64,000 bases of DNA from Bradyrhizobium elkanii USDA 76 (GTDB lineage: Bacteria; Pseudomonadota; Alphaproteobacteria; Rhizobiales; Xanthobacteraceae). The notes below the pieces were generated by a model that was not told where the DNA came from, ran no database searches, and worked only from the letters and a program-made list of their open reading frames with translations. Where the stretch lies: positions 8,796,001-8,860,000 of the forward strand of contig NZ_CP066356.1 of the NCBI RefSeq assembly GCF_023278185.1, written 5' to 3'. Positions 1 to 64,000 of the stretch are shown here, piece by piece (positions within the stretch are counted from its first letter, which is position 1; each line of letters begins with the position of its first letter). A program made the translations under genes and the position numbers.

Positions 1-185
1 CGGATCTGGCCGCGGCGGACCCCAAACAGGGCATCGCCGGGATCGCCTTTCTGGAACAGCACCTCGCCGGTCGCGAGCTGCTGGGTGTGGCAGAGGCCGG
101 AAAGCCGCTGCAATTCGTCCGCACCGAGATCGGCGAACATGGGATTCATCTTCAGAATGACCGCAAATTCGGCCTGTTTGCTCAT
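1..185 (-). CDS. Crp/Fnr-family cyclic-nucleotide-binding protein (5' part only)
   Basis: The window edge cuts this gene, leaving the first 61 residues. The visible protein starts MSKQAEFAVILKMNPMFADL and continues with QQLATGEVLFQKGDPGDALF, followed by GVRRGQI. This is the start of a cNMP-binding beta roll: short helix, then the 'G..lf.kGd.gd.lf.v..G.i' pattern typical of Crp/Fnr regulators. The DNA-binding half, if there is one, lies outside the window, so I cannot tell a transcription factor from a stand-alone cNMP-binding protein. It is divergent from the AsmA gene, with about 215 bp between the two starts. It differs in sequence from the two Crp/Fnr paralogs at 33.7-35.4 kb. Confidence 0.8.
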   Translation of the reverse strand, partial: MSKQAEFAVILKMNPMFADLGADELQRLSGLCHTQQLATGEVLFQKGDPGDALFGVRRGQI

Positions 186-399
186 TGTACTGCTGCCTTC
201 CAAATCCATCCGAGCGATCCCCTGATGCCCGGTTAGCAAAAATCACCCTCATTAGAGTGTGTGAGAGGTCACATAAGTTCATGCGGTAACGGATTATTTT
301 TCCGGTCATTGGAGCGAGATCCCGTTTGCGGGATAAACTCGTGTGATCGGCCGTGTCTTTCTGCGGCGGAACTCCGCTTGCCCGGCCTGGAACAACGAC

Positions 400-2457
400 A
401 TGAGAGCACTGAAATTCGCCGGGGCCGCCATCGCTGCCGTGATCGTGATCATCGCGCTGGTCGCAGCGGTCGGGATCCCGTCCTCGTTCCTCACATCTGC
501 GATCACCGATCGGGTCGAGCGCGAGACCGGCTACAAGCTCACCATCAATGGCGGCGCCAAGATCGGCCTCTGGCCGAGGGTCAATCTGACGCTGAGCGAC
601 GTCGTGCTGCAGGACCCGCGGGGGCGCGACGTCAACAACCGGTTCGCGGCCAGCAGCGTCGAGGCCGAGATGACGCTGTCGAGCCTGTGGTCGGGCCAGC
701 CCGACATCACCGACCTCGCGATCGTCAAGCCGGTGATCAACCTGCCGCTGCAGCGCGAGCGCACCCGCGACCACAATCCGCCGGCGAAATCCTCCGCCTC
801 CGATGCCAGCGGCATCACGATCCGGCATGTCAGCATCAGCGGCGGAACCATTGTCTTCTCCAATGTGCGCGACCGGGTCGAGAACCGGATCGAGACGCTC
901 AACGCGGACGCGACGATCGGCGACGACCGCAAGATCGTCGTGACGGGTGACGCACAGGCCGGCGACAAGCCGCTGAGGTTCGAGATCCGCGCGACCGCGC
1001 CGCAAGCGCCGCTGGAGCGTCAGAGCGTGCCGGCCGAATTCAGCATCGATGCGCCCGGCCTGTTGCCCGCGGCGATCAAGGCGAATGCGGACGCGCGGTT
1101 GAACGGCACGGTGGTGATGTTCAACGGCGTGTCCGGCACGCTCGGCGATGGCGGCTTCACCGGCTGGGCCTCGGTCGATTTCGCCAGCAACAAGCCGCTG
1201 GTGAAGCTCGACCTCGACTTCCAGCGCATTGCGATCGCGATGCCGCCGGGCCAGTCCGGCTCCACGCAGCCGCTCGGCACCAATATCTGGAGCAACGCGT
1301 CGATCGACCTTGCCGGGCTCAACTATGTCGACGCGCAGGCGCGCATCTCGGCGACAGAGCTTGTGATCGGCGACGGCCGCTTTGCGCAGGCGGCGATCGA
1401 TGCGTCCATCGACAGCGGCGTGCTGAAGGGCCGGCTCGCCAATCTCGGCGCCTATGAGGGCACCGCCAATGGCGACGTCACCATCGATGCGCGAGGCGCC
1501 ACGCCAACCTACGCGCTGCGGCTCGACCTCGCCGGGGCGCGCGCGCTGCCGATGCTGAGGAGCCTCGCCGAGTTCGACAAGCTCGACGGCAGGATGCAGG
1601 CCAAGATCGCGCTGACCTCGCAAGGCGGCAGCGAGCGCGCCATCGTCGGCAATCTCGCCGGCACCGCCTTCGTCGTGTTCCAGGACGGCAAGATCCTCGG
1701 CCTCAACGTGGCGCAGATGATCCGGAGCCTCACCACTAGCACCTTGTCGGGCTGGCAGGCGAGCCAGGAGCTGTCGACCGATCTCAGCCAGCTCTCGGCG
1801 TCGTTCAAGGTCGACAAGGGGCAGGCCGTCACCACCGACCTCAATCTGATCGGCCCGCTGGTGAAGATGACCGGGGTCGGCACCATCGACCTCAACACCC
1901 GCCAGATCGGGTTCCGCGTCGAGCCGCAGCTCGTGATGACCACCGAAGGCCAGGGCCGCGCCGGCAATCCGGTCGGCCTCGGAATCCCCGTGATGCTCGA
2001 GGGGCCCTGGGTATCGCCGCGGATCTATCCGGAGATGCAGGGCATCCTCGACAATCCGCAGGCGGCCTATGCCAAGCTCAAGGAGATGGGCAAGGGCCTG
2101 TTCGGGGCGAACGGCCAGGGGTTGAGTGAAGGCCTCAACGGGCTGACCAATCTCCTCAACGGCGTGCAGGGCGGCGCGCAGCCCGGCACAAGTCAGCCAC
2201 CGGGCGGCGCCACCGGCCAGAGCAACCCGCTCGGCGGGCAGCTTGGCGACACCATCGGCAATTTGCTGCAGCAGGGCCTTTCCACCCTCAACCAGGGCAA
2301 CGCATCGCGGCCGAGCCGCAGCCTGGCCAAGCCCGAGGCGGACGCGCCGCCGGGCGCCGATCCGGCTCCGCCGCCGCCCCCTCCGCCCGGCGAGACCGCC
2401 GAGCCGCACGACAGTCCGGCGATGAAGGACGTGCTGCGTCAGCTGTTCAATCGCTGA
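400..2457 (+). CDS. AsmA family protein
   Basis: A 685-residue protein with one N-terminal hydrophobic segment (about residues 6-27) and a long beta-rich body. The 'GYKLTINGGAKIGLWPRVNLTL' region and the late 'LSASFKVDKGQAVTTDLNLIGP' / 'GTIDLNTRQIGFRVEPQL' regions are typical of AsmA proteins. Family members are inner-membrane-anchored, periplasm-facing proteins of the AsmA/VPS13-like group linked to outer-membrane and lipid homeostasis; any lipid-transfer role here is inferred from the family. The C-terminus is low-complexity, rich in Gly, Gln and Asn, and ends in a run of prolines before the last 20 residues. I start at the ATG directly before RALKFAG because the hydrophobic anchor follows at once; an upstream GTG adds 19 residues that look non-coding. 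A nucleotide cyclase gene follows 134 bp downstream on the same strand. Confidence 0.88.
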   Translation: MRALKFAGAAIAAVIVIIALVAAVGIPSSFLTSAITDRVERETGYKLTINGGAKIGLWPRVNLTLSDVVLQDPRGRDVNNRFAASSVEAEMTLSSLWSGQPDITDLAIVKPVINLPLQRERTRDHNPPAKSSASDASGITIRHVSISGGTIVFSNVRDRVENRIETLNADATIGDDRKIVVTGDAQAGDKPLRFEIRATAPQAPLERQSVPAEFSIDAPGLLPAAIKANADARLNGTVVMFNGVSGTLGDGGFTGWASVDFASNKPLVKLDLDFQRIAIAMPPGQSGSTQPLGTNIWSNASIDLAGLNYVDAQARISATELVIGDGRFAQAAIDASIDSGVLKGRLANLGAYEGTANGDVTIDARGATPTYALRLDLAGARALPMLRSLAEFDKLDGRMQAKIALTSQGGSERAIVGNLAGTAFVVFQDGKILGLNVAQMIRSLTTSTLSGWQASQELSTDLSQLSASFKVDKGQAVTTDLNLIGPLVKMTGVGTIDLNTRQIGFRVEPQLVMTTEGQGRAGNPVGLGIPVMLEGPWVSPRIYPEMQGILDNPQAAYAKLKEMGKGLFGANGQGLSEGLNGLTNLLNGVQGGAQPGTSQPPGGATGQSNPLGGQLGDTIGNLLQQGLSTLNQGNASRPSRSLAKPEADAPPGADPAPPPPPPPGETAEPHDSPAMKDVLRQLFNR

Positions 2458-2591
2458 TATTCCCGGATCTCCCCCGCCGATATGAAGGGCTAACCATGCG
2501 GCCCGAGCGGCCGCCCCGCTTCGCCGATCCGTGCTAAACAGCGGCGGATCATGCGGCGCACCCGATTGATGCGAGGGGCGGACGAGGCTGG

Positions 2592-5039
2592 ATGAACGCG
2601 GCTACGGACGAGGGCAAGAACTGGTTCCTGCGCGGCGGCCTGTTCGCCAAATATGTCCTCGCGCTGGTCGGCCTCGTCGTGTTCGTGCTCGCGGTCAACG
2701 GCGCGCTCGAGACCTGGATCAGCTACCGCGGCATCAAGGGCACGCTGACGGACGCGATGAGCGAGAAGGCGGATGCCACCGCCAAGCGCATCGAGCAGGC
2801 GATCTCCGACCTCGAGCGCCAGATCTCCTGGGTGACCCGCGCCTCCTCCAACACGATCGAGCTGCGCCGCGCCGACTACGCGCAATTGCTCGGCCAGGTG
2901 CCGGCGGTGAGCCAGCTCACCCTGATCAGCGGCCAGGGCCGCGAGCTGCTGCGGCTGTCGCGCCAGACCACCACCGTCAATTCCAACGCCGACTTCTCCC
3001 GCGATACCAGATTCACCGAGACCATCGCCCGCGGCACCGCCTACGCACCGGCGTATTTTCGCGACGGGCGGCCCTTCATGTCGATCGGCGAGCAGCATTC
3101 CGGCTTCAATGCCGGCGTCACCTTGGCCGAGATCGACCTGCGCTTCCTCAATGACTATTTCGGCGATTCCCAGGTCGGCCGCCTCGCTCATGCCTATGTC
3201 GTCGACGGCAAGGGCCGCGTGCTGGCGAGCTCGTCGAAGGGCCCCGAGGTCGGCAAGGACCTCGCCGCGCTGCCGCAGGTCGCCGCCGTGCTGTCGCCGG
3301 GCGGCAGGCCGATCGCCTCCGGCAAGGATGTCGACGGCAGCGCGGTGCTGACGACAGCAACGGCCGCGCCGAACCTCGGCTGGCACGTGTTCTATGAGCA
3401 GCCGACCGCGCAGGCGCTGTCGCCGATCCGCGACCAGCTGGTGCGCATCGCGCTCTTGATCGCGCTCGGCCTCGTGGTCGCGATCATCGCCGGCACGATC
3501 CTGGCGCGGCGCATGCTGGAGCCGATCACGGCGCTGCGCACCGGCGCGCGGCGGTTAGGCGCCGGCGATTTCGGCCATCGCATCGAGGTGAAGACATCGG
3601 ATGAGCTGGAGGAGCTCGCCGGCCAGTTCAACAGCATGGCCAGCCAGCTGGCCGAGACCTATTCCGACCTCGAGGCCAAGGTGACGGAGCGCACCCGCGA
3701 CCTCGCGCAATCGATCAACGAGCTGAAGGTGCTGGAGGAGGTCGGCCGCGCGGTGGCGTCCTCGCTCGATCTTGCCGCCGTGCTGCCGACGGTCGGCGCC
3801 CGCGCGCTCGAGATCACCCATGCCGACGCCGTGCTGATCTATGGCTATGACGCCGCGCAGCGCAGCTTCAACCTGACGCAAGCGATCGGCATCGACGGCA
3901 AGGCCGATGGCCGTCATCGCGCGATCGATGCGGCGAACAGCCCGCTCGGCGAGGCCGCCGCGAAGGGTGAGCCGCTGGCGTTCGCCGATCTCGCGGCAAG
4001 TACCGATTATCCGCCCGATCATCCGCTGCGCGATGTCGTGGCCGGCGCCGGCTTCCGCTCCGTGCTTGTCGTGCCGCTGGTCGACCAGCAAGGCGTGCTC
4101 GGCGCGCTGGTGGTGCTGCGCAAGGCGGCCGGCGATTTCCCGGCGAGCCTGATCGGCCTGATGAAGACCTTTGCGCACCAGGCGGTGCTGGCGATGCGCA
4201 ACGCGCGGCTGTTCACCGAGGTCGACCAGAAGAGCCACGCGCTGGAAGAGGCCAACGCCACCGTGCGCGAGCAGGCCGACAAGCTGCGCGAGCAGACCGA
4301 AGCGCTCAAGGACTGGAACAAGTCGCTGGAGCAGCGGGTCGAGACCCAGCTCGGCGAGATCGAGCGCATCCGAAGGCTCGAGCGCTTCCTGGCGCCGCAG
4401 GTGGCGCAGCTGATCGCCTCGTCCGACAATCCCGAGGGCCTGCTCGACAGCCACCGCCGCGAGGTCACCGTGGTGTTCTGCGACCTGCGCGGCTTCACCG
4501 CCTTCACCGAGGCGACCGAGCCGGAAGAGGCGATGAACGTGCTGCGCGAGTATCATGCCGCGCTCGGCAAGCTGATCTTCAAGTATGAAGGCACGCTCGA
4601 CAAATATGCCGGCGACGGCGTGATGATCTTGTTCAACGCGCCGATCCAGCTCGCCGACCACACCGCGCGCGCCGTGAAGATGGCGGTCGAGATGCGCGAC
4701 ACGGTCGGCCCGCTGACCGAGAAGTGGCGCAACCGCGGCCATAGCCTCGGCTTCGGCATCGGCATCGCGCTCGGCTATGCCACGCTCGGCCAGGTCGGCT
4801 TCGAGCAGCGGCTGGAATATGCCGCGATCGGCAGCGTCACCAACCTCGCCTCCCGCCTGTGCGGCGAGGCCAAGGCCGGCCAGATCGTGGTGAGCCGCCG
4901 CGTCTACGGCATGGTCGAAGCCTACGTCGAAGGCCGCGCCATCGACGACCTCGTGCTGAAGGGATTCAATCATCCCATCCTGGCCGCGGAGATTTTGCGC
5001 TGGAAGGGCGAGCCGTCAGCGGAGGCGGCGGCGGAATGA
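2592..5039 (+). CDS. Membrane adenylate/guanylate cyclase with HAMP and GAF domains
   Basis: An 815-residue class III nucleotide cyclase. In order: a transmembrane helix at about 18-40, a periplasmic sensor region to about 280, a second transmembrane helix near 283-305, a HAMP linker (ARRMLEPITALRTGARRLGAG), a GAF domain at about 395-545, a coiled coil with many Glu/Lys, and the catalytic domain from about 622. The catalytic domain shows the metal-binding motifs FCDLRGFTAF and KYAGDGVMILF and the transition-state Asn/Arg in GSVTNLASRLCGEA, so the enzyme should be active. The usual product is cAMP from ATP; guanylate specificity cannot be excluded from sequence. The periplasmic region suggests an external signal and the GAF a second, cytoplasmic one. 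No cyclic-nucleotide target is adjacent, though three Crp/Fnr-fold proteins are encoded in the window. Confidence 0.92.
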   Translation: MNAATDEGKNWFLRGGLFAKYVLALVGLVVFVLAVNGALETWISYRGIKGTLTDAMSEKADATAKRIEQAISDLERQISWVTRASSNTIELRRADYAQLLGQVPAVSQLTLISGQGRELLRLSRQTTTVNSNADFSRDTRFTETIARGTAYAPAYFRDGRPFMSIGEQHSGFNAGVTLAEIDLRFLNDYFGDSQVGRLAHAYVVDGKGRVLASSSKGPEVGKDLAALPQVAAVLSPGGRPIASGKDVDGSAVLTTATAAPNLGWHVFYEQPTAQALSPIRDQLVRIALLIALGLVVAIIAGTILARRMLEPITALRTGARRLGAGDFGHRIEVKTSDELEELAGQFNSMASQLAETYSDLEAKVTERTRDLAQSINELKVLEEVGRAVASSLDLAAVLPTVGARALEITHADAVLIYGYDAAQRSFNLTQAIGIDGKADGRHRAIDAANSPLGEAAAKGEPLAFADLAASTDYPPDHPLRDVVAGAGFRSVLVVPLVDQQGVLGALVVLRKAAGDFPASLIGLMKTFAHQAVLAMRNARLFTEVDQKSHALEEANATVREQADKLREQTEALKDWNKSLEQRVETQLGEIERIRRLERFLAPQVAQLIASSDNPEGLLDSHRREVTVVFCDLRGFTAFTEATEPEEAMNVLREYHAALGKLIFKYEGTLDKYAGDGVMILFNAPIQLADHTARAVKMAVEMRDTVGPLTEKWRNRGHSLGFGIGIALGYATLGQVGFEQRLEYAAIGSVTNLASRLCGEAKAGQIVVSRRVYGMVEAYVEGRAIDDLVLKGFNHPILAAEILRWKGEPSAEAAAE

Positions 5040-5075
5040 ACGACGCACGCACGTCGCCGGGTGCTAGGACAAACC

Positions 5076-5210
5076 CGTCATCCTGAGGTGCGAACCTCTT
5101 CGGCGAGCCTCGAAGGATGCACGGCCCGACTGGTGATCGTTGACCCTTCGAGGCTCGCTCCGCTCGCACCTCCAGCGACAAAGGCGAAGCCTTTGCGCGG
5201 GGGTGACGAC
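5076..5210. repeat. Long intergenic palindrome (CGTCATCCTGAGG…GGGTGACGAC type)
   Basis: Imperfect inverted repeat with arms near CGTCATCCTGAGGTGCGA and its reverse, with internal GCCTCGAAGGATG / CCCTTCGAGGCTCGC. It lies between the cyclase gene and cspA. Elements at 6219-6351, 15623-15761 and 18056-18155 share the CCTTCGAG core and similar ends, so this is a dispersed family. The rest of 5040-5454 holds the cspA promoter and leader and no gene. Confidence 0.75.
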
Positions 5211-5296
5211 TTGAGAGCATCGCTGCAGGACTAGCCTGATTGCGGAGGAGAGACCGTCCGCCCCGTCTCCCAGCGGGAACCCGCTACCGCCAAACC

Positions 5297-5324
5297 TTGC
5301 ATTCGCGCGGAAAGTGTGTATATT
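5297..5324 (+). promoter_or_regulatory. Candidate sigma-70-type promoter of the cold-shock gene
   Basis: TTGCAT (5297-5302) and TATATT (5319-5324) are separated by 16 bp. This would start transcription near 5331 and leave a leader of about 120 nt before the cold-shock start codon, a length common for csp mRNAs. The call rests on pattern only. Confidence 0.4.
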
Positions 5325-5454
5325 TGCAACATTCGATTAGCCGTTGTGCCTTGTTGAATGGTCAGAACGGCCCTCCTCCAAAGACATCGTGAGTTCAATC
5401 GATGGTGCGCAATCCTGCGCAACGCCTGCGCATATGCGCGTTTTGGAGAAGAGA

Positions 5455-5664
5455 ATGCCGACAGGTACTGTGAAGTGGTTCAACGGCCAGAAGGGCTTTG
5501 GTTTCATCGAGCCGAGCGATGGCAGCAAGGATGTGTTCGTTCACATCAGCGCCGTCGAGCGCGCCGGTTTGTCCGGCCTGGCTGAAGGCCAGAAGGTTTC
5601 GTTCGAGCTGAAGACCGACAAGATGCGCGGCAAGACCAGCGCCGAGAACCTTCAGATCGTCTGA
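5455..5664 (+). CDS. cspA: Cold-shock protein (CspA family)
   Basis: A 69-residue single-domain cold-shock protein beginning [20 protein letters not shown]. Both RNA-binding motifs are intact: KGFGFI (RNP1) and VFVHIS (RNP2). Family members bind single-stranded RNA/DNA and act as RNA chaperones, often induced by cold or in stationary phase. The start is set by the GGAGAAG ribosome site 5-6 nt upstream of the ATG and by the usual family N-terminus; a longer in-frame version from 5344 adds unrelated residues. The leader directly upstream has four closely spaced TGCGC units, three of them TGCGCA, and the GCGCATATGCGC palindrome just before the ribosome site. A terminator lies about 100 bp downstream. 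Single-gene transcript likely. Confidence 0.97.
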
Positions 5665-5675
5665 AGCTCTTGCCT

Positions 5676-5728
5676 GGGCATGATCTTCGCGCAAACGCGT
5701 TTCGCGTTTGCCACAAGGGATCGTGCCC
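5676..5728. repeat. Palindrome downstream of cspA
   Basis: Outer arms GGGCATGATC / GATCGTGCCC (one mismatch) enclose a perfect inner hairpin GCAAACGCG-TTT-CGCGTTTGC. It lies in the cspA 3' region before the terminator and could protect the mRNA end. It resembles other intergenic palindromes in the window in style but not in sequence. Confidence 0.6.
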
Positions 5729-5764
5729 GCGTCATTCCACGGATGTACTGGAATGACGTCGCGA

Positions 5765-5798
5765 CCCGCCCGGTCCGCATCGGATTGGGCGGGTTTTT
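5765..5798 (+). terminator. Rho-independent terminator after cspA
   Basis: Perfect 7-bp stem CCCGCCC (5765-5771) / GGGCGGG (5787-5793) followed by TTTTT. It closes the cspA transcript and lies only 20 bp before the next small gene, which must have its own start signal or rely on read-through. Confidence 0.8.
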
Positions 5799-5819
5799 GC
5801 GTATCTTGAGAGGATGCCG

Positions 5820-6065
5820 ATGACCGCGAGAAAGCCCGACCCATCACCCGAAAGCCTTGCGCGAGCCGACCGCCAGCGACTGGCGGCCGAGGAAGGCGCG
5901 CGCGCCATGGCCGAGGTCGAGCGCGACGCCCTCGCGATCCGTAAGAACATGGAACGCCTCCGCGCGCTCCGCGAAGCACGCGAGGCCGAAGCGGCGACCG
6001 AAGCCGATGCGGCGGCGCCCGCCGCCAAGCGCACTATCAAGCGGGTCAAGCGCATCGTGCGCTGA
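5820..6065 (+). CDS. Small charged hypothetical protein
   Basis: An 81-residue protein very rich in Ala, Arg and Glu, largely predicted helical (ESLARADRQRLAAEEGARAM and on to a basic end KRTIKRVKRIVR). The middle looks like a single coiled coil; the last 12 residues are strongly basic and could bind nucleic acid or membrane. I start at the second ATG because GAGAGG (5808-5813) sits 6 nt upstream of it, whereas for the ATG at 5814 the same box would touch the start codon. Not recognised. It follows the cspA terminator and is followed by a repeat-rich gap. Confidence 0.6.
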   Translation: MTARKPDPSPESLARADRQRLAAEEGARAMAEVERDALAIRKNMERLRALREAREAEAATEADAAAPAAKRTIKRVKRIVR

Positions 6066-6130
6066 CGCTGCGCTGTGGCGAAGCTGTTTTGATTGCAGCT
6101 ACAGCCGATGAGCCGCCTTCCATCCCCCGT

Positions 6131-6211
6131 CATTGCGAGCGAAGCGACGCAATCCATGCTTCAGCATGCACAGAACCATGGATTGCCGCGTCGCTATCGC
6201 TGCTCGCAATG
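6131..6211. repeat. Palindrome CATTGCGAGC…GCTCGCAATG
   Basis: Perfect 10-bp arms CATTGCGAGC (6131-6140) and GCTCGCAATG (6202-6211), with internal AATCCATG / CATGGATT. A large cruciform or RNA hairpin, with no coding content on either strand. Confidence 0.7.
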
Positions 6212-6218
6212 GCAATTC

Positions 6219-6351
6219 CGTCATCCCCGCGCAAAGGCTTCGCCTTTGTCGCTGGAGGTGCGAGCACAGCGAGCTTCGAAGGATGCACGGCCACCAGCCG
6301 GGCCGTCGACCCTTCGAGACACGCGCAAGAGCGCGCTCCTCAGGGTGACGG
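6219..6351. repeat. Long palindrome of the CTTCGAAGGATG / CCCTTCGAG family
   Basis: Begins GTCATCCCCGCGCAAAGG and ends CTCCTCAGGGTGACGG. It shares the AAAGGCTTCGCCTTTGTCGC and TTCGAAGGATGCACGGCC blocks with the element at 5076-5210, but with one half in the opposite arrangement. Non-coding; part of the dispersed family. Confidence 0.7.
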
Positions 6352-6463
6352 AGCCGCGTTAGTCCCCGATCAACATTGTTAAACAGCCGAAGGGACGCGC
6401 TCGCGCTCTCGCGGCGCGTTGCGCCCGAGGGAAGCGATCAGCTCACCTTCAATGATCGTGAGA

Positions 6464-6620
6464 GGGCGAAGGGAAGGCCGGGCGCCGATTGCACCCATGG
6501 GTCCCGTGCAGCAAAAATCAGGGAGGTAGGACCACAGGTGAAGCCGAAACACCCGGCCTTCCCTGCGCAATGGGTCAGGGCTTAATTCGTGCTCTTCCCG
6601 GCGAGACCGGGCTTTCTTGT
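6464..6620 (+). ncRNA. Candidate structured RNA with terminal hairpin
   Basis: Two nested signals suggest a transcript rather than filler. A perfect 13-bp inverted repeat, AGGGAAGGCCGGG (6470-6482) and CCCGGCCTTCCCT (6552-6564), can close a 69-nt loop that itself contains TGCAC…GTGCA. About 30 nt later comes a terminator-like hairpin CCCGG-CGAGA-CCGGG (6597-6611) followed by CTTTCTTGT. No open frame with sensible composition or ribosome site covers the region. It could be a small RNA, a leader element or a decayed mobile structure; I cannot assign a known RNA family. The promoter is not evident. Confidence 0.4.
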
Positions 6621-7019
6621 CACCGTCTTCGCAAAACGCATTCGTGTCTCGAGGCACCTGCCACTGGGGCACCAGAACCACACGACTTCGCCGTCCGCCG
6701 ATCAGCGCGCGTCGTCGCGCGCACCGCCAGCGTCCACCGCATCCCGCCGCACGTTCGTGACGATCGCGATACGCCCCTCTTGCCGGACGGGACGGGGGAA
6801 GTTGTACAGGTGAGTTGGGGGCAACAGCCGCGCTTGCTTTCATGTCCGCGAAATTTCGCGAACCTTAAATCACCATCCAGTGAATCTGGTTGCCTCCCCA
6901 ATCACGATCCCGCCCTCCCGCGCCTCCCCAGGAATAACCCATCCCCCACCTCGCTCGCGTCATGACGGGCGCGTTCGCACGCGCGCCCTGTGACAACAAG
7001 AACAAGCAGGATGGGTTTG
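6621..7019. other. Gene-free stretch after the structured element
   Basis: About 400 bp with no convincing gene on either strand; the frames present lack ribosome sites and have compositions unlike neighbouring proteins. It contains CGAAATTTCGCG (a near-perfect palindrome at 6847-6858) and short GC-rich inverted runs. It may belong to the same composite element as 6464-6620. Confidence 0.5.
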
Positions 7020-7925
7020 ATGACGGGTTTGGATGGGACGCTCGCGGCGGCGTCGGTGGTGGCGCTGCATTGCTCGCTGGGGTCGGGACGGCAATGGACC
7101 AAGCTTGCGGCCGGGCTCGGCGGCGACCGGTTCATGGCGCCGGATATTTCCGGCTATGGCGTTGCCGCCTGCGGGCGCGACTGGCCGCGGACGCTGGATG
7201 GCGAGATCGCGCGGCTCGAGCCCTGGCTCGCCAAGGCCGACGGGCCGATCCATCTGATCGGGCATTCCTATGGCGGGGCGATCGCGTTTCGGCTGGCGAC
7301 CGCCTCGCCTTATGCGCAGCACGTTCGCAGCCTGACGCTGATCGAGCCGGTGCTTCCGACGTTGCTTCGCGATACGCCCGCCGATGCGCGGCTGTACGAC
7401 CGCTTCGCGCGGATCGCGCAGGTCGTCTCAAAGGATATTGTCGACGGCGCCGTGCTGGAGGCGGTCGAGGCGTTCACCGCGTTCTGGGCCGGCTCCGGGC
7501 CGCGCGAACAGTTCTCGCCGAGCGGGCGGCTGCGGATGATCGAGCAGGCCGACAAGCTGCCTTGCGATTTCAACGCCGCGCTCGATCTTGCCGGGGTGGC
7601 GGAAGCCGCGCGTGCCTTGAAGGTGCCGACGCTGCTGATGTCGGGCGGGCTGTCGCCCTATGTGACGCAGCGCATTGTCGCAAAACTCGCCGCGCTGATC
7701 GATGACGCCGAGCTGCGGCATCTGCCGGCCGCCGGCCACATGCTGCCGGTGACGCATGCCGATCGGGTCAACCCGGAGATCCTGCGGCACATCTGGCGCG
7801 CCCAGAAGCTGGCGAATTTGGAGCTGGCGAAGCTGGAGCTGACGGCGGATGCGGGGCCGGCCGACGCGGCGCAGCCGGCTGGCTCGGCCAGGCGGCATCT
7901 GGTATTCAGGAGGAGTCTTGGTTGA
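7020..7925 (+). CDS. Alpha/beta hydrolase
   Basis: A 301-residue alpha/beta-hydrolase-fold protein. An oxyanion-type turn near the start (ALHCSLGSGRQW), the nucleophile elbow GHSYGG with Ser at about residue 83, and a late His in AAGHMLPVTH give a plausible catalytic triad. No signal peptide, so cytoplasmic. The substrate is unknown; the family includes esterases, haloperoxidase-like and meta-cleavage hydrolases. I chose the ATG at 7020 because AGGA (7008-7011) lies 8 nt upstream; in-frame ATG 7011 and GTG 6990 are alternatives. The C-terminal 35 residues are Ala-rich and probably disordered. The stop codon overlaps the start of a dispersed repeat, and the adaptor gene follows 70 bp downstream. 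Confidence 0.85.
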   Translation: MTGLDGTLAAASVVALHCSLGSGRQWTKLAAGLGGDRFMAPDISGYGVAACGRDWPRTLDGEIARLEPWLAKADGPIHLIGHSYGGAIAFRLATASPYAQHVRSLTLIEPVLPTLLRDTPADARLYDRFARIAQVVSKDIVDGAVLEAVEAFTAFWAGSGPREQFSPSGRLRMIEQADKLPCDFNAALDLAGVAEAARALKVPTLLMSGGLSPYVTQRIVAKLAALIDDAELRHLPAAGHMLPVTHADRVNPEILRHIWRAQKLANLELAKLELTADAGPADAAQPAGSARRHLVFRRSLG

Positions 7926-7970
7926 CGCGTTTTCTTCACACGAACCGGTGCCCACTTCGCTCGAAAACGC
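7922..7970. repeat. GCGTTTTC…GAAAACGC dispersed palindrome, copy 1
   Basis: TTGACGCGTTTTCTTCACAC followed by GAACCGGTGCCCACTTCGCT and CGAAAACGC. Arms GCGTTTTC and GAAAACGC. Related copies lie at 35361-35416 and 35798-35843. It overlaps the stop codon of the hydrolase gene, a position that would suit a transcript end. Confidence 0.7.
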
Positions 7971-7995
7971 GCTGCATTTTGGGAATAGTTTGCCG

Positions 7996-8874
7996 ATGAT
8001 TTTGCCTCGCACGCGCGCCTCAGCCCTCACCGCCTCCGCGCTGCTCGTGCTCGCGACCTCTCCCGCGCTTGCCGCGGGCGAGGCCGACGCTGTGCCGAAG
8101 GGCGCGGCGGTGACGGTGCTGAAGGCCGCAAAGTTCTGCTTCGGCAATATCGTCGAGGTCTCCGGCATCGTGCTGCCACGCGACGAGCAGCAGATCCGGC
8201 CCGACCGTTTCGGCTTGAAGGTGGCGGAGGTGATGGCCGATCCCGGCGACACCGTCACCGCCGGCCAGGTGCTGGCGAAGCTGACCGACGGCACCAACTC
8301 GGTCAACGTCACGGCGCCGGTGGCGGGCACGATCTCGGCGTCGTCGGCGATCATAGGCAGCCCGGCATCGGGCAAGGACGCGCTGTTCTCGATCATCGCC
8401 AAGAGCGAGTACGATCTGGTCGGCATGGTGCCGACCCGCGACATCGCCAAGCTGAAGACCGAGCAGACGGCGCAGCTCAAGATCCTCGGCGCCGGCGATC
8501 TCGACGGCAAGGTGCGGCGGATCGCGCCGACGGTCGAGCCGAACAGCCAGCTCGGCCAGGTCTTCATCGGCATCGGCGCGAACAAGCGGCTGCTGGTGAA
8601 TTCGTCCGGCCGCGCCCAGATCAAGACCGGACAGAGCTGCGGCGTCGCGGTGCCGCTGACCGCAATCCTGTATTCCACCGCGGGCACCGTGGTGCAGGTG
8701 GTGCGCGGCGGCCGCGTCGAGACGCGGCGGGTCGAGACCGGATTGATGTCGGCGGGACAGGTCGAGATCCGCGACGGCATCCAGGAAGGCGACATCGTCG
8801 TCGCCCGCGCCGGCGCGCTGCTGCGCGAGGGCGATCCGGTGCGGCCGGTGGGTGCGAGCGCGGATGCGAAGTAG
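7996..8874 (+). CDS. RND-type periplasmic adaptor (HlyD-like) protein
   Basis: A 292-residue protein with a clear signal peptide (TASALLVLATSPALAAG). The body follows the layout of efflux membrane-fusion proteins: a lipoyl-like half motif (VAEVMADPGDTVTAGQVLAKL) facing VTAPVAGTISASSAIIGS, then a beta-barrel region, and a C-terminal membrane-proximal part ending RDGIQEGDIVVARAGALLRE. The long alpha-hairpin of typical adaptors is almost absent; the two lipoyl halves are joined by a few residues, so it is a short variant. Such proteins bridge inner-membrane pumps and outer-membrane channels, but no pump or TolC-like gene is adjacent. The ATG before ILPRTRAS is chosen because the signal peptide follows it. 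Confidence 0.78.
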   Translation: MILPRTRASALTASALLVLATSPALAAGEADAVPKGAAVTVLKAAKFCFGNIVEVSGIVLPRDEQQIRPDRFGLKVAEVMADPGDTVTAGQVLAKLTDGTNSVNVTAPVAGTISASSAIIGSPASGKDALFSIIAKSEYDLVGMVPTRDIAKLKTEQTAQLKILGAGDLDGKVRRIAPTVEPNSQLGQVFIGIGANKRLLVNSSGRAQIKTGQSCGVAVPLTAILYSTAGTVVQVVRGGRVETRRVETGLMSAGQVEIRDGIQEGDIVVARAGALLREGDPVRPVGASADAK

Positions 8875-8893
8875 GCGGCGCTACATCCACAGT

Positions 8894-9024
8894 GTCGTCC
8901 CGGGCAAGCGAAGCGCGACCCGGGACCCATAACCACGAATGCGCGAATAGGATTGCGCTGGGGCCACAGCGCGGAGCCACAATAACCGGTCGTGGTTATG
9001 GGTCCTGGCTTTCGCCAGGACGAC
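8894..9024. repeat. Long palindrome GTCGTCCCGGG…CCAGGACGAC
   Basis: Arms include GTCGTCCCGGGCAAGCGAAG versus TGGCTTTCGCCAGGACGAC and ACCCATAACCACGA versus TCGTGGTTATGGGT. It lies between convergent genes (adaptor on plus, caspase-like on minus) and could end both transcripts. The same design recurs at 22141-22268. Confidence 0.78.
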
Positions 9025-9043
9025 ATTGAGGAGACGGCGTGCC

Positions 9044-9895
9044 TCAGCCGCCGAGCTTGATGTCTTCCAGCAGCGACGAGGACACGCTCGGCACCTGCTC
9101 GCCTTCGCTGGCGCGCGAGATGGCGACGCGGGTCTTGTTGAACGCGCTTTCGGCGCCGGCCTGGGCGTTGAGGTTGTTGAGCAGCTCGGAGACCAGCACG
9201 CTGTTCGGCGCCTTGCTGTCGTCGGCGACCTTGCCCGGCGTCGCCGAGCTCAGCACGATGGTGTTCTCCGGCGGGCTGATCGGCGCGAGACCGTGCGAGA
9301 ACGCGCGGAAGCGGCGCTCATAGGGATTGCGGCGCGAGGCATCGAGCACGACGAGCTTGGCCTTGGCGCCGCGCTCCTTCATCGCATCGAGCACGGACTC
9401 GACGCTGACGCCGGTGCGCTTGACGTCGGCTTCCTTCCAGATCGTGGCGTCGACCGGGATCATGTAGCTCTCGCGGCCGACCTGCACACCGTAGCCGCCG
9501 AAGAACAGCATCACGACGGTGTCGGGGCGAATTTTCGCCTTCATGCGCTCGACCGCGCGGAACATGTCGTCCTTGGTCGCATCCTCGACCACGTCGACGT
9601 CAAAGCCCTCGCGGCGCAGCGCCGTCGACAGGGTGCGGGCATCGTTGATCGGCTGGGCCAGCGGCGCTGCGGCGTCCGGGTAATGGCCGTTGCCGATGAT
9701 CAGCGCGAGGCGGGAGGTGCCGGTCGGAATGCTGCCGGTCAGCTCGGTGGCGACGACCTTGTCGCCACCCTTGGCGACATCGAGGGTGCGCTTGTTGAGC
9801 GCGGCATGGGCGCCAATCGCCAGCGACACCGTGCCGGCCACCGCCACGCAGACGGCGATGGTGCGGCGGGAAATGCGAAGCTGCCTAAGGTCCAT
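9044..9895 (-). CDS. Caspase-fold protein lacking the catalytic His and Cys (pseudo-caspase)
   Basis: A 283-residue protein with an N-terminal membrane anchor or signal (AVCVAVAGTVSLAIGAHA) and then a caspase p20-like domain: RLALIIGNGHYPDAAAPL, NDARTLSTALRREGFDVDVV, then the strands that normally carry the catalytic pair. The His position reads FFGGYGVQVGRESY (usual: GHG) and the Cys position reads VVLDASRRNPYERRF (usual: DAC). Both catalytic residues are therefore replaced, by Tyr and Ser, so proteolysis is unlikely and a binding or scaffold role is more plausible (inference). The ATG at 9895 is preceded by AGGAACGCT, a good ribosome site; the open frame extends 6 codons upstream to a TTG without one. 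Exported to the periplasm or membrane-anchored facing it. Confidence 0.85.
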   Translation of the reverse strand: MDLRQLRISRRTIAVCVAVAGTVSLAIGAHAALNKRTLDVAKGGDKVVATELTGSIPTGTSRLALIIGNGHYPDAAAPLAQPINDARTLSTALRREGFDVDVVEDATKDDMFRAVERMKAKIRPDTVVMLFFGGYGVQVGRESYMIPVDATIWKEADVKRTGVSVESVLDAMKERGAKAKLVVLDASRRNPYERRFRAFSHGLAPISPPENTIVLSSATPGKVADDSKAPNSVLVSELLNNLNAQAGAESAFNKTRVAISRASEGEQVPSVSSSLLEDIKLGG

Positions 9896-10258
9896 AGCGT
9901 TCCTAAGTCCCAATTCTTATCCCGATGGCGCTCAAGCGAAGATCGCGCCAGTTAGTCGCGTCAAAGACGTTCAGGTTTAATGGGGTTGAGCTGTGTGTGC
10001 CGTTGAATTGAACTCAATTTGCGGCGCTGCAACAAACGCTCCTTTAACCCGGACGGCCGCCCGGGGCAACCTGAATTGCCGCATGCCGCCGCCCGGCAGA
10101 GGCCATTGACGCCGTTAAAATCCCGTTACGTGACCTCAGTCACATTTGTGTTTTGTAGAGATTCATGTAGCTTTCCAAAGGCTTGCGAGTTTGGGGCAGA
10201 GCGACTGGAAACACCGTCGGGCGGCGGCGTTAACCGGTTCCTCGGGAAAGGGGATTCT

Positions 10259-11995
10259 TTGAGCTTCTTGGGCCTTCACGAGATCGCAGGCGCGGTGTGC
10301 CAGTCGCTGACCGTCAGGAAGGACGGCCCGTCGCTGTACGACGTCTGCGACCCCGTGCTGCAGGCCTATCGCGGCGGCGATGCCCATCTCGGAAAATTCT
10401 ACCGGACCGCGCTCGGCAACCCGCCGCTGCGCGCGCTGCTCCGCCGCACCGGCCTGCCCGCGCTCAACGATCCCGACCGCCTCGCCGGCCTGCGTGCGGC
10501 GCTCACCGCGGCGCGCGACGTCGCGGCGCCGGACTGGGCCGCGATCGGCACGCCCGTCGCAGCACTGATGGACGGTATCGGCGTGCACCACCCGGCCCCG
10601 CCCGCCGCGTCGGCACCGGGTCGCCCGCCGGAGATCGCCGAGATCGACCGCGTGATCCGCCTGACCGGCGCGCATCTCCTGCGCTCCTTCGGCAGGAACG
10701 GCTTCATCCCGACCTATGCTGCCTTCAATTTGATCGGCGACCCCGACGTCGGCGGGCGCGAACTGCTGATGGCGCTGACCGGGCTGAACGCGCGCGGCTA
10801 CAAGAACTCGACCCTGCTGTTCAATCTGGCGCGGATCTTCATCGCGCATTCGCCGGCGCGCGCGCTGATCAACCCGGCCTGGCGCGGCATCGCCGAGCCG
10901 ATGTGGGAGCCGGTGCAGATCCGCCACCGCTCGGCCTATTACGACGCCTTCTTCACCGAGGCGCTGCTCGGCTTCGTCGAGACCGGGCTTGCCGCGCCGG
11001 ATGAAGCTGTTACCGCGCGGCGCGCGATCGCCGACATGGTGGACTTTTGCCTGAAGACCAGCGCCGAGGAGGTGCCGTCGCATGACGGCTCGACGGTGAA
11101 GGTCATCACCGCGCTGGCGCCGGGCCGGCATCCGCGCTTCTCGCGTTTCTTCGCCCAGATCAAGCAGGATCTCGGCTTCGGCATCTATGTGCCGGACTGC
11201 GACACCACGGCGTGCTCGTTCTCGGCCGCGACCCAGGCCGGCTCCGACGATCCGATCCTGCAGCAGCCGCTGCTCGACTTCTACCGCGGCTACCAGGTGC
11301 GATCGGGCGCCAACGAGCCGCGTGTCACCGTGCCGCTCAACGATCACCTTGACTACGATGGCGGCGTCGTCACCTGGATCGACAATCTCGCCGGCGAGCG
11401 GCCCTATGGCAACGACCTCGATCCGACGCTGAACCTCGACATCCTCGAGGTCTCGTTCCGCAACCTCGCCCGCTGGCAGATCATCGAGACGCCGCAGCGG
11501 CTGGAGACGGTGCATCGCATCATCGCCTTCCAGAAACATCTGGTCGAAAGCGGCGCGTTCAAAAACCCGCGCTCGCACATCTATTATCTGCCCGAGCTCT
11601 ATTCGGCCTATTTCGGCCGCTGCTATGCCGCCTTCGTCGCGCTGCCGCTGGCGGCGCAGCGCATCATCGATCCCGGCAACGTGTTCGCGCTGATCCGCGC
11701 CCGCGTGCTCGGCTATGTCACGCACGAGCTGATCGCCCACGAGATGAACCCGTTCGACGCCGCGCTGGCGCTGATGGCGCTGGCGCATCTCGGCGCCGAG
11801 GTCTCGACCTTCACGCCGGCGCTGCACTGCATCGTGCAGGGCCTCGGCGAGGGCGGCCGCAAGGGGCCCTACCGGGCCTATGAGTGGAACAAGATGAAGA
11901 CGCCGACCCGCATCCTGGTCGGCGGGCCGGAGGTGACCTCGGCCTTCGTGCTGATGGCCCTGGCGCTGGCGAGGAAGCGAATGGCCGCAGTGTAG
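10259..11995 (+). CDS. Large helical hypothetical protein with a DxDTTA motif
   Basis: A 578-residue protein I do not recognise as a whole. It is mostly helical, without signal peptide or membrane segments. Residues 313-318 read DCDTTA, close to the DxDDTA motif that protonates the substrate in class II terpene cyclases and squalene-hopene cyclases; other helical repeats (LPELYSAYFGRCYAAFVALP, NPFDAALALMALAHLGAEVS) would fit an alpha/alpha-barrel fold. This resemblance is short and does not prove cyclase activity. The start is a TTG with AAAGGGGA about 5 nt upstream; the 80 residues before it in frame look non-coding. It has no operon partner: a pseudo-caspase gene lies divergently upstream (363 bp) and a nested palindrome follows. 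Confidence 0.72.
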   Translation: MSFLGLHEIAGAVCQSLTVRKDGPSLYDVCDPVLQAYRGGDAHLGKFYRTALGNPPLRALLRRTGLPALNDPDRLAGLRAALTAARDVAAPDWAAIGTPVAALMDGIGVHHPAPPAASAPGRPPEIAEIDRVIRLTGAHLLRSFGRNGFIPTYAAFNLIGDPDVGGRELLMALTGLNARGYKNSTLLFNLARIFIAHSPARALINPAWRGIAEPMWEPVQIRHRSAYYDAFFTEALLGFVETGLAAPDEAVTARRAIADMVDFCLKTSAEEVPSHDGSTVKVITALAPGRHPRFSRFFAQIKQDLGFGIYVPDCDTTACSFSAATQAGSDDPILQQPLLDFYRGYQVRSGANEPRVTVPLNDHLDYDGGVVTWIDNLAGERPYGNDLDPTLNLDILEVSFRNLARWQIIETPQRLETVHRIIAFQKHLVESGAFKNPRSHIYYLPELYSAYFGRCYAAFVALPLAAQRIIDPGNVFALIRARVLGYVTHELIAHEMNPFDAALALMALAHLGAEVSTFTPALHCIVQGLGEGGRKGPYRAYEWNKMKTPTRILVGGPEVTSAFVLMALALARKRMAAV

Positions 11996-12020
11996 GATGG
12001 ATGGAGCGAAGTCGCCTTGT

Positions 12021-12393
12021 TCACCCTCCCCTGGAGGGGGAGGGCTATCGCATATAAGCTCGGTCGCTCCACCAACTCGTCATGCCCGGGCTTGTCCCGG
12101 GCATCCACGTCTTTGTTTCCAGGTGAAGAAAGACGTGGATGGCCGGGACAAGCCCGGCCATGACGGTGCGGACAAATCCATTTCCTCCCATATGCGATAG
12201 CCCTGCCTGGAGGGGGAGGGTCGTATCGCATCGCGCGAAGCAAGATGCGATACGGGGTGGGGTGATGCCTCCACACGGGCACCGCTTCTATGGAGAGACT
12301 GTCACCCCACCTCGGTCCGCATCGCGCTACGCTTCATGCGAACCGATCCCAGAGCGAGCTTCGCTCGTCTCGACCCCTCCAGGGGAGGATGAC
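12021..12393. repeat. Nested intergenic palindromes
   Basis: An outer element runs from TCACCCTCCCCTGGAGGGGG to CCCCTCCAGGGGAGGATGAC. Inside it, CTATCGCATAT (12045-12055) and ATATGCGATAG (12190-12200) face each other around a second complete palindrome, 12079-12165 (CGTCATGCCCGGGCTTGTCC … AAGCCCGGCCATGACGG). CTGGAGGGGGAGGG occurs as a direct repeat at 12031-12044 and 12207-12220. The arrangement suggests one repeat family inserted into another. No gene lies in 11996-12538. Confidence 0.75.
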
Positions 12394-12538
12394 ATCGCGG
12401 AGCCGGATGACGCGAAGTTGAAACTGGCGGAAACGCAACAGCACTGGCACGGTTGCCCAATTGCCCGCACAATCGTTGGGCACTGACCTCTGCACGCCAA
12501 AAGCCATTTGAACGACAAGAACCTGGCCGGGAACGCCG

Positions 12539-13264
12539 ATGTTCAAGACGCTGCTCACCGCGGGCCTGCTGCTCTCGCTGCCGACGCTCGCTGTCGCCGC
12601 CGACATCACCGGCGTGCCGAAGATCCGTGACGGCGACCAGCTCATGATCGGCAGCGTCCGCATCCGCCTCGCAGGCGTCGACGCGCCATCGACCGACCAG
12701 CTCTGCCTCAACACCAAGGGCGAGCGCTGGACCTGCGGCGTCGCGGCGCGCGACGAGCTGATCAAGCATGCCGGCAGCAAGAGCTGGACCTGCCACGCCC
12801 GCTCGGTCGATCGCCGCGGCCGCACCATCGCGCGCTGCGAGGTCGACGGCGAGGACATCCAGAAATGGCTGGTCGCGAGCGGCTGGGCGCTGGCCTACAC
12901 CCGCGCCTCGCATGACTATGAAGCCGACGAGAAGGCCGCGCGTGAGGCAAAAGCCGGGATGTGGCAGGGCGCCTTCATCGCGCCGTGGGACTGGCGGGTG
13001 CGCAACAAGAAGACCACCGTGCTCGGCGCGGTGAAGCCGCCGGACGGCGCCAACGCGATCCTGCTCGCCTCGGCCTCCGGCCCGGTGGCGCCCTCGCCCG
13101 ACTGCACCATCAAGGGCAACGTCAACCGCTCCGGCGAATGCATCTTTCACCAGCGGACCAGCCGCTGGTACGCCAAGATCGAGATGAAGATCAGCAAGGG
13201 CACGCGCTGGTTCTGCTCGGTCGAGGAGGCCGAGGCCGCGGGCTGCCGCGAGACCCGGCGCTGA
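12539..13264 (+). CDS. Secreted thermonuclease-like (SNase-fold) protein
   Basis: A 241-residue protein with a signal peptide (MFKTLLTAGLLLSLPTLAVA, then A-D). The staphylococcal-nuclease fold is visible at about 25-140: IRDGDQLMIGSVRIRLAGVD, the Arg-containing DRRGRTIARC strand and WLVASGWALAYTRASHDYEA. Catalytic Arg equivalents are present, but the general-base Glu expected right after DAP (DAPE in staphylococcal nuclease) is Ser here (DAPSTDQLC). Nuclease activity is therefore doubtful. A second C-terminal region (CTIKGNVNRSGECIFHQRTS … KGTRWFCSVEEAEAAGCRETR) has paired Cys residues and resembles a small periplasmic module. Location: periplasm or outside. It is followed by a palindrome and the LssY-C gene. 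Confidence 0.8.
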   Translation: MFKTLLTAGLLLSLPTLAVAADITGVPKIRDGDQLMIGSVRIRLAGVDAPSTDQLCLNTKGERWTCGVAARDELIKHAGSKSWTCHARSVDRRGRTIARCEVDGEDIQKWLVASGWALAYTRASHDYEADEKAAREAKAGMWQGAFIAPWDWRVRNKKTTVLGAVKPPDGANAILLASASGPVAPSPDCTIKGNVNRSGECIFHQRTSRWYAKIEMKISKGTRWFCSVEEAEAAGCRETRR

Positions 13265-13308
13265 CACCTGATGGAATGAGATTGACGTGCAGCCGCAACG
13301 GCAGTCTG

Positions 13309-13440
13309 CTCCCTCTCCCGCTTGCTTGCGGGGGAGGGCTGGGGTGGGGGTCTCGCCACGAATCATATTCCGGAGATAGCCCCCACCCGGATCGCATCCT
13401 CGATGCGATTCGACCTCCCCTGCAAGCGGGAGAGGTGAAG
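13309..13440. repeat. Palindrome CCCTCTCCCGCTTGC…GCAAGCGGGAGAGG
   Basis: Arms CCTCTCCCGCTTGC and GCAAGCGGGAGAGG with internal GGGTGGGGGTCTCG / CCCCCACCC. Its right arm ends 8 bp before the LssY-C start codon, and AGAGGTGAAGGG at that end can act as the ribosome site, so a folded repeat would hide the start of the next gene. Confidence 0.75.
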
Positions 13441-13448
13441 GGAATGCT

Positions 13449-14282
13449 ATGACCGATACCGGGGTCAATCAGCAGAAGCCACGCCGGCGCAGCCGCCTCC
13501 GGCAGGCGCAGATCCTGTTGCTGTTCGTCCTGGCGATCTACCTGATCGCGGCCTATCTGCTGCTGCCGGCGCTGTGGACGCATTACGAGCATCAGAAGGG
13601 CCTCGCCAATCTGCCGATGGTGACGCGCACCGCGCAGGGCATTCCCGGCGATCCGATGAATGTCGGGCTGATCGGCGACAAGAGGGACGTGGTCTGCGCG
13701 ATGCACGAGGCCGGCTGGTTTCCGGCCGATCCGGTGACGCTGAAATCCTCGATCGAGATCGTGGGCAGCGTGCTGCTCGATCGTCCCTACAAGGATGCGC
13801 CGGTGAGCAACCTGTTCTATCTCGACCGCCGCGAGGATCTCGCCTTCGAGCGGCCGGTCGGATCGAGCGCGGACCGCCGCAACCATGTCCGGTTCTGGAA
13901 GGTGCTCGATCAGGGCGAGGAGAAGCGCCCGGTGTGGCTGGGCGCTGCGACGCTCGACCGCAGCGTCGGCGTCAGCCACTACACAGGCGCGGTGACGCAC
14001 CACATCGCGGCCGACCTCGACGCCGAACGTGCGCTGCTCGCCACTGACCTCGAGTCCGCCGGCATGGTCACCGCGAAATATCAGGTCACCGGCATCGGCC
14101 CGACCTTCAACGGCCGCAATGGCGGCGGCGATCCCTATTACACCGACGGCGAAATCTGGGTGCTGCGGCTGGTCGAGGCCTGCCGCAAGAACAACGGCAC
14201 CGTCGAGCAGCTCCCGAGCCCCGCCGCGACCGAGTTCAAGGACCAGGTCTGGCGCGCGGTCGTCGAAGCGATCGGCAAGTAG
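13449..14282 (+). CDS. LssY C-terminal-domain membrane-anchored protein
   Basis: A 277-residue protein with a basic N-terminus and one transmembrane helix (QILLLFVLAIYLIAAYLLLP), followed by a domain that matches the C-terminal region of Legionella LssY: MHEAGWFPADPVTLKSSIEI, then LLDRPYKDAPVSNLFYLDRR and DRRNHVRFWKV. The role of this domain is not established; in Legionella it is part of a membrane protein encoded beside a secretion locus. Here only the soluble module plus an anchor is present, probably facing the periplasm. Late residues (GRNGGGDPYYTDGEIWVLRL) are also typical. The start has GAAGGGA upstream, contributed by the preceding palindrome. Confidence 0.82.
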   Translation: MTDTGVNQQKPRRRSRLRQAQILLLFVLAIYLIAAYLLLPALWTHYEHQKGLANLPMVTRTAQGIPGDPMNVGLIGDKRDVVCAMHEAGWFPADPVTLKSSIEIVGSVLLDRPYKDAPVSNLFYLDRREDLAFERPVGSSADRRNHVRFWKVLDQGEEKRPVWLGAATLDRSVGVSHYTGAVTHHIAADLDAERALLATDLESAGMVTAKYQVTGIGPTFNGRNGGGDPYYTDGEIWVLRLVEACRKNNGTVEQLPSPAATEFKDQVWRAVVEAIGK

Positions 14283-14413
14283 CAGCGTGTCCCGCGGTTT
14301 TGGAAACGCTGGATTGCTTCGTCCTGCTCGCAATCGAAGCCGCGATGGAATAGTCTCCGCACCTGACCCCTCACACGCATGATTTGCGCGCTTTATCCAA
14401 AAGGAACAGGACG

Positions 14414-15598
14414 ATGACCGTTCGCGCGGGCCGGGAATTTCTGGCCATCCCCGGGCCCACCACGATGCCCGATCAGGTGCTGCAGGCAATGCACCGCCCG
14501 GCGCTCGATATCTACTCCAACGAGATGGTCGAACTGACTGACAGCCTGCTGCGCGACCTGTCACGGCTGTTCGCCACCCAGGGCAAGTCCTACATCTACA
14601 TTTCCAACGGCCACGGCGCCTGGGAGGCGACGCTCTCCAACGTGCTGTCGCGCGGCGACAAGGTGCTGGTGCTGGAGAGCGGGCGCTTCGCGATCGGCTG
14701 GGGCCAGGCCGCGGCCGCGATGGGCGCCGAGGTCGAGGTGCTGAAGGGCGACTGGCGCCGCGCGATCCGTCCGGCCGAGGTCGAGGAGCGGCTGCGGCGC
14801 GACAAGGAGCACACGATCAAGGCGATCCTGGTGGTGCAGGTCGACACCGCCTCGGGCGCCTATAACGACATCGAGGCGATCGGCAAGGCGATCAAGGCCG
14901 CCGGCCATCCTGCATTATACATGGTCGACACCGTGGCCTCGCTCGGCTGCATGCCGTTCGAGATGGACAAATGGTATGTCGACGTCGCGATGTCTGGCTC
15001 GCAGAAGGGCCTGATGACGCCGCCCGGCCTCGGCTTCGTCGCCGCCAACGACCGCGCCTGGGACGCCCACAAGAAAGCCGATCTGCGCACGCCCTATTGG
15101 GACTGGACCGAGCGCGAGGGCTCGGAGCACTACCGCAAATATGCCGGCACCGCGCCGGTACATCTGCTGTTCGCGCTGCGCGAGGCGATCAACATGCTGC
15201 ACGCCGAAGGCCTGGAGAATGCCTTTGAGCGGCATCGGCTGCTCGGCGAAGCCGTGCGCCGCGCGGTCGCGGTCTGGGGCGAAGGACAGGTGCTCGGCTT
15301 CAACATCGCCGAGCCCGCCGAGCGCTCCAACACGGTGACGACGGTGACCGTGAAGGGCGCCGATCCCGCCGCGATCCAGCGCTACGCCAAGGAGAAATGC
15401 GGCGTGGTGCTCGGCACCGGCATCGGCGATTTGCAGGGCCAGGCCTTCCGCATCGCGCATATGGGCCACGTCAACGCCCCGATGATCCTCGGCACCCTCG
15501 CCGTCGTCGAGGTCGCGCTGACCGCGCTGAACATCCCGCACGGCAAGGCCGGCGCCGACGCCGCCATCCAATGGCTCGGCGAGAACGTGAAGGCGTAG
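14414..15598 (+). CDS. Serine-glyoxylate / alanine-glyoxylate-type aminotransferase
   Basis: A 394-residue PLP enzyme of the class V aminotransferase group. Typical blocks: FLAIPGPTTMPDQVLQAMHR, YISNGHGAWEATLSNVLSRG, the Asp in YMVDTVASLGCMPFEMD, and the PLP lysine in SGSQKGLMTPPGLGF. Relatives transfer the amino group of serine, alanine or aspartate to glyoxylate, giving glycine; some use 2-aminoethylphosphonate or pyruvate. Start: ATG with AAAGGAAC upstream; a longer frame from 14384 adds 10 unrelated residues. An ABC importer operon starts 306 bp downstream on the same strand beyond a palindrome; joint function in using an imported amino compound is possible but unproven. Confidence 0.9.
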   Translation: MTVRAGREFLAIPGPTTMPDQVLQAMHRPALDIYSNEMVELTDSLLRDLSRLFATQGKSYIYISNGHGAWEATLSNVLSRGDKVLVLESGRFAIGWGQAAAAMGAEVEVLKGDWRRAIRPAEVEERLRRDKEHTIKAILVVQVDTASGAYNDIEAIGKAIKAAGHPALYMVDTVASLGCMPFEMDKWYVDVAMSGSQKGLMTPPGLGFVAANDRAWDAHKKADLRTPYWDWTEREGSEHYRKYAGTAPVHLLFALREAINMLHAEGLENAFERHRLLGEAVRRAVAVWGEGQVLGFNIAEPAERSNTVTTVTVKGADPAAIQRYAKEKCGVVLGTGIGDLQGQAFRIAHMGHVNAPMILGTLAVVEVALTALNIPHGKAGADAAIQWLGENVKA

Positions 15599-15622
15599 CT
15601 GAGGTGGTCCGAGGCTTTAACC

Positions 15623-15761
15623 CGTCGTCCTGAGGAGCCCGCCAAAGGCGGGCGTCTCGAAGGATCGACGGTCGAGTTGCCGCCGCGAGAGAATTGGAGC
15701 ACGCTGAGAGATCCGGGCCGTCGATCCTTCGAGACGCGCTTCGCGCTCCTCAGGATGACGG
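15623..15761. repeat. Palindrome CGTCGTCCTGAGGAG…CTCCTCAGGATGACG
   Basis: Arms CGTCGTCCTGAGGAG and CTCCTCAGGATGACG, with inner GTCTCGAAGGATCGACGG / CCGTCGATCCTTCGAGAC. Same family as 5076, 6219 and 18056. It separates the aminotransferase gene from the ABC operon. The remaining bases of the gap, to 15904, hold the ABC promoter region and no gene. Confidence 0.8.
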
Positions 15762-15904
15762 AAGAGTGGTCGGGGATAACGCAACGAAGAGCTGCCACGA
15801 CTTTTTGCGAAGGCCCGAACACTTTCCGTCGTCATCATTTTCCGCTTTACTGCCGGCAACAGCCGGGCACGGATCCCTGCGACACAACAAAATGGAGGGA
15901 CCGC

Positions 15905-16966
15905 TTGGCATCGGTGGAATTGCGCGGCCTGGTCAAGCGGTTTGGATCGTTTGTCGCGGTTGATGATGTTTCGCTCACGATCGATCATGGCCAGCTGGTC
16001 TGTCTGCTCGGGCCGTCCGGCTGCGGCAAGACCACGACGCTGCGGCTGATCGCCGGGTTCCTCGAACCATCCGATGGCGAGATCCGCGTCGGCGACCGCG
16101 TGGTGTCGTCGAAGGCGCGCACGCTGCCGCCCGAGCAGCGCAACATGTCGATGATCTTCCAGAGCTACGCGCTGTGGCCGCACATGACGGTGGCGGAGAA
16201 CATCGTCTACGGCCTGCGCTTGCGCAAAATGGACCGCGACACCATCGCCAAGAAGCTCGCCGCGATCCTGGCGACCACCAAACTGGAACCGCTGGCACAG
16301 CGTTATCCGGGCGAGCTCTCCGGCGGCCAGCAGCAGCGCGTCGCGCTGGCGCGCGCGCTGATCGTCGGCCCCGAAACGCTGCTGCTCGACGAACCGCTGT
16401 CCAATCTCGACGCCAATCTGCGCGAGGAGATGCGGTTCGAGATCCGCCGCCTGCACGACGAATATCGCTACACCACGGTCTACGTCACCCACGACCAGTC
16501 CGAGGCGATGACGACAGCCGACCTGATCGCGGTGATGAATGCCGGCAAGATCGACCAGCTCGGCAGCCCTGAGGACATCTATGCGCGGCCGGAATCCGAA
16601 TTCGTCGCGCGCTTCATCGGCGCCGCCAATGTGATCAAGGGCACCGCGCGCGATGCGAACCACGTGGAGTTCGCCGGGGCAACGCTCGAGGTGGTCGGCG
16701 CCGCGCTGACGGCCGGCCAGAGCGCGCCGGTGGCGATCCGCCAGCATGAGATCCAGCTCTCGACGCAAGCACCCATCGCGCAGCAGAACACACTCAAAGC
16801 CATCGTGACACGGCAGGTCTATCTCGGCATGAACCGCGACTACATGGTGGAAACCGCTGACGGCACATCGCTGCGGGTGACCACGCCGACCGAAACCGCG
16901 GTCGAGAGGGGCAGCGAGGTCTGGCTGACCTTGCCGCCCGCGCGCTGCCGGGCGCTGAGCCGATAA
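15905..16966 (+). CDS. ABC transporter ATP-binding protein (ferric/polyamine-type importer)
   Basis: A 353-residue importer ATPase. Walker A GPSGCGKTT at about 36-44, Q-loop FQSYALWPHMTV, signature LSGGQQQR at about 138, Walker B LLLDEPLSNLD at about 159 and the H-loop YVTHDQSEAM are all intact. A C-terminal TOBE-like domain (from about 240) is typical of the FbpC/PotA group. It energises the permease encoded downstream; substrate class is judged from the whole operon as ferric iron, polyamine or phosphonate. The start is TTG, 4 nt after GGAGGGA (15894-15900), giving LASVELRGLVKRFGS, which is where ABC ATPases begin; the 76 codons upstream overlap a palindrome and are not coding. The binding-protein gene begins 22 bp after the stop. 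Confidence 0.93.
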   Translation: MASVELRGLVKRFGSFVAVDDVSLTIDHGQLVCLLGPSGCGKTTTLRLIAGFLEPSDGEIRVGDRVVSSKARTLPPEQRNMSMIFQSYALWPHMTVAENIVYGLRLRKMDRDTIAKKLAAILATTKLEPLAQRYPGELSGGQQQRVALARALIVGPETLLLDEPLSNLDANLREEMRFEIRRLHDEYRYTTVYVTHDQSEAMTTADLIAVMNAGKIDQLGSPEDIYARPESEFVARFIGAANVIKGTARDANHVEFAGATLEVVGAALTAGQSAPVAIRQHEIQLSTQAPIAQQNTLKAIVTRQVYLGMNRDYMVETADGTSLRVTTPTETAVERGSEVWLTLPPARCRALSR

Positions 16967-16988
16967 CAACAAGCAACGGAGCGATGCG

Positions 16989-18053
16989 ATGCAGAAGCCG
17001 GTTTCCAGACGCGATGTCCTGCAAGGCTCTGCGGCGCTTGCGGTCGGCACCGTGTTCGCTTCACCGGCACGCGCCGCCGCACCCGAGCCGGTCGCGATCA
17101 CGCCCGATCTCGTCGCGGCCGCGACCAAGGAAGGCAAGCTCGTGTTCTATTCGTCGATGGACCTGCCGGTCGGCGAAAGGCTCGGCAAGGCGTTCGAGGC
17201 CGCCTATCCCGGCATCACCGTGCAGATCGAGCGCTCCGGCTCGGAGCGGCTGTTCCAGCGCGTGGCGCAGGAATTCGATTCCAATATCCACGCCGCCGAC
17301 GTCGTCAACAGCGCCGACGCCTCGCATTTCATCCCCTGGAAGAAGAGCGGCTGGCTGATGCCGTTCGTGCCCGAAGACGTCGCGAAGCATTTTCCCGACA
17401 ACTATCGCGACCCCGACGGCATGGCCGTGACGACGCGGCTGTGGCTGTCGTCGATCGCCTACAACACCAACCTGGTGAAGGCGGAGGACGCGCCGAAGAG
17501 CTTTGCCGACCTGCTCGATCCCAAGTGGGTAGGCAAGATGGTGAAGGGCCATCCGGCCTATAGCGGCACGATCATGACCACCACGTTCCAGATCGTGCGC
17601 GAGCTCGGCTGGCCGTATCTGGAGAAGCTTGCGAAACAGCGCGTGATGCAGGTGCAGTCCTCGACCGATCCGCCGAAAAAGCTCTCGCTCGGCGAGCGCG
17701 CCGTGATGGCCGACGGCAATGAATATGGCATCGTGCTCTTGAAGGAAGCCGGACAACCGGTCGAGCCGGTCTATCCGACCGAAGGCACGCCGACGATCTC
17801 GGGTCCCACGGGCATCTTCGCCGCTGCGCCGCATCCGAACGCCGCAAGACTGTTCCAGGCCTGGCTGCACACCCGCGAGACCCAACAGTTCTTCGTCGAC
17901 TTCACCGGCCAATATTCGCTGCACGCCCAGGTGCAGCCGAAGGCCGGCCGGCGCAAGCTTTCCGACATCAAGCTGATGAAGGAGGATCCGGCGGGAGTGG
18001 AAGCGATGACCGAAGAGATCAAGACGCGCTATGCGCGGCTGTTCAAAGTCTAG
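16989..18053 (+). CDS. Periplasmic solute-binding protein of the ABC importer
   Basis: A 354-residue extracellular binding protein. The N-terminus has a twin-arginine-like leader (SRRDVLQGSAALAVGTVFAS, with cleavage after PARA). The mature part begins VAAATKEGKLVFYSSMDLPV, the typical first strand of ferric-iron/2-aminoethylphosphonate-type binding proteins, and later has SADASHFIPWKKSGW and GPTGIFAAAPHPNAARLFQA. The tyrosine pair that binds iron in FbpA proteins is not obvious to me, so iron is only one option. It captures ligand in the periplasm for the permease. Its stop codon is followed at once by a palindrome and then the permease gene, so it may be expressed above the membrane part. 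Confidence 0.9.
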   Translation: MQKPVSRRDVLQGSAALAVGTVFASPARAAAPEPVAITPDLVAAATKEGKLVFYSSMDLPVGERLGKAFEAAYPGITVQIERSGSERLFQRVAQEFDSNIHAADVVNSADASHFIPWKKSGWLMPFVPEDVAKHFPDNYRDPDGMAVTTRLWLSSIAYNTNLVKAEDAPKSFADLLDPKWVGKMVKGHPAYSGTIMTTTFQIVRELGWPYLEKLAKQRVMQVQSSTDPPKKLSLGERAVMADGNEYGIVLLKEAGQPVEPVYPTEGTPTISGPTGIFAAAPHPNAARLFQAWLHTRETQQFFVDFTGQYSLHAQVQPKAGRRKLSDIKLMKEDPAGVEAMTEEIKTRYARLFKV

Positions 18054-18055
18054 GA

Positions 18056-18155
18056 CCCTCATGGTGAGGAGGTGCGAAGCGCCGTCTCGAACCATGCGGC
18101 CCCACTGGTGGCCTCGTCCTTCGAGACGCGCGTTCCGCGCTCCTCAGGATGAGGG
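18056..18155. repeat. Intra-operon palindrome between binding protein and permease genes
   Basis: Begins CCCTCATGGTGAGGAGGTGC and ends GCGCTCCTCAGGATGAGGG, with inner CGTCTCGAACCATGCGGCC / CTTCGAGACGCG. It starts 3 bp after the binding-protein stop codon and ends 23 bp before the permease start. A hairpin here could block 3' decay and raise the binding protein relative to the permease, as known for palindromes in the E. coli mal operon (inference). Confidence 0.8.
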
Positions 18156-18178
18156 GATAGAATGGATGCGCGGATAAG

Positions 18179-19900
18179 ATGACCACAACCATCACCACCT
18201 CCCCGGCCCCAAGCCCCCGCATCGACTGGACGCGTCCCGTCCTGTGGCTGTTCGCGGCGGTGCTCGTCCTCTTGATCCTGCTGCCGCTGTCGTGGCTCGC
18301 GGTGTTCGCCTTCACCGACAAGAGCCGGCATCCGACGCTGCAAAACTTCGTCACGCTGTTCAGCAATCCCGATTTCCTCGATCCGCTGCTGACGACCGCG
18401 ATCATCGCGACCACGTCGGCGCTGATCTGCTGCATCGTCGCGGCGCCGATCAGCTGGCTGGTGTCGCGCACCGACATGCCGGGGCGGCAGACCATTCGCG
18501 CACTGGTGACGGCCTCGTTCGTGACGCCGCCGTTTCTCGGCGCGGTCGCCTGGGAACTGCTGGCGGCGCCGAATTCGGGGCTGCTCAACCAGCTCTACCG
18601 GCTGTTCGCCGGCGAGGATGCCGACGCGCTGTTCAACATCTATTCGATGACCGGGATCATCTTCGTGATCTCCTGCTACACGTTCCCGTTCGTGTTCGTG
18701 CTGGTGGCCAATGCGCTCGACACCATGCCGGGCGAGCTGGAAGATGCCTCCGCGATCCTCGGCGGCAATGCCTGGACCACCGCGCGGCGGGTGACGATCC
18801 CGCTCGCCCTGCCCGCGCTGGTCGCAGGCGCCCTGATCGCGTTCCTGCAGGCGATGACGCTGTTCGGCTCGCCGGCGATCCTGGCGCTGCCGGCCGGCTT
18901 CCACACCATGACGACCAAGATCTGGAGCCTGTTCCAGTATCCGCCGAAGCTCGAGCTCGCGGCGGCCGCCGCGGTGCCGCTGCTGGTGCTGACCATCCTG
19001 CTGCTGCAGGGCCAGAAGGCGCTGCTCGGCCGCCGCGGCTATTCGGTGATCGGCGGCAAATATGGCGCGCCGCGCCGGGTCGAATTGCGCGGCTGGCGCT
19101 GGGCCGCGCTCGGCTTCTGCCTCCTGGTGCTGCTCAACCCGGTGTTCCTGCCTTACCTCGCGCTGCTCAACGCCGCATTCTCGCCGAACGCGACCACGCT
19201 GGTGACGCCGTCGACGGCGACGCTGCACAACATCGTCTTCGTGTTCACCGAGCTGTCGTCGACCCAGCTCGCGCTCAAGAACACCGTGATCCTCGGCACC
19301 GCGACCGCGACGATCGGCACCATCCTCGCGCTCGTCATTGCCTATGTCACAACGCGAAAGGTGATCGCGGGCCACCGCGTGCTCGGCTTCCTCGCCACCG
19401 CGCCGGTCGCAGTCCCCGGCATCGTGCTCGGCGTCGGCCTGTTCCTGAGCTATACGCGGCCGCCCTTCGTGCTCTACGGCACGCTGTGGATCCTGCTGCT
19501 GGCGTTTCTCACCATCAATCTGCCCTCGGCCTATCAGCAATTGCAGGCGGCGTTCTCGACCATCCATCCCGAGCTCGAGGAGGCGAGCCGCATCCTCGGC
19601 GCGACGCGGTTGCAGGCGCTGCGCCAGATCACCGCGCCGCTGCTGCGCACCGGCGTGATCGCGACCTGGTGCTTCATCTTCATCGGGGTGATGCGGGAAC
19701 TGTCGGCCGCGATCGTGCTGTTCACATCGCAGACCAAGGTGCTGTCGGTCCTGATCTACGACCTCAACGAAGGCGGCGACCTCGCCGCGATCGCAGTGCT
19801 CGGCATCGCGATGCTGGTGATCACCTTCGCCGTGGTGCTGGCGGTGAACCGGATCCCGATGTCCGGCGGCAATGCGGGGGCGAGGCTACGGAACGGGTAG
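18179..19900 (+). CDS. Fused two-domain ABC importer permease (FbpB type)
   Basis: A 573-residue membrane protein holding two complete permease halves. Each has about six transmembrane helices and an EAA loop: ELEDASAILGGNAWTTARRV in the first half and ELEEASRILGATRLQALRQI in the second. The duplicated arrangement in one chain is the FbpB layout of ferric-iron-type importers. First helix WLFAAVLVLLILLPLSWLAV; last RELSAAIVLFTSQTKVLSVL. It forms the channel for the ligand delivered by the binding protein, driven by the upstream ATPase. The start ATG lies 23 bp past the palindrome; no strong ribosome site is visible (GGATAAG only). Confidence 0.92.
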   Translation: MTTTITTSPAPSPRIDWTRPVLWLFAAVLVLLILLPLSWLAVFAFTDKSRHPTLQNFVTLFSNPDFLDPLLTTAIIATTSALICCIVAAPISWLVSRTDMPGRQTIRALVTASFVTPPFLGAVAWELLAAPNSGLLNQLYRLFAGEDADALFNIYSMTGIIFVISCYTFPFVFVLVANALDTMPGELEDASAILGGNAWTTARRVTIPLALPALVAGALIAFLQAMTLFGSPAILALPAGFHTMTTKIWSLFQYPPKLELAAAAAVPLLVLTILLLQGQKALLGRRGYSVIGGKYGAPRRVELRGWRWAALGFCLLVLLNPVFLPYLALLNAAFSPNATTLVTPSTATLHNIVFVFTELSSTQLALKNTVILGTATATIGTILALVIAYVTTRKVIAGHRVLGFLATAPVAVPGIVLGVGLFLSYTRPPFVLYGTLWILLLAFLTINLPSAYQQLQAAFSTIHPELEEASRILGATRLQALRQITAPLLRTGVIATWCFIFIGVMRELSAAIVLFTSQTKVLSVLIYDLNEGGDLAAIAVLGIAMLVITFAVVLAVNRIPMSGGNAGARLRNG

Positions 19901-19997
19901 CTCGCTCTGCCGCGTGCGGGCACGCGAATAGGTGCGCCATCTGGCAATCGCCACATTCATCCCGATATAGAGCGGAACCCCGCACCATGAGGATCGT

Positions 19998-22106
19998 GTG
20001 ACCAAACCCGCCACCACAACATCGCCCCCGGTCGCGCCGCGCCGGCCGCATTCCTTCACCACCCACGGCATCACGGTGACCGACGATTATGCGTGGATCA
20101 AGGATCCGAAATGGCAGGAGGTGCTGCGCGATCCCTCGATCCTCGATCCCGATATCCGGACCTATCTCGAAGCCGAGAACGGCTACACCGAGAGCCTGCT
20201 CGGCCACACCGACGGCTTGCAGAAGCGGCTGGTCAAGGAGATGCGCGGGCGGATCAAGGAGGATGATTCCAGCGTGCCGTCGCCGGACGGCCCGTTCGCC
20301 TATTTCCGCAAGTTTCGCGAGGGCGGCCAGCACGAGCTGTACTGTCGTACGCCGCGCGACGGCGGCGACGCCCATGTCGTGCTCGACGGCGACGCGCTGG
20401 CGAAGAACCACAACTATTTCAAGTTCGGCGGCAGCCGACATTCCAACGATCACCGCCTGCATGCCTGGAGCGCCGACACCAAGGGCTCCGAATATTTCTC
20501 GATCCGGGTGCGCGACTGGGCCACCGGCGGCGATCTCGACGACCTCGTCGAGGAAACCGACGGCGGCGTGGTCTGGGCCGCGGATTCCAGGAGCTTCTTC
20601 TACGTCAAGCTCGACGACAATCACCGGCCGATGCAGGTGTGGCGGCACAAGCTCGGCACCCAACAGGCCGACGACATCCTGATCTATGAGGAGCAGGATC
20701 CCGGCTGGTTCACCCACCTGCACGAGAGCGCGAGCGGCCGCTTCTGCGTGATCGCGGGCGGCGACCATGAGACCTCGGAGCAGCGGCTGATCGATCTTTC
20801 CAATCCCGACGCGCCGCCGCGCCTGGTCGCGGCACGCGAGGAAGGCGTGCAATATTCGATCGCCGACCGCGGCGACGAGCTGTTCATCCTGACCAATGCC
20901 GACGATGCCATCGACTTCAAGGTCGTCACCGCGCCGCTCGCCGCGCCCGCGCGCGCCAACTGGCGCGACCTGATCCCGTATCGCGAAGGCGTCTATGTGC
21001 TCGACGTCGAGCTCTATGCCGGCCACATGGTGCGGCTGGAGCGCGCCAACGCGCTGCCGGCGATCATCATCCGCGACCTCAGGAGCGGCGAGGAGCACGC
21101 GATCGCCTTCGACGAGGCGGCCTATTCGCTCGACACCATGGGCGGCTACGAATTCGACACCACCAACTTGCGTTTTGCCTATTCGTCGATGACGACGCCG
21201 TCGGAAGTCTATGACTACGACATGGCGACGCGGACGCGGAGCTTACGCAAGCGCCAGGAGATTCCGTCCGGCCACAACCCGGCCGACTACGTCACCACCC
21301 GCATCATGGCGACCTCGCATGACGGCGCGCAGGTGCCGGTCTCGATCCTGCATCGCAAGGATTTCGTTCGCGACGGCAAGGCGCCGCTCCTGCTGTATGG
21401 CTACGGCTCCTACGGCATGGCGATGCCGGCATCGTTTGCCGCCAACCGGCTGTCGCTGGTCGACCGCGGCTTCGTCTATGCGATCGCCCATATCCGCGGC
21501 GGTGCCGACAAGGGCTGGGGCTGGTATCTCGACGGCAAGCGCGAGAAGAAGACCAACACGTTCGACGATTTCGCCGCTGCCGGCCACGCGCTGATCGAGG
21601 CGAAATATACCGGTGAAAAACGCATCGTCGGCCATGGCGGCTCGGCGGGCGGCATGCTGATGGGAGCTAGCGCCAACCGCGCCGGCGAGCTGTTCGGCGG
21701 CATCGTCGCCGAGGTGCCGTTCGTCGACGTGCTCAACACCATGCTCGACGACACGCTGCCGCTGACGCCGCCGGAATGGCCGGAATGGGGCAACCCGATC
21801 GAGAGCGAGAAGGATTTCCGCACCATCCTGTCCTATTCGCCCTACGACAATGTCGCGGCCAGGGACTATCCGGCGATCCTGGCGATGGGCGGGCTCACCG
21901 ATCCGCGCGTCACCTATTGGGAGCCGGCGAAATGGATCGCGCGGCTGCGTGCCACCATGCGCGGCGGCGGCCCGGTGCTGCTGCGCACCAACATGGGCGC
22001 CGGCCACGGCGGCGCCTCGGGCCGCTTCAACCGCCTCGACGAGGTCGCGATCGTCTATGCGTTCGCGCTGTGGGCGGTCGGGATCGCTGACAAGGCGGAG
22101 GTGTAG
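19998..22106 (+). CDS. Prolyl oligopeptidase-family serine peptidase (oligopeptidase B-like)
   Basis: A 702-residue cytosolic S9 peptidase. An N-terminal beta-propeller (about 75-430) is followed by the alpha/beta-hydrolase domain with GHGGSAGGMLMGASANRAG (nucleophile Ser near residue 549), an Asp in GLTDPRVTYWEP and a His in GAGHGGASGRFNRLDE. The first residues (PPVAPRRPHSFTTHGITVTD) match protease II. These enzymes cut short peptides after basic residues (oligopeptidase B) or proline. The start is GTG, and GAGGA lies upstream within a five-codon frame ATG-AGG-ATC-GTG-TGA (19987-20001) that overlaps the start codon. No signal peptide. Single gene. Confidence 0.93.
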   Translation: MTKPATTTSPPVAPRRPHSFTTHGITVTDDYAWIKDPKWQEVLRDPSILDPDIRTYLEAENGYTESLLGHTDGLQKRLVKEMRGRIKEDDSSVPSPDGPFAYFRKFREGGQHELYCRTPRDGGDAHVVLDGDALAKNHNYFKFGGSRHSNDHRLHAWSADTKGSEYFSIRVRDWATGGDLDDLVEETDGGVVWAADSRSFFYVKLDDNHRPMQVWRHKLGTQQADDILIYEEQDPGWFTHLHESASGRFCVIAGGDHETSEQRLIDLSNPDAPPRLVAAREEGVQYSIADRGDELFILTNADDAIDFKVVTAPLAAPARANWRDLIPYREGVYVLDVELYAGHMVRLERANALPAIIIRDLRSGEEHAIAFDEAAYSLDTMGGYEFDTTNLRFAYSSMTTPSEVYDYDMATRTRSLRKRQEIPSGHNPADYVTTRIMATSHDGAQVPVSILHRKDFVRDGKAPLLLYGYGSYGMAMPASFAANRLSLVDRGFVYAIAHIRGGADKGWGWYLDGKREKKTNTFDDFAAAGHALIEAKYTGEKRIVGHGGSAGGMLMGASANRAGELFGGIVAEVPFVDVLNTMLDDTLPLTPPEWPEWGNPIESEKDFRTILSYSPYDNVAARDYPAILAMGGLTDPRVTYWEPAKWIARLRATMRGGGPVLLRTNMGAGHGGASGRFNRLDEVAIVYAFALWAVGIADKAEV

Positions 22107-22140
22107 GGTGCCGGTTGGCTTGCGCGGCCCCCTCCCCATC

Positions 22141-22268
22141 GTCGTCCCGGCGAAGGCCGGGACCCATACCGCGTGATCCATCGAGAAGGAAGTCGCAGTC
22201 CCACGGCACTGCCAATCTTCGCCAAACTCCTCCCTGTGGTTATGGGTCCCGGCCTTCGCCGGGACGAC
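22141..22268. repeat. Palindrome GTCGTCCCGGCGAAGGCCGG…CCGGCCTTCGCCGGGACGAC
   Basis: Nearly perfect outer arms (GTCGTCCCGGCGAAGGCCGG and its reverse complement) with inner GGGACCCATACC / GGTTATGGGTCCC. It lies between the convergent peptidase (plus) and RraA-family (minus) genes. Same design as 8894-9024. The rest of the 22107-22357 gap has no gene. Confidence 0.82.
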
Positions 22269-22357
22269 TGCGGAATGCGTGGCGGTCGCTATCAACGACG
22301 ACTACGGCGGAATGTATGGCGATCGCTTATCAAGGATGACCGGCGGAGAGTGAGACG

Positions 22358-23077
22358 CTACCGCCCCTTCGCCTTCCGCCAAGCTGCAAAATCCTTCAAC
22401 GTCTGCTCGTCGGTCGCAGGATAAAGCCCGAAGATGCCGCGGCCGTTCTGGACCTGCTCGGTGACGAAATCCTCGAACGCGGTCATCTCGAACGTCTCGT
22501 CGGCGATCTCGTCGGCGAGATGCGCCGGGATCACGATGACGCCGTCGCTGTCGCCGAGGATGACGTCGCCGGGAAACACCGGCGCGTCGCCGCAGCCGAT
22601 CGGCACGTTGATCTCGATCGCCTGATGCAGCGTCAGATTGGTCGGCGCGCTCGGGCGATGATGAAAGGCCGGGAAGCCGAGCCGCGCGATCTCGGCCGAA
22701 TCCCGGAAGCCGCCGTCGGTGACGACGCCGGCGCAGCCGCGCTTCATCAGCCGCGTCACCAGGATCGCGCCGGCCGACGCCGCGCGCGCATCCTTGCGGC
22801 TGTCCATCACCAGCACCGCGCCCACGGGGCAATCCTCGATCGCCTTGCGCTGCGGATGCGCGCGATCGCGGAACACCTCGATCTTGTTGAGGTCCTCGCG
22901 CGCCGGCATGTAGCGCAGCGTGAAAGCCTCGCCGACCATGGTCGGCTGATCCGGACCGAGCGGATGAACATCCTGGATCATCTGGATGCGGAAGCCGCGC
23001 CTGAACAGCGCGGTCGCGACCGTCGCGGTGGAGACGGATTTCAGCTTGTTGCGGGTGGCGTCGCTGAGTTTTGACAT
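22358..23077 (-). CDS. RraA-family protein (HMG/CHA aldolase-like)
   Basis: A 239-residue protein of the RraA/DlpA/ProA group. Typical blocks: VSTATVATALFRRGFRIQMI near the start, VMDSRKDARAASAGAILVTR, the metal-site region GVVTDGGFRDSAEIARLGFP (Arg and Asp of the G-G-x-R-D motif present) and IGCGDAPVFPGDVILGDSDG. The R-D pair fits class II pyruvate aldolases that cut 4-hydroxy-2-oxo acids, rather than the E. coli RNase E regulator, but this is inference. Start: ATG preceded by AAGGGAGCACC. It lies 112 bp downstream of a sugar-acid dehydratase gene on the same strand, separated by a palindrome, and the two likely share a pathway. Confidence 0.88.
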   Translation of the reverse strand: MSKLSDATRNKLKSVSTATVATALFRRGFRIQMIQDVHPLGPDQPTMVGEAFTLRYMPAREDLNKIEVFRDRAHPQRKAIEDCPVGAVLVMDSRKDARAASAGAILVTRLMKRGCAGVVTDGGFRDSAEIARLGFPAFHHRPSAPTNLTLHQAIEINVPIGCGDAPVFPGDVILGDSDGVIVIPAHLADEIADETFEMTAFEDFVTEQVQNGRGIFGLYPATDEQTLKDFAAWRKAKGR

Positions 23078-23089
23078 GGTGCTCCCTTC

Positions 23090-23189
23090 GTCATTCCGGG
23101 GCGCGAAGCGCGAGCCCGGAATCCATCGGGCCGCATGCGCTGTGGAGAAATGGGTTCCGGGTTCACGCTTCGCGTGCCCGGAGCGACGG
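23090..23189. repeat. Intra-operon palindrome between dehydratase and RraA-family genes
   Basis: GTCATTCCGGGGCGCGAAGC and its facing arm GCTTCGCGTGCCCGGAGCGACGG, with inner CCGGAATCCAT / ATGGGTTCCGG. It directly abuts the dehydratase stop codon. As with 18056-18155, it sits between two genes transcribed in the same direction. Confidence 0.78.
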
Positions 23190-24929
23190 TCAGTAAATCG
23201 ACGGCTCGCCGACCGGCTTGCCAAAGCCGGTCTCGAGGAAATCGAAGTCGCAGCCCTCATTGGCCTGCTTGATGTGCTTCGAGAACATCCAGCCATAGCC
23301 GCGCTCGAAACGCTGCTCGGGCTGCTTCCATTCGGCGCGGCGCCTGGCCAGCTCGGCCTCCGGCACATCGAGATTGATGGTGCGCGCGGCGACATCGAGC
23401 GTGATGCGGTCGCCGTTCCGCACCAGCGCCAGCGGGCCGCCGATAAAGGATTCCGGCGACACGTGCAGGATGCAGGCGCCGTAGCTGGTGCCGCTCATCC
23501 GCGCGTCCGACAGCCGCACCATGTCGCGCACGCCCTGCTTCACCAGCTTGGTCGGGATCGGCAGCATGCCCCATTCCGGCATGCCCGGCCCGCCCTGCGG
23601 ACCGGCATTGCGCAGGATCAGCACGTGATCGGCCGTGACGTCGAGATCGGGATCATCGACCGCCTTCTTCATCGACGGATAGTCGTCGAACACCAGCGCG
23701 GGTCCAGTATGCTTGAGGAAGCGCGGATCGCAGGCGCTTGGCTTGATGACGCAGCCGGCGGGCGCGAGGTTGCCCTTCAACACCGCGAGCGCGCCCTCCT
23801 TGTAGATCGGGTTGTCGACCGTGCGGATCACGTCGTCATTGTGCACCTCGGCGCCTGCGATGTTCTCGCCGAGCGTCTGGCCGGTGACGGTGATGCAGTC
23901 GAGATGCAAATGTTGCCTGATCCGGTTCATCAGGCCGGGCAGCCCGCCGGCATAGAAGAAATCCTCCATCAGATAGAGGTCGCCGCTCGGCCGCACATTG
24001 GCAATCACCGGCACCTTGCGGCTGGCTTTCTCGAAATCGTCCAGCGAAATGTCCTGGCCGGCGCGACGCGCCTGCGCGATGAGGTGAATGATGGCGTTGG
24101 TCGAGCAGCCCATCGCCATCGCGACCGTGATCGCGTTCTCGAAGGCCTTGCGGGTCTGGATCTTCTGCGGCGTGAGATCCTCCCACACCATCTCGACGAT
24201 GCGGCGGCCGGCCTCCGAACTCATGCGGATGTGGTTGGCGTCGGCCGCGGGGATCGACGAGGCGCCCGGCAGCGTCATGCCGATGGCTTCGGCGATCGCG
24301 GTCATCGTCGAGGCCGTGCCCATGGTCATGCAGGTGCCATAGCTGCGGGCGATGCCGGCCTCCATGTCGACCCAGTCCTTGTCGGAGATCTTGCCGGCAC
24401 GGCGCTCGTCCCAGTATTTCCAGGCGTCCGAGCCGGAGCCCAGCGTGCGGCCCTTCCAGTTGCCGCGCAGCATCGGTCCGGCGGGCAGGTAGATTGCCGG
24501 CAGGTTCATGCTGGTGGCCCCGAGCAGCAGGCCGGGCGTGGTCTTGTCGCAGCCGCCCATCAGCACCACGCCGTCGACCGGATGACCGCGCAGGAGTTCC
24601 TCGGCATCCATCGCCAGCATGTTGCGGTAGAGCATCGTGGTCGGCTTCAACAGCGATTCCGACAGCGACAGCGCCGGCAGCTCGAGCGGAAAGCCGCCGG
24701 CCATCAGCACGCCGCGCTTGACGTCGTCGACCCGGCTCTTGAAATGCATGTGGCAGGGCTGCACATCCGACCAGGTGTTGATGATCGCGATCACCGGCCG
24801 GTCGCGCCACTCCTCCGGCGCGTAACCCATCTGCATCGCGCGCGATCTGTGGCCGAAGGCGCGCAGATCATCGGGCGCAAACCAGCGCGCGCTGCGCAAT
24901 TGATCCGGGGTCTTGTTCTTTTTCGTCAT
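23190..24929 (-). CDS. IlvD/Edd-family dehydratase, L-arabinonate dehydratase-like
   Basis: A 579-residue dehydratase. Iron-sulfur ligand motifs are visible: DVQPCHMHFK, VVLMGGCDKTTPGLLLGATS and the later GTASTMTAIAEAIGMTLPGA region (Cys in YGTCMTMGT). Length and N-terminus (RSARWFAPDDLRAFGHRSRA) agree with the sugar-acid branch, whose characterised member is a 579-residue rhizobial L-arabinonate dehydratase with a [2Fe-2S] cluster, and not with IlvD proper. It should remove water from an aldonic acid to give a 2-keto-3-deoxy acid; the exact sugar is uncertain. The partner RraA-family aldolase-like gene downstream would suit cleavage of that product. Start: ATG after AAAGAAC-rich DNA, weak ribosome site. 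Confidence 0.9.
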   Translation of the reverse strand: MTKKNKTPDQLRSARWFAPDDLRAFGHRSRAMQMGYAPEEWRDRPVIAIINTWSDVQPCHMHFKSRVDDVKRGVLMAGGFPLELPALSLSESLLKPTTMLYRNMLAMDAEELLRGHPVDGVVLMGGCDKTTPGLLLGATSMNLPAIYLPAGPMLRGNWKGRTLGSGSDAWKYWDERRAGKISDKDWVDMEAGIARSYGTCMTMGTASTMTAIAEAIGMTLPGASSIPAADANHIRMSSEAGRRIVEMVWEDLTPQKIQTRKAFENAITVAMAMGCSTNAIIHLIAQARRAGQDISLDDFEKASRKVPVIANVRPSGDLYLMEDFFYAGGLPGLMNRIRQHLHLDCITVTGQTLGENIAGAEVHNDDVIRTVDNPIYKEGALAVLKGNLAPAGCVIKPSACDPRFLKHTGPALVFDDYPSMKKAVDDPDLDVTADHVLILRNAGPQGGPGMPEWGMLPIPTKLVKQGVRDMVRLSDARMSGTSYGACILHVSPESFIGGPLALVRNGDRITLDVAARTINLDVPEAELARRRAEWKQPEQRFERGYGWMFSKHIKQANEGCDFDFLETGFGKPVGEPSIY

Positions 24930-25111
24930 CTTCGATGCGCCATATGTCTCGACATTGCTCGCACGCGCGCGATCCCGGCACGCTTGCCCGCCTCAGGCAT
25001 ACACTCGATTTTCAGACATGTCGTCCCGCGCCCGGCGCAGACGTGCCGTTCGCTAAACGTGCGCCGCACGGGCTCCGCAATGTGGCAATCGGAACGTAAA
25101 CCAGCTTTGGC

Positions 25112-25750
25112 TTATTTTTGCTGCGCCGTCATCACGATGCGGACCAGATCGGCGGCGTTGCGCGCGCCGAGCTTCTTCATGATGTTGGCGCGGTGATCCT
25201 CGATCGTGCGCGGACTGATGCCGAGGTGGCGCCCGGCTTCCTTGTTGGAGGCGCCCGCGGTGAACTGCTCGAGCACCTCGCGCTCGCGGCGGGTGAGCGG
25301 CTCGCGACCCGGGAAGTGCAGCGCGGCGATCCGCGACGCCGACGTCTCGGCCTGGCGCCTGGTATAGGCGTCGATCGCCTCATTCAGACGGCTCACGATC
25401 TCGTTGCCGCGGAACGGCTTCTCGATGAAGTCGAGCGCGCCGTTCTTGATGGCGCTGACCGCCATTGCGATGTCGCCCTGACCGGAGATCATGAAGATCG
25501 GCGCCGGATAATCCTCGCCATGCAGCTCTCTCAGGATATCGAGGCCGGATTTGCCGGGAATATGCACGTCGAGCAGGATGCAGGCCGGCGTCCTGCTGCG
25601 CGCCACCGCGAGCAACGCCGCGCCGTCCGCAAAGCAGATCACCTTGTAACCAGCGGTCGAGAGGACCACTGAAAGCGTCTCGCGAACGGCAGGATCGTCG
25701 TCGACTACAAAGATTTCCCCGCGCGGAGCGCCATTCTCAACCATATGCAT
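25112..25750 (-). CDS. FixJ-family two-component response regulator
   Basis: A 212-residue regulator. Receiver domain at about 12-125 with the acidic pair VVDDDP, phospho-acceptor Asp61 (ILLDVHIPG), a conserved Ser in FMISGQGD and the Lys in FIEKPF. A C-terminal LuxR-type helix-turn-helix follows (LTRREREVLEQFTAGASNKE; GISPRTIEDHRANIMKKLGA). No sensor kinase is adjacent, so it is an orphan in this window. Upstream, at 25819-25834, is the perfect inverted repeat CCCGTA-TTTG-TACGGG, which recurs near the chemotaxis and flagellin genes and before another LuxR-type gene; autoregulation and control of motility is my inference. A second start two codons later is possible. Confidence 0.93.
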   Translation of the reverse strand: MHMVENGAPRGEIFVVDDDPAVRETLSVVLSTAGYKVICFADGAALLAVARSRTPACILLDVHIPGKSGLDILRELHGEDYPAPIFMISGQGDIAMAVSAIKNGALDFIEKPFRGNEIVSRLNEAIDAYTRRQAETSASRIAALHFPGREPLTRREREVLEQFTAGASNKEAGRHLGISPRTIEDHRANIMKKLGARNAADLVRIVMTAQQK

Positions 25751-25818
25751 CGTCCATCAGTGGTGAAGCGTGCTGCCCTGACCGCACAAGAACTAACTAG
25801 ACCATCTCGATCAATGGA

Positions 25819-25834
25819 CCCGTATTTGTACGGG
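25819..25834. promoter_or_regulatory. Operator candidate CCGTA-N4-TACGG, site 1 (perfect)
   Basis: CCCGTA-TTTG-TACGGG, a perfect 6+6 inverted repeat in the gap between the divergent FixJ-like and 102-residue hypothetical genes. It lies 68 bp from the former start and 63 bp from the latter. Its TTTG centre is the reverse of CAAA found in sites 2 and 3. Confidence 0.65.
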
Positions 25835-25897
25835 ACGTCCGCTTAACGCACAAGTAGCACCGCGTTCCCTAAAAGTGGGGGCAGTGGAGAAAGATGC

Positions 25898-26206
25898 ATG
25901 GAAAATGCAGCGGCGGACCGCGTTGCAGTGCGCTTGGACGAGGGCAATGATCCCACCGGTCTGATCGTGACGGACCTGGTCGCGCTGATTGGCCATGTTC
26001 AGGCGAGCCTGCGGCTGATCGAAGCGGTGATTGCGCGCGAGGCCGTGCTGGCCGAGCGTCAGGCCGACACTGACATCGTCGTTCGCGACAACGTTACCCC
26101 GCGCGGCCTCACAGCGTCCACCGCCCTGAAGGCCTGCGATGCCGGCCTCGGCGCGGCGCTCGATCGGCTGCACGATTCCGGGGCACCGGCGCGCCTGCTG
26201 AACTGA
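25898..26206 (+). CDS. Hypothetical 102-residue protein
   Basis: Not recognised. Mostly helical, no signal peptide or membrane segment. The centre VTDLVALIGHVQASLRLIEA followed by VIAREAVLAERQADTDIVVR suggests a helical hairpin. The start ATG has GTGGAGAAAG upstream, a good ribosome site. It is divergent from the FixJ-like regulator with an inverted-repeat operator between them, which suggests shared control; a role linked to chemotaxis is only a guess from position. Confidence 0.68.
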   Translation: MENAAADRVAVRLDEGNDPTGLIVTDLVALIGHVQASLRLIEAVIAREAVLAERQADTDIVVRDNVTPRGLTASTALKACDAGLGAALDRLHDSGAPARLLN

Positions 26207-26339
26207 CCCACCGCAACCGACAGTTCGGCCCAATCACCTCGATTGTCGACGCCCAACCCATCAGGCGGCGATCTGTTCCACGCATCGTCCGAATTAGCCG
26301 CGGGCCTTGCCCGCCGGGTCGGATCAGGCCTTCTTGACG

Positions 26340-26657
26340 TCAGGCCCTGACCCGCTCTTCGTCGGCGGACGATCGCCGCTTGCTCGGCTTGCCCTTGAGG
26401 AAGCTGATGTCCATTTCGGTGCCGTTGACGCGGACCAGTTCGCAGCGGCGATAGGCAAGTCCGGTCGAGGACAGCAGGAGGAAAAACTCCTTCAGGTTGA
26501 GCCCCTGAATGGAACCTTCGACCGTCAGAGACGCATCGGTGTCGGAGATGGCATTGAGCTGGCAGTCGCGCCGCCAGGTGCCGTCGATGGCCATGATGCA
26601 GACATCGACGCCCCGGCTGAAGGTGACCCGCTCAATGGATTTGCCGTCCTCGGTCAT
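26340..26657 (-). CDS. PilZ-domain protein
   Basis: A 105-residue single-domain protein. The start (SIERVTFSRGVDVCIMAIDG, then TWRRDCQLNAISDTDASLTV) fits a PilZ beta-barrel, with R-x-x-x-R replaced by a looser basic start and a later D-x-S-x-x-x-like segment (SDTDASL). Family members bind cyclic di-GMP; the incomplete RxxxR motif makes binding uncertain. It is the last gene of the chemotaxis operon, 3 bp after cheR, so it probably links c-di-GMP or a structural signal to motility. Charged tail KGKPSKRRSSADEERVRA. Confidence 0.75.
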   Translation of the reverse strand: MTEDGKSIERVTFSRGVDVCIMAIDGTWRRDCQLNAISDTDASLTVEGSIQGLNLKEFFLLLSSTGLAYRRCELVRVNGTEMDISFLKGKPSKRRSSADEERVRA

Positions 26658-26660
26658 CGC

Positions 26661-27518
26661 TCAATATCCGACCGCCATGGCAGGCTTCGGCATGGCGAGC
26701 CCGCCCCGCACTCCGCTCGGCCGGTACAGGCCACGCCGCTCGGGAAGCGGCTTGAACGTGTCGGTCAGGCCGACCACGGTTTCGGCGGCGCCCAGCACCA
26801 GGAAGCCGTCGGCCTCCATCAACCGGGCGAGGCGGTTGAAGATGTTGATCTTGGTGTCCTGATCGAAATAGATCAGCACGTTGCGGCAGAAGATCACGTC
26901 GAACGTGCCGAGCTGTGAGAAATCGTGCAGCAGATTGAGCTGGCGGTGCTGGACCATCGCGCGCAACTCGGGATTGACCTGCCAGAACTCACCCGACTGC
27001 TTGAAGTACTTGACCAGCATCTGGATCGGCAGCCCGCGCTGCACCTCGAACTGGCTGTAGATGCCGGCCTTCGACTTCTCCAACACCTCCTGCGACAGAT
27101 CGGTCGCGATGATCTCGATGCGCCATCCGGCAAGCGCCGCGCCCATTTCCTTCAGGCACATCGCCAGCGAATAGGGCTCCTGGCCGGTCGAGCCGGCGGC
27201 GCACCAGATCCGGACGCTGCGGCGCGCGGCGCGTGCCTTCAGCACCTCCGGCATGATGGTGTCGCGGAAGTGCTCGAACGGCACTTTGTCGCGGAAGAAG
27301 AACGTCTCGTTGGTGGTCATGGCCTCGACCACCTGGACGGTGTGCGCGGACGAGCCCGCCTTGATCTTGGCGACCAGGTCGGGGATGCCGGACAGGCCGC
27401 TCTTGCGCGCCAGCGGCAGCAGGCGGCTCTCGATCAGATATTGCTTGTCCGCGGACAGATCGAGACCGGACTGGTCCTTCAGGAGCTTACGCAGATACTC
27501 GTAGTCGGGGGGCGTCAC
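26661..27518 (-). CDS. cheR: Chemotaxis protein methyltransferase CheR
   Basis: A 285-residue CheR. The N-terminal helical domain (YEYLRKLLKDQSGLDLSADK) and the SAM-binding domain are both present: TNETFFFRDKVPFEHFRDTI, RIWCAAGSTGQEPYSLAMCL and FDVIFCRNVLIYFD. It methylates glutamates of chemoreceptors with S-adenosylmethionine. No TPR extension, so the short classical type. It lies between cheY and the PilZ gene in the minus-strand operon. No cheB or receptor gene is present here, so the receptors and the demethylase must be elsewhere. Confidence 0.96.
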   Translation of the reverse strand: MTPPDYEYLRKLLKDQSGLDLSADKQYLIESRLLPLARKSGLSGIPDLVAKIKAGSSAHTVQVVEAMTTNETFFFRDKVPFEHFRDTIMPEVLKARAARRSVRIWCAAGSTGQEPYSLAMCLKEMGAALAGWRIEIIATDLSQEVLEKSKAGIYSQFEVQRGLPIQMLVKYFKQSGEFWQVNPELRAMVQHRQLNLLHDFSQLGTFDVIFCRNVLIYFDQDTKINIFNRLARLMEADGFLVLGAAETVVGLTDTFKPLPERRGLYRPSGVRGGLAMPKPAMAVGY

Positions 27519-27555
27519 GGGAGCCTCACAAGGGACTGAATGATGAAACTGGGTG

Positions 27556-27945
27556 TCAGGCTTCGGCCGACGCGTCGAGCGCCAGCAGGCCCACTTCCTG
27601 GAATTTCGCGATCACGATGTCCTTGTCGAACGGCTTCATGATGTATTCGTTGGCGCCGGCATGCAGCGCCCGCGAGATGTGGTCTATGCCGTTCTCGGTG
27701 GTGCAGAACACGACCTTGGGCTGATCGCCGCCGGGCATGCGGCGGAGCTGCACGAGGAATTCGAAGCCGTCCATGACCGGCATGTTCCAGTCGAGCAGCA
27801 CGGCATCCGGCAGCGCGCGCTTGCAGGCTTCGAGCGCGACCGCGCCGTCCTCGGCCTCGATGACGGTGAACTCCATTCCTTCGAGGATGCGGCGCGCGAT
27901 CTTTCGCACCACGCCGGAATCGTCGACGACGAGACATGTCTTCAT
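27556..27945 (-). CDS. cheY: Single-domain response regulator CheY
   Basis: A 129-residue receiver without output domain: VVDDSGVVRKIARRILEGME at the start, phospho-acceptor Asp52 in VLLDWNMPVMDGFEF, Thr in VVFCTTENG and Lys in IMKPFDKD. It takes phosphate from CheA and either binds the flagellar switch or acts as a phosphate sink. Ribosome site AAGGAGGCCGACAC upstream of the ATG. Between cheW and cheR. Confidence 0.96.
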   Translation of the reverse strand: MKTCLVVDDSGVVRKIARRILEGMEFTVIEAEDGAVALEACKRALPDAVLLDWNMPVMDGFEFLVQLRRMPGGDQPKVVFCTTENGIDHISRALHAGANEYIMKPFDKDIVIAKFQEVGLLALDASAEA

Positions 27946-27988
27946 GTGTCGGCCTCCTTGTGGAATCCACCGTCTCCGCGGTGGAGTG

Positions 27989-28474
27989 TTACGCTGCAGC
28001 AGCTGTCCTTGGATCGGTCTTGGGCACCAGTTCGAGCACGCGATCGACGTCGAGGACGACCATGAGCTGGCCGTCGAGGCGGTGGACGCCGCCGGCGAGC
28101 TTGGCCATGCGGGGATCGAGGTTGACCGGGTTGTCCTCGCGGCTGTCGTCGGGCAGCCGCAGCACCTCGCCGATCTGGTCGATCAGCAGGCCATAGGATT
28201 CGCCGCGCTGGTCGACGCCGACCGCCATCGGCAACTGGCCGTCGTCGGCCTTCGGCAGCCCGAGCCGGGCGCGCATGTCGACCACGGTGACGATGCGGCC
28301 GCGCAGATTGAGCACGCCGGCGATCTCGCTGGAGGCCAGCGGCACCCGCGTCAGCCGCTCCGGCATGAACACGTCCTGCACCCGCGAGATCGGCAGCCCG
28401 AACAGCTGGCCGCCGATCACGGCGGTGACGTATTCGGCCATCGCGCCTTCACTGGTTTCGGTCTTGCTGGTCAT
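27989..28474 (-). CDS. cheW: Chemotaxis coupling protein CheW
   Basis: A 161-residue CheW: AEYVTAVIGGQLFGLPISRV, LNLRGRIVTVVDMRARLGLP and DDSREDNPVNLDPRMAKLAG. It links chemoreceptors to CheA. I start at the ATG before TSKTET because AAGGAA lies 8 nt upstream; an ATG six codons earlier is also in frame but has no ribosome site. Only 22 bp separate it from the end of cheA, so it is translated in the same operon. Confidence 0.95.
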   Translation of the reverse strand: MTSKTETSEGAMAEYVTAVIGGQLFGLPISRVQDVFMPERLTRVPLASSEIAGVLNLRGRIVTVVDMRARLGLPKADDGQLPMAVGVDQRGESYGLLIDQIGEVLRLPDDSREDNPVNLDPRMAKLAGGVHRLDGQLMVVLDVDRVLELVPKTDPRTAAAA

Positions 28475-28496
28475 CAATTCTGTTCCTTGCATCCGG

Positions 28497-31265
28497 TCAG
28501 GCCGCGCGGCGCAGTTCGGCGGTCTGCTCTTTCAGCGCCGCGATCAGCCCGGGACGATCGAACTTGGCGACATAGTCGTGGAAGCCGGCCTGCCGGCCGC
28601 GCTCGATCGCCGCCGGCGACACCATCGCCGACAGCGCGATGATCGGCAGCTGGTTGAAGTTGTGGTCGCTGCGGATGTTCTCGGCGAACTCGAAGCCGTT
28701 CATCTCGGGCATCTCGATGTCGGTCAGCACGACGTCGAAGCTCTGCCCCGAACGCAGCGCGGCGAGCCCTTCCTGCGCGCCGCCCGCGGTCCGCACCTTG
28801 TAGCCGGCGGCCTTCAAGACCGGCGCCAGCATGTTGCGGAAGAACGCCGAGTCATCGACCAGCAGCACCGACTGCGCCGAGGCCGACGGGCGCATCTCCT
28901 TGCGCGAGAACCAGTCGGCGAACGCCATCGGCAGGAAGTGGCCGACGTCGATCACCTCGGTGGCCTGGCCCTTGATCACCGCCGAGCCGAGGATGCCGTC
29001 CTGGCTGCCCGCGACCTCGATGTTGAGCCGCTCCTCGACGATGTCGATGATCTCGTCGACCACGAGCCCCATCGAGCGGCCGTCGTCGGCGAACACCAGG
29101 ATCGGCTGCGAGCCCTGGTTCTGCACCTCGACCCCGGCCATCTGCACCAGCGGCATCAGCTGCTCGCGGTACTGCACCATGTAGCGGCCGTTCGAGAGCT
29201 CGATCTTGTCGGTTGCGATCTCTTCCAGCCGGGTGACGAGGCCGAGCGGCACCGCCTTGGGCTGCGAGGAGCCGGCGCGGAACACCAGCAGCGAGGTCAG
29301 CTGCTCGCCGCTATTGGCGTGCGCGCTCGCGCTGTCGTCGGCGAGGTCATGGGCCGAGGAGCCGGACGCGCCGAGCGCTTTCGCAATGCCGTTGGGGTCG
29401 ATGATCATGATGACGGCGCCATCGCCCAGAATGGTGTTGCCGGAGAACATGTCGATGTGCCGCAGCTTGGTCGACATCGGCTTGACCACGATCTCCTCGG
29501 TGTGGAACACGCCGTCGACCACGATGCCAAAGGTCTGGCTGCCCACCTGCGTGACCACGATGAAGCCGTTCTCGGCGTCGGTGGAGGTCGCGCCGTCGTC
29601 GATCTTCAAGAGCTTCTTGAGATGGATCAGCGGCAGCAGCTTGTTGCGCAGCCGCAAGACCGCGGTGTCCTTGATCCGCTCGATGCGGTGCTCGGAGTTG
29701 GCGCGGGCCCGCACCAGCTCGACGACAGACAATTGGGGAATCGCAAAACGGTCGCCGCCGGCTTCCACGATCAGCGCGGAGACGATCGCCAGGGTCAGCG
29801 GGATCTTGATGGTGACGGAAGCGCCCTCGCCGGCCACGCTCTTGATGTCGATGGTGCCGCCGATCTGGTCGATATTGGTGCGCACCACGTCCATGCCGAC
29901 GCCGCGGCCCGACACCGAGGTGACCTGCGCGGCGGTCGAGAAGCCCGGCGCGAAGATGAACTTGTGGATCTGGGCCTCGGTCATCTTCTCGAGCTCGGCC
30001 TCGGTGACGAGACCGTTCTGGAGCGCCTTGGTCTTGATCCGCTCGGTGTTGAGCCCGCGGCCATTGTCGGCGATGCAGATGATGATGTGGCCGCCTTCGT
30101 GATAGGCCGAGAGGCGAATGGTGCCCTGTTCCGGCTTGCCGGCGGCGACCCGCTCGGCGGTGGTCTCGAGCCCATGATCGGCGGAGTTGCGCACCATGTG
30201 CGTCAACGGGTCCTTGATCAGGTCGAGCACCTGGCGGTCGAGCTCGGTGTCGGCGCCGTGCATCTCGAGCTCGATCTGCTTGCCGAGTTCGCCGGAGAGA
30301 TCGCGAACGATGCGCGGCAGCTTCTGCCAGGCATTGCCGATCGGCTGCATGCGCGTCTTCATGACGCCTTCCTGCAGCTCGGCGGTGACGTTGGAGAGCC
30401 GCTGCAAGGGCACCTTGAACTCGGTGTCCTCGTTGCGGCGGGAGATCTCCAGCAGCTGGTTGCGGGTCAGCACCAGCTCGGAGACCATGGTCATGAGGTG
30501 TTCGAGGGTGTCGACATTGACCCGGATCGACTGGTTGGCGATCTTGTCGCCTTCCTGGACATCTTCACCCGCGGCCTTGCGGGCGGGCTTCTTCACAGCT
30601 TCGGCGGGCTCGGCCGCGGGCTTGGCGGCCGGTGCCGGCGCGGCGACTTCGGTCTCGGTCTCGCGGAAGGCGCGCTCGAGCTCGTCGAGCGAGACCTCGC
30701 CCGGACGCAGCGGACGCTCCAGCGTCTGCACCACGAGGGTGCCTTCGGTCGCTGCCTGGGTCATCGCCGCCTGCACCGGCGGAGCCTCGACGACCGGCAC
30801 GTCTTCTTCAGCGGCGGCTTCGCCAGCAGCCGGCACCGACTGCGTCGAGCCTGACGATATCGACTGCGGCGAATCGGACATCGCCGCCATGCCGTGCTCG
30901 ACCATCGCCTCGAGCTGATCGATCAGATCGCGGTCGTTGCCTTCAGGCTCGGCCTCGGTCGCCTCAAGGCCGCCAAGGATCTCCTTGATGCGGTCGATCG
31001 AGGACAGGATCAGCGTTACGGCTTCCGCCTTCACCGGCATGCCGTCGCGGAATTTGCCCATCAACGTCTCGCCGGCATGCGCCAGCGCCTCGAGCCGCGG
31101 CAGCCCGAGGAAGCCGCAGGTCCCCTTGATGGTGTGCACCAGGCGGAAAATGTTATCCAGGATCTTCGCGTTGTTCGGATCCTGCTCGAACTGCACCAGC
31201 TGGTTGTCGACCGTATCCAGGCTCTCGCTGCTCTCCGTCAGGAACTCGCGCAACAGATCGTCCAT
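28497..31265 (-). CDS. cheA: Hybrid chemotaxis histidine kinase CheA with C-terminal receiver
   Basis: A 922-residue CheA. Order: Hpt with phospho-His44 (LVHTIKGTCGFLGLPRLEAL), an Ala/Pro/Glu-rich linker at about 130-245, dimerisation and ATPase core (DPLTHMVRNSADHGLE; ISVAD-type ICIADNGRGLN; GRGVGMDVVRTNIDQIGG), a CheW-like domain, a second CheW-like region (about 665-790), and a receiver at about 800-915 (LLVDDSAFFRNMLAPVLKAA; Asp in VVLTDIEMPEMNGFEF). No CheY-binding P2 domain is evident. The built-in receiver may act as phosphate sink or feedback. It heads the operon cheA-cheW-cheY-cheR-pilZ. Upstream at 31347-31364 is one copy of the shared inverted repeat. Confidence 0.96.
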   Translation of the reverse strand: MDDLLREFLTESSESLDTVDNQLVQFEQDPNNAKILDNIFRLVHTIKGTCGFLGLPRLEALAHAGETLMGKFRDGMPVKAEAVTLILSSIDRIKEILGGLEATEAEPEGNDRDLIDQLEAMVEHGMAAMSDSPQSISSGSTQSVPAAGEAAAEEDVPVVEAPPVQAAMTQAATEGTLVVQTLERPLRPGEVSLDELERAFRETETEVAAPAPAAKPAAEPAEAVKKPARKAAGEDVQEGDKIANQSIRVNVDTLEHLMTMVSELVLTRNQLLEISRRNEDTEFKVPLQRLSNVTAELQEGVMKTRMQPIGNAWQKLPRIVRDLSGELGKQIELEMHGADTELDRQVLDLIKDPLTHMVRNSADHGLETTAERVAAGKPEQGTIRLSAYHEGGHIIICIADNGRGLNTERIKTKALQNGLVTEAELEKMTEAQIHKFIFAPGFSTAAQVTSVSGRGVGMDVVRTNIDQIGGTIDIKSVAGEGASVTIKIPLTLAIVSALIVEAGGDRFAIPQLSVVELVRARANSEHRIERIKDTAVLRLRNKLLPLIHLKKLLKIDDGATSTDAENGFIVVTQVGSQTFGIVVDGVFHTEEIVVKPMSTKLRHIDMFSGNTILGDGAVIMIIDPNGIAKALGASGSSAHDLADDSASAHANSGEQLTSLLVFRAGSSQPKAVPLGLVTRLEEIATDKIELSNGRYMVQYREQLMPLVQMAGVEVQNQGSQPILVFADDGRSMGLVVDEIIDIVEERLNIEVAGSQDGILGSAVIKGQATEVIDVGHFLPMAFADWFSRKEMRPSASAQSVLLVDDSAFFRNMLAPVLKAAGYKVRTAGGAQEGLAALRSGQSFDVVLTDIEMPEMNGFEFAENIRSDHNFNQLPIIALSAMVSPAAIERGRQAGFHDYVAKFDRPGLIAALKEQTAELRRAA

Positions 31266-31346
31266 GGATAGGTCCCCTCAAGGTGCTACGGAACGCTCGC
31301 CGTGAATCGATAACTTGGCCGACTTCACGGCGACGTTAATTTTGCC

Positions 31347-31364
31347 GTCCGTGCAAATACGGAC
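31347..31364. promoter_or_regulatory. Operator candidate, site 2, upstream of cheA
   Basis: GTCCGT-GCAAAT-ACGGAC: perfect 6-bp arms, fitting CCGTR-CAAA-TACGG with one variant base. It lies 82 bp before the cheA start in a 389-bp gap (31266-31654) that otherwise holds only the flagellin terminator and no gene. Confidence 0.55.
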
Positions 31365-31595
31365 GATGAAGCCCTTCAGCAGTTCGACGACGCATCACGA
31401 CATCACGGCCAGCCTCACAAGGACAGGCCTTACCACCCGGACGGGAAAGAGGCCGTTCCATCGGTCATCGCAATTTGAACTAATTGGAATTGAGGACTGC
31501 TAAGTCACGCGAAACGTTCGCGCCATGACGACCGCCTGCATCAGAACGCGATCGCTCATTGGTTGAACCCGGCGGGATGGTCAAGCGCAGCCAAA

Positions 31596-31625
31596 GCGAA
31601 AGGCGGCGGAGTTTCCTCCGCCGCC
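31596..31625 (-). terminator. Rho-independent terminator of the flagellin gene
   Basis: Perfect 10-bp stem GGCGGCGGAG (31602-31611) / CTCCGCCGCC (31616-31625) with a 4-base loop. On the minus strand it is followed by TTTCGC. It lies 30 bp after the flagellin stop codon. Confidence 0.78.
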
Positions 31626-31654
31626 TCGATAGTCGATGTCTGTCGCGGCTACGC

Positions 31655-33181
31655 TTAGCGGAGCAGCTGCAGAACGCTCTGCTGAGACTGGTTGGCCAGC
31701 GCCAGCGCGGACACCGCGATCGACTGGCGGGTCGACAGCGCCTGGCTGTTGGCCGCTTCCTCGTTGGTGTCGGCCAGCGTCAGGTTGGACGAGCCGGTCT
31801 GCAGCACGTTGATCAGGTTCTTCGAGAAGTCCTGGCGGATCTGCACGATCGACAGGTTCGAACCGAGGGTCGAAGCCTGGGTGCGCAGCAGGCCGCTCGC
31901 GTTGTTCAGCGTCTTCAGCGTGGCGTTGGCCGAAGCGTTGTCCACGAAGTCCGTGCCGGCCACCAGCTTGGTGAGGTTGAGGCCGGTGGCGTCGAAGGTC
32001 ACGCCCTGGATCTTCAGCGTCGAGGAGCCCGTCTCGTTGAAGGTCAGCTTGAGCTGATCGCCATTGAGCAGGTTGATGCCGTTGTACGAGGCGTCCTGGG
32101 CGGTCGTGGTGATCTGGTCCAGGATGTTGTTGTACTGGTTGACCAGGTTGGCGCGGTTCGCCAGCGCGGTCGGGTCCTGCACCGGAGCGCTGCCCGTGAG
32201 GCCGTTGAACAGCTTGCCGGCGCCGGCAGCCGTGCCGCCGATCGTGCCGATGGTCGCCGAAGCGGCATCGTTGGTGGTGCTGATGGTGAGCGCACCGGCC
32301 GCGCTGAGCGAGGCCTGCAAGTTGTTGGCCGAAAGCGCGTTGTTCAGGTCGTTGAGCGACTTCACCTGGCCTGCGCCGGTGCCGAAGGTGATGCTGGTGG
32401 CGGTGCCGTTGCCGGTTGCGCCGATGGTCAGCGTGAGGCCGCTCAGCGGGCTGCCGCCGGCGGAGCCGCTGGCGGTCGCCGATGCACCGGCCGGGAAGCC
32501 GAGCTGCGACGCATCGCCGGAGCTGAAGGTGTCGACCGTGACAGCATCCGAAGCGCCAGCGGTGTTGGTGCTGGTCAGAACCAGATCTCCGCTGCCGTTG
32601 AGCGTGGCGTTGACCTTGGCGCTGGTGCCGACCTGGGTATTGATCGCGCTCGTAATCTGGGCCGCGGTGTAGGATGCGCCCTTGGTCAGCGTGACGGTCT
32701 GGCTGTTGACCTTGAAGGTCAGGTCGGTTGCCGCCGCCGTCAGGTCGAGCGTGGCGAGCGCAGACGTGCCGGTGAGAACGGCGTTGCTCGCAGGAGCGGC
32801 CGTGCCGAGCAGGTTGTCAGCGGTCGCGCCGGGGATCGCGGCGGTCGTCACCGACGACTTCGCGGAATAGCCGACCGCAGCCTGCAGGGCCTGGTTGGCG
32901 ACCGACTTGGCGCTGTCGACGAGCTTCTGCAGCGAGGTGATGCCGGTGTTGGCGGCCTGCAGCACCTGCACGCCGTTGCCGATGCCGTCCAGCAGGTTGT
33001 TGATGTCGCTGGCGCGGTTGTCGAGCGACTGCGCCGTGAAGAAGTTGGTCGGATTGTCGAGAGCAGTGTTGACCTTCTTGCCGGTGGACAAGCGGTTCTG
33101 CGTGGTGGCGAGCAGGTCAGCGGTCGACTGCAGCGAAAGCAGGTTTTGACGGACCGATGCCGAAAGAACGATGCCGGACAT
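31655..33181 (-). CDS. fliC: Flagellin
   Basis: A 508-residue flagellin. The N-terminal helical domain starts SGIVLSASVRQNLLSLQSTA and has LDNPTNFFTAQSLDNRASDI; the C-terminal domain ends RQSIAVSALALANQSQQSVL plus QLLR, without aromatic tail. The centre (about 130-360) is a Thr/Ala/Ser/Gly-rich variable region with a flagellin-IN-like repeat (DLTFKVNSQTVTLTKGASYT). It polymerises into the filament after export by the flagellar type III system; no signal peptide. The start ATG is preceded by AGAAGGG. It has its own terminator and an upstream inverted repeat (33289-33302), so it forms a separate transcript from cheA. Only one flagellin is present here. Confidence 0.95.
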   Translation of the reverse strand: MSGIVLSASVRQNLLSLQSTADLLATTQNRLSTGKKVNTALDNPTNFFTAQSLDNRASDINNLLDGIGNGVQVLQAANTGITSLQKLVDSAKSVANQALQAAVGYSAKSSVTTAAIPGATADNLLGTAAPASNAVLTGTSALATLDLTAAATDLTFKVNSQTVTLTKGASYTAAQITSAINTQVGTSAKVNATLNGSGDLVLTSTNTAGASDAVTVDTFSSGDASQLGFPAGASATASGSAGGSPLSGLTLTIGATGNGTATSITFGTGAGQVKSLNDLNNALSANNLQASLSAAGALTISTTNDAASATIGTIGGTAAGAGKLFNGLTGSAPVQDPTALANRANLVNQYNNILDQITTTAQDASYNGINLLNGDQLKLTFNETGSSTLKIQGVTFDATGLNLTKLVAGTDFVDNASANATLKTLNNASGLLRTQASTLGSNLSIVQIRQDFSKNLINVLQTGSSNLTLADTNEEAANSQALSTRQSIAVSALALANQSQQSVLQLLR

Positions 33182-33288
33182 ACTGGATACCCTTCTGGAT
33201 GAACACGATTGACGCGACGCCGTAAATTTCGCACGGCGACCCACGCCACACTGGTCCGTCCGCGCTACCCGTTCGTTAAAGGGCTGGT

Positions 33289-33302
33289 CCGTACAAATAC
33301 CC
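33289..33302. promoter_or_regulatory. Operator candidate, site 3, upstream of flagellin
   Basis: CCGTA-CAAA-TACCC: left half perfect, right half with two mismatches, same CAAA centre as site 2. 108 bp before the flagellin start. The 551-bp gap 33182-33732 serves divergent flagellin and Crp/Fnr genes; I see no gene in it. Confidence 0.45.
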
Positions 33303-33732
33303 AGAATGGCCTTGCCGGTGATTCGACCGGCGGCCGGCGCGATGGTTGACCGCGGCAGCGCACGTTCGGCGCCGGACCGACGTCATGGCCGCGAATTTCC
33401 TGCGCATGTGCAGGACTTGCGACATCCCGGCGCGGCCGGCGCGGCGCGTCGATAGCCGGCGTTGCCAGTCATCACGATGCAAAGTCCGGTGAGGAACAGA
33501 GTTAATGGAAATCAATAAATGAGAGACAAATTCGCGCCCGTGTCGAACGCCGCGCGAATCGACGTCGATCACCGGTGCCGGCGACGGCCACGTCGTCTGC
33601 CCTCTAGAGGGTATAGTTTCAACACTACAACCCTTGTGCAATTGGACAGGCAAGCTATGTTCGCAATCATTCCACACGCCAAGAGTAGGTGATGCGAGAC
33701 CGTAAGTGCTCCCGCCCTCGGCAGGAGCACCA

Positions 33733-34443
33733 ATGTCCGCGGTATCGCGTCCGCCCAATCGTCTGTTGCAAGCACTTCCCTCCACGGAGTACGCGCAGCT
33801 TCATCCCCTTCTGGAAACCATCGATCTGACCAGGGAAACGGCTCTCGCCGATGCCGGCGCGCCGGTGCAGCGGGTGTATTTTCCGCATAGCGGCGTGGTC
33901 TCGATGATGATCAATCTGTCCGACGGGCAATCTGTCGAAATTGCCACCATTGGTCGTGACGGCGTCGTGGGCGCGTCTGCCGCCCTGCACGAGCGGCCGC
34001 TGCTTGCCGACGCAATTGTTGTGGTGCCAGGCTCGGCCTCGATGGTGCGTGCGGAGGATTTCCGCGAGGCAGCAGATCGCAGCGCGGATTTCCGGACCCT
34101 GGTTGCGCTCTATGAGCAGGCGCTGATGGCGCAGACGCAACAATCCGTCGCCTGCAATGTTTCCCATCCGGTGGAGGCGCGGCTGTCACGATGGCTGCTG
34201 CGCGCTCGCGATTTGTGCGGCAGCGAGGCATTGCCGCTGACCCAAGAGATGCTGGCGCAGATGATCGGCGTCCGGCGCAATGCGGTTTCGATTGTCGCAC
34301 ATGGGTTTCAGCAGGCCGGCATCCTGCGTTACAGCCGCGGTCATATCGAGATCACCGATATCGATGGGCTGCGGAAGGCGGCGTGTGAATGCTACACGAC
34401 GGTCAAGGCGCACGCCGAACAATTGATCGGGCCGGAAGATTGA
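33733..34443 (+). CDS. Crp/Fnr-family transcriptional regulator A
   Basis: A 236-residue regulator. The N-terminal cNMP-like beta roll (about 20-130: VQRVYFPHSGVVSMMINLSD; VEIATIGRDGVVGASAALHE) lacks the Arg/Glu phosphate-cassette typical of cAMP binders and the Cys cluster of FNR, so the ligand is unknown. Winged helix at about 165-225: LPLTQEMLAQMIGVRRNAVS with recognition helix RRNAVSIVAHGFQQAGILRY. Start: ATG with CAGGAG 5 nt upstream. The next gene is a clear paralog in tandem; the pair share RPPN, RNxVSxVAH and YSRGHIEIT blocks. Confidence 0.9.
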   Translation: MSAVSRPPNRLLQALPSTEYAQLHPLLETIDLTRETALADAGAPVQRVYFPHSGVVSMMINLSDGQSVEIATIGRDGVVGASAALHERPLLADAIVVVPGSASMVRAEDFREAADRSADFRTLVALYEQALMAQTQQSVACNVSHPVEARLSRWLLRARDLCGSEALPLTQEMLAQMIGVRRNAVSIVAHGFQQAGILRYSRGHIEITDIDGLRKAACECYTTVKAHAEQLIGPED

Positions 34444-34508
34444 TCGCGCCGCGAATTCTTTAACATAGGATAATGTCGAGCCCGCCCCCGCGACAATACG
34501 TGCTTCTC

Positions 34509-34547
34509 AATGGAACCCGGACATGTTTCCATTGGAACCAGGACATG
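34509..34547. promoter_or_regulatory. Pair of 17-bp direct repeats before the second Crp/Fnr gene
   Basis: AATGGAACCCGGACATG (34509-34525) and ATTGGAACCAGGACATG (34531-34547) are 22 bp apart start to start, two helical turns, with 15 of 17 bases equal. They lie 85-123 bp before the start codon, suggesting co-operative binding of a regulator on one face of the DNA. Confidence 0.5.
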
Positions 34548-34631
34548 CCAGAATAGGTTGCAGGGACGCCCAGCTGCACGCGTCAACTCCACTGACCAGA
34601 GACAAACTTTGCCGGCAGGCAGGAGGTTGCT

Positions 34632-35351
34632 TTGGATAAGGTTTCGCGACCACCCAACGGATTCCTGGCGTCGCTTTCGGCAAGCGATTTCGAATTGATT
34701 CGGCCGCATCTGCGGACGGTCGACCTCGCGGCCGATTCAGTCCTGGTCGAGACCGACGAGGTGCTCAAGCGGACATACATGCCGCACAAGGGCGTGATCT
34801 CGCTGGTGGTCAAGCTGGCAAGAGGCGAGCGCGTGCAGGTCGCGATGGTCGGCCGCGACAGCATCTATGACGCATTCGCCCCGCTCGTCGAAGGGCCTGT
34901 TCTCAACAACGCAGCGGTGCTGGTGCCCGGCATCGCCTCGACCGTGGAGCTCGAGCCATTGCGCGCAGCTGCCGGCCAGAGCCCGACGCTTCGCGCGAGA
35001 TTGATCCGGCATGGGCTCGCCGTCTACGCCCAGATCCAGCAGACCGCCGGCTGCAACGCCGCGCACACCGTGGAGTCACGGCTGGCGCGATGCCTGCTGC
35101 ACACACGCGATCTCTCCGGCAGCAACAAGATCGTCCTGACGCAGGAGGCGATGGCGCAGATGATCGGCGCGCGCCGCAACAGCGTGTCGCTGGTCGCGCA
35201 TACCTTGCAACAGGCCAATTTCATCCACTACAGCCGCGGGCACATCGAGATCACCAACGCCGAGGGGCTGATCAAAACCGCGTGCGAATGCTACGCCGCG
35301 GTCAAGGCGCAATATGCGGGGCTGCTGAGTTGTCAGGAAGTCGGTCGCTAG
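34632..35351 (+). CDS. Crp/Fnr-family transcriptional regulator B
   Basis: A 239-residue paralog of the preceding gene. Beta roll LKRTYMPHKGVISLVVKLAR and VQVAMVGRDSIYDAFAPLVE; winged helix IVLTQEAMAQMIGARRNSVS followed by LVAHTLQQANFIHYSRGHIE. No cAMP phosphate-cassette Arg or FNR Cys cluster is visible. The start is TTG with a perfect AGGAGG 5 nt upstream (34621-34626), much better placed than any ATG. Tandem duplication with divergence is likely; direct repeats in front of this copy but not the first suggest the two are now controlled differently. Its stop codon is followed within 10 bp by a dispersed repeat. Confidence 0.9.
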   Translation: MDKVSRPPNGFLASLSASDFELIRPHLRTVDLAADSVLVETDEVLKRTYMPHKGVISLVVKLARGERVQVAMVGRDSIYDAFAPLVEGPVLNNAAVLVPGIASTVELEPLRAAAGQSPTLRARLIRHGLAVYAQIQQTAGCNAAHTVESRLARCLLHTRDLSGSNKIVLTQEAMAQMIGARRNSVSLVAHTLQQANFIHYSRGHIEITNAEGLIKTACECYAAVKAQYAGLLSCQEVGR

Positions 35352-35360
35352 AGTTCGTTG

Positions 35361-35416
35361 TTTTGCCGCGTTTTCTTTTGCGCGAGCCGGCACCGCTTCG
35401 CTCGAAAGCGCTCTGA
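35361..35416. repeat. GCGTTTTC…GAAAGCGC dispersed palindrome, copy 2
   Basis: TTTTGCCGCGTTTTCTTTTG, CGCGAGCCGGCACCGCTTCG, CTCGAAAGCGCTCTGA. Same order of blocks as copies at 7922-7970 and 35798-35843. Lies directly after the second Crp/Fnr gene. Confidence 0.65.
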
Positions 35417-35427
35417 CCGCCGTGCAA

Positions 35428-35443
35428 GCCGTACTTCTACGGC
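35428..35443. promoter_or_regulatory. Operator candidate, site 4 (perfect)
   Basis: GCCGTA-CTTC-TACGGC, perfect inverted repeat containing CCGTA-N4-TACGG, 64 bp before the start codon of the 82-residue hypothetical gene. Confidence 0.6.
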
Positions 35444-35506
35444 GTGCGATTTTCACCGTCGGATAACGCTGCCTCCGCACAGTTGTGTGGACGCACGGGG
35501 GAGCCG

Positions 35507-35755
35507 ATGTTCACGTACCAGACGACCGACCGGAAGGAAGCCCGGCGCTTCCGCATGGCCCAGTTCAACGGCCGAACCGCGACCATACGGTCGGCCGGCG
35601 CGACCGTCACCGGACGCGTGCGCGCGATCGTCGAAAGCAAGTCTGGCGCGACGGCGGCATGGGTGGTCACGATCGTTCCGGATGAGCCGAAGGCGGCCGC
35701 GCCGGCCGCGCGGCCCGCGCCGCGCCTGTGCTTCGCCGCGGAAGACGATTTCTGA
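35507..35755 (+). CDS. Small hypothetical protein
   Basis: An 82-residue protein starting MFTYQTTDRKEARRFRMAQF. Short beta-rich centre (NGRTATIRSAGATVTGRVRA, IVESKSGATAAWVVTIVPD) and an Ala/Pro-rich tail. Not recognised; the centre looks like a small barrel of the kind seen in RNA- or c-di-GMP-binding proteins, but no motif supports that. Start: ATG with GGGGGAG upstream; an upstream in-frame ATG (35444) overlaps the inverted repeat at 35428-35443 and is unlikely. The presence of the CCGTA-N4-TACGG site places it in the putative motility regulon. Confidence 0.62.
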   Translation: MFTYQTTDRKEARRFRMAQFNGRTATIRSAGATVTGRVRAIVESKSGATAAWVVTIVPDEPKAAAPAARPAPRLCFAAEDDF

Positions 35756-35797
35756 GAACCGGGTTCTAACGAACCGAACGGGGTTCTGGACTGCAGT

Positions 35798-35843
35798 TTT
35801 GACGCGTCTTCTTGACGCGAACCACTTCGCTTGAAAACGCTCT
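35798..35843. repeat. GCGTCTTC…GAAAACGC dispersed palindrome, copy 3
   Basis: TTTGACGCGTCTTCTTGACG, CGAACCACTTCGCTTGAAAA, CGCTCT. It abuts the stop codon of the minus-strand LuxR-type gene, between two convergent genes. Confidence 0.7.
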
Positions 35844-36459
35844 ATGCGGAATGCAGCAAGGCCTTGCGAACGAGATCGGCGGTGTTGCGCGCGCCGAGCT
35901 TGCGCATGGCCTCGGCGCGATGGCTCTCGAACGTGCGCGGGCTGATATTCATCCGCAGCGCGCCCTGCTTGTTGGAATAGCCGTCGCTGATCAGGCTGAG
36001 CACTTCACGTTCGCGCTTGGTCAACGGTTTGCGGCCGGCTTCCGGCGCGAACATGACATCCGGCGACCGAGAGGCTGCCGGCTTGTCGTCGCTCGGCGGC
36101 TTGAGATCGGCGGCCGGGACGGCATTGGGATAGAGGTCGGAAATCTGCTTCAGCATCGCGGACACGCGCTCGGTCTGCTCGAGCGCGTTCTCGATCACCT
36201 GCCGCAGATAGACGCCATTGCCGGGCGCGTGCGCGAACTGCTGACTGTGCTGTTTGAGCTCGTTCATATAGAGCAGCAGCGCCGTCACCGGCCCATTGAA
36301 CTGCCGGACGATCGCGGCACCGGCGTCGGCCTGCGGCCGCGGCGCTGCGACTCCCTGAGTCTCGAGCGGCTGCGGCTCAGGCGGCTGCGGCTCGAGCGTC
36401 GCGGTTCCACCCATCCATGCCGGAAGGCGCGCCTCGGCTCGATTGTCATGTTGCGTCAT
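35842..36459 (-). CDS. LuxR-type regulator with a degenerate histidine-kinase-like dimerisation helix pair
   Basis: A 205-residue protein. The C-terminus is a LuxR/FixJ-type helix-turn-helix (LTKREREVLSLISDGYSNKQ; NISPRTFESHRAEAMRKLGA), closely similar to the FixJ-like regulator at 25.1 kb. There is no receiver domain. Instead residues about 48-108 (AIVRQFNGPVTALLLYMNEL … LRQVIENALEQTERVSAMLK) read like the two-helix DHp/HisKA domain of sensor kinases, with the phospho-His position occupied by Asn in QFNGP. This suggests a dimeric regulator sensing through a kinase-like scaffold, or one that pairs with a response regulator (inference). The N-terminal 45 residues are Pro/Gln-rich. A perfect CCGTA-N4-TACGG site lies 49 bp upstream. 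Confidence 0.85.
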   Translation of the reverse strand: MTQHDNRAEARLPAWMGGTATLEPQPPEPQPLETQGVAAPRPQADAGAAIVRQFNGPVTALLLYMNELKQHSQQFAHAPGNGVYLRQVIENALEQTERVSAMLKQISDLYPNAVPAADLKPPSDDKPAASRSPDVMFAPEAGRKPLTKREREVLSLISDGYSNKQGALRMNISPRTFESHRAEAMRKLGARNTADLVRKALLHSA

Positions 36460-36507
36460 AAGTATGGTTTACCAAAGGTGAACTTGTGGCCGCGTTAACA
36501 CGGGACT

Positions 36508-36521
36508 CCGTAAAACTACGG
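36508..36521. promoter_or_regulatory. Operator candidate, site 5 (perfect)
   Basis: CCGTA-AAAC-TACGG, 49 bp before the start of the LuxR-type gene at 36459, consistent with autoregulation. A weaker match, CAGTA-TTCT-TACGG, lies about 105 bp further out at 36614-36627. Confidence 0.62.
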
Positions 36522-36999
36522 GTGACGCAACTGTGACCTCGGGCCCCGACCTGCCAAGCAGGCGCAGATTACCGCTGATTTGGCAACGAATCTCGCATAT
36601 TTGAGTCGAATTACAGTATTCTTACGGGACGGGTGGGCTTGGGTGCCATCGGCGAGCCAGCAGTTTCCGGCCCCCTGGTTCCGGATTGAAAGGGCCCGAA
36701 TTTCGCGGCCCGGCATCGCCTCAGGGGCGCCGGAGCCGAAGGAATTTCTGCAGGAACCGCCCCGAAAGAACGAACCTGAACCACCAATACGCCATTCGTC
36801 GGGTCGTCATCGATCATCCCTCTCGACATCGGGATAGTGTCGGCATACCGCATGCGGGCGCGCGCACCTATGAGACGGTTCACATCAACCGAGCATCGGG
36901 TGCGCATTGGGCCGGCATCGGATCAGGCGAACGTCAATTTACAGCCCCGACAGGCGTCGCGATGATCGCCGCCTCTCGATCAGCAATAAGGGCGCGGCC
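36522..36999. other. Gene-free divergent upstream region
   Basis: About 480 bp between the LuxR-type gene (minus) and a secreted hypothetical (plus). Besides the weak operator match at 36614-36627 I see no gene, terminator or strong repeat. Confidence 0.5.
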
Positions 37000-37431
37000 A
37001 TGAAGCGAGGGCGGAACGAATCCTGGATATCCTGGATGACGATTGCGGCGCTCGCCGCGGCACTGCTGCTTGGCGCAGGCGCGCGGGCCCAGACCCCGCC
37101 GACCAGCGATGCAACGCCGACGCCCGACAACGCGGTCATGCTCACCATCTTCTTCAAGCATGATCAGTCACGCCCGCTCGGTGAGCTCAATGCCCAGCTT
37201 GAGCGGCAGGGCTTCTACAAGGCGTTTCCGCCCGAAGGGGTCGAGGTCGTCAGCTGGTACGTGATGATGGGGATCGGCCAGGTAGTGACGCTGCGGCTGC
37301 CGGCATCGCGGCTGCGCGAGGTCAACCGCGTCATCGAGAACAGTGCCTGGGGCGCCTACCACACCGAGTTCTACCCGACCTACGACTACAAGGCGGTCGG
37401 GATCGGCAATCATGAAAAAGCAAAGCAGTAG
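37000..37431 (+). CDS. Exported small hypothetical protein
   Basis: A 143-residue protein with a signal peptide (SWMTIAALAAALLLGAGARA, then Q). The mature part (MLTIFFKHDQSRPLGELNAQ; FYKAFPPEGVEVVSWYVMMG; VVTLRLPASRLREVNRVIEN) has the beta-alpha-beta pattern of dimeric ferredoxin-like (muconolactone-isomerase or YCII-like) folds. Function unknown; periplasmic. Start: ATG with AAGGGCG upstream and the signal sequence directly after; the frame extends upstream without support. Confidence 0.72.
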   Translation: MKRGRNESWISWMTIAALAAALLLGAGARAQTPPTSDATPTPDNAVMLTIFFKHDQSRPLGELNAQLERQGFYKAFPPEGVEVVSWYVMMGIGQVVTLRLPASRLREVNRVIENSAWGAYHTEFYPTYDYKAVGIGNHEKAKQ

Positions 37432-37528
37432 CTGGTCGCGTCGAGACCGATGCCGGGAGTCACGGCCGCGCGCCGGACTTGCCGGTTTTGACCGAAGACC
37501 GGGCTAGCGATTGAATCCGATCCACCGC

Positions 37529-37711
37529 CTATGCGTGGGCCCGCGAACGCTGGCTCAATCTCTTTGCCAGGATCCGCAAATCCTCGGGGCGCCCGCTGCA
37601 AAGCAGGCGGCTGAATTCGTCAGGATCGATGGAGGCAGGCGGAAACTCGGCTGGTTTGCTTGCGGCCCGGCGTAGCCAGGTCAATCGGAAGAGACGCTTG
37701 AGCATCTTCAT
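37529..37711 (-). CDS. Possible 60-residue basic protein
   Basis: MKMLKRLFRLTWLRRAASKP, then AEFPPASIDPDEFSRLLCSG and RPEDLRILAKRLSQRSRAHA. Basic amphipathic start and a short helical end. GGGGCTGACAACC precedes the ATG as a possible ribosome site. It has no neighbours in its direction within about 95 bp except nagZ upstream. Composition looks protein-like, but no family is recognised. Confidence 0.42.
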   Translation of the reverse strand: MKMLKRLFRLTWLRRAASKPAEFPPASIDPDEFSRLLCSGRPEDLRILAKRLSQRSRAHA

Positions 37712-37807
37712 GGTTGTCAGCCCCGATGAGCGTCATTGTTAAATCGCGGCAATGAAATTTGGTTCCACCTCTTGTGGTCGCTCGGCGCGGAATTTCGTTC
37801 AATGCCG

Positions 37808-38809
37808 TCAGGCGAGCAGCGCCTTGCGCTTTCGCACCCGCGCAATGGAGCGCTGAACCGCGGTGCGATCCAGCGCCCCGTCTTGCACCGCACCCGCGAC
37901 CGCCGCGGCGATGCCGGCCATCTCCTGCTCCTGGTCGAACAAATTGTTGCCGATGCAGATCATGTCCATGCCGGCGGCGATCGACTGCAGGCTGGCCGCG
38001 CTTGTGCCGAGCGCCTTCTGCAGCCCCTGCATCTGCATGTCGTCGGTGATCAGCAGCGTCTCGGGCAGGCGGCGGCGAAGCCGGCCGAGCCCGGCCGATG
38101 ACAATGTCATCGGATGCTGCGCGTCCCACTGCCGGACGATGGCGTGGCTGACCAGCACCGCATCGCCATAGGTGCGCGGCGCCAACGTGTAGAACAGCTC
38201 CTCCTGCTCGGGACGCAGCGCATCGGAAATGTCCATGAACTCCAGGTGCGAATCGACGTTTGCACCGCCGATGCCCGGAAAATGCTTCAGGCAAAGGCCT
38301 ACGCCCGCCTGCCGCGCCGCAGCGTCGACCAGCCGGGCATTGGCCTCGACCTCACCGGTATCGGGCGAATAGGACCGCTTGATCCTGCCGATGTTGGGAT
38401 TGTCGGGATTGTAGTCGACGTCGATGACAGGCGCGAAATTGTAGCGGATGCCGAGCCGGCGCAGCTCGCCATAGCTTGCGGCGAGGACTGCCTGCTTTTC
38501 CGCGCGCGCGAGCAGATTGAACTCCTTCGCGCTCGGCAGCGGCTGAAAACCGCAGCTGTCCTTGAGCCGCCGCACCAGGCCGCCCTCCTGGTCGATGAAG
38601 ACCAGCGGCCGCGACGGCAGCGCCGCGATCTCGGCGCAGAGCGACTGCACCTGCGCCGGCGAGGCGATATTGTTGTCGTACTGCCGGGTCTGGCAGGAGT
38701 AGTCGAACAGGATCACCCCGCCGAGCCCGAATTGCGCGGCAAATTCCTTCAGCCAGGGCGGAATGACCTTGCCGTAGAAGCCGAGAATGAAAAGTTCGCC
38801 GACGGACAT
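37808..38809 (-). CDS. nagZ: Glycoside hydrolase family 3, beta-N-acetylhexosaminidase (NagZ-like)
   Basis: A 333-residue GH3 enzyme without signal peptide. Typical features: FIDQEGGLVRRLKD, the substrate-loop motif KHFPGIGGANVDSHLEF (His and Asp of the general-acid dyad) and the nucleophile Asp in LLITDDMQMQGL. NagZ removes N-acetylglucosamine from anhydro-muropeptides during peptidoglycan recycling in the cytoplasm. I use the ATG before SVGELFILG because that is where the fold begins; an ATG 8 codons upstream is also in frame. Divergent from acetoacetyl-CoA synthetase. Confidence 0.88.
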   Translation of the reverse strand: MSVGELFILGFYGKVIPPWLKEFAAQFGLGGVILFDYSCQTRQYDNNIASPAQVQSLCAEIAALPSRPLVFIDQEGGLVRRLKDSCGFQPLPSAKEFNLLARAEKQAVLAASYGELRRLGIRYNFAPVIDVDYNPDNPNIGRIKRSYSPDTGEVEANARLVDAAARQAGVGLCLKHFPGIGGANVDSHLEFMDISDALRPEQEELFYTLAPRTYGDAVLVSHAIVRQWDAQHPMTLSSAGLGRLRRRLPETLLITDDMQMQGLQKALGTSAASLQSIAAGMDMICIGNNLFDQEQEMAGIAAAVAGAVQDGALDRTAVQRSIARVRKRKALLA

Positions 38810-38991
38810 GGCCGCTCGATTCGGTTGCCGCATGGAATCAGCCGCGCCCGATGGAATAGCACGCTGCGGCGGCGGTAAGAATATGACGCAGCTTGCTGCT
38901 CGACTGCGTTCCCCGTGCTCGCATCACTATGTTAAGACACGCCGGCGGGCCTCGATCGCCTGCCACGACACAAGGACTTTCGGAAACGCCC

Positions 38992-41037
38992 ATGACAGCA
39001 GCTTACGTCCCGCAAATGGCCCTTTACCGCCAATGGCTGAAGCAGACGCGCGGCCTTGAATTTGCGGATTTCGAGGCGATGCGGCGCTGGTCGGTCACCG
39101 ATATCGACGGCTTCTGGCAGAGCGTGTGGGATTATTTCGACCTGCGCTCGCCGACGCCGCATTCGGCGGTGCTGGCCGAGCGCAAGATGCCGGGCGCGGC
39201 GTGGTTTCCCGGCGCTTCGGTGAACTACGCGCGCCAGGTCTTTCGCCATGTCGCGCCGGCACATGCCGCAGGACTGCCGGCCCTGATCTCCAGCGGCGAG
39301 GACGGCAAGCTCTCCGAGACGAGCTGGCCCGAGCTGCAGCGCAAATCGGCGGCGCTGGCGCTGCATCTGAAAGCTAATGGCGTGCGCGCCGGCGACCGGG
39401 TCGCCGCTTACTTGCCGAACATTCCCGAGACGATCATCGCGTTCCTCGCGACCGCGAGTCTGGGCGCGGTCTGGAGCGTCTGCGCGCCCGACATGGCGGC
39501 GCCCGCGGTGATCGATCGCTTCAAGCAGATCGAGCCGAAGGTGCTGATCGCCTGCGACGCCGTGACCTATGCCGGCCGCCGCCACGACCGGCAAGGTGTG
39601 ATCGAGGAATTGCGGCGCGCGCTGCCGACCGTGCAGCATGTCATCCTGCACAGCGACGCCGCGCCGTCCGAGACGCGACTGTCATCGATCCTCGCGGGCC
39701 GGAGCGCGGAGATCGACGCCTTCGAGCCGGAATGGCTGCCGTTCGATCATCCGCTCTGGATCGTCTATTCTTCGGGCACCACCGGATTGCCGAAGCCGAT
39801 CCTGCACAGCCATGGCGGCATCATCGTCGTGGCGCTGCCGCTCTCGACGCTGCACAACGACATCGGCTGCAGCTATCAGCCAAACTCGTTCGGCGAACGC
39901 TTCCACTGGTACTCTTCGACCGGCTGGATCATGTGGAATTGCCAGGCCAACGGCCTGCTCAACGGCACGACCTGCTGCATTTTCGACGGCAGTCCCGGCG
40001 GCACCAAGGACAAGCCGGACTGGACCACGCTGTGGCGCTTCGTCGCCGACGCCAAGGCCACCTTCTTCGGCGCAGGGGCGGCGTTCTTTGCCAATTGCAC
40101 CAAGGCGGAGATCGATCTCGCAGCCGTCGGCGACCTCTCGGGCCTGCGCACGCTCGGCTCGACCGGCTCGCCGCTCAGCGCCGACACCCAGGCCTGGTTC
40201 AACGAGCGCTTCGCCGCGCTGGCGCAGCAGAACGGCAACGCCGCGCAGGCCGATATGTGGTGGGCCAATATTTCCGGCGGCACCGACTTCGCCGGCGCCT
40301 TCATCGGCGGCAATCGCGAATTGCCGCAGACGCCGGGCATCATGCAATGCCGCCTGCTCGGCTGCGCGGTCGAAGCGTTCGACGAGCAGGGCCGCGCGGT
40401 GATCGACGAGGTCGGCGAGCTCGTCTGCACCGAGCCGCTGCCCTCGATGCCGCTGCGCTTCTGGAACGATCCCGGCAATGCGCGCTACCTTTCCAGCTAT
40501 TTCGAGACCTATCCCGACAATTTCGACGGGTCCGGGCGCGGCCCGGTGTGGCGGCATGGCGACTGGCTCAAGATCAACCCCGACGGCTCCTGCGTGATCT
40601 ATGGCCGCAGCGACGCCACCATCAACCGCCATGGCTTGCGGATGGGCACCAGCGAGCTCTATTCCGCGATCGAGGCGCTGCCGGAGGTGCTGGATTCGAT
40701 GGTCGTCGACCTCGAATATCTCGGCCGCGACAGCTACATGCCGCTGTTCGTGGTGCTGCGCGAGGGCATTGCGCTCGACGCCGCGATGAAGGAGAAGATC
40801 AACAAGGCGGTCGAGGCCGGGCTGTCGCGCCGCTTCCTGCCCAACGACATCTTCGTCGTGGCGGAGATTCCGCGCACGCTGTCCGGCAAGAAGCAGGAGC
40901 TTCCGGTCAAGAAGCTGTTGCTCGGCCATCCCGTCGAGAAGATCATCAACCGCGACGCGATGGCCAATCCGGGATGCCTCGACTGGTATCTCGATTTTGC
41001 GAAGAGCTATCTGAGCAAGCAGGCCGGCGCGGCGTAA
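38992..41037 (+). CDS. aacS: Acetoacetyl-CoA synthetase
   Basis: A 681-residue acyl-adenylate-forming enzyme. ATP motif YSSGTTGLPKPILHSHGG, the ACS-type block SSTGWIMWNCQANGLLNGTT, and C-terminal lysine loop RTLSGKKQELPVKKLLLG. The order and the motif WWANISGGTDFAGAFIGGNR identify the acetoacetate branch rather than acetate. It turns acetoacetate, CoA and ATP into acetoacetyl-CoA, feeding ketone-body carbon or poly-hydroxybutyrate turnover. The start ATG follows GGAAACGCCC; an upstream TTG frame adds 33 residues of non-coding type. A threonine-synthase-like gene follows 38 bp downstream and is probably co-transcribed. Confidence 0.92.
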   Translation: MTAAYVPQMALYRQWLKQTRGLEFADFEAMRRWSVTDIDGFWQSVWDYFDLRSPTPHSAVLAERKMPGAAWFPGASVNYARQVFRHVAPAHAAGLPALISSGEDGKLSETSWPELQRKSAALALHLKANGVRAGDRVAAYLPNIPETIIAFLATASLGAVWSVCAPDMAAPAVIDRFKQIEPKVLIACDAVTYAGRRHDRQGVIEELRRALPTVQHVILHSDAAPSETRLSSILAGRSAEIDAFEPEWLPFDHPLWIVYSSGTTGLPKPILHSHGGIIVVALPLSTLHNDIGCSYQPNSFGERFHWYSSTGWIMWNCQANGLLNGTTCCIFDGSPGGTKDKPDWTTLWRFVADAKATFFGAGAAFFANCTKAEIDLAAVGDLSGLRTLGSTGSPLSADTQAWFNERFAALAQQNGNAAQADMWWANISGGTDFAGAFIGGNRELPQTPGIMQCRLLGCAVEAFDEQGRAVIDEVGELVCTEPLPSMPLRFWNDPGNARYLSSYFETYPDNFDGSGRGPVWRHGDWLKINPDGSCVIYGRSDATINRHGLRMGTSELYSAIEALPEVLDSMVVDLEYLGRDSYMPLFVVLREGIALDAAMKEKINKAVEAGLSRRFLPNDIFVVAEIPRTLSGKKQELPVKKLLLGHPVEKIINRDAMANPGCLDWYLDFAKSYLSKQAGAA

Positions 41038-41075
41038 CGGCCGCCGAATGCCCCTCGCGTTTGGGATCTCACGAC

Positions 41076-42206
41076 ATGTCTGCACCCAGCTACATCGACC
41101 CGCTCAACGGAAAGCTCTATCCGCTGGATATCCCGCGCTGGTGCTCCGACGAGGGCAAGCCGCTCCTGATCACGCCGCTGCCGGGCATCTCCCGCGACGA
41201 CATCGATCGTGGGACGCGGTCGCTGTGGCGCTATCGCGCGGCGCTGCCGGTCGAGATCAGGCAGCCGATCACGATGGGCGAAGGCTGCACGCCTGCCGTC
41301 GAGAAGGCGTGGGATGAGCTGCGGCCGCATTTCAAGCTCGAATGGTTCAATCCGACCGCAAGCTTCAAGGATCGCGGCACCACGGTGATGCTGTCGTTGC
41401 TGCGCCAGCTCGGCGTCGATGCGGTGCTGGAAGACAGCTCCGGCAATGGCGGCGCGTCGGTTTCAGCCTATGGCGCGGCCGGCGGCATGCGGGTCAAAAT
41501 CCTTGCGCCGGCGACGACGTCGCCGATGAAGGTGGCGCAGATGCACGCCTTCGGCGCCGAGGTGCAGCTGGTCGAAGGTCCGCGCGAGGGATCCGAGGCG
41601 GAGGCGATCCGCCAGTCGAAGCAGATCTTCTACTCCAGCCACAACTGGCAGCCGTTCTTCCTGCAGGGCACCAAGTCGCTGGCCTACGAGATCTGGGAAG
41701 ATTTCGGCTTCACCGCGCCCGACAATGTCATCATGCCGGTCGGCGCCGGCAGCAGCCTGCTCGGCTGCTATATCGGCTTCAAGGAGCTCCTCGCGGCCGG
41801 ACAGATCACGCGGCTGCCGCGCCTGTTCGCGGCGCAGCCGCTCAACTGCTCGCCGGTCGACGCCAGCTTCGCCGCCGGCGTCGACACGCCCATCGATCGC
41901 GCGGTCCGCAAGACCATCGCCGAGGGCACCGCGATCAAGCACCCGCTGCGGCTGAAGCAGATGATCGCGGCGCTGAAGGAGAGCGGGGGCGGCACGGTGG
42001 CAATTCCCGAAGACGGCATCGTCGCCGCGTTGAAGCGGCTGGCGCGCAGCGGCCTGTTCGTCGAGCCGACCTCGGCCTCGGCCGCCGCCGCGCTCGACGT
42101 CCTCAAGGCGCGCGGCGCGATCCGGCCGGCGGAGCGCACCGTCGTCATCATCAGCGGCACCGGGATCAAGGCGGCGGGGCTGATCACGGAGCTGCTCGGC
42201 GGCTGA
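41076..42206 (+). CDS. Threonine synthase-like PLP enzyme
   Basis: A 376-residue fold-type II PLP enzyme. The PLP lysine is in FNPTASFKDRGTTVML; the substrate-binding Ser/Asn loop is LEDSSGNGGASVSAYG; the phosphate-binding glycines are in VGAGSSLLGCYIGF. Sequence and layout point to threonine synthase (O-phosphohomoserine to threonine) or a close relative such as a threonine dehydratase-like lyase; the short N-terminus (MSAPSYIDPLNGKLYPLDIP) differs from the long classical enzyme, so substrate is uncertain. It begins 38 bp after acetoacetyl-CoA synthetase. Confidence 0.82.
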   Translation: MSAPSYIDPLNGKLYPLDIPRWCSDEGKPLLITPLPGISRDDIDRGTRSLWRYRAALPVEIRQPITMGEGCTPAVEKAWDELRPHFKLEWFNPTASFKDRGTTVMLSLLRQLGVDAVLEDSSGNGGASVSAYGAAGGMRVKILAPATTSPMKVAQMHAFGAEVQLVEGPREGSEAEAIRQSKQIFYSSHNWQPFFLQGTKSLAYEIWEDFGFTAPDNVIMPVGAGSSLLGCYIGFKELLAAGQITRLPRLFAAQPLNCSPVDASFAAGVDTPIDRAVRKTIAEGTAIKHPLRLKQMIAALKESGGGTVAIPEDGIVAALKRLARSGLFVEPTSASAAAALDVLKARGAIRPAERTVVIISGTGIKAAGLITELLGG

Positions 42207-42221
42207 CGGCGATCGCCGGCA

Positions 42222-43253
42222 TCATCCTGCCGCGACCACCGCACCCGCCAGCGGGGCGTGAGCCCGCCCGATATTGTCGAGGAACTGGCGCACGCTTTCC
42301 TGCCAGGTAAACGTCAGGGCGTGGGCACGGCATTTTTCGCGCGGCACCAGCAGCGCGCCGAGCGCCGCACGACGCAGGTCGTGATCGAGACATCCGCATC
42401 CCGATCGGCCGATCACGTCGAGCGGCCCCATCACCGGATAGGCTGCGACCGGCAGGCCACAGGCCAGCGCCTCGAGCATCACCATCCCGAACGTATCGGT
42501 CAGGCTCGGAAACACCATGACATCGGCCGACGCATAGGCATCGGCCAGCGCCTGGCCGGTCCGTGTCCCGAGAAAATGCGCCTGCGGAAATCGGGCTTGC
42601 AAGCTGCGGCGCAGCGGCCCATCCCCGACCACGACTTTCGACCCCGGCAGGTCGAGAGCGAGAAAGGCTTCGAGGTTCTTCTCGATCGCGACGCGGCCGA
42701 CATAGAGAAACACCGGCGCCGGGAAGGCGAGCGGCCGCTCCGCGCGGGGACAGAACAGCTCGGCATCGACGCCGCGCGACCACGGCATCAGCTTGCGGAA
42801 ACCATGCGCCTTCAGCGCCTGCTCGAGCGATGGCGAGCCGACCATGATGCCGTCGCCGCCATTGTGGAAGCGGCGCAGCGCCGCATAGCTCCACCGTAGC
42901 GGGACCGGCAGTCGCGCGGCGAGATATTCGGGAAAGCGGGTGTGATAGCTGGTCGTGAATGGATAGCCGCGCGTCCGGCAGACATGCCGGGCGATCCAGC
43001 CGATCGGGCCTTCGGTTGCGATGTGCACCGAGTCCGGGCGCGCGGCCGCGATCGCGCGCGCGATGCGCCGGACCGACGGCAGCGCGAGCCGGATCTCCGG
43101 ATAACCGGGCAGCGGCACGGTGCGGAAATCGGCCGGCGTCAGGAAGCTGATCGTTGCGCCGAACGAGGGCGCCTCTTTGGCGAGGTATTCGAGCGAACGA
43201 ACCACGCCGTTGATCTGCGGACGCCAGGCGTCGGTCGCCACCAGCACACGCAT
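42222..43253 (-). CDS. GT4-family glycosyltransferase
   Basis: A 343-residue retaining glycosyltransferase with GT-B fold. N-terminal half: MRVLVATDAWRPQINGVVRS; nucleotide-sugar half: VFLYVGRVAIEKNLEAFLAL and the E-x7-E motif in DTFGMVMLEALACGLPVAAY. Relatives include mannosyl- and lipid glycosyltransferases acting on diacylglycerol; with a PmtA-like methyltransferase and a DedA protein upstream on the same strand, a role in membrane-lipid remodelling is plausible (inference). It starts 77 bp after the DedA stop codon. Last gene of the three-gene minus-strand group. Confidence 0.88.
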   Translation of the reverse strand: MRVLVATDAWRPQINGVVRSLEYLAKEAPSFGATISFLTPADFRTVPLPGYPEIRLALPSVRRIARAIAAARPDSVHIATEGPIGWIARHVCRTRGYPFTTSYHTRFPEYLAARLPVPLRWSYAALRRFHNGGDGIMVGSPSLEQALKAHGFRKLMPWSRGVDAELFCPRAERPLAFPAPVFLYVGRVAIEKNLEAFLALDLPGSKVVVGDGPLRRSLQARFPQAHFLGTRTGQALADAYASADVMVFPSLTDTFGMVMLEALACGLPVAAYPVMGPLDVIGRSGCGCLDHDLRRAALGALLVPREKCRAHALTFTWQESVRQFLDNIGRAHAPLAGAVVAAG

Positions 43254-43329
43254 CAGCCGACCGCCTCCGATGCCGCGGCGACATACTCAAGCGTGTGCGA
43301 GCCTCGCCGCACGCTAAACGGCAGCGCTC

Positions 43330-43989
43330 TCATGCGCCCTCCTCGAGCGGCAGGTGCGGGGGAAGCGCAAGCGGCGGCGCGACGCTCCGCGGCGCGAGCG
43401 AACGCTTGTAGAGGCGAAATCCCAGCACGAGCGCGACCTCCACCGCGATCAGGATGACCACGACCCAGAAGCCGAGGCTGACCGGATCGTGACCGCTGCC
43501 GCGCAGCGCATAGCCCAGGCTGAGGAACGGCATGTTCCAGATCACGGTGCCGATCGCCGTCGCCGTCACGAACGCACGCGGCTCCAGCCGCAGCACGCCG
43601 GCGGGCAGGGCCAGATAGATCCGCACGGTGGGCAGGGTCTGGCCGATCAGCGTCACCCAGAAATGATTGCCGCGATAGGCGTCGGTGAGCTGCCGGTAGA
43701 GCGAAGGCCGCAGCAACACGAACTTGCCGAAGCGCGTCACCAGCCGCTCGATGCGGCGCGAGCCGAGCGCGCGGCCGAGCCCGTACCAGCCGATCGCACC
43801 GACGACCGACCCGGCGCTGGTCGCCAGGATCGTCATCGCGAGCGTCGTGCCGTCGGAGACCGTCAGGCCGAGCAGCATCAGCAACACATAGGACGGCAGC
43901 AGCGGAATGAACTTCTCGGTGAGGGCGAGGCAGCCAATGCCCACCAGGCCGAAATGCAAAAAGACCGCGATCGTGCTCGACGTGTCCAT
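43330..43989 (-). CDS. DedA-family membrane protein
   Basis: A 219-residue membrane protein with about four to five hydrophobic segments and the DedA (SNARE-associated) pattern: LTEKFIPLLPSYVLLMLLGL at the start, GSVVGAIGWYGLGRALGSRR, and FWVTLIGQTLPTVRIYLALP with the conserved Arg. DedA proteins are lipid scramblases or flippases in the inner membrane. The ATG at 43989 has GAGG upstream; a GTG at 44004, overlapping the methyltransferase stop codon, is an alternative with translational coupling. Between the PmtA-like and glycosyltransferase genes. Confidence 0.88.
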   Translation of the reverse strand: MDTSSTIAVFLHFGLVGIGCLALTEKFIPLLPSYVLLMLLGLTVSDGTTLAMTILATSAGSVVGAIGWYGLGRALGSRRIERLVTRFGKFVLLRPSLYRQLTDAYRGNHFWVTLIGQTLPTVRIYLALPAGVLRLEPRAFVTATAIGTVIWNMPFLSLGYALRGSGHDPVSLGFWVVVILIAVEVALVLGFRLYKRSLAPRSVAPPLALPPHLPLEEGA

Positions 43990-44000
43990 GACGGCCTCGA

Positions 44001-44579
44001 TCACATGTGGGGGTGGCGGCGGCTGATCCGATACACGGAAGCCGGAGGCAGGTTGCGAAACGTCTGTCCGATGCAGCTCGCCTGCAGATCGAGGCGATCC
44101 AGGATCGCGTCTGCGACGGGACAGCGCGGGCCATAGGTGATCTGGTAGAACGCGCCATCGGGCCGGAGATAGCCGAAGGCGCCGGCAAGGATCGCCGTGA
44201 CCTTCTCCGGCGGCATCATGAGAAGCCCGAGGCCGCTCACGACCGCACCGACCGGCGCCCCGTCGAACAGCCTCTCCCTCTGCAGCCAGGCCGCATCCAT
44301 CCAGAGCACTCGCGCGCCCGGGAAGCGCCGCTGCAGCAGCGGGATGAACTCGGAACCGTACTCCACCAGCGTCAGATCCCGCTGCCTGACGCCGCGCTCC
44401 AGCAGCGCGCGGGTGAAGACGCCGGTGCCGGGACCGAGCTCGATCACGGGGCCGGTGTCTGCCGTGATCTCCTGCACCATGAGGGACGAGACCGTCGGCC
44501 CGGACGGCGCGACTGCAGCGACAGCCAGCGGATTGCGCACCCAGGCCCGGAAGAACGGCAGGATATCAGCGGCCGACAT
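44001..44579 (-). CDS. pmtA: Phospholipid N-methyltransferase-like protein (PmtA type)
   Basis: A 192-residue class I methyltransferase. FRAWVRNPLAVAAVAPSGPT at the start and the SAM motif VIELGPGTGVFTRALLERGV, then TLVEYGSEFIPLLQRRFPGA, are typical of the rRNA-dimethylase-related PmtA branch, which methylates phosphatidylethanolamine stepwise to phosphatidylcholine at the inner membrane. Length matches (about 200). An assignment as another membrane-lipid methyltransferase is possible. Start: ATG before SAADILPF with GGGAGC upstream; a longer frame from 44720 is not supported. It heads the group with DedA and glycosyltransferase, divergent from a two-component system. Confidence 0.78.
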   Translation of the reverse strand: MSAADILPFFRAWVRNPLAVAAVAPSGPTVSSLMVQEITADTGPVIELGPGTGVFTRALLERGVRQRDLTLVEYGSEFIPLLQRRFPGARVLWMDAAWLQRERLFDGAPVGAVVSGLGLLMMPPEKVTAILAGAFGYLRPDGAFYQITYGPRCPVADAILDRLDLQASCIGQTFRNLPPASVYRISRRHPHM

Positions 44580-44915
44580 GCTGAAGCTCCCGCACGATGT
44601 GCGCATTGCCGGTCTGGCGCTGAAGATCAATGAGCAAAGCCATTCAAATGTCTTTCGCATTGCGGGTACCCCACGATCGCGCGTGGAGATTCCCGCCGGT
44701 TGAGCCGTGTCGGCCGGCAATGGGAAACGATTCGACCCGCTCCGGCAGGCGCTTTCGTCTCATGCGAAGCTTGCGTCAGCCTGTCGCGAATCCGCCCGTG
44801 TGCGAGATTTCGATCCGCGACGCATTGGCGCGGAGCAAATCGCAAGGTTGCCGCAATGAATGGGACATAAACCGGCAAATCGAGAGACGAAACGGTGCAG
44901 GGATAACGACGACGA
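44580..44915. other. Divergent promoter region between pmtA-like gene and response regulator
   Basis: 336 bp with no gene. It must hold the promoters for the lipid group (minus) and the two-component pair (plus). I see no clear inverted repeat; AT-rich patches near 44636-44655 and 44865-44885. Confidence 0.5.
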
Positions 44916-45590
44916 ATGCGAGTGCTGTTGGTGGAGGACCAGCCGGACATGGTCGCGGCGTTGCGCGCGGCGCTCGCACGCCACGACATGCTGGTCGATC
45001 ATGCGCCGGATCTGTTGGAAGCCGAGGCGATCGCCGCAGCGGGAAGCTACGACGCGATCGTGCTCGACCGGCAATTGCCGGACGGCGACGGACTGTCGCT
45101 GATTGCGAAATTGCGCGCGAGCGGCAATGCCGTACCGGTGCTGGTGCTGACCGCCCGCGGTGAGCTCGCGGACCGGGTCGCGGGTCTCGACAGCGGCGCG
45201 GACGATTATCTCGGCAAGCCGTTTGCGTTCGAGGAGCTGCTGGCTCGATTGCGGGCGCTGTTGCGCCGGCCGGCGGGCGTGCAGCAACACGCCGCGCGGA
45301 TCGGGCGCTTGTCGTTCGACTTCACCCATCGCGAGGCCAGCGTGGACGGACGTCCCCTGGAACTGCCGCGTCGCGAACGGCTGGTGCTCGAGAGCCTGCT
45401 GCATCGAATGGGACGCATGGTGCAGCGTTCTGCGCTGATGGAGGCGGTCTACGGCCTTGACGACGACGTGCAGCCCAATGCGCTGGACAGCCATGTGTCG
45501 CGTCTGCGCCGCAGGCTCGCCGAGGCCGACGCCGGCGTCACCATCAATGGCGTGCGTGGCCTCGGCTATGTGCTGCGGGAAACACCGTGA
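44916..45590 (+). CDS. OmpR-family response regulator
   Basis: A 224-residue regulator. Receiver at about 1-115 with the acidic patch LLVEDQP, phospho-acceptor Asp51 (IVLDRQLPDGDG), Thr in LVLTARGE and Lys in GKPFAFEE. Winged-helix output at about 128-222 with PRRERLVLESLLHRMGRMVQ and DSHVSRLRRRLAEADAGVTI. It partners with the kinase encoded downstream, whose GTG start overlaps this stop codon by 4 bp. The divergent lipid-modification group is its nearest possible target. Weak ribosome site (AGGGA, about 12 nt upstream). Confidence 0.94.
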   Translation: MRVLLVEDQPDMVAALRAALARHDMLVDHAPDLLEAEAIAAAGSYDAIVLDRQLPDGDGLSLIAKLRASGNAVPVLVLTARGELADRVAGLDSGADDYLGKPFAFEELLARLRALLRRPAGVQQHAARIGRLSFDFTHREASVDGRPLELPRRERLVLESLLHRMGRMVQRSALMEAVYGLDDDVQPNALDSHVSRLRRRLAEADAGVTINGVRGLGYVLRETP

Positions 45591-46963
45591 GCGTATTGCG
45601 ACCGCGATCCCTCACCTGGCGCCTGGTCGGCCGCCTCGCAGGCCTGCAAGCCGTCACGTTGACCCTTCTGATTCTCGTGATCGGCGCCGTCGCGATCGGG
45701 CTGCTGCGGGCGGGGCTGCTGATCGGCGAGTACGAAGGCAGCACGCTCGATACGCTGCGAGACGCTCTCACGCGCAATGAAGCGGGCCGCCTGATGTTGC
45801 GCGAAACGCCGGAACTGGCCGCCCTGCGTGCCGAGCATGCCGATCTGTGGTTCATCGTTCGCGACGCCGAGGGACAACAGCTGTCCGAGGGCATGGTGCC
45901 AACGCAATTGGCGCCGATCACCTCGGCCCTCGATCATGTGAGCGAAGCGCGGCTCAAATGGAACGCTGCGGAAACCGCGCGGCCTGCCGGGCTCGTCAAA
46001 TGGGTCGATACGCCGGCTGGACGGCTCCAGATCCTGACCGGCACATACGGCGAGCTCTCGATGTGGCGAGCACTGGAGAGCACGCCCCTGCTATTCCTCA
46101 ACATGATCCTGCCGATCGTCGTGCTGATGACGCTGGCGACGCTGGTCGCGACCCCGTTCGTGGTGCGCCGGGCCATGACGGGCCTTGCCCAGGTCGCAGC
46201 GCAAGCCGAACGCATCGACATCGACCAGCGCGGCGTGCAGTTGCCGCTCGATACGGTGCCGGTCGAGATCGTTCCGCTGGTCAAGGCCATCAATGCCGCG
46301 CTCGGTCGCCTCGACAAGGGCTACGAACGCCACCGGCGCTTCCTCGCCGCGGCCGCACACGAGCTGCGGACCCCGATCGCAATTCTTTCGGCACGGGTCG
46401 CCTCGCTGCAGGCCGGACTGGAGAAAACCCGTCTGCTCGAAGACGCCACCCGCCTCAGCGTGCTGGCCGGGCAGTTGCTCGACCTGCAACGGCTCGATCA
46501 GCAAACCGATACGTTCGTCGAAGTCGATCTCGTCGGCATCGCCCGGCAGGTCGTGCTCGATCTGGCGCCGCTCGCCTTCGCGGCGGGATATGAAATGTCC
46601 TTTGAACAGGAGGACGAGGCTGTCGTCGTTTCCGGCGACCACACCTCGCTGGAACGTGCCCTCACCAACCTCGTGCAGAACGCCATCGACCACGGACAGC
46701 GGCGCGGCACGATCCTGGTTCGGGTGACGACAGCCGGCCGGATCGAGGTCCACGACGACGGCAACGGCATTCCGCCCGACGAGCGCGAGCAAATCTTCGA
46801 GCCGTTCCGCCGGCTGCATCCGGGCGGGCGCGGCGCCGGCCTCGGCCTCGATCTGGTACAGACCATCATGCGGCTGCACGGCGGCCGGATCGAGGTCGAT
46901 CGGGCGCCGTCCGGCGGCGCCTGCATGCGAATGGTGTTTGCGACGGTTCAGCCGTCCTGCTGA
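45587..46963 (+). CDS. Membrane sensor histidine kinase
   Basis: A 458-residue kinase. Two transmembrane helices (about 16-40 and 165-190) enclose a periplasmic sensor of about 125 residues; then a HAMP-like linker, HisKA with His258 (AAAAHELRTPIAILSARV), N box LTNLVQNAIDHGQ, G1 VHDDGNGIPPDEREQIFEPF and G2 GGRGAGLGLDLVQTIMRLHG. It autophosphorylates and passes phosphate to the upstream OmpR-type regulator. Start GTG overlapping the regulator's stop (GTGA), so the two are translationally coupled. Confidence 0.94.
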   Translation: MSVLRPRSLTWRLVGRLAGLQAVTLTLLILVIGAVAIGLLRAGLLIGEYEGSTLDTLRDALTRNEAGRLMLRETPELAALRAEHADLWFIVRDAEGQQLSEGMVPTQLAPITSALDHVSEARLKWNAAETARPAGLVKWVDTPAGRLQILTGTYGELSMWRALESTPLLFLNMILPIVVLMTLATLVATPFVVRRAMTGLAQVAAQAERIDIDQRGVQLPLDTVPVEIVPLVKAINAALGRLDKGYERHRRFLAAAAHELRTPIAILSARVASLQAGLEKTRLLEDATRLSVLAGQLLDLQRLDQQTDTFVEVDLVGIARQVVLDLAPLAFAAGYEMSFEQEDEAVVVSGDHTSLERALTNLVQNAIDHGQRRGTILVRVTTAGRIEVHDDGNGIPPDEREQIFEPFRRLHPGGRGAGLGLDLVQTIMRLHGGRIEVDRAPSGGACMRMVFATVQPSC

Positions 46964-46995
46964 TCGCGCGGATGCGGCCACGGCGAGCGCCGCGA

Positions 46996-47037
46996 AACGA
47001 GAGTCCGCACCGATGGTATCGGAACGGCACTCTCGTT
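46996..47037. terminator. Bidirectional terminator-like hairpin
   Basis: AACGAGAGT (46996-47004) and ACTCTCGTT (47029-47037) with inner ACCGAT / ATCGG pairing, followed by GGTTGTTTT on the plus strand. It lies between convergent genes (kinase plus, serine hydrolase minus). Confidence 0.5.
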
Positions 47038-47079
47038 GGTTGTTTTGGCGCGTTTTCCTTGTCCAGGTCGTTCGGAAGC

Positions 47080-48273
47080 CTAGCCCGCCTTGCGCAGCCT
47101 CAGGGATTCGTAGAACGCGGTCTCGAAATTGATGTAGCCGATAAAGGACGTCGGATCGCCAAACGGCAGGATCTGCGTCGCCCAGTATCCGCCAAAACCG
47201 TTCTGCCGATCGATCCAGTAGAACAAATTGGCGAGCCCGGCCCAGCCGAGCGCGCCGGCGGGGCGGCCGGTCGGAGCCTGCTCGTCATTGATCATGAAGC
47301 TCAACGCCCAGGACTTCGACTGACCGGGGAAGAACTCGGCGTCGTTGGCAAGTGACGTGATCACGCCGGTGATCGCGGTGACCCTGTTGTTGCCGAGATG
47401 GTTCTTCTCCGCCATCCGCACGGTCTCCGCCTTGAGGACACGCCCGTGCTCGCCGGCGCCGTCGTTCAGCCACATCCGGATGAAGCGCATGTAGTCGCCG
47501 ATGGTCCCGTAAAGCCCGTGGCCGCCCATGTGGATTTCGGGCTTGGCCGGCAATTCGAAATCCATCGGCGTGAGCGAACCGTCGGCGTTGCGGGCGTGGA
47601 TGCCGGCAAGCTTGCGGCGCATCGCATCGGTGAGCTCGAACGTCGTGTCCATGATCCCGAGCGGCTCGAAGATCCGTGTCTTGAAGAGTTCCCCGAGCCG
47701 CCTGCCGGTGATGGCCTCGACGATCTGGCCGCACCAATCCATGTTGGTGCCGTATTCCCAGCGCTCGCCCGGATCGAACAGCAGCGGCGTCATCAGCGAA
47801 GCCTTGGACGCCGTGATGACGCTGGGCTGCCCCTTCTCCTGCGCCAGCCGGTTATAGGTGTGATTGATGAAGTCGTAGCTCAGACCCGCGCTGTGGACCA
47901 TCAGCATGCGGGTGGTGATGTCGCGTTTCGGTGGACGCAGCCGTGGCTCGCCCTTGTCGTCAAAGCCTTCGATCACCTGGAGCTTGCCGATGTCGGGCGC
48001 GTAGGTCCTGGCGGGCGCGTCGAGATCGAGCTTGCCTTCCTCGACGAGCTGAAGGACGGCCGTCCCGGTGATCGCCTTGGTGGTCGAGAAGATTGCGAAC
48101 ACGCTATCGGCCGTCATGTCGGCGGGCTGGTCGAGGCGGCGCTTGCCGGCAGCACCTTCATAGATGTTGCGATGGCGGTCAGTCACCATCGCCACGACGC
48201 CGGGAACGCGCGGGCTTGAAGTCACGACGCCGTCAAGGATTGCATCGGCGGCTGCACTGAAATTCGTGCTCAT
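47080..48273 (-). CDS. Serine hydrolase of the beta-lactamase / family VIII esterase type
   Basis: A 397-residue protein with no signal peptide. Catalytic S-x-x-K is STTK at residues 63-66, followed by the family pattern [20 protein letters not shown] and HSAGLSYDF (Tyr of the YxN-like motif). This is the esterase branch of class C beta-lactamase folds; it typically hydrolyses short esters or lactones. Start: ATG with GGAGGAAGACA directly upstream. It lies on the same strand as, and 123 bp downstream of, a Baeyer-Villiger monooxygenase gene. An esterase after such an enzyme fits hydrolysis of the ester or lactone product. A palindrome lies in the gap. Confidence 0.88.
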
Positions 48274-48306
48274 TGTCTTCCTCCACATTTTGTAATGTTG
48301 ACCTGC

Positions 48307-48386
48307 GTAGCCCGGATGAAGCGAAGCGAAATCCGGGATCGTGATTTCGGGCGTTCCCGGATTGCGCTTCGCTCCATCCGGGCTAC
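48307..48386. repeat. Palindrome GTAGCCCGGATG…CATCCGGGCTAC
   Basis: Arms GTAGCCCGGATGAAGCGAAG and CTTCGCTCCATCCGGGCTAC, with inner ATCCGGGATCG / GTTCCCGGAT. It lies between the monooxygenase and esterase genes, both on the minus strand. Confidence 0.82.
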
Positions 48387-48396
48387 GAAATCAGCC

Positions 48397-50037
48397 CTAC
48401 TGCGTGGCGAAGCCGCGATAGCCGCTGGCGGCGACCTCGTCGCATTTCTGGCGGTAGGTGCCGACACCGCCGCAATAGGACAGCACCCGGCGCGGCTTGC
48501 CCTCGACATTCGAGCCCAGGTACCAGGAGTTGGTCTTGGCGATCAGTGTTGCGTTGGCGGTCTCGTCGTGATGCGCCACCCACTGATCCTCGGTATCCCT
48601 GGTCGGCTCGATGACGTTCAGGTTCTTGCCACGCAAATATCCGATGCAATCGGCAATCCACTCCACTTGCTGCTGCAGGCATGTGGTCATGTTGCAGAGT
48701 GCGGCCGAGGGCGCGAGCGGCACCGCAGTGGTGAACAGGTTCGGGTAGCCATGGACCTGCAGGCCCATCGTGGTGCGGATATCCCTGCCCCAATCGTCCT
48801 TCAGCGATCGCCCGTCGCGGCCGCGGATGTCGATGCGCGTCAACGCCCCCGTTCCGGCGTCGAAGCCGGTCGCCAGGATGATGACGTCGAACTCATGCAC
48901 CGTGCCGTCGGCGGTCTGGATGCCCTCGGGCGTGATGCGGGCGATCGGATTGTTCTTGACGCTGACGATCTCGACATTGGGCCGGTGGAAGGCCTCGAGG
49001 AAATTGCTCTCCAGCGGCACCCGGTGCGTGCCAAAACCATAATCGGCGGGAATCAGCAGTTCGCACAGCTTGGGGTCCTTGATCCGCTCGCGCATCTTCT
49101 CGCGCACGAATTCGGTGATCTCAGCGTTGACGGCTTCGTCGAAGAACAGTTCGGCGAAGGACGAGACCCACAGCTTCAGGGATCCGTCGTTCCAGCAATC
49201 CTCGATCACCTGGCGGCGCTGCTGTGGCGTCAGGTCGGCCCAGGCATGCTCGAAGTCGAATTCGAAGCCGGTGAACGTCTTGGGCAGCCGCTCGGTGAGG
49301 AACTTGAACTTCGACTTGTAGGCCTCGGCATCCGACGCATCCCATTTCGGGTTCTTCATCGGGATGATGTATTGCGGGGTGCGGATGAACACCTTGAGGT
49401 GGCCGACCTCACCGGCGATCGACTGGATCACCTGGATTCCGGTCGCGCCGTTGCCGACCACGCCGACGCGTTTGCCGGCGAGCTCGATCGGCCCCTTGGG
49501 CCAGCGCGCGGTGTGGAACAGCTTGCCGTTGAACGTCTCCTGTCCCGGGAAGGACACGTGCGGGGCCGAGAGCATGCCGCAGCAGGTGACGAGGAACTGG
49601 GTATCGATCACGTCGCCCTGATCGGTCGCGACCAGCCAGCGTTGCGTCGCCTCATTGAAATGCGCGCTCTTCACCGTGGTGCCGAACTTGATGTCCTTCC
49701 TGAGGTCGAGGCGGTCGGCGACGTAGTTCAGCCAGCGCTCGATTTCCGGCTGACCCGGGAATCGTTCGCTCCAGCTCCAGCCTTTGTAGAGCTCCTCGGA
49801 GAACAGGTACTGATAGGTGTGGCCTTCGGAATCGAAGCGTGCCCCGGGATAGCGGTTCCAGTACCAGGTGCCGCCGACGCTGGACCCGGCATCGATCGCC
49901 TTCACACTCAGCCCCTGCTCGCGCAGGCGGAACAATTGATAGAGACCGGCGACGCCGGCGCCGACGACCACGGCGTCGAGCTTGGTCGTTGCATGCGCAC
50001 CATTGCTTCCATTCGATCTCGTGACGGTCTCCGTCAT
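48397..50037 (-). CDS. Flavin-dependent Baeyer-Villiger monooxygenase
   Basis: A 546-residue FAD enzyme. First Rossmann motif AVVVGAGVAGLYQLFRLREQ, the BVMO fingerprint FNGKLFHTARWP (F-x-G-x3-H-T-x2-W-P), second Rossmann VGVVGNGATGIQVIQS, and the late ATGFDAGTGAL block. It uses NADPH and oxygen to insert an oxygen atom next to a ketone, giving an ester or lactone. The closest fold relatives are cyclohexanone and aryl-ketone monooxygenases. Start: ATG with CAGGAGGAAACC upstream, a strong ribosome site. Divergent from an AraC-type regulator (292-bp gap) that probably controls it, with the esterase downstream. Confidence 0.93.
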   Translation of the reverse strand: MTETVTRSNGSNGAHATTKLDAVVVGAGVAGLYQLFRLREQGLSVKAIDAGSSVGGTWYWNRYPGARFDSEGHTYQYLFSEELYKGWSWSERFPGQPEIERWLNYVADRLDLRKDIKFGTTVKSAHFNEATQRWLVATDQGDVIDTQFLVTCCGMLSAPHVSFPGQETFNGKLFHTARWPKGPIELAGKRVGVVGNGATGIQVIQSIAGEVGHLKVFIRTPQYIIPMKNPKWDASDAEAYKSKFKFLTERLPKTFTGFEFDFEHAWADLTPQQRRQVIEDCWNDGSLKLWVSSFAELFFDEAVNAEITEFVREKMRERIKDPKLCELLIPADYGFGTHRVPLESNFLEAFHRPNVEIVSVKNNPIARITPEGIQTADGTVHEFDVIILATGFDAGTGALTRIDIRGRDGRSLKDDWGRDIRTTMGLQVHGYPNLFTTAVPLAPSAALCNMTTCLQQQVEWIADCIGYLRGKNLNVIEPTRDTEDQWVAHHDETANATLIAKTNSWYLGSNVEGKPRRVLSYCGGVGTYRQKCDEVAASGYRGFATQ

Positions 50038-50329
50038 GGTTTCCTCCTGTATCCTGCTTCACACACGCTCCAATCGCCGGCGTCGCCGGGTGATGGTGCA
50101 TTGCGTCAATTTGGTCTCGGCCGCTGTCGCCGAAACGCAGAGCAGGCTACGGGCCGCTCGACCGAACGGCTTGGATGAAACCAACAATCTCTGGAACGCT
50201 GCCGTTCAATTGCCCGACTGGCCATTGGTCTCCTTGGCAAACGGCGAAAGCGGCCTATTCTGCGCTCCGCCATCCGGCCAAGAACAAGCGGTCAACCGCG
50301 CCACCAATCCTAGGGAGGAGGCTCGCGCG

Positions 50330-51232
50330 ATGGGCCAGTTGATCACGGTCGAGGAGCTGCCGCGCTACGCTCCCGGCGAGCTGAAGCTGGATAGCGCCTC
50401 GGTCGGGAGGAACGATTTCCGGCTGCGCATCTTCCGCTATGCGCCGTCCGACATCTGGGTCCCGCCATCGGAGAACTTCCTCCTCGTGCTCTATCGCGAC
50501 GGCACGACGTCGATGAACCGCCGTGTCACCGGCGCATGGAAGCAGGATCACGTCGGTCGCGGCGTCACGTCGCTCATGACGCGCGCAGAGCCGTCAAGCT
50601 GGCACTGGAAGAATGACATCGAGGTCAGCCATTTCTACATCTCCCCTGCCCTCATGACGAAGACCGCGAGCGATGCCTTCGACCGCGACGCCGAAACGAT
50701 CGAGATTCACGACCTGCTCAAGGTCGAAGACCCGATGCTGACCTGGATCAACGATCAAATGGTCCAGGAAGTTGCCGCGGGCGGTCCCGGTGGCCGGCTC
50801 TGCTATGATGCGCTGGCGCTGCAGGCGAGCGTGCACATCCTGCGGAAATATGCGGCGATCGAGTTCAAGATGCCCTGCGCGCAAGGACGCTTTCGCCCGG
50901 CGCATGCCCGGCTGATCGAAGACTATATCGAGCAGAACATCTTCCGGAACATCACGCTGGAGGAGCTCGCGAACATCTGCAATTGCACGCCGGTCCAGTT
51001 CGCCCGCAAATTCCGCGTGCATTACGGCATGCGGCCGCACGCCTATGTCCTGCGGCGCAAGGTCGAGCATGCGTGCCAGCATCTGCGCAAGGACCGCGTC
51101 GCGCTGAAGGAGATCGCGTTGCTCGCCGGTTTCGCCGATCAAAGCCACCTCAATCGCGTCTTCCGGCAGCACATGAACGTCACGCCGGCGGAATATCGCC
51201 GGCAGGTCTGCGAGCACACCGTCCAGGCGTGA
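50330..51232 (+). CDS. AraC-family transcriptional regulator
   Basis: A 300-residue regulator. The N-terminal half (about 1-190) is an effector-binding region without clear homology; residues 200-295 hold two helix-turn-helix motifs: LEELANICNCTPVQFARKFR and LKEIALLAGFADQSHLNRVF, then RQHMNVTPAEYRRQV. Start: ATG with GGGAGGAGG 9 nt upstream; a longer frame from 49982 overlaps the monooxygenase coding start and is rejected. Divergent from the monooxygenase gene, it likely responds to a ketone or product. The intervening 292 bp hold no gene. Confidence 0.92.
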   Translation: MGQLITVEELPRYAPGELKLDSASVGRNDFRLRIFRYAPSDIWVPPSENFLLVLYRDGTTSMNRRVTGAWKQDHVGRGVTSLMTRAEPSSWHWKNDIEVSHFYISPALMTKTASDAFDRDAETIEIHDLLKVEDPMLTWINDQMVQEVAAGGPGGRLCYDALALQASVHILRKYAAIEFKMPCAQGRFRPAHARLIEDYIEQNIFRNITLEELANICNCTPVQFARKFRVHYGMRPHAYVLRRKVEHACQHLRKDRVALKEIALLAGFADQSHLNRVFRQHMNVTPAEYRRQVCEHTVQA

Positions 51233-51251
51233 GACTGGGCCAGCGACGGCC

Positions 51252-52286
51252 TCACACCGGCGGCGGATTGAGGCGCGCAAAACCTTCCTGGATTCGGTAG
51301 GGGTAGTACGGATAGGCCGGCATCACCGCGCTCGCGCGGTCGAGACGCGCGATCTGGTGCGCCGAGAGCGACCATCCGACTGCGCCGAGATTGTCGCGAA
51401 GCTGTGCCTCATCGCGCGCGCCCATGATCACCGACGATACGCTCGGCCGCGTCAGCAGCCAGGCAATCGCAACCTGCGGCACGCTGCGGCCGGTCTCGGC
51501 AGCCACAGCGTCCAGCGCATCGACGATGGCATAGAGCTTCTCGTCGTCGACCGGCGGCCCGAACTGCGCGGTCTCGTGCAGGCGGCTGTTGGTCGGCAAC
51601 GGCTGGCCGCGCCTGATCTTGCCGGTGAGGCGGCCCCAGCCGAGAGGGCTCCAGACCAGCGCGCCGACGCCCTGGTCGAGCGCGAGCGGCATCAGCTCGG
51701 ATTCATAGTCGCGGCCGACCAGCGAATAATAGACCTGGTGCGCCACATAGCGCGGCCAGCCGTGCCGCTCTGCGACACCGAGCGATTTCATCAGATGCCA
51801 GCCGGAAAAATTCGAGGCGCCGACATAGCGCAGCTTGCCGGCACGCACGAGCGCGTCGAGCGCCGACAGCACCTCGTCGACCGGCGTGAAGGCATCGAAG
51901 GCATGAAGCTGCAGGAGATCGATATAGTCGGTGCCGAGCCGCTGCAGCGCAGCGTCGACCGCGGCGACGAGACGGTATCGCGACGTGCCGGCATCGAGCG
52001 GACTGTCGCCCATCGGCAGGCCGGTCTTGGTCGAGATCAACACCTGGTCGCGGCGGCCCTTGATCGCGGCGCCGAGGATCTCCTCCGACGCGCCGTTCGA
52101 ATAGACGTCGGCGGTGTCGAACAAATTGACGCCGGCCTCGAGGCAGATGTCGATCAGCCGTCGCGCCTCGCTGGCGCCGCTGCGGCCCCAGGCCGAAAAC
52201 AGCGGTCCCTGTCCACCGAACGTGCCGGTGCCGAAACTGAGCACGGGGACTTTCAGGCCGGATGCACCGAGATTGCGGTATTCCAT
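51252..52286 (-). CDS. Aldo/keto reductase
   Basis: A 344-residue NADPH-dependent reductase of the YajO/YghZ-like group. Catalytic Asp and Tyr in NLFDTADVYSNGASEEILGA, Lys in VLISTKTGLP, His in LLQLHAFDAFTP, and cofactor loop IMGARDEAQLRDNLGAVGWS. It reduces aldehydes or ketones to alcohols in the cytoplasm. Start: ATG before EYRNLG with AAGGGAG 7 nt upstream; an ATG two codons earlier touches that box. The MFS gene on the same strand ends 22 bp upstream, so the two are probably co-transcribed and share the LysR regulator. Confidence 0.92.
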   Translation of the reverse strand: MEYRNLGASGLKVPVLSFGTGTFGGQGPLFSAWGRSGASEARRLIDICLEAGVNLFDTADVYSNGASEEILGAAIKGRRDQVLISTKTGLPMGDSPLDAGTSRYRLVAAVDAALQRLGTDYIDLLQLHAFDAFTPVDEVLSALDALVRAGKLRYVGASNFSGWHLMKSLGVAERHGWPRYVAHQVYYSLVGRDYESELMPLALDQGVGALVWSPLGWGRLTGKIRRGQPLPTNSRLHETAQFGPPVDDEKLYAIVDALDAVAAETGRSVPQVAIAWLLTRPSVSSVIMGARDEAQLRDNLGAVGWSLSAHQIARLDRASAVMPAYPYYPYRIQEGFARLNPPPV

Positions 52287-52308
52287 GGTCATGCTCCCTT
52301 GATCCGAT

Positions 52309-53490
52309 TCATTCCGCCGGGCACTGCGCGGCGAGCGCGATCGGCCGATCGAGCCGCAGGCTCCACAGCGCAAGCACCAGGCCGATTGCAGTGATGACGG
52401 CGGCCACCAGCGGCAGCGCGCCGAGGCCAAGGCCGCGATCGATGGTGACGCCGCCGGCCCAGGCGCCGAGCGCGTTGCCGAGATTGAAGGCCGCGATGTT
52501 CAGGCTGGAGGCCAGCGTCCGTCCTTCGACGCCGGCGGCTTCGAGCACGCGGAGCTGCAGCGGCGCGACGGTCGCGAACGCGGCGATGCCGAGAACGAAC
52601 AGCAGCACGACCGCCAATGCCTTGATCGAGACGACCGCCGTCAGCGTGACGAGCACGGCGGCGAGGCCACCGAGCGACACCAGCAGCGCGCGGGCAAGTC
52701 CCTTGTCGGCGAGCCGTCCGCCCGCGACGTTGCCGATCGCAAGGCCGGCACCGAACACCAGCAGGATCGGCGACACCGCGGCGTCGGAGAAGCCGGTGAG
52801 CCGCGTCAGGATCGGCTGCACATAGGTGAAGACCGCGAACAGCCCGCCGAAGCCGAACACCGTCATGGCAAGTCCGAGCAGGACCTGCGGGCGGCCGAGC
52901 ACGGCGAGCTCCTCGCGCAGCGGCGCGGGCTTGTCGTTGGCGCCGACATGGCCGGGGACCAGCACCGCCAGCACGATGAACGCGATCACGCCGATCGCCG
53001 CCACCGCCCAGAACGCCGCGCGCCAGCCGAGCATCAGGCCGAACCAGGCGCCGAAGGGCACGCCGAGCAGGGTCGCGAGGGTGAGCCCGATAAACATCGT
53101 GGCGATTGCCGAGGCGCGCTTGTCTTCCGGGACGAGGCTTGTCGCCACCACCGATCCGACGCCGAAGAAGGTGCCGTGCGCCAGCGAGGTGAGAATGCGC
53201 GCCGCCATCAAGAGCCCGTAGCTCGGCGCCAGCGCACACGCCGCATTGCCGAGCGTGAAGATCGCCATCAGCGCCAGCAAGACCGCCTTGCGCGGCATCC
53301 GCCGCGTTGCCAGCGTCAGGATCGGCGCGCCGACGAACACGCCGAGCGCATAGCCGGAGATCAGCAGGCCAGCCGCGGATACCGATACCTGCATGTCGGC
53401 GGCGACCTGCAGCAGCAGTCCCATGATGAGGAATTCGGTGGTGCCGATGCCAAAGGCACCGGCGGTCAAGGCAAGGACTGCAGCAGGCAT
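52309..53490 (-). CDS. MFS transporter, drug or sugar efflux type (DHA1)
   Basis: A 393-residue protein with about 12 transmembrane helices. First helices ALTAGAFGIGTTEFLIMGLL; the motif-A loop GAPILTLATRRMPRKAVLLA; and the central GRPQVLLGLAMTVFGFGGLF. It matches the AraJ/YdhP-type efflux group driven by proton motive force. Substrate unknown. Start: ATG with GGAGCGACAC upstream. Divergent from a LysR-type regulator (100-bp gap) that is its likely controller; the aldo/keto reductase follows 22 bp downstream. Confidence 0.9.
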   Translation of the reverse strand: MPAAVLALTAGAFGIGTTEFLIMGLLLQVAADMQVSVSAAGLLISGYALGVFVGAPILTLATRRMPRKAVLLALMAIFTLGNAACALAPSYGLLMAARILTSLAHGTFFGVGSVVATSLVPEDKRASAIATMFIGLTLATLLGVPFGAWFGLMLGWRAAFWAVAAIGVIAFIVLAVLVPGHVGANDKPAPLREELAVLGRPQVLLGLAMTVFGFGGLFAVFTYVQPILTRLTGFSDAAVSPILLVFGAGLAIGNVAGGRLADKGLARALLVSLGGLAAVLVTLTAVVSIKALAVVLLFVLGIAAFATVAPLQLRVLEAAGVEGRTLASSLNIAAFNLGNALGAWAGGVTIDRGLGLGALPLVAAVITAIGLVLALWSLRLDRPIALAAQCPAE

Positions 53491-53578
53491 GTGTCGCTCC
53501 GGACAAAAGGATTCCGCAAAGCGAGATAGCGGTCCGGGCCGGGAAGGATTAGAATGGCCGCAATCCAATCATTTGTGA

Positions 53579-53590
53579 CTTGAATTCAAG
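53579..53590. promoter_or_regulatory. 12-bp palindrome abutting the LysR start codon
   Basis: CTTGAATTCAAG ends directly at the ATG of the LysR gene, leaving no room for a ribosome site. It fits the T-N11-A style of LysR-type boxes and could be the autoregulatory site, or the start codon may be leaderless. Confidence 0.4.
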
Positions 53591-54547
53591 ATGGCCCGCA
53601 CAGACACCAACCGCTCCGGCGAGATGGACGTATTCGTCCGCGTCGTCGATCTCGGCGGCTTCACGGCTGCCGCGAACAGCCTGCGCCAGACGCCGTCCGG
53701 CGTCAGCAAGCTGGTCTCGCGGCTCGAGACGCGGCTCGGCACGCGGCTGGTCAACCGCACCACGCGCAAGCTGCAGCTCACCGAGGAAGGCCAGGCCTTC
53801 TACCAGCGCGCCCAGCGCATCCTCGCCGATATCGACGAGGCCGAACGCGAGGCCGCCTCATGCGTGCCGCGCGGCCATCTCACCGTGAACAGCAACATCC
53901 CGTTCGGCATGCTGCATGTGATGCCGCTGCTGCCGCGCTTCATGCGCGAACATCCCGACATCACGCTCGACATCGTGCTGACCGACACGCTGGTCGATCT
54001 GATGCAGGAGCGCGCCGACGTCGCGATCCGCGCCGGGCCGCTCGGCGCCTCACGGCTGATCGCGCGCAAGCTCGGCACCAGCCGCATGGCGGTGGTCGCC
54101 GCGCCGTCCTACCTCTCCCGCTTCGGCACACCGAAGACGCCGGCCGACCTCGCCGCCCATCGCGGCATCGGCTGGACCTTTCCGCGCAGCATTCGCGGCT
54201 GGCCGTTCCGCCGCGCTGAACGGATCGAGGAAGCGCTGCCGCCGCCGGTCGCCCGCGTCAGCGACGGCGAAGCCGCGCGTCAGCTCACGCTCGGCGGGAT
54301 CGGACTGGGCCGGCTGGCGCTGTTCCACATCGGCCCCGACATCGAGGCCGGGCGTCTGGTGCCGGTGCTGCAAAACCTCAATCCCGGCGACCGCGAGGAC
54401 ATCCATGCGGTCTATGTCGGCCATGCCGGCCCGCTGCCGGCGCGGGTCCGCGCTTTCATCGATTTTCTCGCACAGCACATCCGCATCGGCGATCCCTCGC
54501 TGCGGCGCGGCGCTGATGGAAGATGGAAAGTCGTGGGCGACAAGTGA
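53591..54547 (+). CDS. LysR-family transcriptional regulator
   Basis: A 318-residue regulator. N-terminal helix-turn-helix at about 11-70 (FVRVVDLGGFTAAANSLRQT; PSGVSKLVSRLETRLGTRLV, then NRTTRKLQLTEEG) and a periplasmic-binding-like effector domain (NIPFGMLHVMPLLPRFMREH; GRLALFHIGPDIEAGRLVPV). Typical LysR length. Divergent from the MFS/aldo-keto reductase pair. The start codon abuts a palindrome. An SRPBCC gene begins 7 bp after the stop and is probably co-transcribed. Confidence 0.93.
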   Translation: MARTDTNRSGEMDVFVRVVDLGGFTAAANSLRQTPSGVSKLVSRLETRLGTRLVNRTTRKLQLTEEGQAFYQRAQRILADIDEAEREAASCVPRGHLTVNSNIPFGMLHVMPLLPRFMREHPDITLDIVLTDTLVDLMQERADVAIRAGPLGASRLIARKLGTSRMAVVAAPSYLSRFGTPKTPADLAAHRGIGWTFPRSIRGWPFRRAERIEEALPPPVARVSDGEAARQLTLGGIGLGRLALFHIGPDIEAGRLVPVLQNLNPGDREDIHAVYVGHAGPLPARVRAFIDFLAQHIRIGDPSLRRGADGRWKVVGDK

Positions 54548-54554
54548 GCATGCG

Positions 54555-55043
54555 ATGACGCACGAGCCCCCGGCCTTCCAGTCCGTCACCGAAACGATCC
54601 GCATCGCTACCGAGCCAAAGCATGTGTGGGACGCGATCATGGACCCCAATGCGGGCGTGAGATGGCGCAATGCGCATTTCAGGACCGATTGGCGGATCGG
54701 CGCGCCGATCGAGATCGAGGCGGAGATCGGCGCAAGGCGCTATCGCGACAAGGGCCGCGTCCTCCATGTCGAGCCGCCGATGCGGCTCGCATACTCCTAT
54801 TGGTCGCAGGTCTCCGGCCTGCCGGATGTTCCGCAATCCTATGCGACGATCACGATGACGCTCGTGCCTGACGGCGGCGAAACGGTGCTGACCGTCACCC
54901 AGCAGGTGCCGCCTTCGCCGATCCGCCGCGGAAGCGGCTGGGAAATCGGGCCCGACTCAGGCGCCAAACACGTTGCCTTCTACTGGCGCATGACGCTGCC
55001 GCGCCTGAAGCACGCGGTCGAGCAAGGACGCGCCCCGCAGTAG
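54555..55043 (+). CDS. SRPBCC (AHSA1-like) domain protein
   Basis: A 162-residue single-domain protein: FQSVTETIRIATEPKHVWDA, then GRVLHVEPPMRLAYSYWSQV and TITMTLVPDGGETVLTVTQQ. This is the helix-grip fold that binds hydrophobic ligands or, in Aha1-like members, Hsp90. The ligand is unknown. It begins 7 bp after the LysR stop codon, suggesting one transcript. Short ATG frame at 54550 is out of phase and ignored. Confidence 0.82.
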   Translation: MTHEPPAFQSVTETIRIATEPKHVWDAIMDPNAGVRWRNAHFRTDWRIGAPIEIEAEIGARRYRDKGRVLHVEPPMRLAYSYWSQVSGLPDVPQSYATITMTLVPDGGETVLTVTQQVPPSPIRRGSGWEIGPDSGAKHVAFYWRMTLPRLKHAVEQGRAPQ

Positions 55044-55048
55044 CGCGC

Positions 55049-55798
55049 CTAGGCCCGCTTCAGCAGGAAGAGCTGCGTGACATAGGGGAACACCACTTCG
55101 TCGGCGTCGCCGAGACCGGCCTCACGCAGGATGCTGCCGGTCTTGTCGCGCAGGATCGCCTTCTCCGCATCGGGGAGATTGGCGACATAGCTCGTCGATG
55201 CGATGCGCTCGAAGACATCCTGTCGCCTCATCCGGTGCGGATGATCCTGCACGATTTCCCTCTCGAGCACGAAGCGCGGGTCCTTCAGGATCCAGCGCCA
55301 GCGTCCGGTCCGTTGCCGGGGCGTGTCGCCCGCATAGCCCTCGATCATGACGGACAACGCCTCGACCCACGGCGTGCGGTCATCCCGGTTGTTCCAGACC
55401 AGCGCAAGCGTCCCGCCGGGATGCAGCAGCCGCGCGATCTCGGCGACCGACGCCTCGTTGTCGAACCAGTGAAACGCCTGGGCGCAGGTGACGAGGTCGA
55501 CGCTGCCGGTTTCGAGGTTGATCGCATCGGCGCGCGCGTTGATGACCTCCACCCCGGCTTCCCTGGCCAGCCTGGCCGACATCTCGGCGACGGGCTCGAC
55601 CGCGACGAGGTGCGCTGTCGCGGGCAAATGCTGCAGCAGCAGGCGGGTGAACTTGCCGGTTCCGGCACCGAGGTCGACGACACAGCGCGCGGCCGCAAGC
55701 GGCAGCGCGGCGACGATCTCCGCAGGGTAGCTCGGTCGGCCCGCCTCGTAGGCGGCGACCGCGACACGATAGTTCTCGGCAGTGGGGTTCAGTGTCAT
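55049..55798 (-). CDS. Class I SAM-dependent methyltransferase
   Basis: A 249-residue methyltransferase: motif I CVVDLGAGTGKFTRLLLQHL, acidic loop VAVEPVAEMSARLAREA, and TCAQAFHWFDNEASVAEIAR. The HWF block is typical of the group that includes trans-aconitate- and ubiquinone-type methyltransferases, but the substrate is not evident. The start ATG has GGAGAAGCAAC upstream. Convergent with the SRPBCC gene (5 bp apart). Confidence 0.87.
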   Translation of the reverse strand: MTLNPTAENYRVAVAAYEAGRPSYPAEIVAALPLAAARCVVDLGAGTGKFTRLLLQHLPATAHLVAVEPVAEMSARLAREAGVEVINARADAINLETGSVDLVTCAQAFHWFDNEASVAEIARLLHPGGTLALVWNNRDDRTPWVEALSVMIEGYAGDTPRQRTGRWRWILKDPRFVLEREIVQDHPHRMRRQDVFERIASTSYVANLPDAEKAILRDKTGSILREAGLGDADEVVFPYVTQLFLLKRA

Positions 55799-56137
55799 TG
55801 TTGCTTCTCCTGCGTGCCAACCGTCCGCGGTGCGATCCGCGGAACGGTATAGAGCAGCGCCTGCACAGGACTGGAAGAGCGCGTCGATTCAAAATCCGCT
55901 GAAGACCTCTCACCTTTGCGTCAGCGCGCAGCTCCGCTACCCCCTGTTGAAGGTGCACGCATTTTGAATGATTGGCTTCGGCGGGTTTCGCATGGCAACC
56001 TTTACGCGCTTGTGTTGCGTCAACGGCGCAGTTCCAGGTTGCAAGTTGCGGTTGGCTGAACGACAGTTCGCGATGGCGGACGCGGTCTGTCGCGCTTGTG
56101 CGGGACAAGCCCGATCCCGCCCCGCACCGGAGCGACC
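55799..56137. other. Gene-free divergent region before glucose dehydrogenase
   Basis: 339 bp between the methyltransferase (minus) and gcd (plus). Frames present have no ribosome site or protein-like composition. A possible gcd promoter lies in the TTGCAAG-containing stretch near 56038. Confidence 0.45.
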
Positions 56138-58513
56138 ATGCAGCGATCCAGGGCAGTCTTCATCACGGCGACCGTCTACGCCTTGATCGGCCTCGTCCTC
56201 GCCGGCGGCGGCATTTGGCTCGCCGCATTGGGTGGATCCATCTTCTACATTGTCCTCGGCGTCGGCGTTCTCGCCACGGCTATGCTGCTGCTGGCGCAAC
56301 GCCATCAGGCGTTATGGCTGTTTGCGATCGTGCTGCTCGGCACGCTGGCGTGGGCCGTCTATGAGGTGCGGTTCGACTGGTGGCCGCTCGCGGCGCGTGG
56401 CGACGTCGTCTTCCCCATGGCGCTTTGGTTGCTCACGCCGGTGATCGTTCGCGCCCTGACACGAAGCGGCCCGGTGCCTTACATGCGCGCGACGGCGCCG
56501 CTCTGGATCGGCGTCATCGCTGCTGCGGCGGTGCTCATCGCCGGGCTGCTGTCCAGCTATCACGACATCAACGGCACGATTGCCGAGTCCGGCTCTGCCG
56601 CGCCGCAAAGCGAAGCCGACCCGCAGCCGGACGGCGACTGGCGCGCCTATGGACGCACGCAATTCGGACAGCGCTATTCGCCGCTGAAGCAGATCACGCC
56701 TGACAATGTCGGCAACCTCAAGGTCGCCTGGACCTTCCGCACCGGCGACGTGGCGACGCCGGAGGATTCCGGCGAGACGACCTTCGAGGTCACCCCGATC
56801 AAGGTGCGCGATACGCTCTATCTCTGCTCGCAGCACCAGGTGCTGTTCGCGCTCGACGCCAAGACCGGCACGGAGCGCTGGCGCTACGACCCCAAGCTCG
56901 TGCACAACAAGACGTTCCAGCACATGACCTGCCGCGGGGTCTCCTATCATGAAACCGCGCAGGGCGCCGTCGACAGCAGCGGCAATCCAGCGCCGGCCGA
57001 ATGCCCGCGGCGGATCTTCCTGCCCGTCAATGACGGCCGCATGATCGCGCTCGATGCCGACAGCGGCAAGCTCTGCGAGGGTTTCGCCGATCACGGCATC
57101 CTCGACCTGCAGGAGGGGATGGGAATCAAGACCGCCGGCTTCTTCGAGCCGACGTCGCCGCCGGTCGTCAGCGACAAGATCCTGGTCGTGGCCGCCGCGG
57201 TGATCGACAATTATGCGGTCGAGGTGCCGTCGGGCGTGATCCGCGGCTTCGATGTCTACACCGGCAAACTGGTCTGGGCCTGGGATTCCGGCGCGGCGGA
57301 CGAGAACGCATTGCCGTCGCCGACGCGGCACTACACCAACGGGTCGCCGAATTCCTGGATCACGGCCTCGTTCGATCCGAAATTGAATCTGGTCTACATC
57401 CCGACCGGCAACAACGGACCGGACATCTGGGGCGGCAATCGCGATGCGCTGGTCGAGCGCTATTCCAGCGCCATCGTCGCGCTTGATGTCAACACCGGCA
57501 AGCGCGCCTGGTCGTACCAGACCGTGCATCACGATCTCTGGGACATGGACGTTCCCTCGCAACCGAGCCTGGTCGATGTGACGACGGCCAAGGGCGTCGT
57601 TCCCGCGCTGATCCAGCCGACCAAGGTGGGCAACATCTTCGTGCTCGACCGCAGGACCGGCGAGCTGATCGTGCCGGCGCCGGAGCGCGCGGTGCCGCAA
57701 GGGCCGGCGCCCGGCGACCGCTCGGCACCGACCCAGCCGTTCTCCGAACTGACCTTCCGCCCGGAGGCGAAGCTGACCGGCGCCGACATGTGGGGCGGCA
57801 CGATCTTCGACCAGCTACTGTGCCGGATCATGTTCCACCGCTTGCGCTACGAAGGCACCTTCACGCCGCCGTCGTTGCAGGGCACGCTGGTCTTTCCGGG
57901 CAATCTCGGCATGTTCGAATGGGGCGGCATCGCGGTCGATCCGGTCAGGCAGATCGCGATCGCCAATCCGATGTCGCTGCCGTTCGCCTCAAGACTCATT
58001 CCGCGCGGCCCGCAGAATCCTCCGGCGCCGACCGCCGAGAAGCCGGTCGGCAGCGAGGTCGGGGTGCAGCCGATGTATGGCACGCCGTTCGGGGTGGGTA
58101 TCTCGAGCTTCCTCTCGCCCTTCTCCGTGCCGTGCTACCGGCCGCCATGGGGCTCGATGGCCGCAATCGACCTGAAGACGATGAAGATCGTCTGGCAACA
58201 TCCCAACGGCACGATCCGGGACACCACGCCGCTGCCGCTTCCATTCAGGATGGGCGTGCCGATGCTGGGCGGTCCGATCACCACCGCCGCCGGCGTTGCG
58301 TTCTACACCGGGACCTATGAGTACACGATCCGGGCCTACGATGTGCGCAACGGCAAGGTGCTCTGGGAGGATCGCCTGCCGGCCGGCGCCCAATCGACGC
58401 CGATGAGCTACGAGGCTGGCGGCAAGCAATACGTCGTCACCGCGGCCGGCGGCCACGGCTCGTTCGGCACCAAGCGCGGCGACTACGTCATCGCCTACGC
58501 ATTGAAGGATTGA
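56138..58513 (+). CDS. gcd: Membrane-bound PQQ-dependent glucose dehydrogenase
   Basis: A 791-residue quinoprotein. About five N-terminal transmembrane helices (residues 1-150) are followed by the PQQ beta-propeller in the periplasm: RAYGRTQFGQRYSPLKQITP, WRYDPKLVHNKTFQHMTCRG, WGGNRDALVERYSSAIVALD, SYQTVHHDLWDMD and the end YGVAFYTGTYEY-like block AGVAFYTGTYEYTIRAYDVR. Length equals E. coli Gcd (796). It oxidises glucose, or quinate/shikimate in related enzymes, in the periplasm and passes electrons to ubiquinone. Start: ATG with CGGAGCGACC upstream. No pqq genes are nearby, so the cofactor is made elsewhere or taken up. Followed by a palindrome. Confidence 0.94.
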   Translation: MQRSRAVFITATVYALIGLVLAGGGIWLAALGGSIFYIVLGVGVLATAMLLLAQRHQALWLFAIVLLGTLAWAVYEVRFDWWPLAARGDVVFPMALWLLTPVIVRALTRSGPVPYMRATAPLWIGVIAAAAVLIAGLLSSYHDINGTIAESGSAAPQSEADPQPDGDWRAYGRTQFGQRYSPLKQITPDNVGNLKVAWTFRTGDVATPEDSGETTFEVTPIKVRDTLYLCSQHQVLFALDAKTGTERWRYDPKLVHNKTFQHMTCRGVSYHETAQGAVDSSGNPAPAECPRRIFLPVNDGRMIALDADSGKLCEGFADHGILDLQEGMGIKTAGFFEPTSPPVVSDKILVVAAAVIDNYAVEVPSGVIRGFDVYTGKLVWAWDSGAADENALPSPTRHYTNGSPNSWITASFDPKLNLVYIPTGNNGPDIWGGNRDALVERYSSAIVALDVNTGKRAWSYQTVHHDLWDMDVPSQPSLVDVTTAKGVVPALIQPTKVGNIFVLDRRTGELIVPAPERAVPQGPAPGDRSAPTQPFSELTFRPEAKLTGADMWGGTIFDQLLCRIMFHRLRYEGTFTPPSLQGTLVFPGNLGMFEWGGIAVDPVRQIAIANPMSLPFASRLIPRGPQNPPAPTAEKPVGSEVGVQPMYGTPFGVGISSFLSPFSVPCYRPPWGSMAAIDLKTMKIVWQHPNGTIRDTTPLPLPFRMGVPMLGGPITTAAGVAFYTGTYEYTIRAYDVRNGKVLWEDRLPAGAQSTPMSYEAGGKQYVVTAAGGHGSFGTKRGDYVIAYALKD

Positions 58514-58540
58514 GCCGCTTCATCGGGGCCGTCATTTTCC

Positions 58541-58673
58541 TTCTCCTTCCCCCTGAAAGGGGAAAGGTCGGGATGGGGGTCAGCCGCAGGCGATGCTCTC
58601 TACGGAGGGAGCGGATCCCCACCCACTTTGCTCTGGTGAGCAAAGCGACCTCCCCTTTCCAAGGGGAGGTGGA
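58541..58673. repeat. Palindrome TCTCCTTCCCCCTGAAAGG…CCTTTCCAAGGGGAGG
   Basis: TTCCCCCTGAAAGGGGAAAG facing CTCCCCTTTCCAAGGGGAGG, with inner GATGGGGGTCAGC / GCGGATCCCCACCC. Lies between gcd and the Hsp70 gene, same strand. Confidence 0.72.
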
Positions 58674-58765
58674 ACTGGCCCAGCAGGATAGCGTCCAGAC
58701 GGGTTGGCAAATCCGGCCAAAGCCGCTAAAGGTCCGCCCCCTTTCACAGACAATCCGAGCATGAC

Positions 58766-60085
58766 ATGTCGAGCGCCCCGCCCGCCGTCTCGATTGGCGT
58801 CGATTTTGGCACCAGCAACACCGTGGTCGCGCTGTCCGACGGCGACGGCCGCGTCGAGGCTGTTCGCTTCGACCATGGCGGCCGCACGCATAGCGTCTAT
58901 GTGTCCGCGCTGTGCTTCTGGGAGGAACGGCCGGGCGCCGGCCTGCATCCGCGCGCCGAGGGCGGCCCGTGGGCGATCGAGCAGTTCCTCGAGGGACGCA
59001 CGATCCATCGCTTCATCCAGTCGTTCAAGACGTTCGCGGCAAGCTCGGCCTTCAACACCACCCAGATCTTTCGGCAACGCTACAAGTTCGAGGACCTGCT
59101 CGCGGCGTTCCTGCGCACGCTGACGCGCCATGCTGGCGACGGATTCGATCTCGGCGCGCCGACCATCATGGTCGGCCGGCCGGTGCGCTTTGCCGGCGGC
59201 AATCCCAATGACGAGCTCGCGATGCAGCGCTACCGGGCCGCGTTCGAGCGGCTCGGCGCCGGCCATGCGCGCTATGTCTACGAGCCGGTGGGGGCGGCGT
59301 TCTCCTTCGCGCGCACACTCGACCACGACGCCACGGTGCTGGTCGCCGATTTCGGCGGCGGCACCAGCGACTTCTCCGTGATGCGGTTCTCGCGCAAGGG
59401 CGGCGTGTTGCGCGCCGAGCCGCTGGGACATGCCGGCATCGGCATCGCCGGCGACACCTTCGACTACCGGATCGTCGACCATATCGTCTCGCCGCGGCTC
59501 GGCAAGGGCACCAGCTACCGCTCGTTCGACAAGGTGCTGCCGATCCCCAATCACTATTATTCGAGCCTCGCCCGCTGGCATCAGCTGGCGATGATGCGGG
59601 GCAATGGCGATTTGCGCGAGTTGCAGCAGCTCGCGCGCACCGCGCTCGATCCGGCGCCGCTGCACGATTTCATCACCATCGTCGACCACGATCTCGGCTT
59701 CGCGCTTTATCGCGCCGTGTCCGACACCAAGGTCGCGCTGTCGAGTCGCGACCGCGTCGAGTTCCGCTTCGCCCGCGAAGGCATCGATATCGGCGCGACC
59801 GTGACGCGTGACGATTTCGAATCCTGGATCGCCGACGACATCGAACGGCTGGGGGCGACGGTCGATGAGGCGCTGGCGAAGTCCGGCATCACCGCGCGCG
59901 ACGTCGAGAAGGTGTTCCTGACCGGCGGCACATCGTTCGTGCCAGCCGTGCAGCGGCTGTTCGCCGAGCGCTTCGGCGCGGCGCGGCTGACCTCGGCGGA
60001 TCAATTCGAATCGATCGCCTACGGCCTCGCCTTGATCGGCCATACGCCGGATCCCGACCGCTGGACCTTCGCCGAAGCCGCGTGA
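58766..60085 (+). CDS. yegD: Hsp70-family (YegD-like) protein
   Basis: A 439-residue protein with the actin/Hsp70 ATPase fold: phosphate-1 GVDFGTSNTVVALSDGDG, phosphate-2 VLVADFGGGTSDFSVMRFSR and adenosine loop VFLTGGTSFVPAVQRLFAER. It ends soon after the ATPase domain, without the substrate-binding half of DnaK, as is typical for YegD. Function is unclear; a chaperone-like or regulatory ATPase role is assumed from fold. An ABC-F gene lies 132 bp downstream on the same strand. Confidence 0.88.
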   Translation: MSSAPPAVSIGVDFGTSNTVVALSDGDGRVEAVRFDHGGRTHSVYVSALCFWEERPGAGLHPRAEGGPWAIEQFLEGRTIHRFIQSFKTFAASSAFNTTQIFRQRYKFEDLLAAFLRTLTRHAGDGFDLGAPTIMVGRPVRFAGGNPNDELAMQRYRAAFERLGAGHARYVYEPVGAAFSFARTLDHDATVLVADFGGGTSDFSVMRFSRKGGVLRAEPLGHAGIGIAGDTFDYRIVDHIVSPRLGKGTSYRSFDKVLPIPNHYYSSLARWHQLAMMRGNGDLRELQQLARTALDPAPLHDFITIVDHDLGFALYRAVSDTKVALSSRDRVEFRFAREGIDIGATVTRDDFESWIADDIERLGATVDEALAKSGITARDVEKVFLTGGTSFVPAVQRLFAERFGAARLTSADQFESIAYGLALIGHTPDPDRWTFAEAA

Positions 60086-60153
60086 CAATACGCTTCGCGC
60101 CTTGATCCTGCCTTCACAGGCGACTACATCAGTTCAATCATCAATCCGACAGG

Positions 60154-60264
60154 ATGCCGACGACCATGGATTTCACCCTGACAGCAACGCCCATCAGCCT
60201 TGCCCTCGGGGATATCCATGCCTGCATCGATCGCGCTCTCTCATCTGACCCTGTCCGCGCCTGA
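60154..60264 (+). other. Possible leader reading frame overlapping the ABC-F start
   Basis: A 36-codon frame MPTTMDFTLTATPISLALGD followed by IHACIDRALSSDPVRA begins 64 bp before the ABC-F start codon and ends 47 bp inside the gene, in another phase. Translation through it would affect the ABC-F ribosome site. Ribosome site is weak (GACAGG directly before the first ATG). Known ABC-F resistance genes are often controlled by leader frames, but this is a weak case. Confidence 0.2.
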
Positions 60265-61807
60265 CGGCCGGGTTCTCCTTTCCAACATCGATCTGAATTT
60301 CGGACCCGAACGCACCGGCCTTGTCGGCAGGAACGGCGTCGGCAAGACGACGCTGCTCGGCCTGATCGCGAGGGTGCGCGCGCCGCAATCCGGCACCATC
60401 TCGGTTCAGGGACGCGTCGCGATGCTGCATCAGACGGTTCAACTGAAGCCGGATGAACGCGTCGTCGACCTGTTCGGCGCGCGCCGCGCACTGGTCGCGC
60501 TGCGTCGTGCCGAACAGGGCCTTGCGAGCACGGGGGAGATCGCCGACCTCGACTGGACGCTCGACACGCGCATCGCGACCGCGCTCGAGCGCGTCGGACT
60601 GAGCGATGCGCTCGACGCGCCGCTGGCGACGCTGTCCGGCGGACAGGCCACCCGGGCGCGCCTCGCGGCCCTGACCTTCGCGCAGCCCGACTTTCTGCTG
60701 CTGGATGAGCCCACCAACAATCTCGACCGTGCGGGACGCAAGGCGGTGATCGACCTGCTCGCCGACTGGCGACACGGCGCCATCGTCGTCAGCCACGACC
60801 GCGAATTGCTGGAGACCATGGACGCGATCATCGAACTGACCTCGCTGCAAGCCAGGCGCTACGGCGGCAATTGGAGCGCGTACGGCGCGCGCAAGGCCAT
60901 CGAGCTGTCGGCAGCACGGCACAATCTGGCGGATGCCGAAAAGCGCGTCGCCGAGATCGACCGCAACGCAAGAGAAGCCAACGAGCGGAAGGCGCGCAAG
61001 GACGGCGCAGGCGCAAGGAAGCGCGCCAAGGGTGATCTGCCGCGCATCGCTGCCGGGCTGCGTAAGGACCGCAGCGAAGACAGCGGCGGCGAGAATGCCC
61101 GTCTCGCCGAACGGCGGCGGACGCAAGCGCTCGAACTTGCCAGCGCGGCGCGGCAGCGCGTCGAGGTGCTGCAACCGTTCTCGGTGCAGCTGCCCTCGAC
61201 GCATCTGCCGGCGAGCAGGATCGTGCTGCGGATCGACGCGGCCGATGTCGGCTACAGCACGGATGCGCCGATCCTGCGTGACGTCACCTTCTCGATGTCA
61301 GGTCCGGAGCGCGTCGCGATCACTGGCCCCAACGGCGCCGGCAAGACGACGCTGCTCAAGCTCGTCAGCGGCGAATTGACCGCGGCGCGCGGCACCGTCG
61401 AGGTGATGACCCGGTTCGCGATGTTCGATCAGGCAGTCAGCCTGCTCGATGCGTCGGCCTCGATCCTGGAGAATTTCCGGCGCATCAATCCGGATGCCGG
61501 CGAGAACGCCTGCCGCGCGGCGCTGGCGCGATTCATGTTCCGCGCCGATGCCGCGCTGCAGCCCGTCGCGAGCCTCTCCGGCGGCCAGTTGCTTCGCGCC
61601 GGTCTCGCCTGTGTGCTGGGCGGCGTGAGGCCTCCGCCTTTCCTGATCCTCGATGAGCCGACCAATCACCTGGATATCGAATCCATGGAAGCGGTCGAGG
61701 CCGGCTTGCGCGCCTATGACGGCGCGCTGCTGGTCGTCAGCCACGACGAGGCCTTCCTCGAGGCCATCGCGATCACGCGCAGACTGATTCTCGCGTCGTG
61801 GAGGTGA
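60218..61807 (+). CDS. ABC-F family ATPase
   Basis: A 529-residue protein with two ABC cassettes and no membrane segments. First Walker A GLVGRNGVGKTTLLGL, signature TLSGGQATRARLAALTFAQP, Walker B FLLLDEPTNNLDRAGR; second Walker A ITGPNGAGKTTLLKLVSG, SLSGGQLLRAGLACVLGG and FLILDEPTNHLDIESM. The basic, Ala/Lys/Arg-rich linker (about 245-300) is the ribosome P-site-reaching interdomain segment. ABC-F proteins act on the ribosome, relieving stalls or giving antibiotic resistance. Start: ATG before PASIALSHLTL with GGGGA upstream; an in-frame TTG at 60200 is also possible. Confidence 0.92.
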   Translation: MPASIALSHLTLSAPDGRVLLSNIDLNFGPERTGLVGRNGVGKTTLLGLIARVRAPQSGTISVQGRVAMLHQTVQLKPDERVVDLFGARRALVALRRAEQGLASTGEIADLDWTLDTRIATALERVGLSDALDAPLATLSGGQATRARLAALTFAQPDFLLLDEPTNNLDRAGRKAVIDLLADWRHGAIVVSHDRELLETMDAIIELTSLQARRYGGNWSAYGARKAIELSAARHNLADAEKRVAEIDRNAREANERKARKDGAGARKRAKGDLPRIAAGLRKDRSEDSGGENARLAERRRTQALELASAARQRVEVLQPFSVQLPSTHLPASRIVLRIDAADVGYSTDAPILRDVTFSMSGPERVAITGPNGAGKTTLLKLVSGELTAARGTVEVMTRFAMFDQAVSLLDASASILENFRRINPDAGENACRAALARFMFRADAALQPVASLSGGQLLRAGLACVLGGVRPPPFLILDEPTNHLDIESMEAVEAGLRAYDGALLVVSHDEAFLEAIAITRRLILASWR

Positions 61808-62009
61808 CGCGGAGAGCGAGAAATTGCCGTTACGCAATCAATGCTCGAACGACGAAGATTAGTCAGGAATTGAACAGCCGAGCACGCGTCGCCTTGGGGT
61901 AGGTCGTAAGGCGCGGTGCCCGGCTGTCAGGCCGCGCGACGGTGCGGCCATTCCGCCAGCCTCGCTTGTCCCCAAGCGCGAGGCCGTCGGAGCTGAATCT
62001 GGTCTGTTG

Positions 62010-62120
62010 CTAAATCCGCGCCGTCGAATGGAGCGCGTTTCTCCAAAGGGCAAATGCGACGAAGCCAGCCAGCAACAAAAAGCCGCCACCGGCCGCGATC
62101 AGGACATGCGCGAGCGTCAT
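62010..62120 (-). CDS. Candidate 36-residue single-span membrane protein
   Basis: MTLAHVLIAAGGGFLLLAGF, then VAFALWRNALHSTARI. One strongly hydrophobic helix with a short polar tail. GGGATG lies 11 nt upstream as a weak ribosome site. Codon use is ordinary. Other frames over the same bases give Arg/Pro-rich sequences, so this frame is the most protein-like. Too short for family recognition. Confidence 0.42.
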   Translation of the reverse strand: MTLAHVLIAAGGGFLLLAGFVAFALWRNALHSTARI

Positions 62121-62346
62121 CTTGGAACATCCCAATTGAAAGGCTTCATGCGGAGCGATATGCGCCGCAACCTGGCAATCAAAAGCACTTCAAAATTGAT
62201 TTGCCCCGCCGGCCGCCGCCGGACAGCCCGAAAGGTGGCTGGCACTGCGCTCTGCCCACCCTTCGATTTCAGAGCGGTCGTCCAGCCACTCGGCTGTTGC
62301 CGCTCATCGTGCGGTTCGTCACACCGCTCAATGGCCACGAGGATAA

Positions 62347-62364
62347 TCGATAAAACTTTATCGA
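62347..62364. promoter_or_regulatory. Palindrome TCGATAAA-AC-TTTATCGA
   Basis: Perfect 8-bp arms around AC, about 220 bp before the flavodoxin-like gene. Looks like an operator for a dimeric regulator; the regulator is unknown. Confidence 0.4.
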
Positions 62365-62521
62365 CAATCGAAACGAAAAATTAAGGTTACCGAGGCGACC
62401 CGAAGGCCGGCTCCCACCAAAATATCGAAAACAACCCCATGCAAAGGAGCCGGCGGCCGCCGCTCCGGCCCGCGCGGCGGTCAATTGGAGCAACATCCTC
62501 CGGACGAAAGTTCGCAGGGCA

Positions 62522-62548
62522 TGTCACGTTTCGACGCGCTGCCTTGTC
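62522..62548 (+). promoter_or_regulatory. ECF41-type promoter candidate
   Basis: TGTCACG (62522-62528), 16 bp, then TGTC (62545-62548). The ECF41 consensus, as I recall it, is TGTCACA-N16-CGTC; each half has one mismatch. Located 33 bp before the start codon of the gene translationally coupled to an ECF41 sigma factor, consistent with autoregulation. Confidence 0.6.
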
Positions 62549-62581
62549 TTGGCTTCGGCAATGGCAGCAGCAGAGGACACC

Positions 62582-63220
62582 ATGCACACACTCGGAACCG
62601 GAGGCGGTCGTACCCTGATCGCAATCGTCTATCATAGCGCCTACGGCCATACCCGGCGTCAAGCGGAGGCCGTCAGGTCCGGCGTCCAGGATATCGATGG
62701 CGCGGAGGCGCTTCTGGTGCCTGTCGAGCACGTGGAACAGAACTGGGATCGGCTGATGGATGCGGAAGCGCTGATCTTCGGCACGCCCACCTACATGGGC
62801 GCCGCCTCCGCGGCCTTCAAAGCCTTTCAGGAAGCAACGTCGCGGGCGGTGATGGCCAAGGGCTACCGCTGGAAGGACAAGCTCGCGGCCGGCTTCACCA
62901 ATTCGGGGGCACACGCCGGCGACAAGCTGTCCACATTGGTCCAGCTTGCGTTGTTCGCCGCCCAGCATGGCATGCACTGGGTCAATCTCGATCTGCCTCC
63001 GGGAAACAACTCCGCATCGGGATCGGAAGCCGATCCGAACAGGCTGGGGTTCTGGCTCGGAGCCGGGGCGCAGTCGAACACCGACGAGGGTGTGGACACC
63101 GCCCCGCCCGAATCCGATCTCGCGACCGCCCGCCACCTGGGACAGCGGGTGGCGAAGACGGCGCTGCAGTTTGTGCGCGGCCGTGACGCGGCTTCAGCGG
63201 CCGTTCGGGCTGCGTCATGA
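62582..63220 (+). CDS. Flavodoxin-fold NAD(P)H-dependent oxidoreductase
   Basis: A 212-residue flavodoxin-like protein: phosphate loop IAIVYHSAYGHTRRQAEAVR for FMN, the second loop LIFGTPTYMGAASAAFKAFQ and GFTNSGAHAGDKLSTLVQLA. Related to WrbA and other FMN-dependent quinone reductases. It probably transfers electrons from NAD(P)H to quinones or a similar acceptor under stress. Start: ATG with AGAGGACACC upstream; an in-frame start 11 codons earlier overlaps the promoter candidate. Its stop codon overlaps the ECF41 start (ATGA), so it is the partner gene of that sigma factor, a place usually taken by carboxymuconolactone decarboxylases, oxidoreductases or epimerases. Confidence 0.9.
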   Translation: MHTLGTGGGRTLIAIVYHSAYGHTRRQAEAVRSGVQDIDGAEALLVPVEHVEQNWDRLMDAEALIFGTPTYMGAASAAFKAFQEATSRAVMAKGYRWKDKLAAGFTNSGAHAGDKLSTLVQLALFAAQHGMHWVNLDLPPGNNSASGSEADPNRLGFWLGAGAQSNTDEGVDTAPPESDLATARHLGQRVAKTALQFVRGRDAASAAVRAAS

Positions 63221-64000
63221 CCGACGCGGCTGAAGACGCATCGGCGGCCGAGATCTTCGCCGAGCTGCGTCCGCGCCTGATCCGGCTGGCCTATCGGATG
63301 CTGGGCTCGGTCGCCGACGCAGAGGATGTCGTGCACAGCGCCTGGGTGCGCTGGCTCGGCGCCGATCGCGATCAGATGCGCGATCCCAAGGCAGTCTTGC
63401 ACACCATCGTCACCCGATTATCCCTCAACGAATTGAAATCCGCGCGGCGCCGGCGTGCCGCCTATGTCGGACCGTGGCTTCCCGAACCGTTCTTCGACCC
63501 CGAAGCAGAGGAAGCGGCGGACGATCTGATCCTGCCGTTGATGATTGCGCTGGAACGCCTGTCGCCATTGGAGCGGGCAGCCTTTCTGCTGCATGACGTG
63601 TTCGGCTTGGGGTTCGATGCCGTATCGGAGACGATCGGGCGTGAGGCTGCGACCTGCCGCAAGCTCGCCAGCCGCGCACGCGCGCATATCCACGCTGCCA
63701 GGCCGAGGTTTGTCGTCAGCAATGAAGAAGGCCTGCGGCTCGCAAATGCCTTCTTCACGGCAACCCGGACAGGCGACCTCGCCACGCTGCGCGCGATGCT
63801 CGCCGAAGATGTCGTGGTCTATGCGGATGGTGGCGGCCGGGTTCCTGCACCTATCCGACCTCTGCTCGGGCTTGAAGCAACCATGGAGCGCTTCGCCGCG
63901 CTTGCCCGGCTCTTCGCCGTGCAGCCCTCGCGATTGATCCGCTACGCGACCATCAACGGATTGCCGGGCTTCATCACCATCGAGGACGACCTCGTTCAAA
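63217..64000 (+). CDS. ECF41-group RNA polymerase sigma factor (3' end outside window)
   Basis: The visible 261 residues hold region 2 (LRPRLIRLAYRMLGSVADAE; VVHSAWVRWL), region 4 (LSPLERAAFLLHDVFGLGFD and ETIGREAATCRKLASRARAH) and the start of a SnoaL-like C-terminal domain. Two signatures of ECF41 proteins are present: WLPEP at residues 87-91 in the linker, and DGGGR at 204-208 in the extension; the final NPDKV motif would lie beyond the window. In this group the extension senses the signal in place of an anti-sigma factor. The ATG overlaps the stop of the oxidoreductase gene. It likely transcribes its own operon from the site at 62522-62548. Confidence 0.93.
   Translation, partial: MTDAAEDASAAEIFAELRPRLIRLAYRMLGSVADAEDVVHSAWVRWLGADRDQMRDPKAVLHTIVTRLSLNELKSARRRRAAYVGPWLPEPFFDPEAEEAADDLILPLMIALERLSPLERAAFLLHDVFGLGFDAVSETIGREAATCRKLASRARAHIHAARPRFVVSNEEGLRLANAFFTATRTGDLATLRAMLAEDVVVYADGGGRVPAPIRPLLGLEATMERFAALARLFAVQPSRLIRYATINGLPGFITIEDDLVQ

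Follow-up and report, generated by a model that had tools for sequence, protein, structure and literature searches.

A conserved inverted repeat is half of a putative promoter element of chemotaxis genes in Bradyrhizobium, with two FixJ-related proteins as candidate binders

Introduction

The closest described counterpart of the locus considered here is the FixLJ/fixK system of Sinorhizobium, Bradyrhizobium and Rhodopseudomonas, whose FixJ, like the FixJ-like protein encoded here, combines a receiver (REC) with a GerE-type helix–turn–helix (HTH). Outside the genus, FixJ-like relatives adjoin FixL-like PAS kinases in 5 of the 12 loci listed. The present locus differs in that no FixL kinase gene adjoins the FixJ-like gene in the window (its neighbors are a dehydratase gene and a small ORF), and in that the putative targets are chemotaxis genes. 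StyR/TodT-type boxes, which serve other FixJ-family regulators, are likewise inverted repeats with an N4 spacer; they have the spacing of the repeat described here, CCGTA-N4-TACGG, but a different half-site and function.

By eye, this repeat is unlike the published FixJ sites TAAGTAATTTCCCTTA and GTAMGTAG (PMC4999443). A precedent for a FixJ-family protein in motility is AcfR of Azorhizobium caulinodans, whose deletion lowers swimming; the term "binding site" is absent from the main text of that paper (PMC7945327). We found no mention of an operator like ours in the titles or abstract openings listed by searches of an open-access library, where six spellings of the motif or of two of the sites, searched as text, returned 0 papers.

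Results

The repeat is one half of a longer element

The window, a 64-kb stretch of the Bradyrhizobium elkanii USDA 76 genome, had been described in an earlier note as carrying CCGTA-N4-TACGG in front of genes of a motility block. The repeats are real: three perfect copies lie at 25820-25833, 35429-35442 and 36508-36521, far above chance, as 100 dinucleotide shuffles of the window gave a mean of 0.01 and none of them reached three. The note had estimated 0.06 chance matches. Both degenerate copies that it listed, at 31349-31362 (one mismatch) and 33289-33302 (two mismatches), are also present. Their mismatch count alone is insufficient to support them, because the window holds 25 matches with up to two mismatches compared to 13.1 expected; they are justified because a second half, TTMAC, sits at N9. 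Indeed, TTMAC lies exactly 9 bp downstream of the palindrome at all five sites, including the one before flagellin. Searching for CCGTANNNNTACGG-N9-TTMAC with up to three mismatches gave 10 window matches against an expectation of 0.69; the five with the fewest mismatches (0, 0, 0, 1 and 2) are exactly the five sites of the note. The full element thus has the form CCGTANNNNYACGG-N9-TTMAC (palindrome, 9-bp gap, second half), of which the note had seen a genuine palindrome but overlooked the other half. The elements and genes of the block are as follows.

25112..25750, minus strand: FixJ-like response regulator gene (REC and GerE HTH); candidate binder
25820..25847, plus strand: element 1; palindrome 25820-25833, N9, TTAAC 25843-25847; palindrome end 64 bp from the small ORF, palindrome 69 bp upstream of the FixJ-like gene
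25898..26206, plus strand: small ORF, 102 aa, without a Pfam match; by its polarity, element 1 is directed at this ORF
26661..27518, minus strand: cheR-like gene, named by reading the sequence alone; no site directly upstream
27556..27945, minus strand: cheY-like receiver gene
27989..28492, minus strand: cheW-like gene, named by reading the sequence alone
28497..31265, minus strand: cheA (Hpt, H-kinase_dim, HATPase, CheW and receiver domains), heading cheA-cheW-cheY-cheR
31335..31362, minus strand: element 2, before cheA; CCGTATTTGCACGG-N9-TTAAC, 83 bp from the start codon
31655..33181, minus strand: flagellin gene
33275..33302, minus strand: element 3, before flagellin; GGGTATTTGTACGG-N9-TTAAC, 107 bp from the start codon
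33706..34443 and 34632..35351, plus strand: two Crp-like regulator genes in the block, without a site; internal negative controls
35429..35456, plus strand: element 4, before the small hypothetical gene; CCGTACTTCTACGG-N9-TTCAC, 64 bp from the start codon
35507..35755, plus strand: small conserved hypothetical protein, 82 aa
35842..36459, minus strand: DHp-HTH regulator gene (the "atypical LuxR" gene), read as a FixL-type DHp hairpin with a FixJ-type GerE HTH; candidate binder
36494..36521, minus strand: element 5, before the DHp-HTH gene; CCGTAGTTTTACGG-N9-TTAAC, 48 bp from the start codon
36614..36627, minus strand: sixth, weak palindrome further upstream of the DHp-HTH gene; one mismatch, without the TTMAC half

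The site that the note placed before both the FixJ-like gene and the divergent small ORF does lie between the two, but its second half is on the small-ORF side. The CtrA box is TTAA-N7-TTAA; by eye, a second TTAA 7 bp after the first occurs in 0 of the 5 window elements. No -10 box could be placed with confidence.

The element is conserved before orthologous genes

We examined 41 loci, the window plus 40 same-genus genomes fetched out of 56 others with a DHp-HTH match; the scans dropped alignments starting past residue 60 and upstream stretches shorter than 60 bases (41-locus scan) or 150 bases (FixJ-like-gene scan). The palindrome, with at most one mismatch, was found upstream of the DHp-HTH gene in 39/41 loci, the small hypothetical gene in 41/41, cheA in 33/33 and the FixJ-like gene in 14/14. 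In control upstream regions, even matches with up to two mismatches were scarce (crp1, 4/39; crp2, 4/38; cheR, 1/20; glycosidase, 2/18). The site is therefore kept before orthologous genes and near-absent before their neighbors, as is characteristic of an operator of a regulon, and the loss of conservation that would have spoken against the earlier note was not seen. The flagellin element is weakly conserved.

The second half is conserved as well. TTAAC occurs at +9 before the DHp-HTH gene in 39/40 loci, cheA in 32/33 and the small ORF in 12/12; before the small hypothetical gene, all 41 have TT then C or T at +9, with TTCAC in 29. Among 270 sequences, which are orthologous copies and not independent, a gap of 9 gave 97 matches and no other gap between 3 and 16 exceeded three; a control palindrome gave none. 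The sequences themselves show the element, the constancy of its spacing and its retention across genomes.

At L185-L187, where both regulator genes are present, the palindrome is perfect and the +9 box degraded; at L189 (genome G173, also with both genes) no site was found before the FixJ-like gene, and this genome has 4 sites in 5.0 Mb. Four genomes from three sister genera have NCGTA-N4-TACGA-N9-TTAAC upstream of the FixJ-like gene, and two of these four lack a DHp-HTH match at E ≤ 1e-22; the sister-genus DHp-HTH homologues (L168, L169) have no site with up to one mismatch just upstream. In distant genera, none of 14 FixJ-like loci (L060-L073) has a site with up to two mismatches before the gene. 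The FixJ-like HTH of the sister genera differs in one helix, and the same helix differs in eight aligned distant relatives.

The bare palindrome is a poor predictor genome-wide

The perfect palindrome occurs 21 times in its own genome, compared to 38 times for a reversed control pattern. The bare palindrome is thus not enriched genome-wide, and we reject it, taken alone, as a predictor of the regulon. Three of the 21 sites fall in this 10.7 kb (0.024 expected, a post hoc figure).

Beyond the block we inspected 78 perfect sites. Of these, 18 are the complete set of the own genome and 60 come from five relatives, namely every listed non-block site of G020, G008, G002 and G014 plus 5 out of 22 for G043. 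Sites were intergenic in 12/18 and 49/60 cases, respectively, and the reversed control in 0/15 (the first 15 of 38 loci), a control that is imperfect because coding and intergenic DNA are unlike in their word composition. The even spread without promoter preference that would have spoken against the earlier note was thus not seen, but intergenic position is weak evidence, because 4/5 sites are also intergenic in a genome lacking both regulators (G052); as proof it is weakened further by a subset from G031 and G047 (3/7).

Five of the 78 sites have TTAAC or TTCAC at +8 to +10 directed to a gene, namely chemoreceptor genes at L097, L137 and L142 (by Pfam) and L113 (by similarity), and a DUF6894 gene at L141 (TTCAC). 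Some chemoreceptor genes of relatives thus carry the full element. At L096, L114 and L126 the box toward a DUF6894 gene reads TTCAT, and L114 also has a TTCAC directed away. None of the 18 non-block sites of the own genome has TTMAC at +9 (one has TTGAC there), and the site located 201 bp ahead of a PAS-chemoreceptor gene in this genome (L010) is without the box. Sites before DUF1223, DnaJ, GGDEF-EAL, PAS kinase and PAS-chemoreceptor (L010/L145) genes lack the box, and a CheY-STAS operon has TTAGG in its place; these sites may be background.

Two FixJ-related regulators are encoded in the block

The FixJ-like protein (25112-25750) has a receiver (PF00072, E 9.5e-27), with phospho-acceptor Asp61 and Lys111 assigned by position, and a C-terminal GerE HTH (PF00196, E 4.5e-19), the composition of a FixJ/NarL response regulator.

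The product of 35842-36459 had been called an atypical LuxR protein. It shares a GerE-type HTH with quorum-sensing LuxR receptors, but a Pfam scan found no autoinducer-binding domain; we therefore rule out a quorum-sensing receptor, and the label is not borne out in that sense. Instead, we read this 205-aa protein as a DHp domain of the FixL type linked to an HTH of the FixJ type (DHp-HTH). Its profile matched the FixJ HTH (1x3u, E 1.6e-12) and, more weakly, FixL constructs (e.g., 4gcz, E 0.043), and hhalign aligned it to FixL-like kinases with a probability of 96.8 (E 2.6e-10). When 16,182 ORFs were searched with a profile of the DHp segment, the matches at E ≤ 0.01 beyond its own family were confined to kinases of the FixL type and two DHp-HTH homologues. 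Pfam HisKA scored E 0.038, under its cut-off. The position of the phospho-accepting His is Arg in 40 of 41 sequences (Arg52 in the window protein) and His in one, and the Pfam scan found neither PAS nor HATPase domains; of the features of a FixL-type kinase, the protein has the DHp sequence and lacks the phospho-His, PAS and HATPase. A structure model, weak overall (pLDDT 69.4, pTM 0.34), shows helices 44-74 and 79-109 and the GerE HTH; Foldseek returned no match at E ≤ 0.001, and the best 50 rows listed were LuxR/GerE-type regulators. The HTH is closely related to that of the FixJ-like protein.

What binds the element, and to what effect

The genome-wide count of 21 versus 38 would fit palindromes arising by chance, or a tendency of TA-containing words to fall in intergenic DNA, but we regard this explanation as extremely improbable in view of the exact 9-bp second half, the conservation before several genes and the near absence before control genes. 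A genuine operator of the same regulon could instead be bound by a regulator encoded elsewhere, either another FixJ/NarL-type protein or one of a different family. The own genome has 44 matches to the FixJ-like query at E ≤ 1e-8, and published FixJ operators look different; we nevertheless consider this unlikely, since the site is found in front of each of the two candidate genes and goes with the FixJ-like gene in the four sister-genus genomes. Moreover, DHp-HTH has the top identity to the FixJ-like query after the query itself (59% over 61 HTH residues), while the other matches have at most 40%, mostly spanning more of the protein. Sites are also few in genomes missing both genes: perfect palindromes per Mb number 2.15 with both genes (n = 53), 1.52 with only the FixJ-like gene (n = 5) and 0.48 with neither (n = 2, of which one is just 83% complete and the single near-complete one has 5 sites). 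These classes draw on 64 of 195 genomes, the class with both genes being a 60-genome draw minus gene-lacking genomes and G013, which has a partial DHp-HTH gene; G173 (4 sites), G219 (31), G234 (25) and G237 (26) have both genes and stand outside the classes, and G223 was kept apart (FixJ-like match 64%; 0 sites in 3.4 Mb).

That DHp-HTH is the sole binder, with the FixJ-like protein incidental, we think less likely still. Three genomes with DHp-HTH and no FixJ-like match (G006, G027 and G044) do hold 31 sites in 19.2 Mb (1.61/Mb), which could mean that either of the two proteins suffices or that the FixJ-like gene was missed. However, all five same-genus genomes with the FixJ-like gene but no DHp-HTH retain a perfect palindrome before the FixJ-like gene, followed by TTAAC in four and TTTAC in one; one of these five, G031, has a chemoreceptor gene preceded by the full element, and palindromes in front of a DUF6894 gene and the small hypothetical gene. 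A different question is whether the site serves repression or negative feedback instead of activation, which we consider rather unlikely. Comparable second palindromes precede the DHp-HTH gene in 19/41 loci (20 matches), and the element at the FixJ-like gene is read away from that gene, a direction that also counts against the reading favored below. Against repression is the fixed position of the palindrome at five different genes, upstream of the -35-like box and without overlap.

Discussion

We favor, with some confidence, the reading that the repeat serves as the operator portion of the promoter element CCGTA-N4-TACGG-N9-TTMAC in a Bradyrhizobium chemotaxis/motility regulon, bound by the FixJ-like protein and, in most of the genus, also by DHp-HTH, and acting mainly in activation. 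As the earlier note had proposed from the sequence, a shared site, which is also conserved, stands before genes of the motility block, and the best candidate binders appear to be the two regulators encoded there, the FixJ-like and the LuxR-type protein. The two, which would descend from an oxygen-sensing switch, probably read the shared site.

The full element has the appearance of an activator site placed immediately before a -35 box. A dimeric HTH of the FixJ/NarL type would bind the 14-bp palindrome, whose center would lie about 1.5 helix turns upstream of the -35-like TTMAC box, and would recruit RNA polymerase. The likeliest binder is the FixJ-like protein, probably joined in most of the genus by DHp-HTH, which would dimerize via a FixL-type DHp unable to take phosphate in the usual way; it may occupy the same operators in unphosphorylated form, or dock onto the receiver of the FixJ-like protein. 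That element 5 precedes the DHp-HTH gene itself suggests feedback.

DHp-HTH looks like a collapsed FixL-FixJ pair. In a more tentative scenario, which we think possible but somewhat doubtful, an internal deletion joined the DHp of a FixL, its His changed to Arg, to the HTH of a FixJ; the fusion and an orphan FixJ would act at a common operator and control a chemotaxis regulon throughout the genus, with the dead DHp as a phosphorylation-independent dimerizer or a decoy dock that tunes the receiver of the orphan FixJ.

A 2026 study of chemotaxis in B. diazoefficiens (PMC13390405) found that the inequality between che1 and che2 tracks locus and promoter and does not stem from the coding sequences of their cheA genes; the factors behind their differential regulation are, according to that study, not yet known. 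With a conserved element ahead of a che operon (che1 or che2), and two regulators as candidates, this question becomes testable. The architecture of DHp-HTH would, in addition, illustrate a two-component system turning into a one-piece regulator.

A clustered palindrome in the motility block

The earlier note described three perfect copies of CCGTA-N4-TACGG, and all three were found (25820-25833, 35429-35442 and 36508-36521); in 100 shuffles of the window the mean was 0.01 and none had three. The two degenerate copies that it added (31349-31362 and 33289-33302) do exist; the number of mismatches, taken by itself, would allow them to be chance matches, with 25 window matches at up to two mismatches vs 13 expected. 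Since the own genome (9.5 Mb) holds 21 perfect palindromes vs 38 copies of the reversed control pattern, there is no genome-wide enrichment. The unusual features are the clustering (3 of the 21 inside 10.7 kb) and the location of the cluster, not genome-wide frequency. The principal genes are:

25112-25750 (-), FixJ-like regulator gene, a candidate binder
25898-26206 (+), small ORF divergent from the FixJ-like gene
35507-35755 (+), small hypothetical gene
35842-36459 (-), DHp-HTH ('atypical LuxR') gene, a candidate binder

Conservation upstream of block genes

A draw of 60 genomes gave DHp-HTH matches in 56 others; we took the orthologous block from 40, along with FixJ-like gene regions for 18 genomes belonging to other genera in the family, and recorded the best match within 350 bp upstream of each gene. 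The palindrome was perfect before the small hypothetical gene in 39 of 41 loci (one mismatch in 2) and before the DHp-HTH gene in 21 of 41 (one mismatch in 18, two in 1, none found in 1), and had one mismatch before cheA in 33/33. Within the genus, 13 of 14 sites at the FixJ-like gene were perfect and 1 had one mismatch; the small divergent ORF had 11 perfect sites, 1 with one mismatch and 1 without a match (n=13). Flagellin sites had one mismatch (4), two (5) or no match (1; n=10). Among the controls, crp1 (n=39) and crp2 (n=38) each had four matches (1 perfect, 3 at two mismatches), of which three occupy places common to both genes; cheR gave 1/20 (one mismatch), the glycosidase 2/18 (two mismatches) and the gene divergent from DHp-HTH 4/23. 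A further 88 loci (80 from named records), overlapping the first set in species, agree: at one mismatch or fewer, sites preceded the DHp-HTH gene in 75/80, the small hypothetical gene in 80/80, cheA in 43/43, flagellin in 14/37, and crp1 and crp2 in 1/73 each. At 33706-35351, two tandem Crp-like regulators lie inside the motility block, conserved and nearly always without the element.

A second half at fixed spacing

Alignment of the upstream regions revealed TTAAC past the palindrome, at a gap of exactly 9 bp. This +9 box was TTAAC at the DHp-HTH gene in 39/40, at cheA in 32/33 (TTAAG in the remaining one), at the small ORF in 12/12 and at flagellin in 4/9; at the small hypothetical gene (n=41) it was TTCAC (29), TTCAT (6), TTTAG (5) or TTTAC (1). 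The element at the FixJ-like gene is oriented away from that gene, toward the small ORF where one was seen, with TTAAC on that side in 17/18 loci and TTACC in the other. Among rows with TT at +9, read in gene direction, all gene groups have T as spacer base 2.

In 270 sequences (2.53 Mb, many orthologous), TTAAC was counted after CGTA-N4-TACG for every gap between 3 and 16: gap 9 had 97 cases, and no other gap more than 3. When TTMAC was required and the spacer inside the palindrome could range over 0-9 bases, a spacer of 4 accounted for 194 matches and each other length for 1 at most; the control palindrome gave 0. The full element, at up to three mismatches, had 10 window matches vs 0.69 expected, and the five sites of the earlier note were the five best. 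As features of the sequence, the element, its spacing and its conservation are established.

Proteins with a GerE-type HTH bind to palindromic sites as dimers, and members of this family that act as activators are often located just upstream of the -35 box. TTMAC would be the -35 box, with the palindrome centre near -52, and the predicted effect on transcription is activation. Some 20 bases further on, a hexamer containing TA resembles a -10 box, but this is only suggestive. Following TTAAC at the small ORF, GCACAAGTAGC (25848-25858) is also conserved in genus loci; this stretch exceeds the length needed for a -35 box and is possibly a second site.

Two candidate binders

In the FixJ-like protein, the receiver is intact and is accompanied by a GerE HTH. 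Its family relatives at 61-68% identity adjoin FixL-like PAS kinases at five of the listed loci (L060, L061, L063, L067 and L069). Three closer genera, represented by four genomes (76-81% identity), have NCGTA-N4-TACGA-N9-TTAAC before the FixJ-like gene, and a DHp profile search had no match in the stretches taken from these four genomes. The recognition helix reads IEDHRANIMKK within the genus, IEYHRANIMKK for the four genomes and IEVHRARIMEK for 6/8 aligned distant relatives; by this comparison, it varies in step with the operator sequence.

The DHp-HTH recognition helix is invariant and closely related to that of the FixJ-like protein, and the N-terminal part matches FixL. Profile searches of the PDB returned the FixJ HTH (1x3u, E 1.6e-12) and, as sole kinase matches, FixL constructs (4gcz, E 0.043); hhalign against FixL-like kinases gave a probability of 96.8. 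Among 16,182 ORFs of the collected sequences, the matches of the DHp profile outside its own family were FixL-type kinases, two sister-genera DHp-HTH homologues and nothing else. The typical FixL-like kinase has GAALAHELNQPLTALMLYLQ vs mostly GAAIARQLNGPLTALLLYMN in the DHp-HTH family, where the phospho-His position is Arg in 40/41 and His in 1 (L042:5079-5690, the sole such protein). The AlphaFold model, whose overall confidence is low, has a GerE fold as well as two long helices at residues 44-74 and 79-109. Relatives, mostly Bradyrhizobium where named, are called just HTH regulators (best 120 of 2696). One distant homologue is followed directly by a PAS-HisKA-HATPase-receiver kinase (L169:2932-5602), and another DHp-HTH copy carries two in-frame stops (G190:C158:4379-4981).

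Genomes lacking one or both regulators

The DHp-HTH gene was present in 183/195 genomes drawn. Five near-complete genomes lack it and retain the FixJ-like gene (G031, G047, G226, G227 and G248); all five have a perfect palindrome before that gene, with a +9 box of TTAAC (4) or TTTAC (1). In 64 of the 195 genomes, by figures that ignore phylogeny, perfect palindromes per Mb (ratio to control sites) were 2.15 (0.69) with both genes (53 genomes), 1.52 (0.63) with the FixJ-like gene only (5), 1.61 (0.56) with the DHp-HTH gene only (3, possibly assembly gaps) and 0.48 (0.19) with neither (just two genomes). These densities fit binding by either protein, the FixJ-like one being sufficient. Counter to this tidy picture, in three genomes with both genes (L185-L187) the +9 box at the FixJ-like gene is degraded, and G173 (L189), also with both, has no site before that gene and 4 in its whole genome.

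Sites outside the block

Perfect palindromes outside the block were intergenic in 12/18 cases in the own genome and 49/60 in five relatives, vs 0/15 control loci (coding fraction 0.86, same gene caller); in G052, which has neither regulator, 4/5 were intergenic, and in a subset from G031 and G047 3/7. Adjoining genes include chemoreceptors, a GGDEF-EAL protein, DUF6894 proteins and a CheY-STAS operon with an HD-domain response regulator. Requiring the second half left chemoreceptor genes at loci L097, L113, L142 (+8), L137 (+10) and L164 (+9), and DUF6894 genes at L141 and L172 (+9), and L096, L114 and L126 with TTCAT. None of the 18 own-genome sites outside the block had the strict full element; L011 has TTGAC at +9.

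Palindromes lie upstream of DUF6894-type genes in L096, L114, L164 and L172 (a Pfam assignment for L114 and L164; L096 and L172 were assigned by similarity), which may constitute a second regulon locus. The L164 gene adjoins Pfam-confirmed chemoreceptor genes, and that of L096 a chemoreceptor-like ORF carrying its own element. A DUF1223-type gene has a palindrome close upstream, without the TTMAC half, in L089, L103, L118 and L076 (Pfam in L076). In L094 and L110, near a Fis-type HTH gene, GGTTAACGAAAGGTTAA just downstream of the palindrome has the pattern TTAA-N7-TTAA, which resembles a CtrA box.

Novelty and origin

The FixJ operators described in two papers differ from the palindrome element (PMC4999443; PMC13327599), and the motif spellings tried occurred in no paper of the open literature searched. 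AcfR of Azorhizobium, a member of the FixJ family, is reported to be required for normal swimming (PMC7945327). We regard the predicted operator as new, though the kind of regulator is known, and the DHp-HTH protein as a novel variant. Because the FixL neighbour is missing and the DHp is FixL-like, these comparisons suggest, without implying present-day oxygen sensing, that the regulators derive from a redox or oxygen switch.
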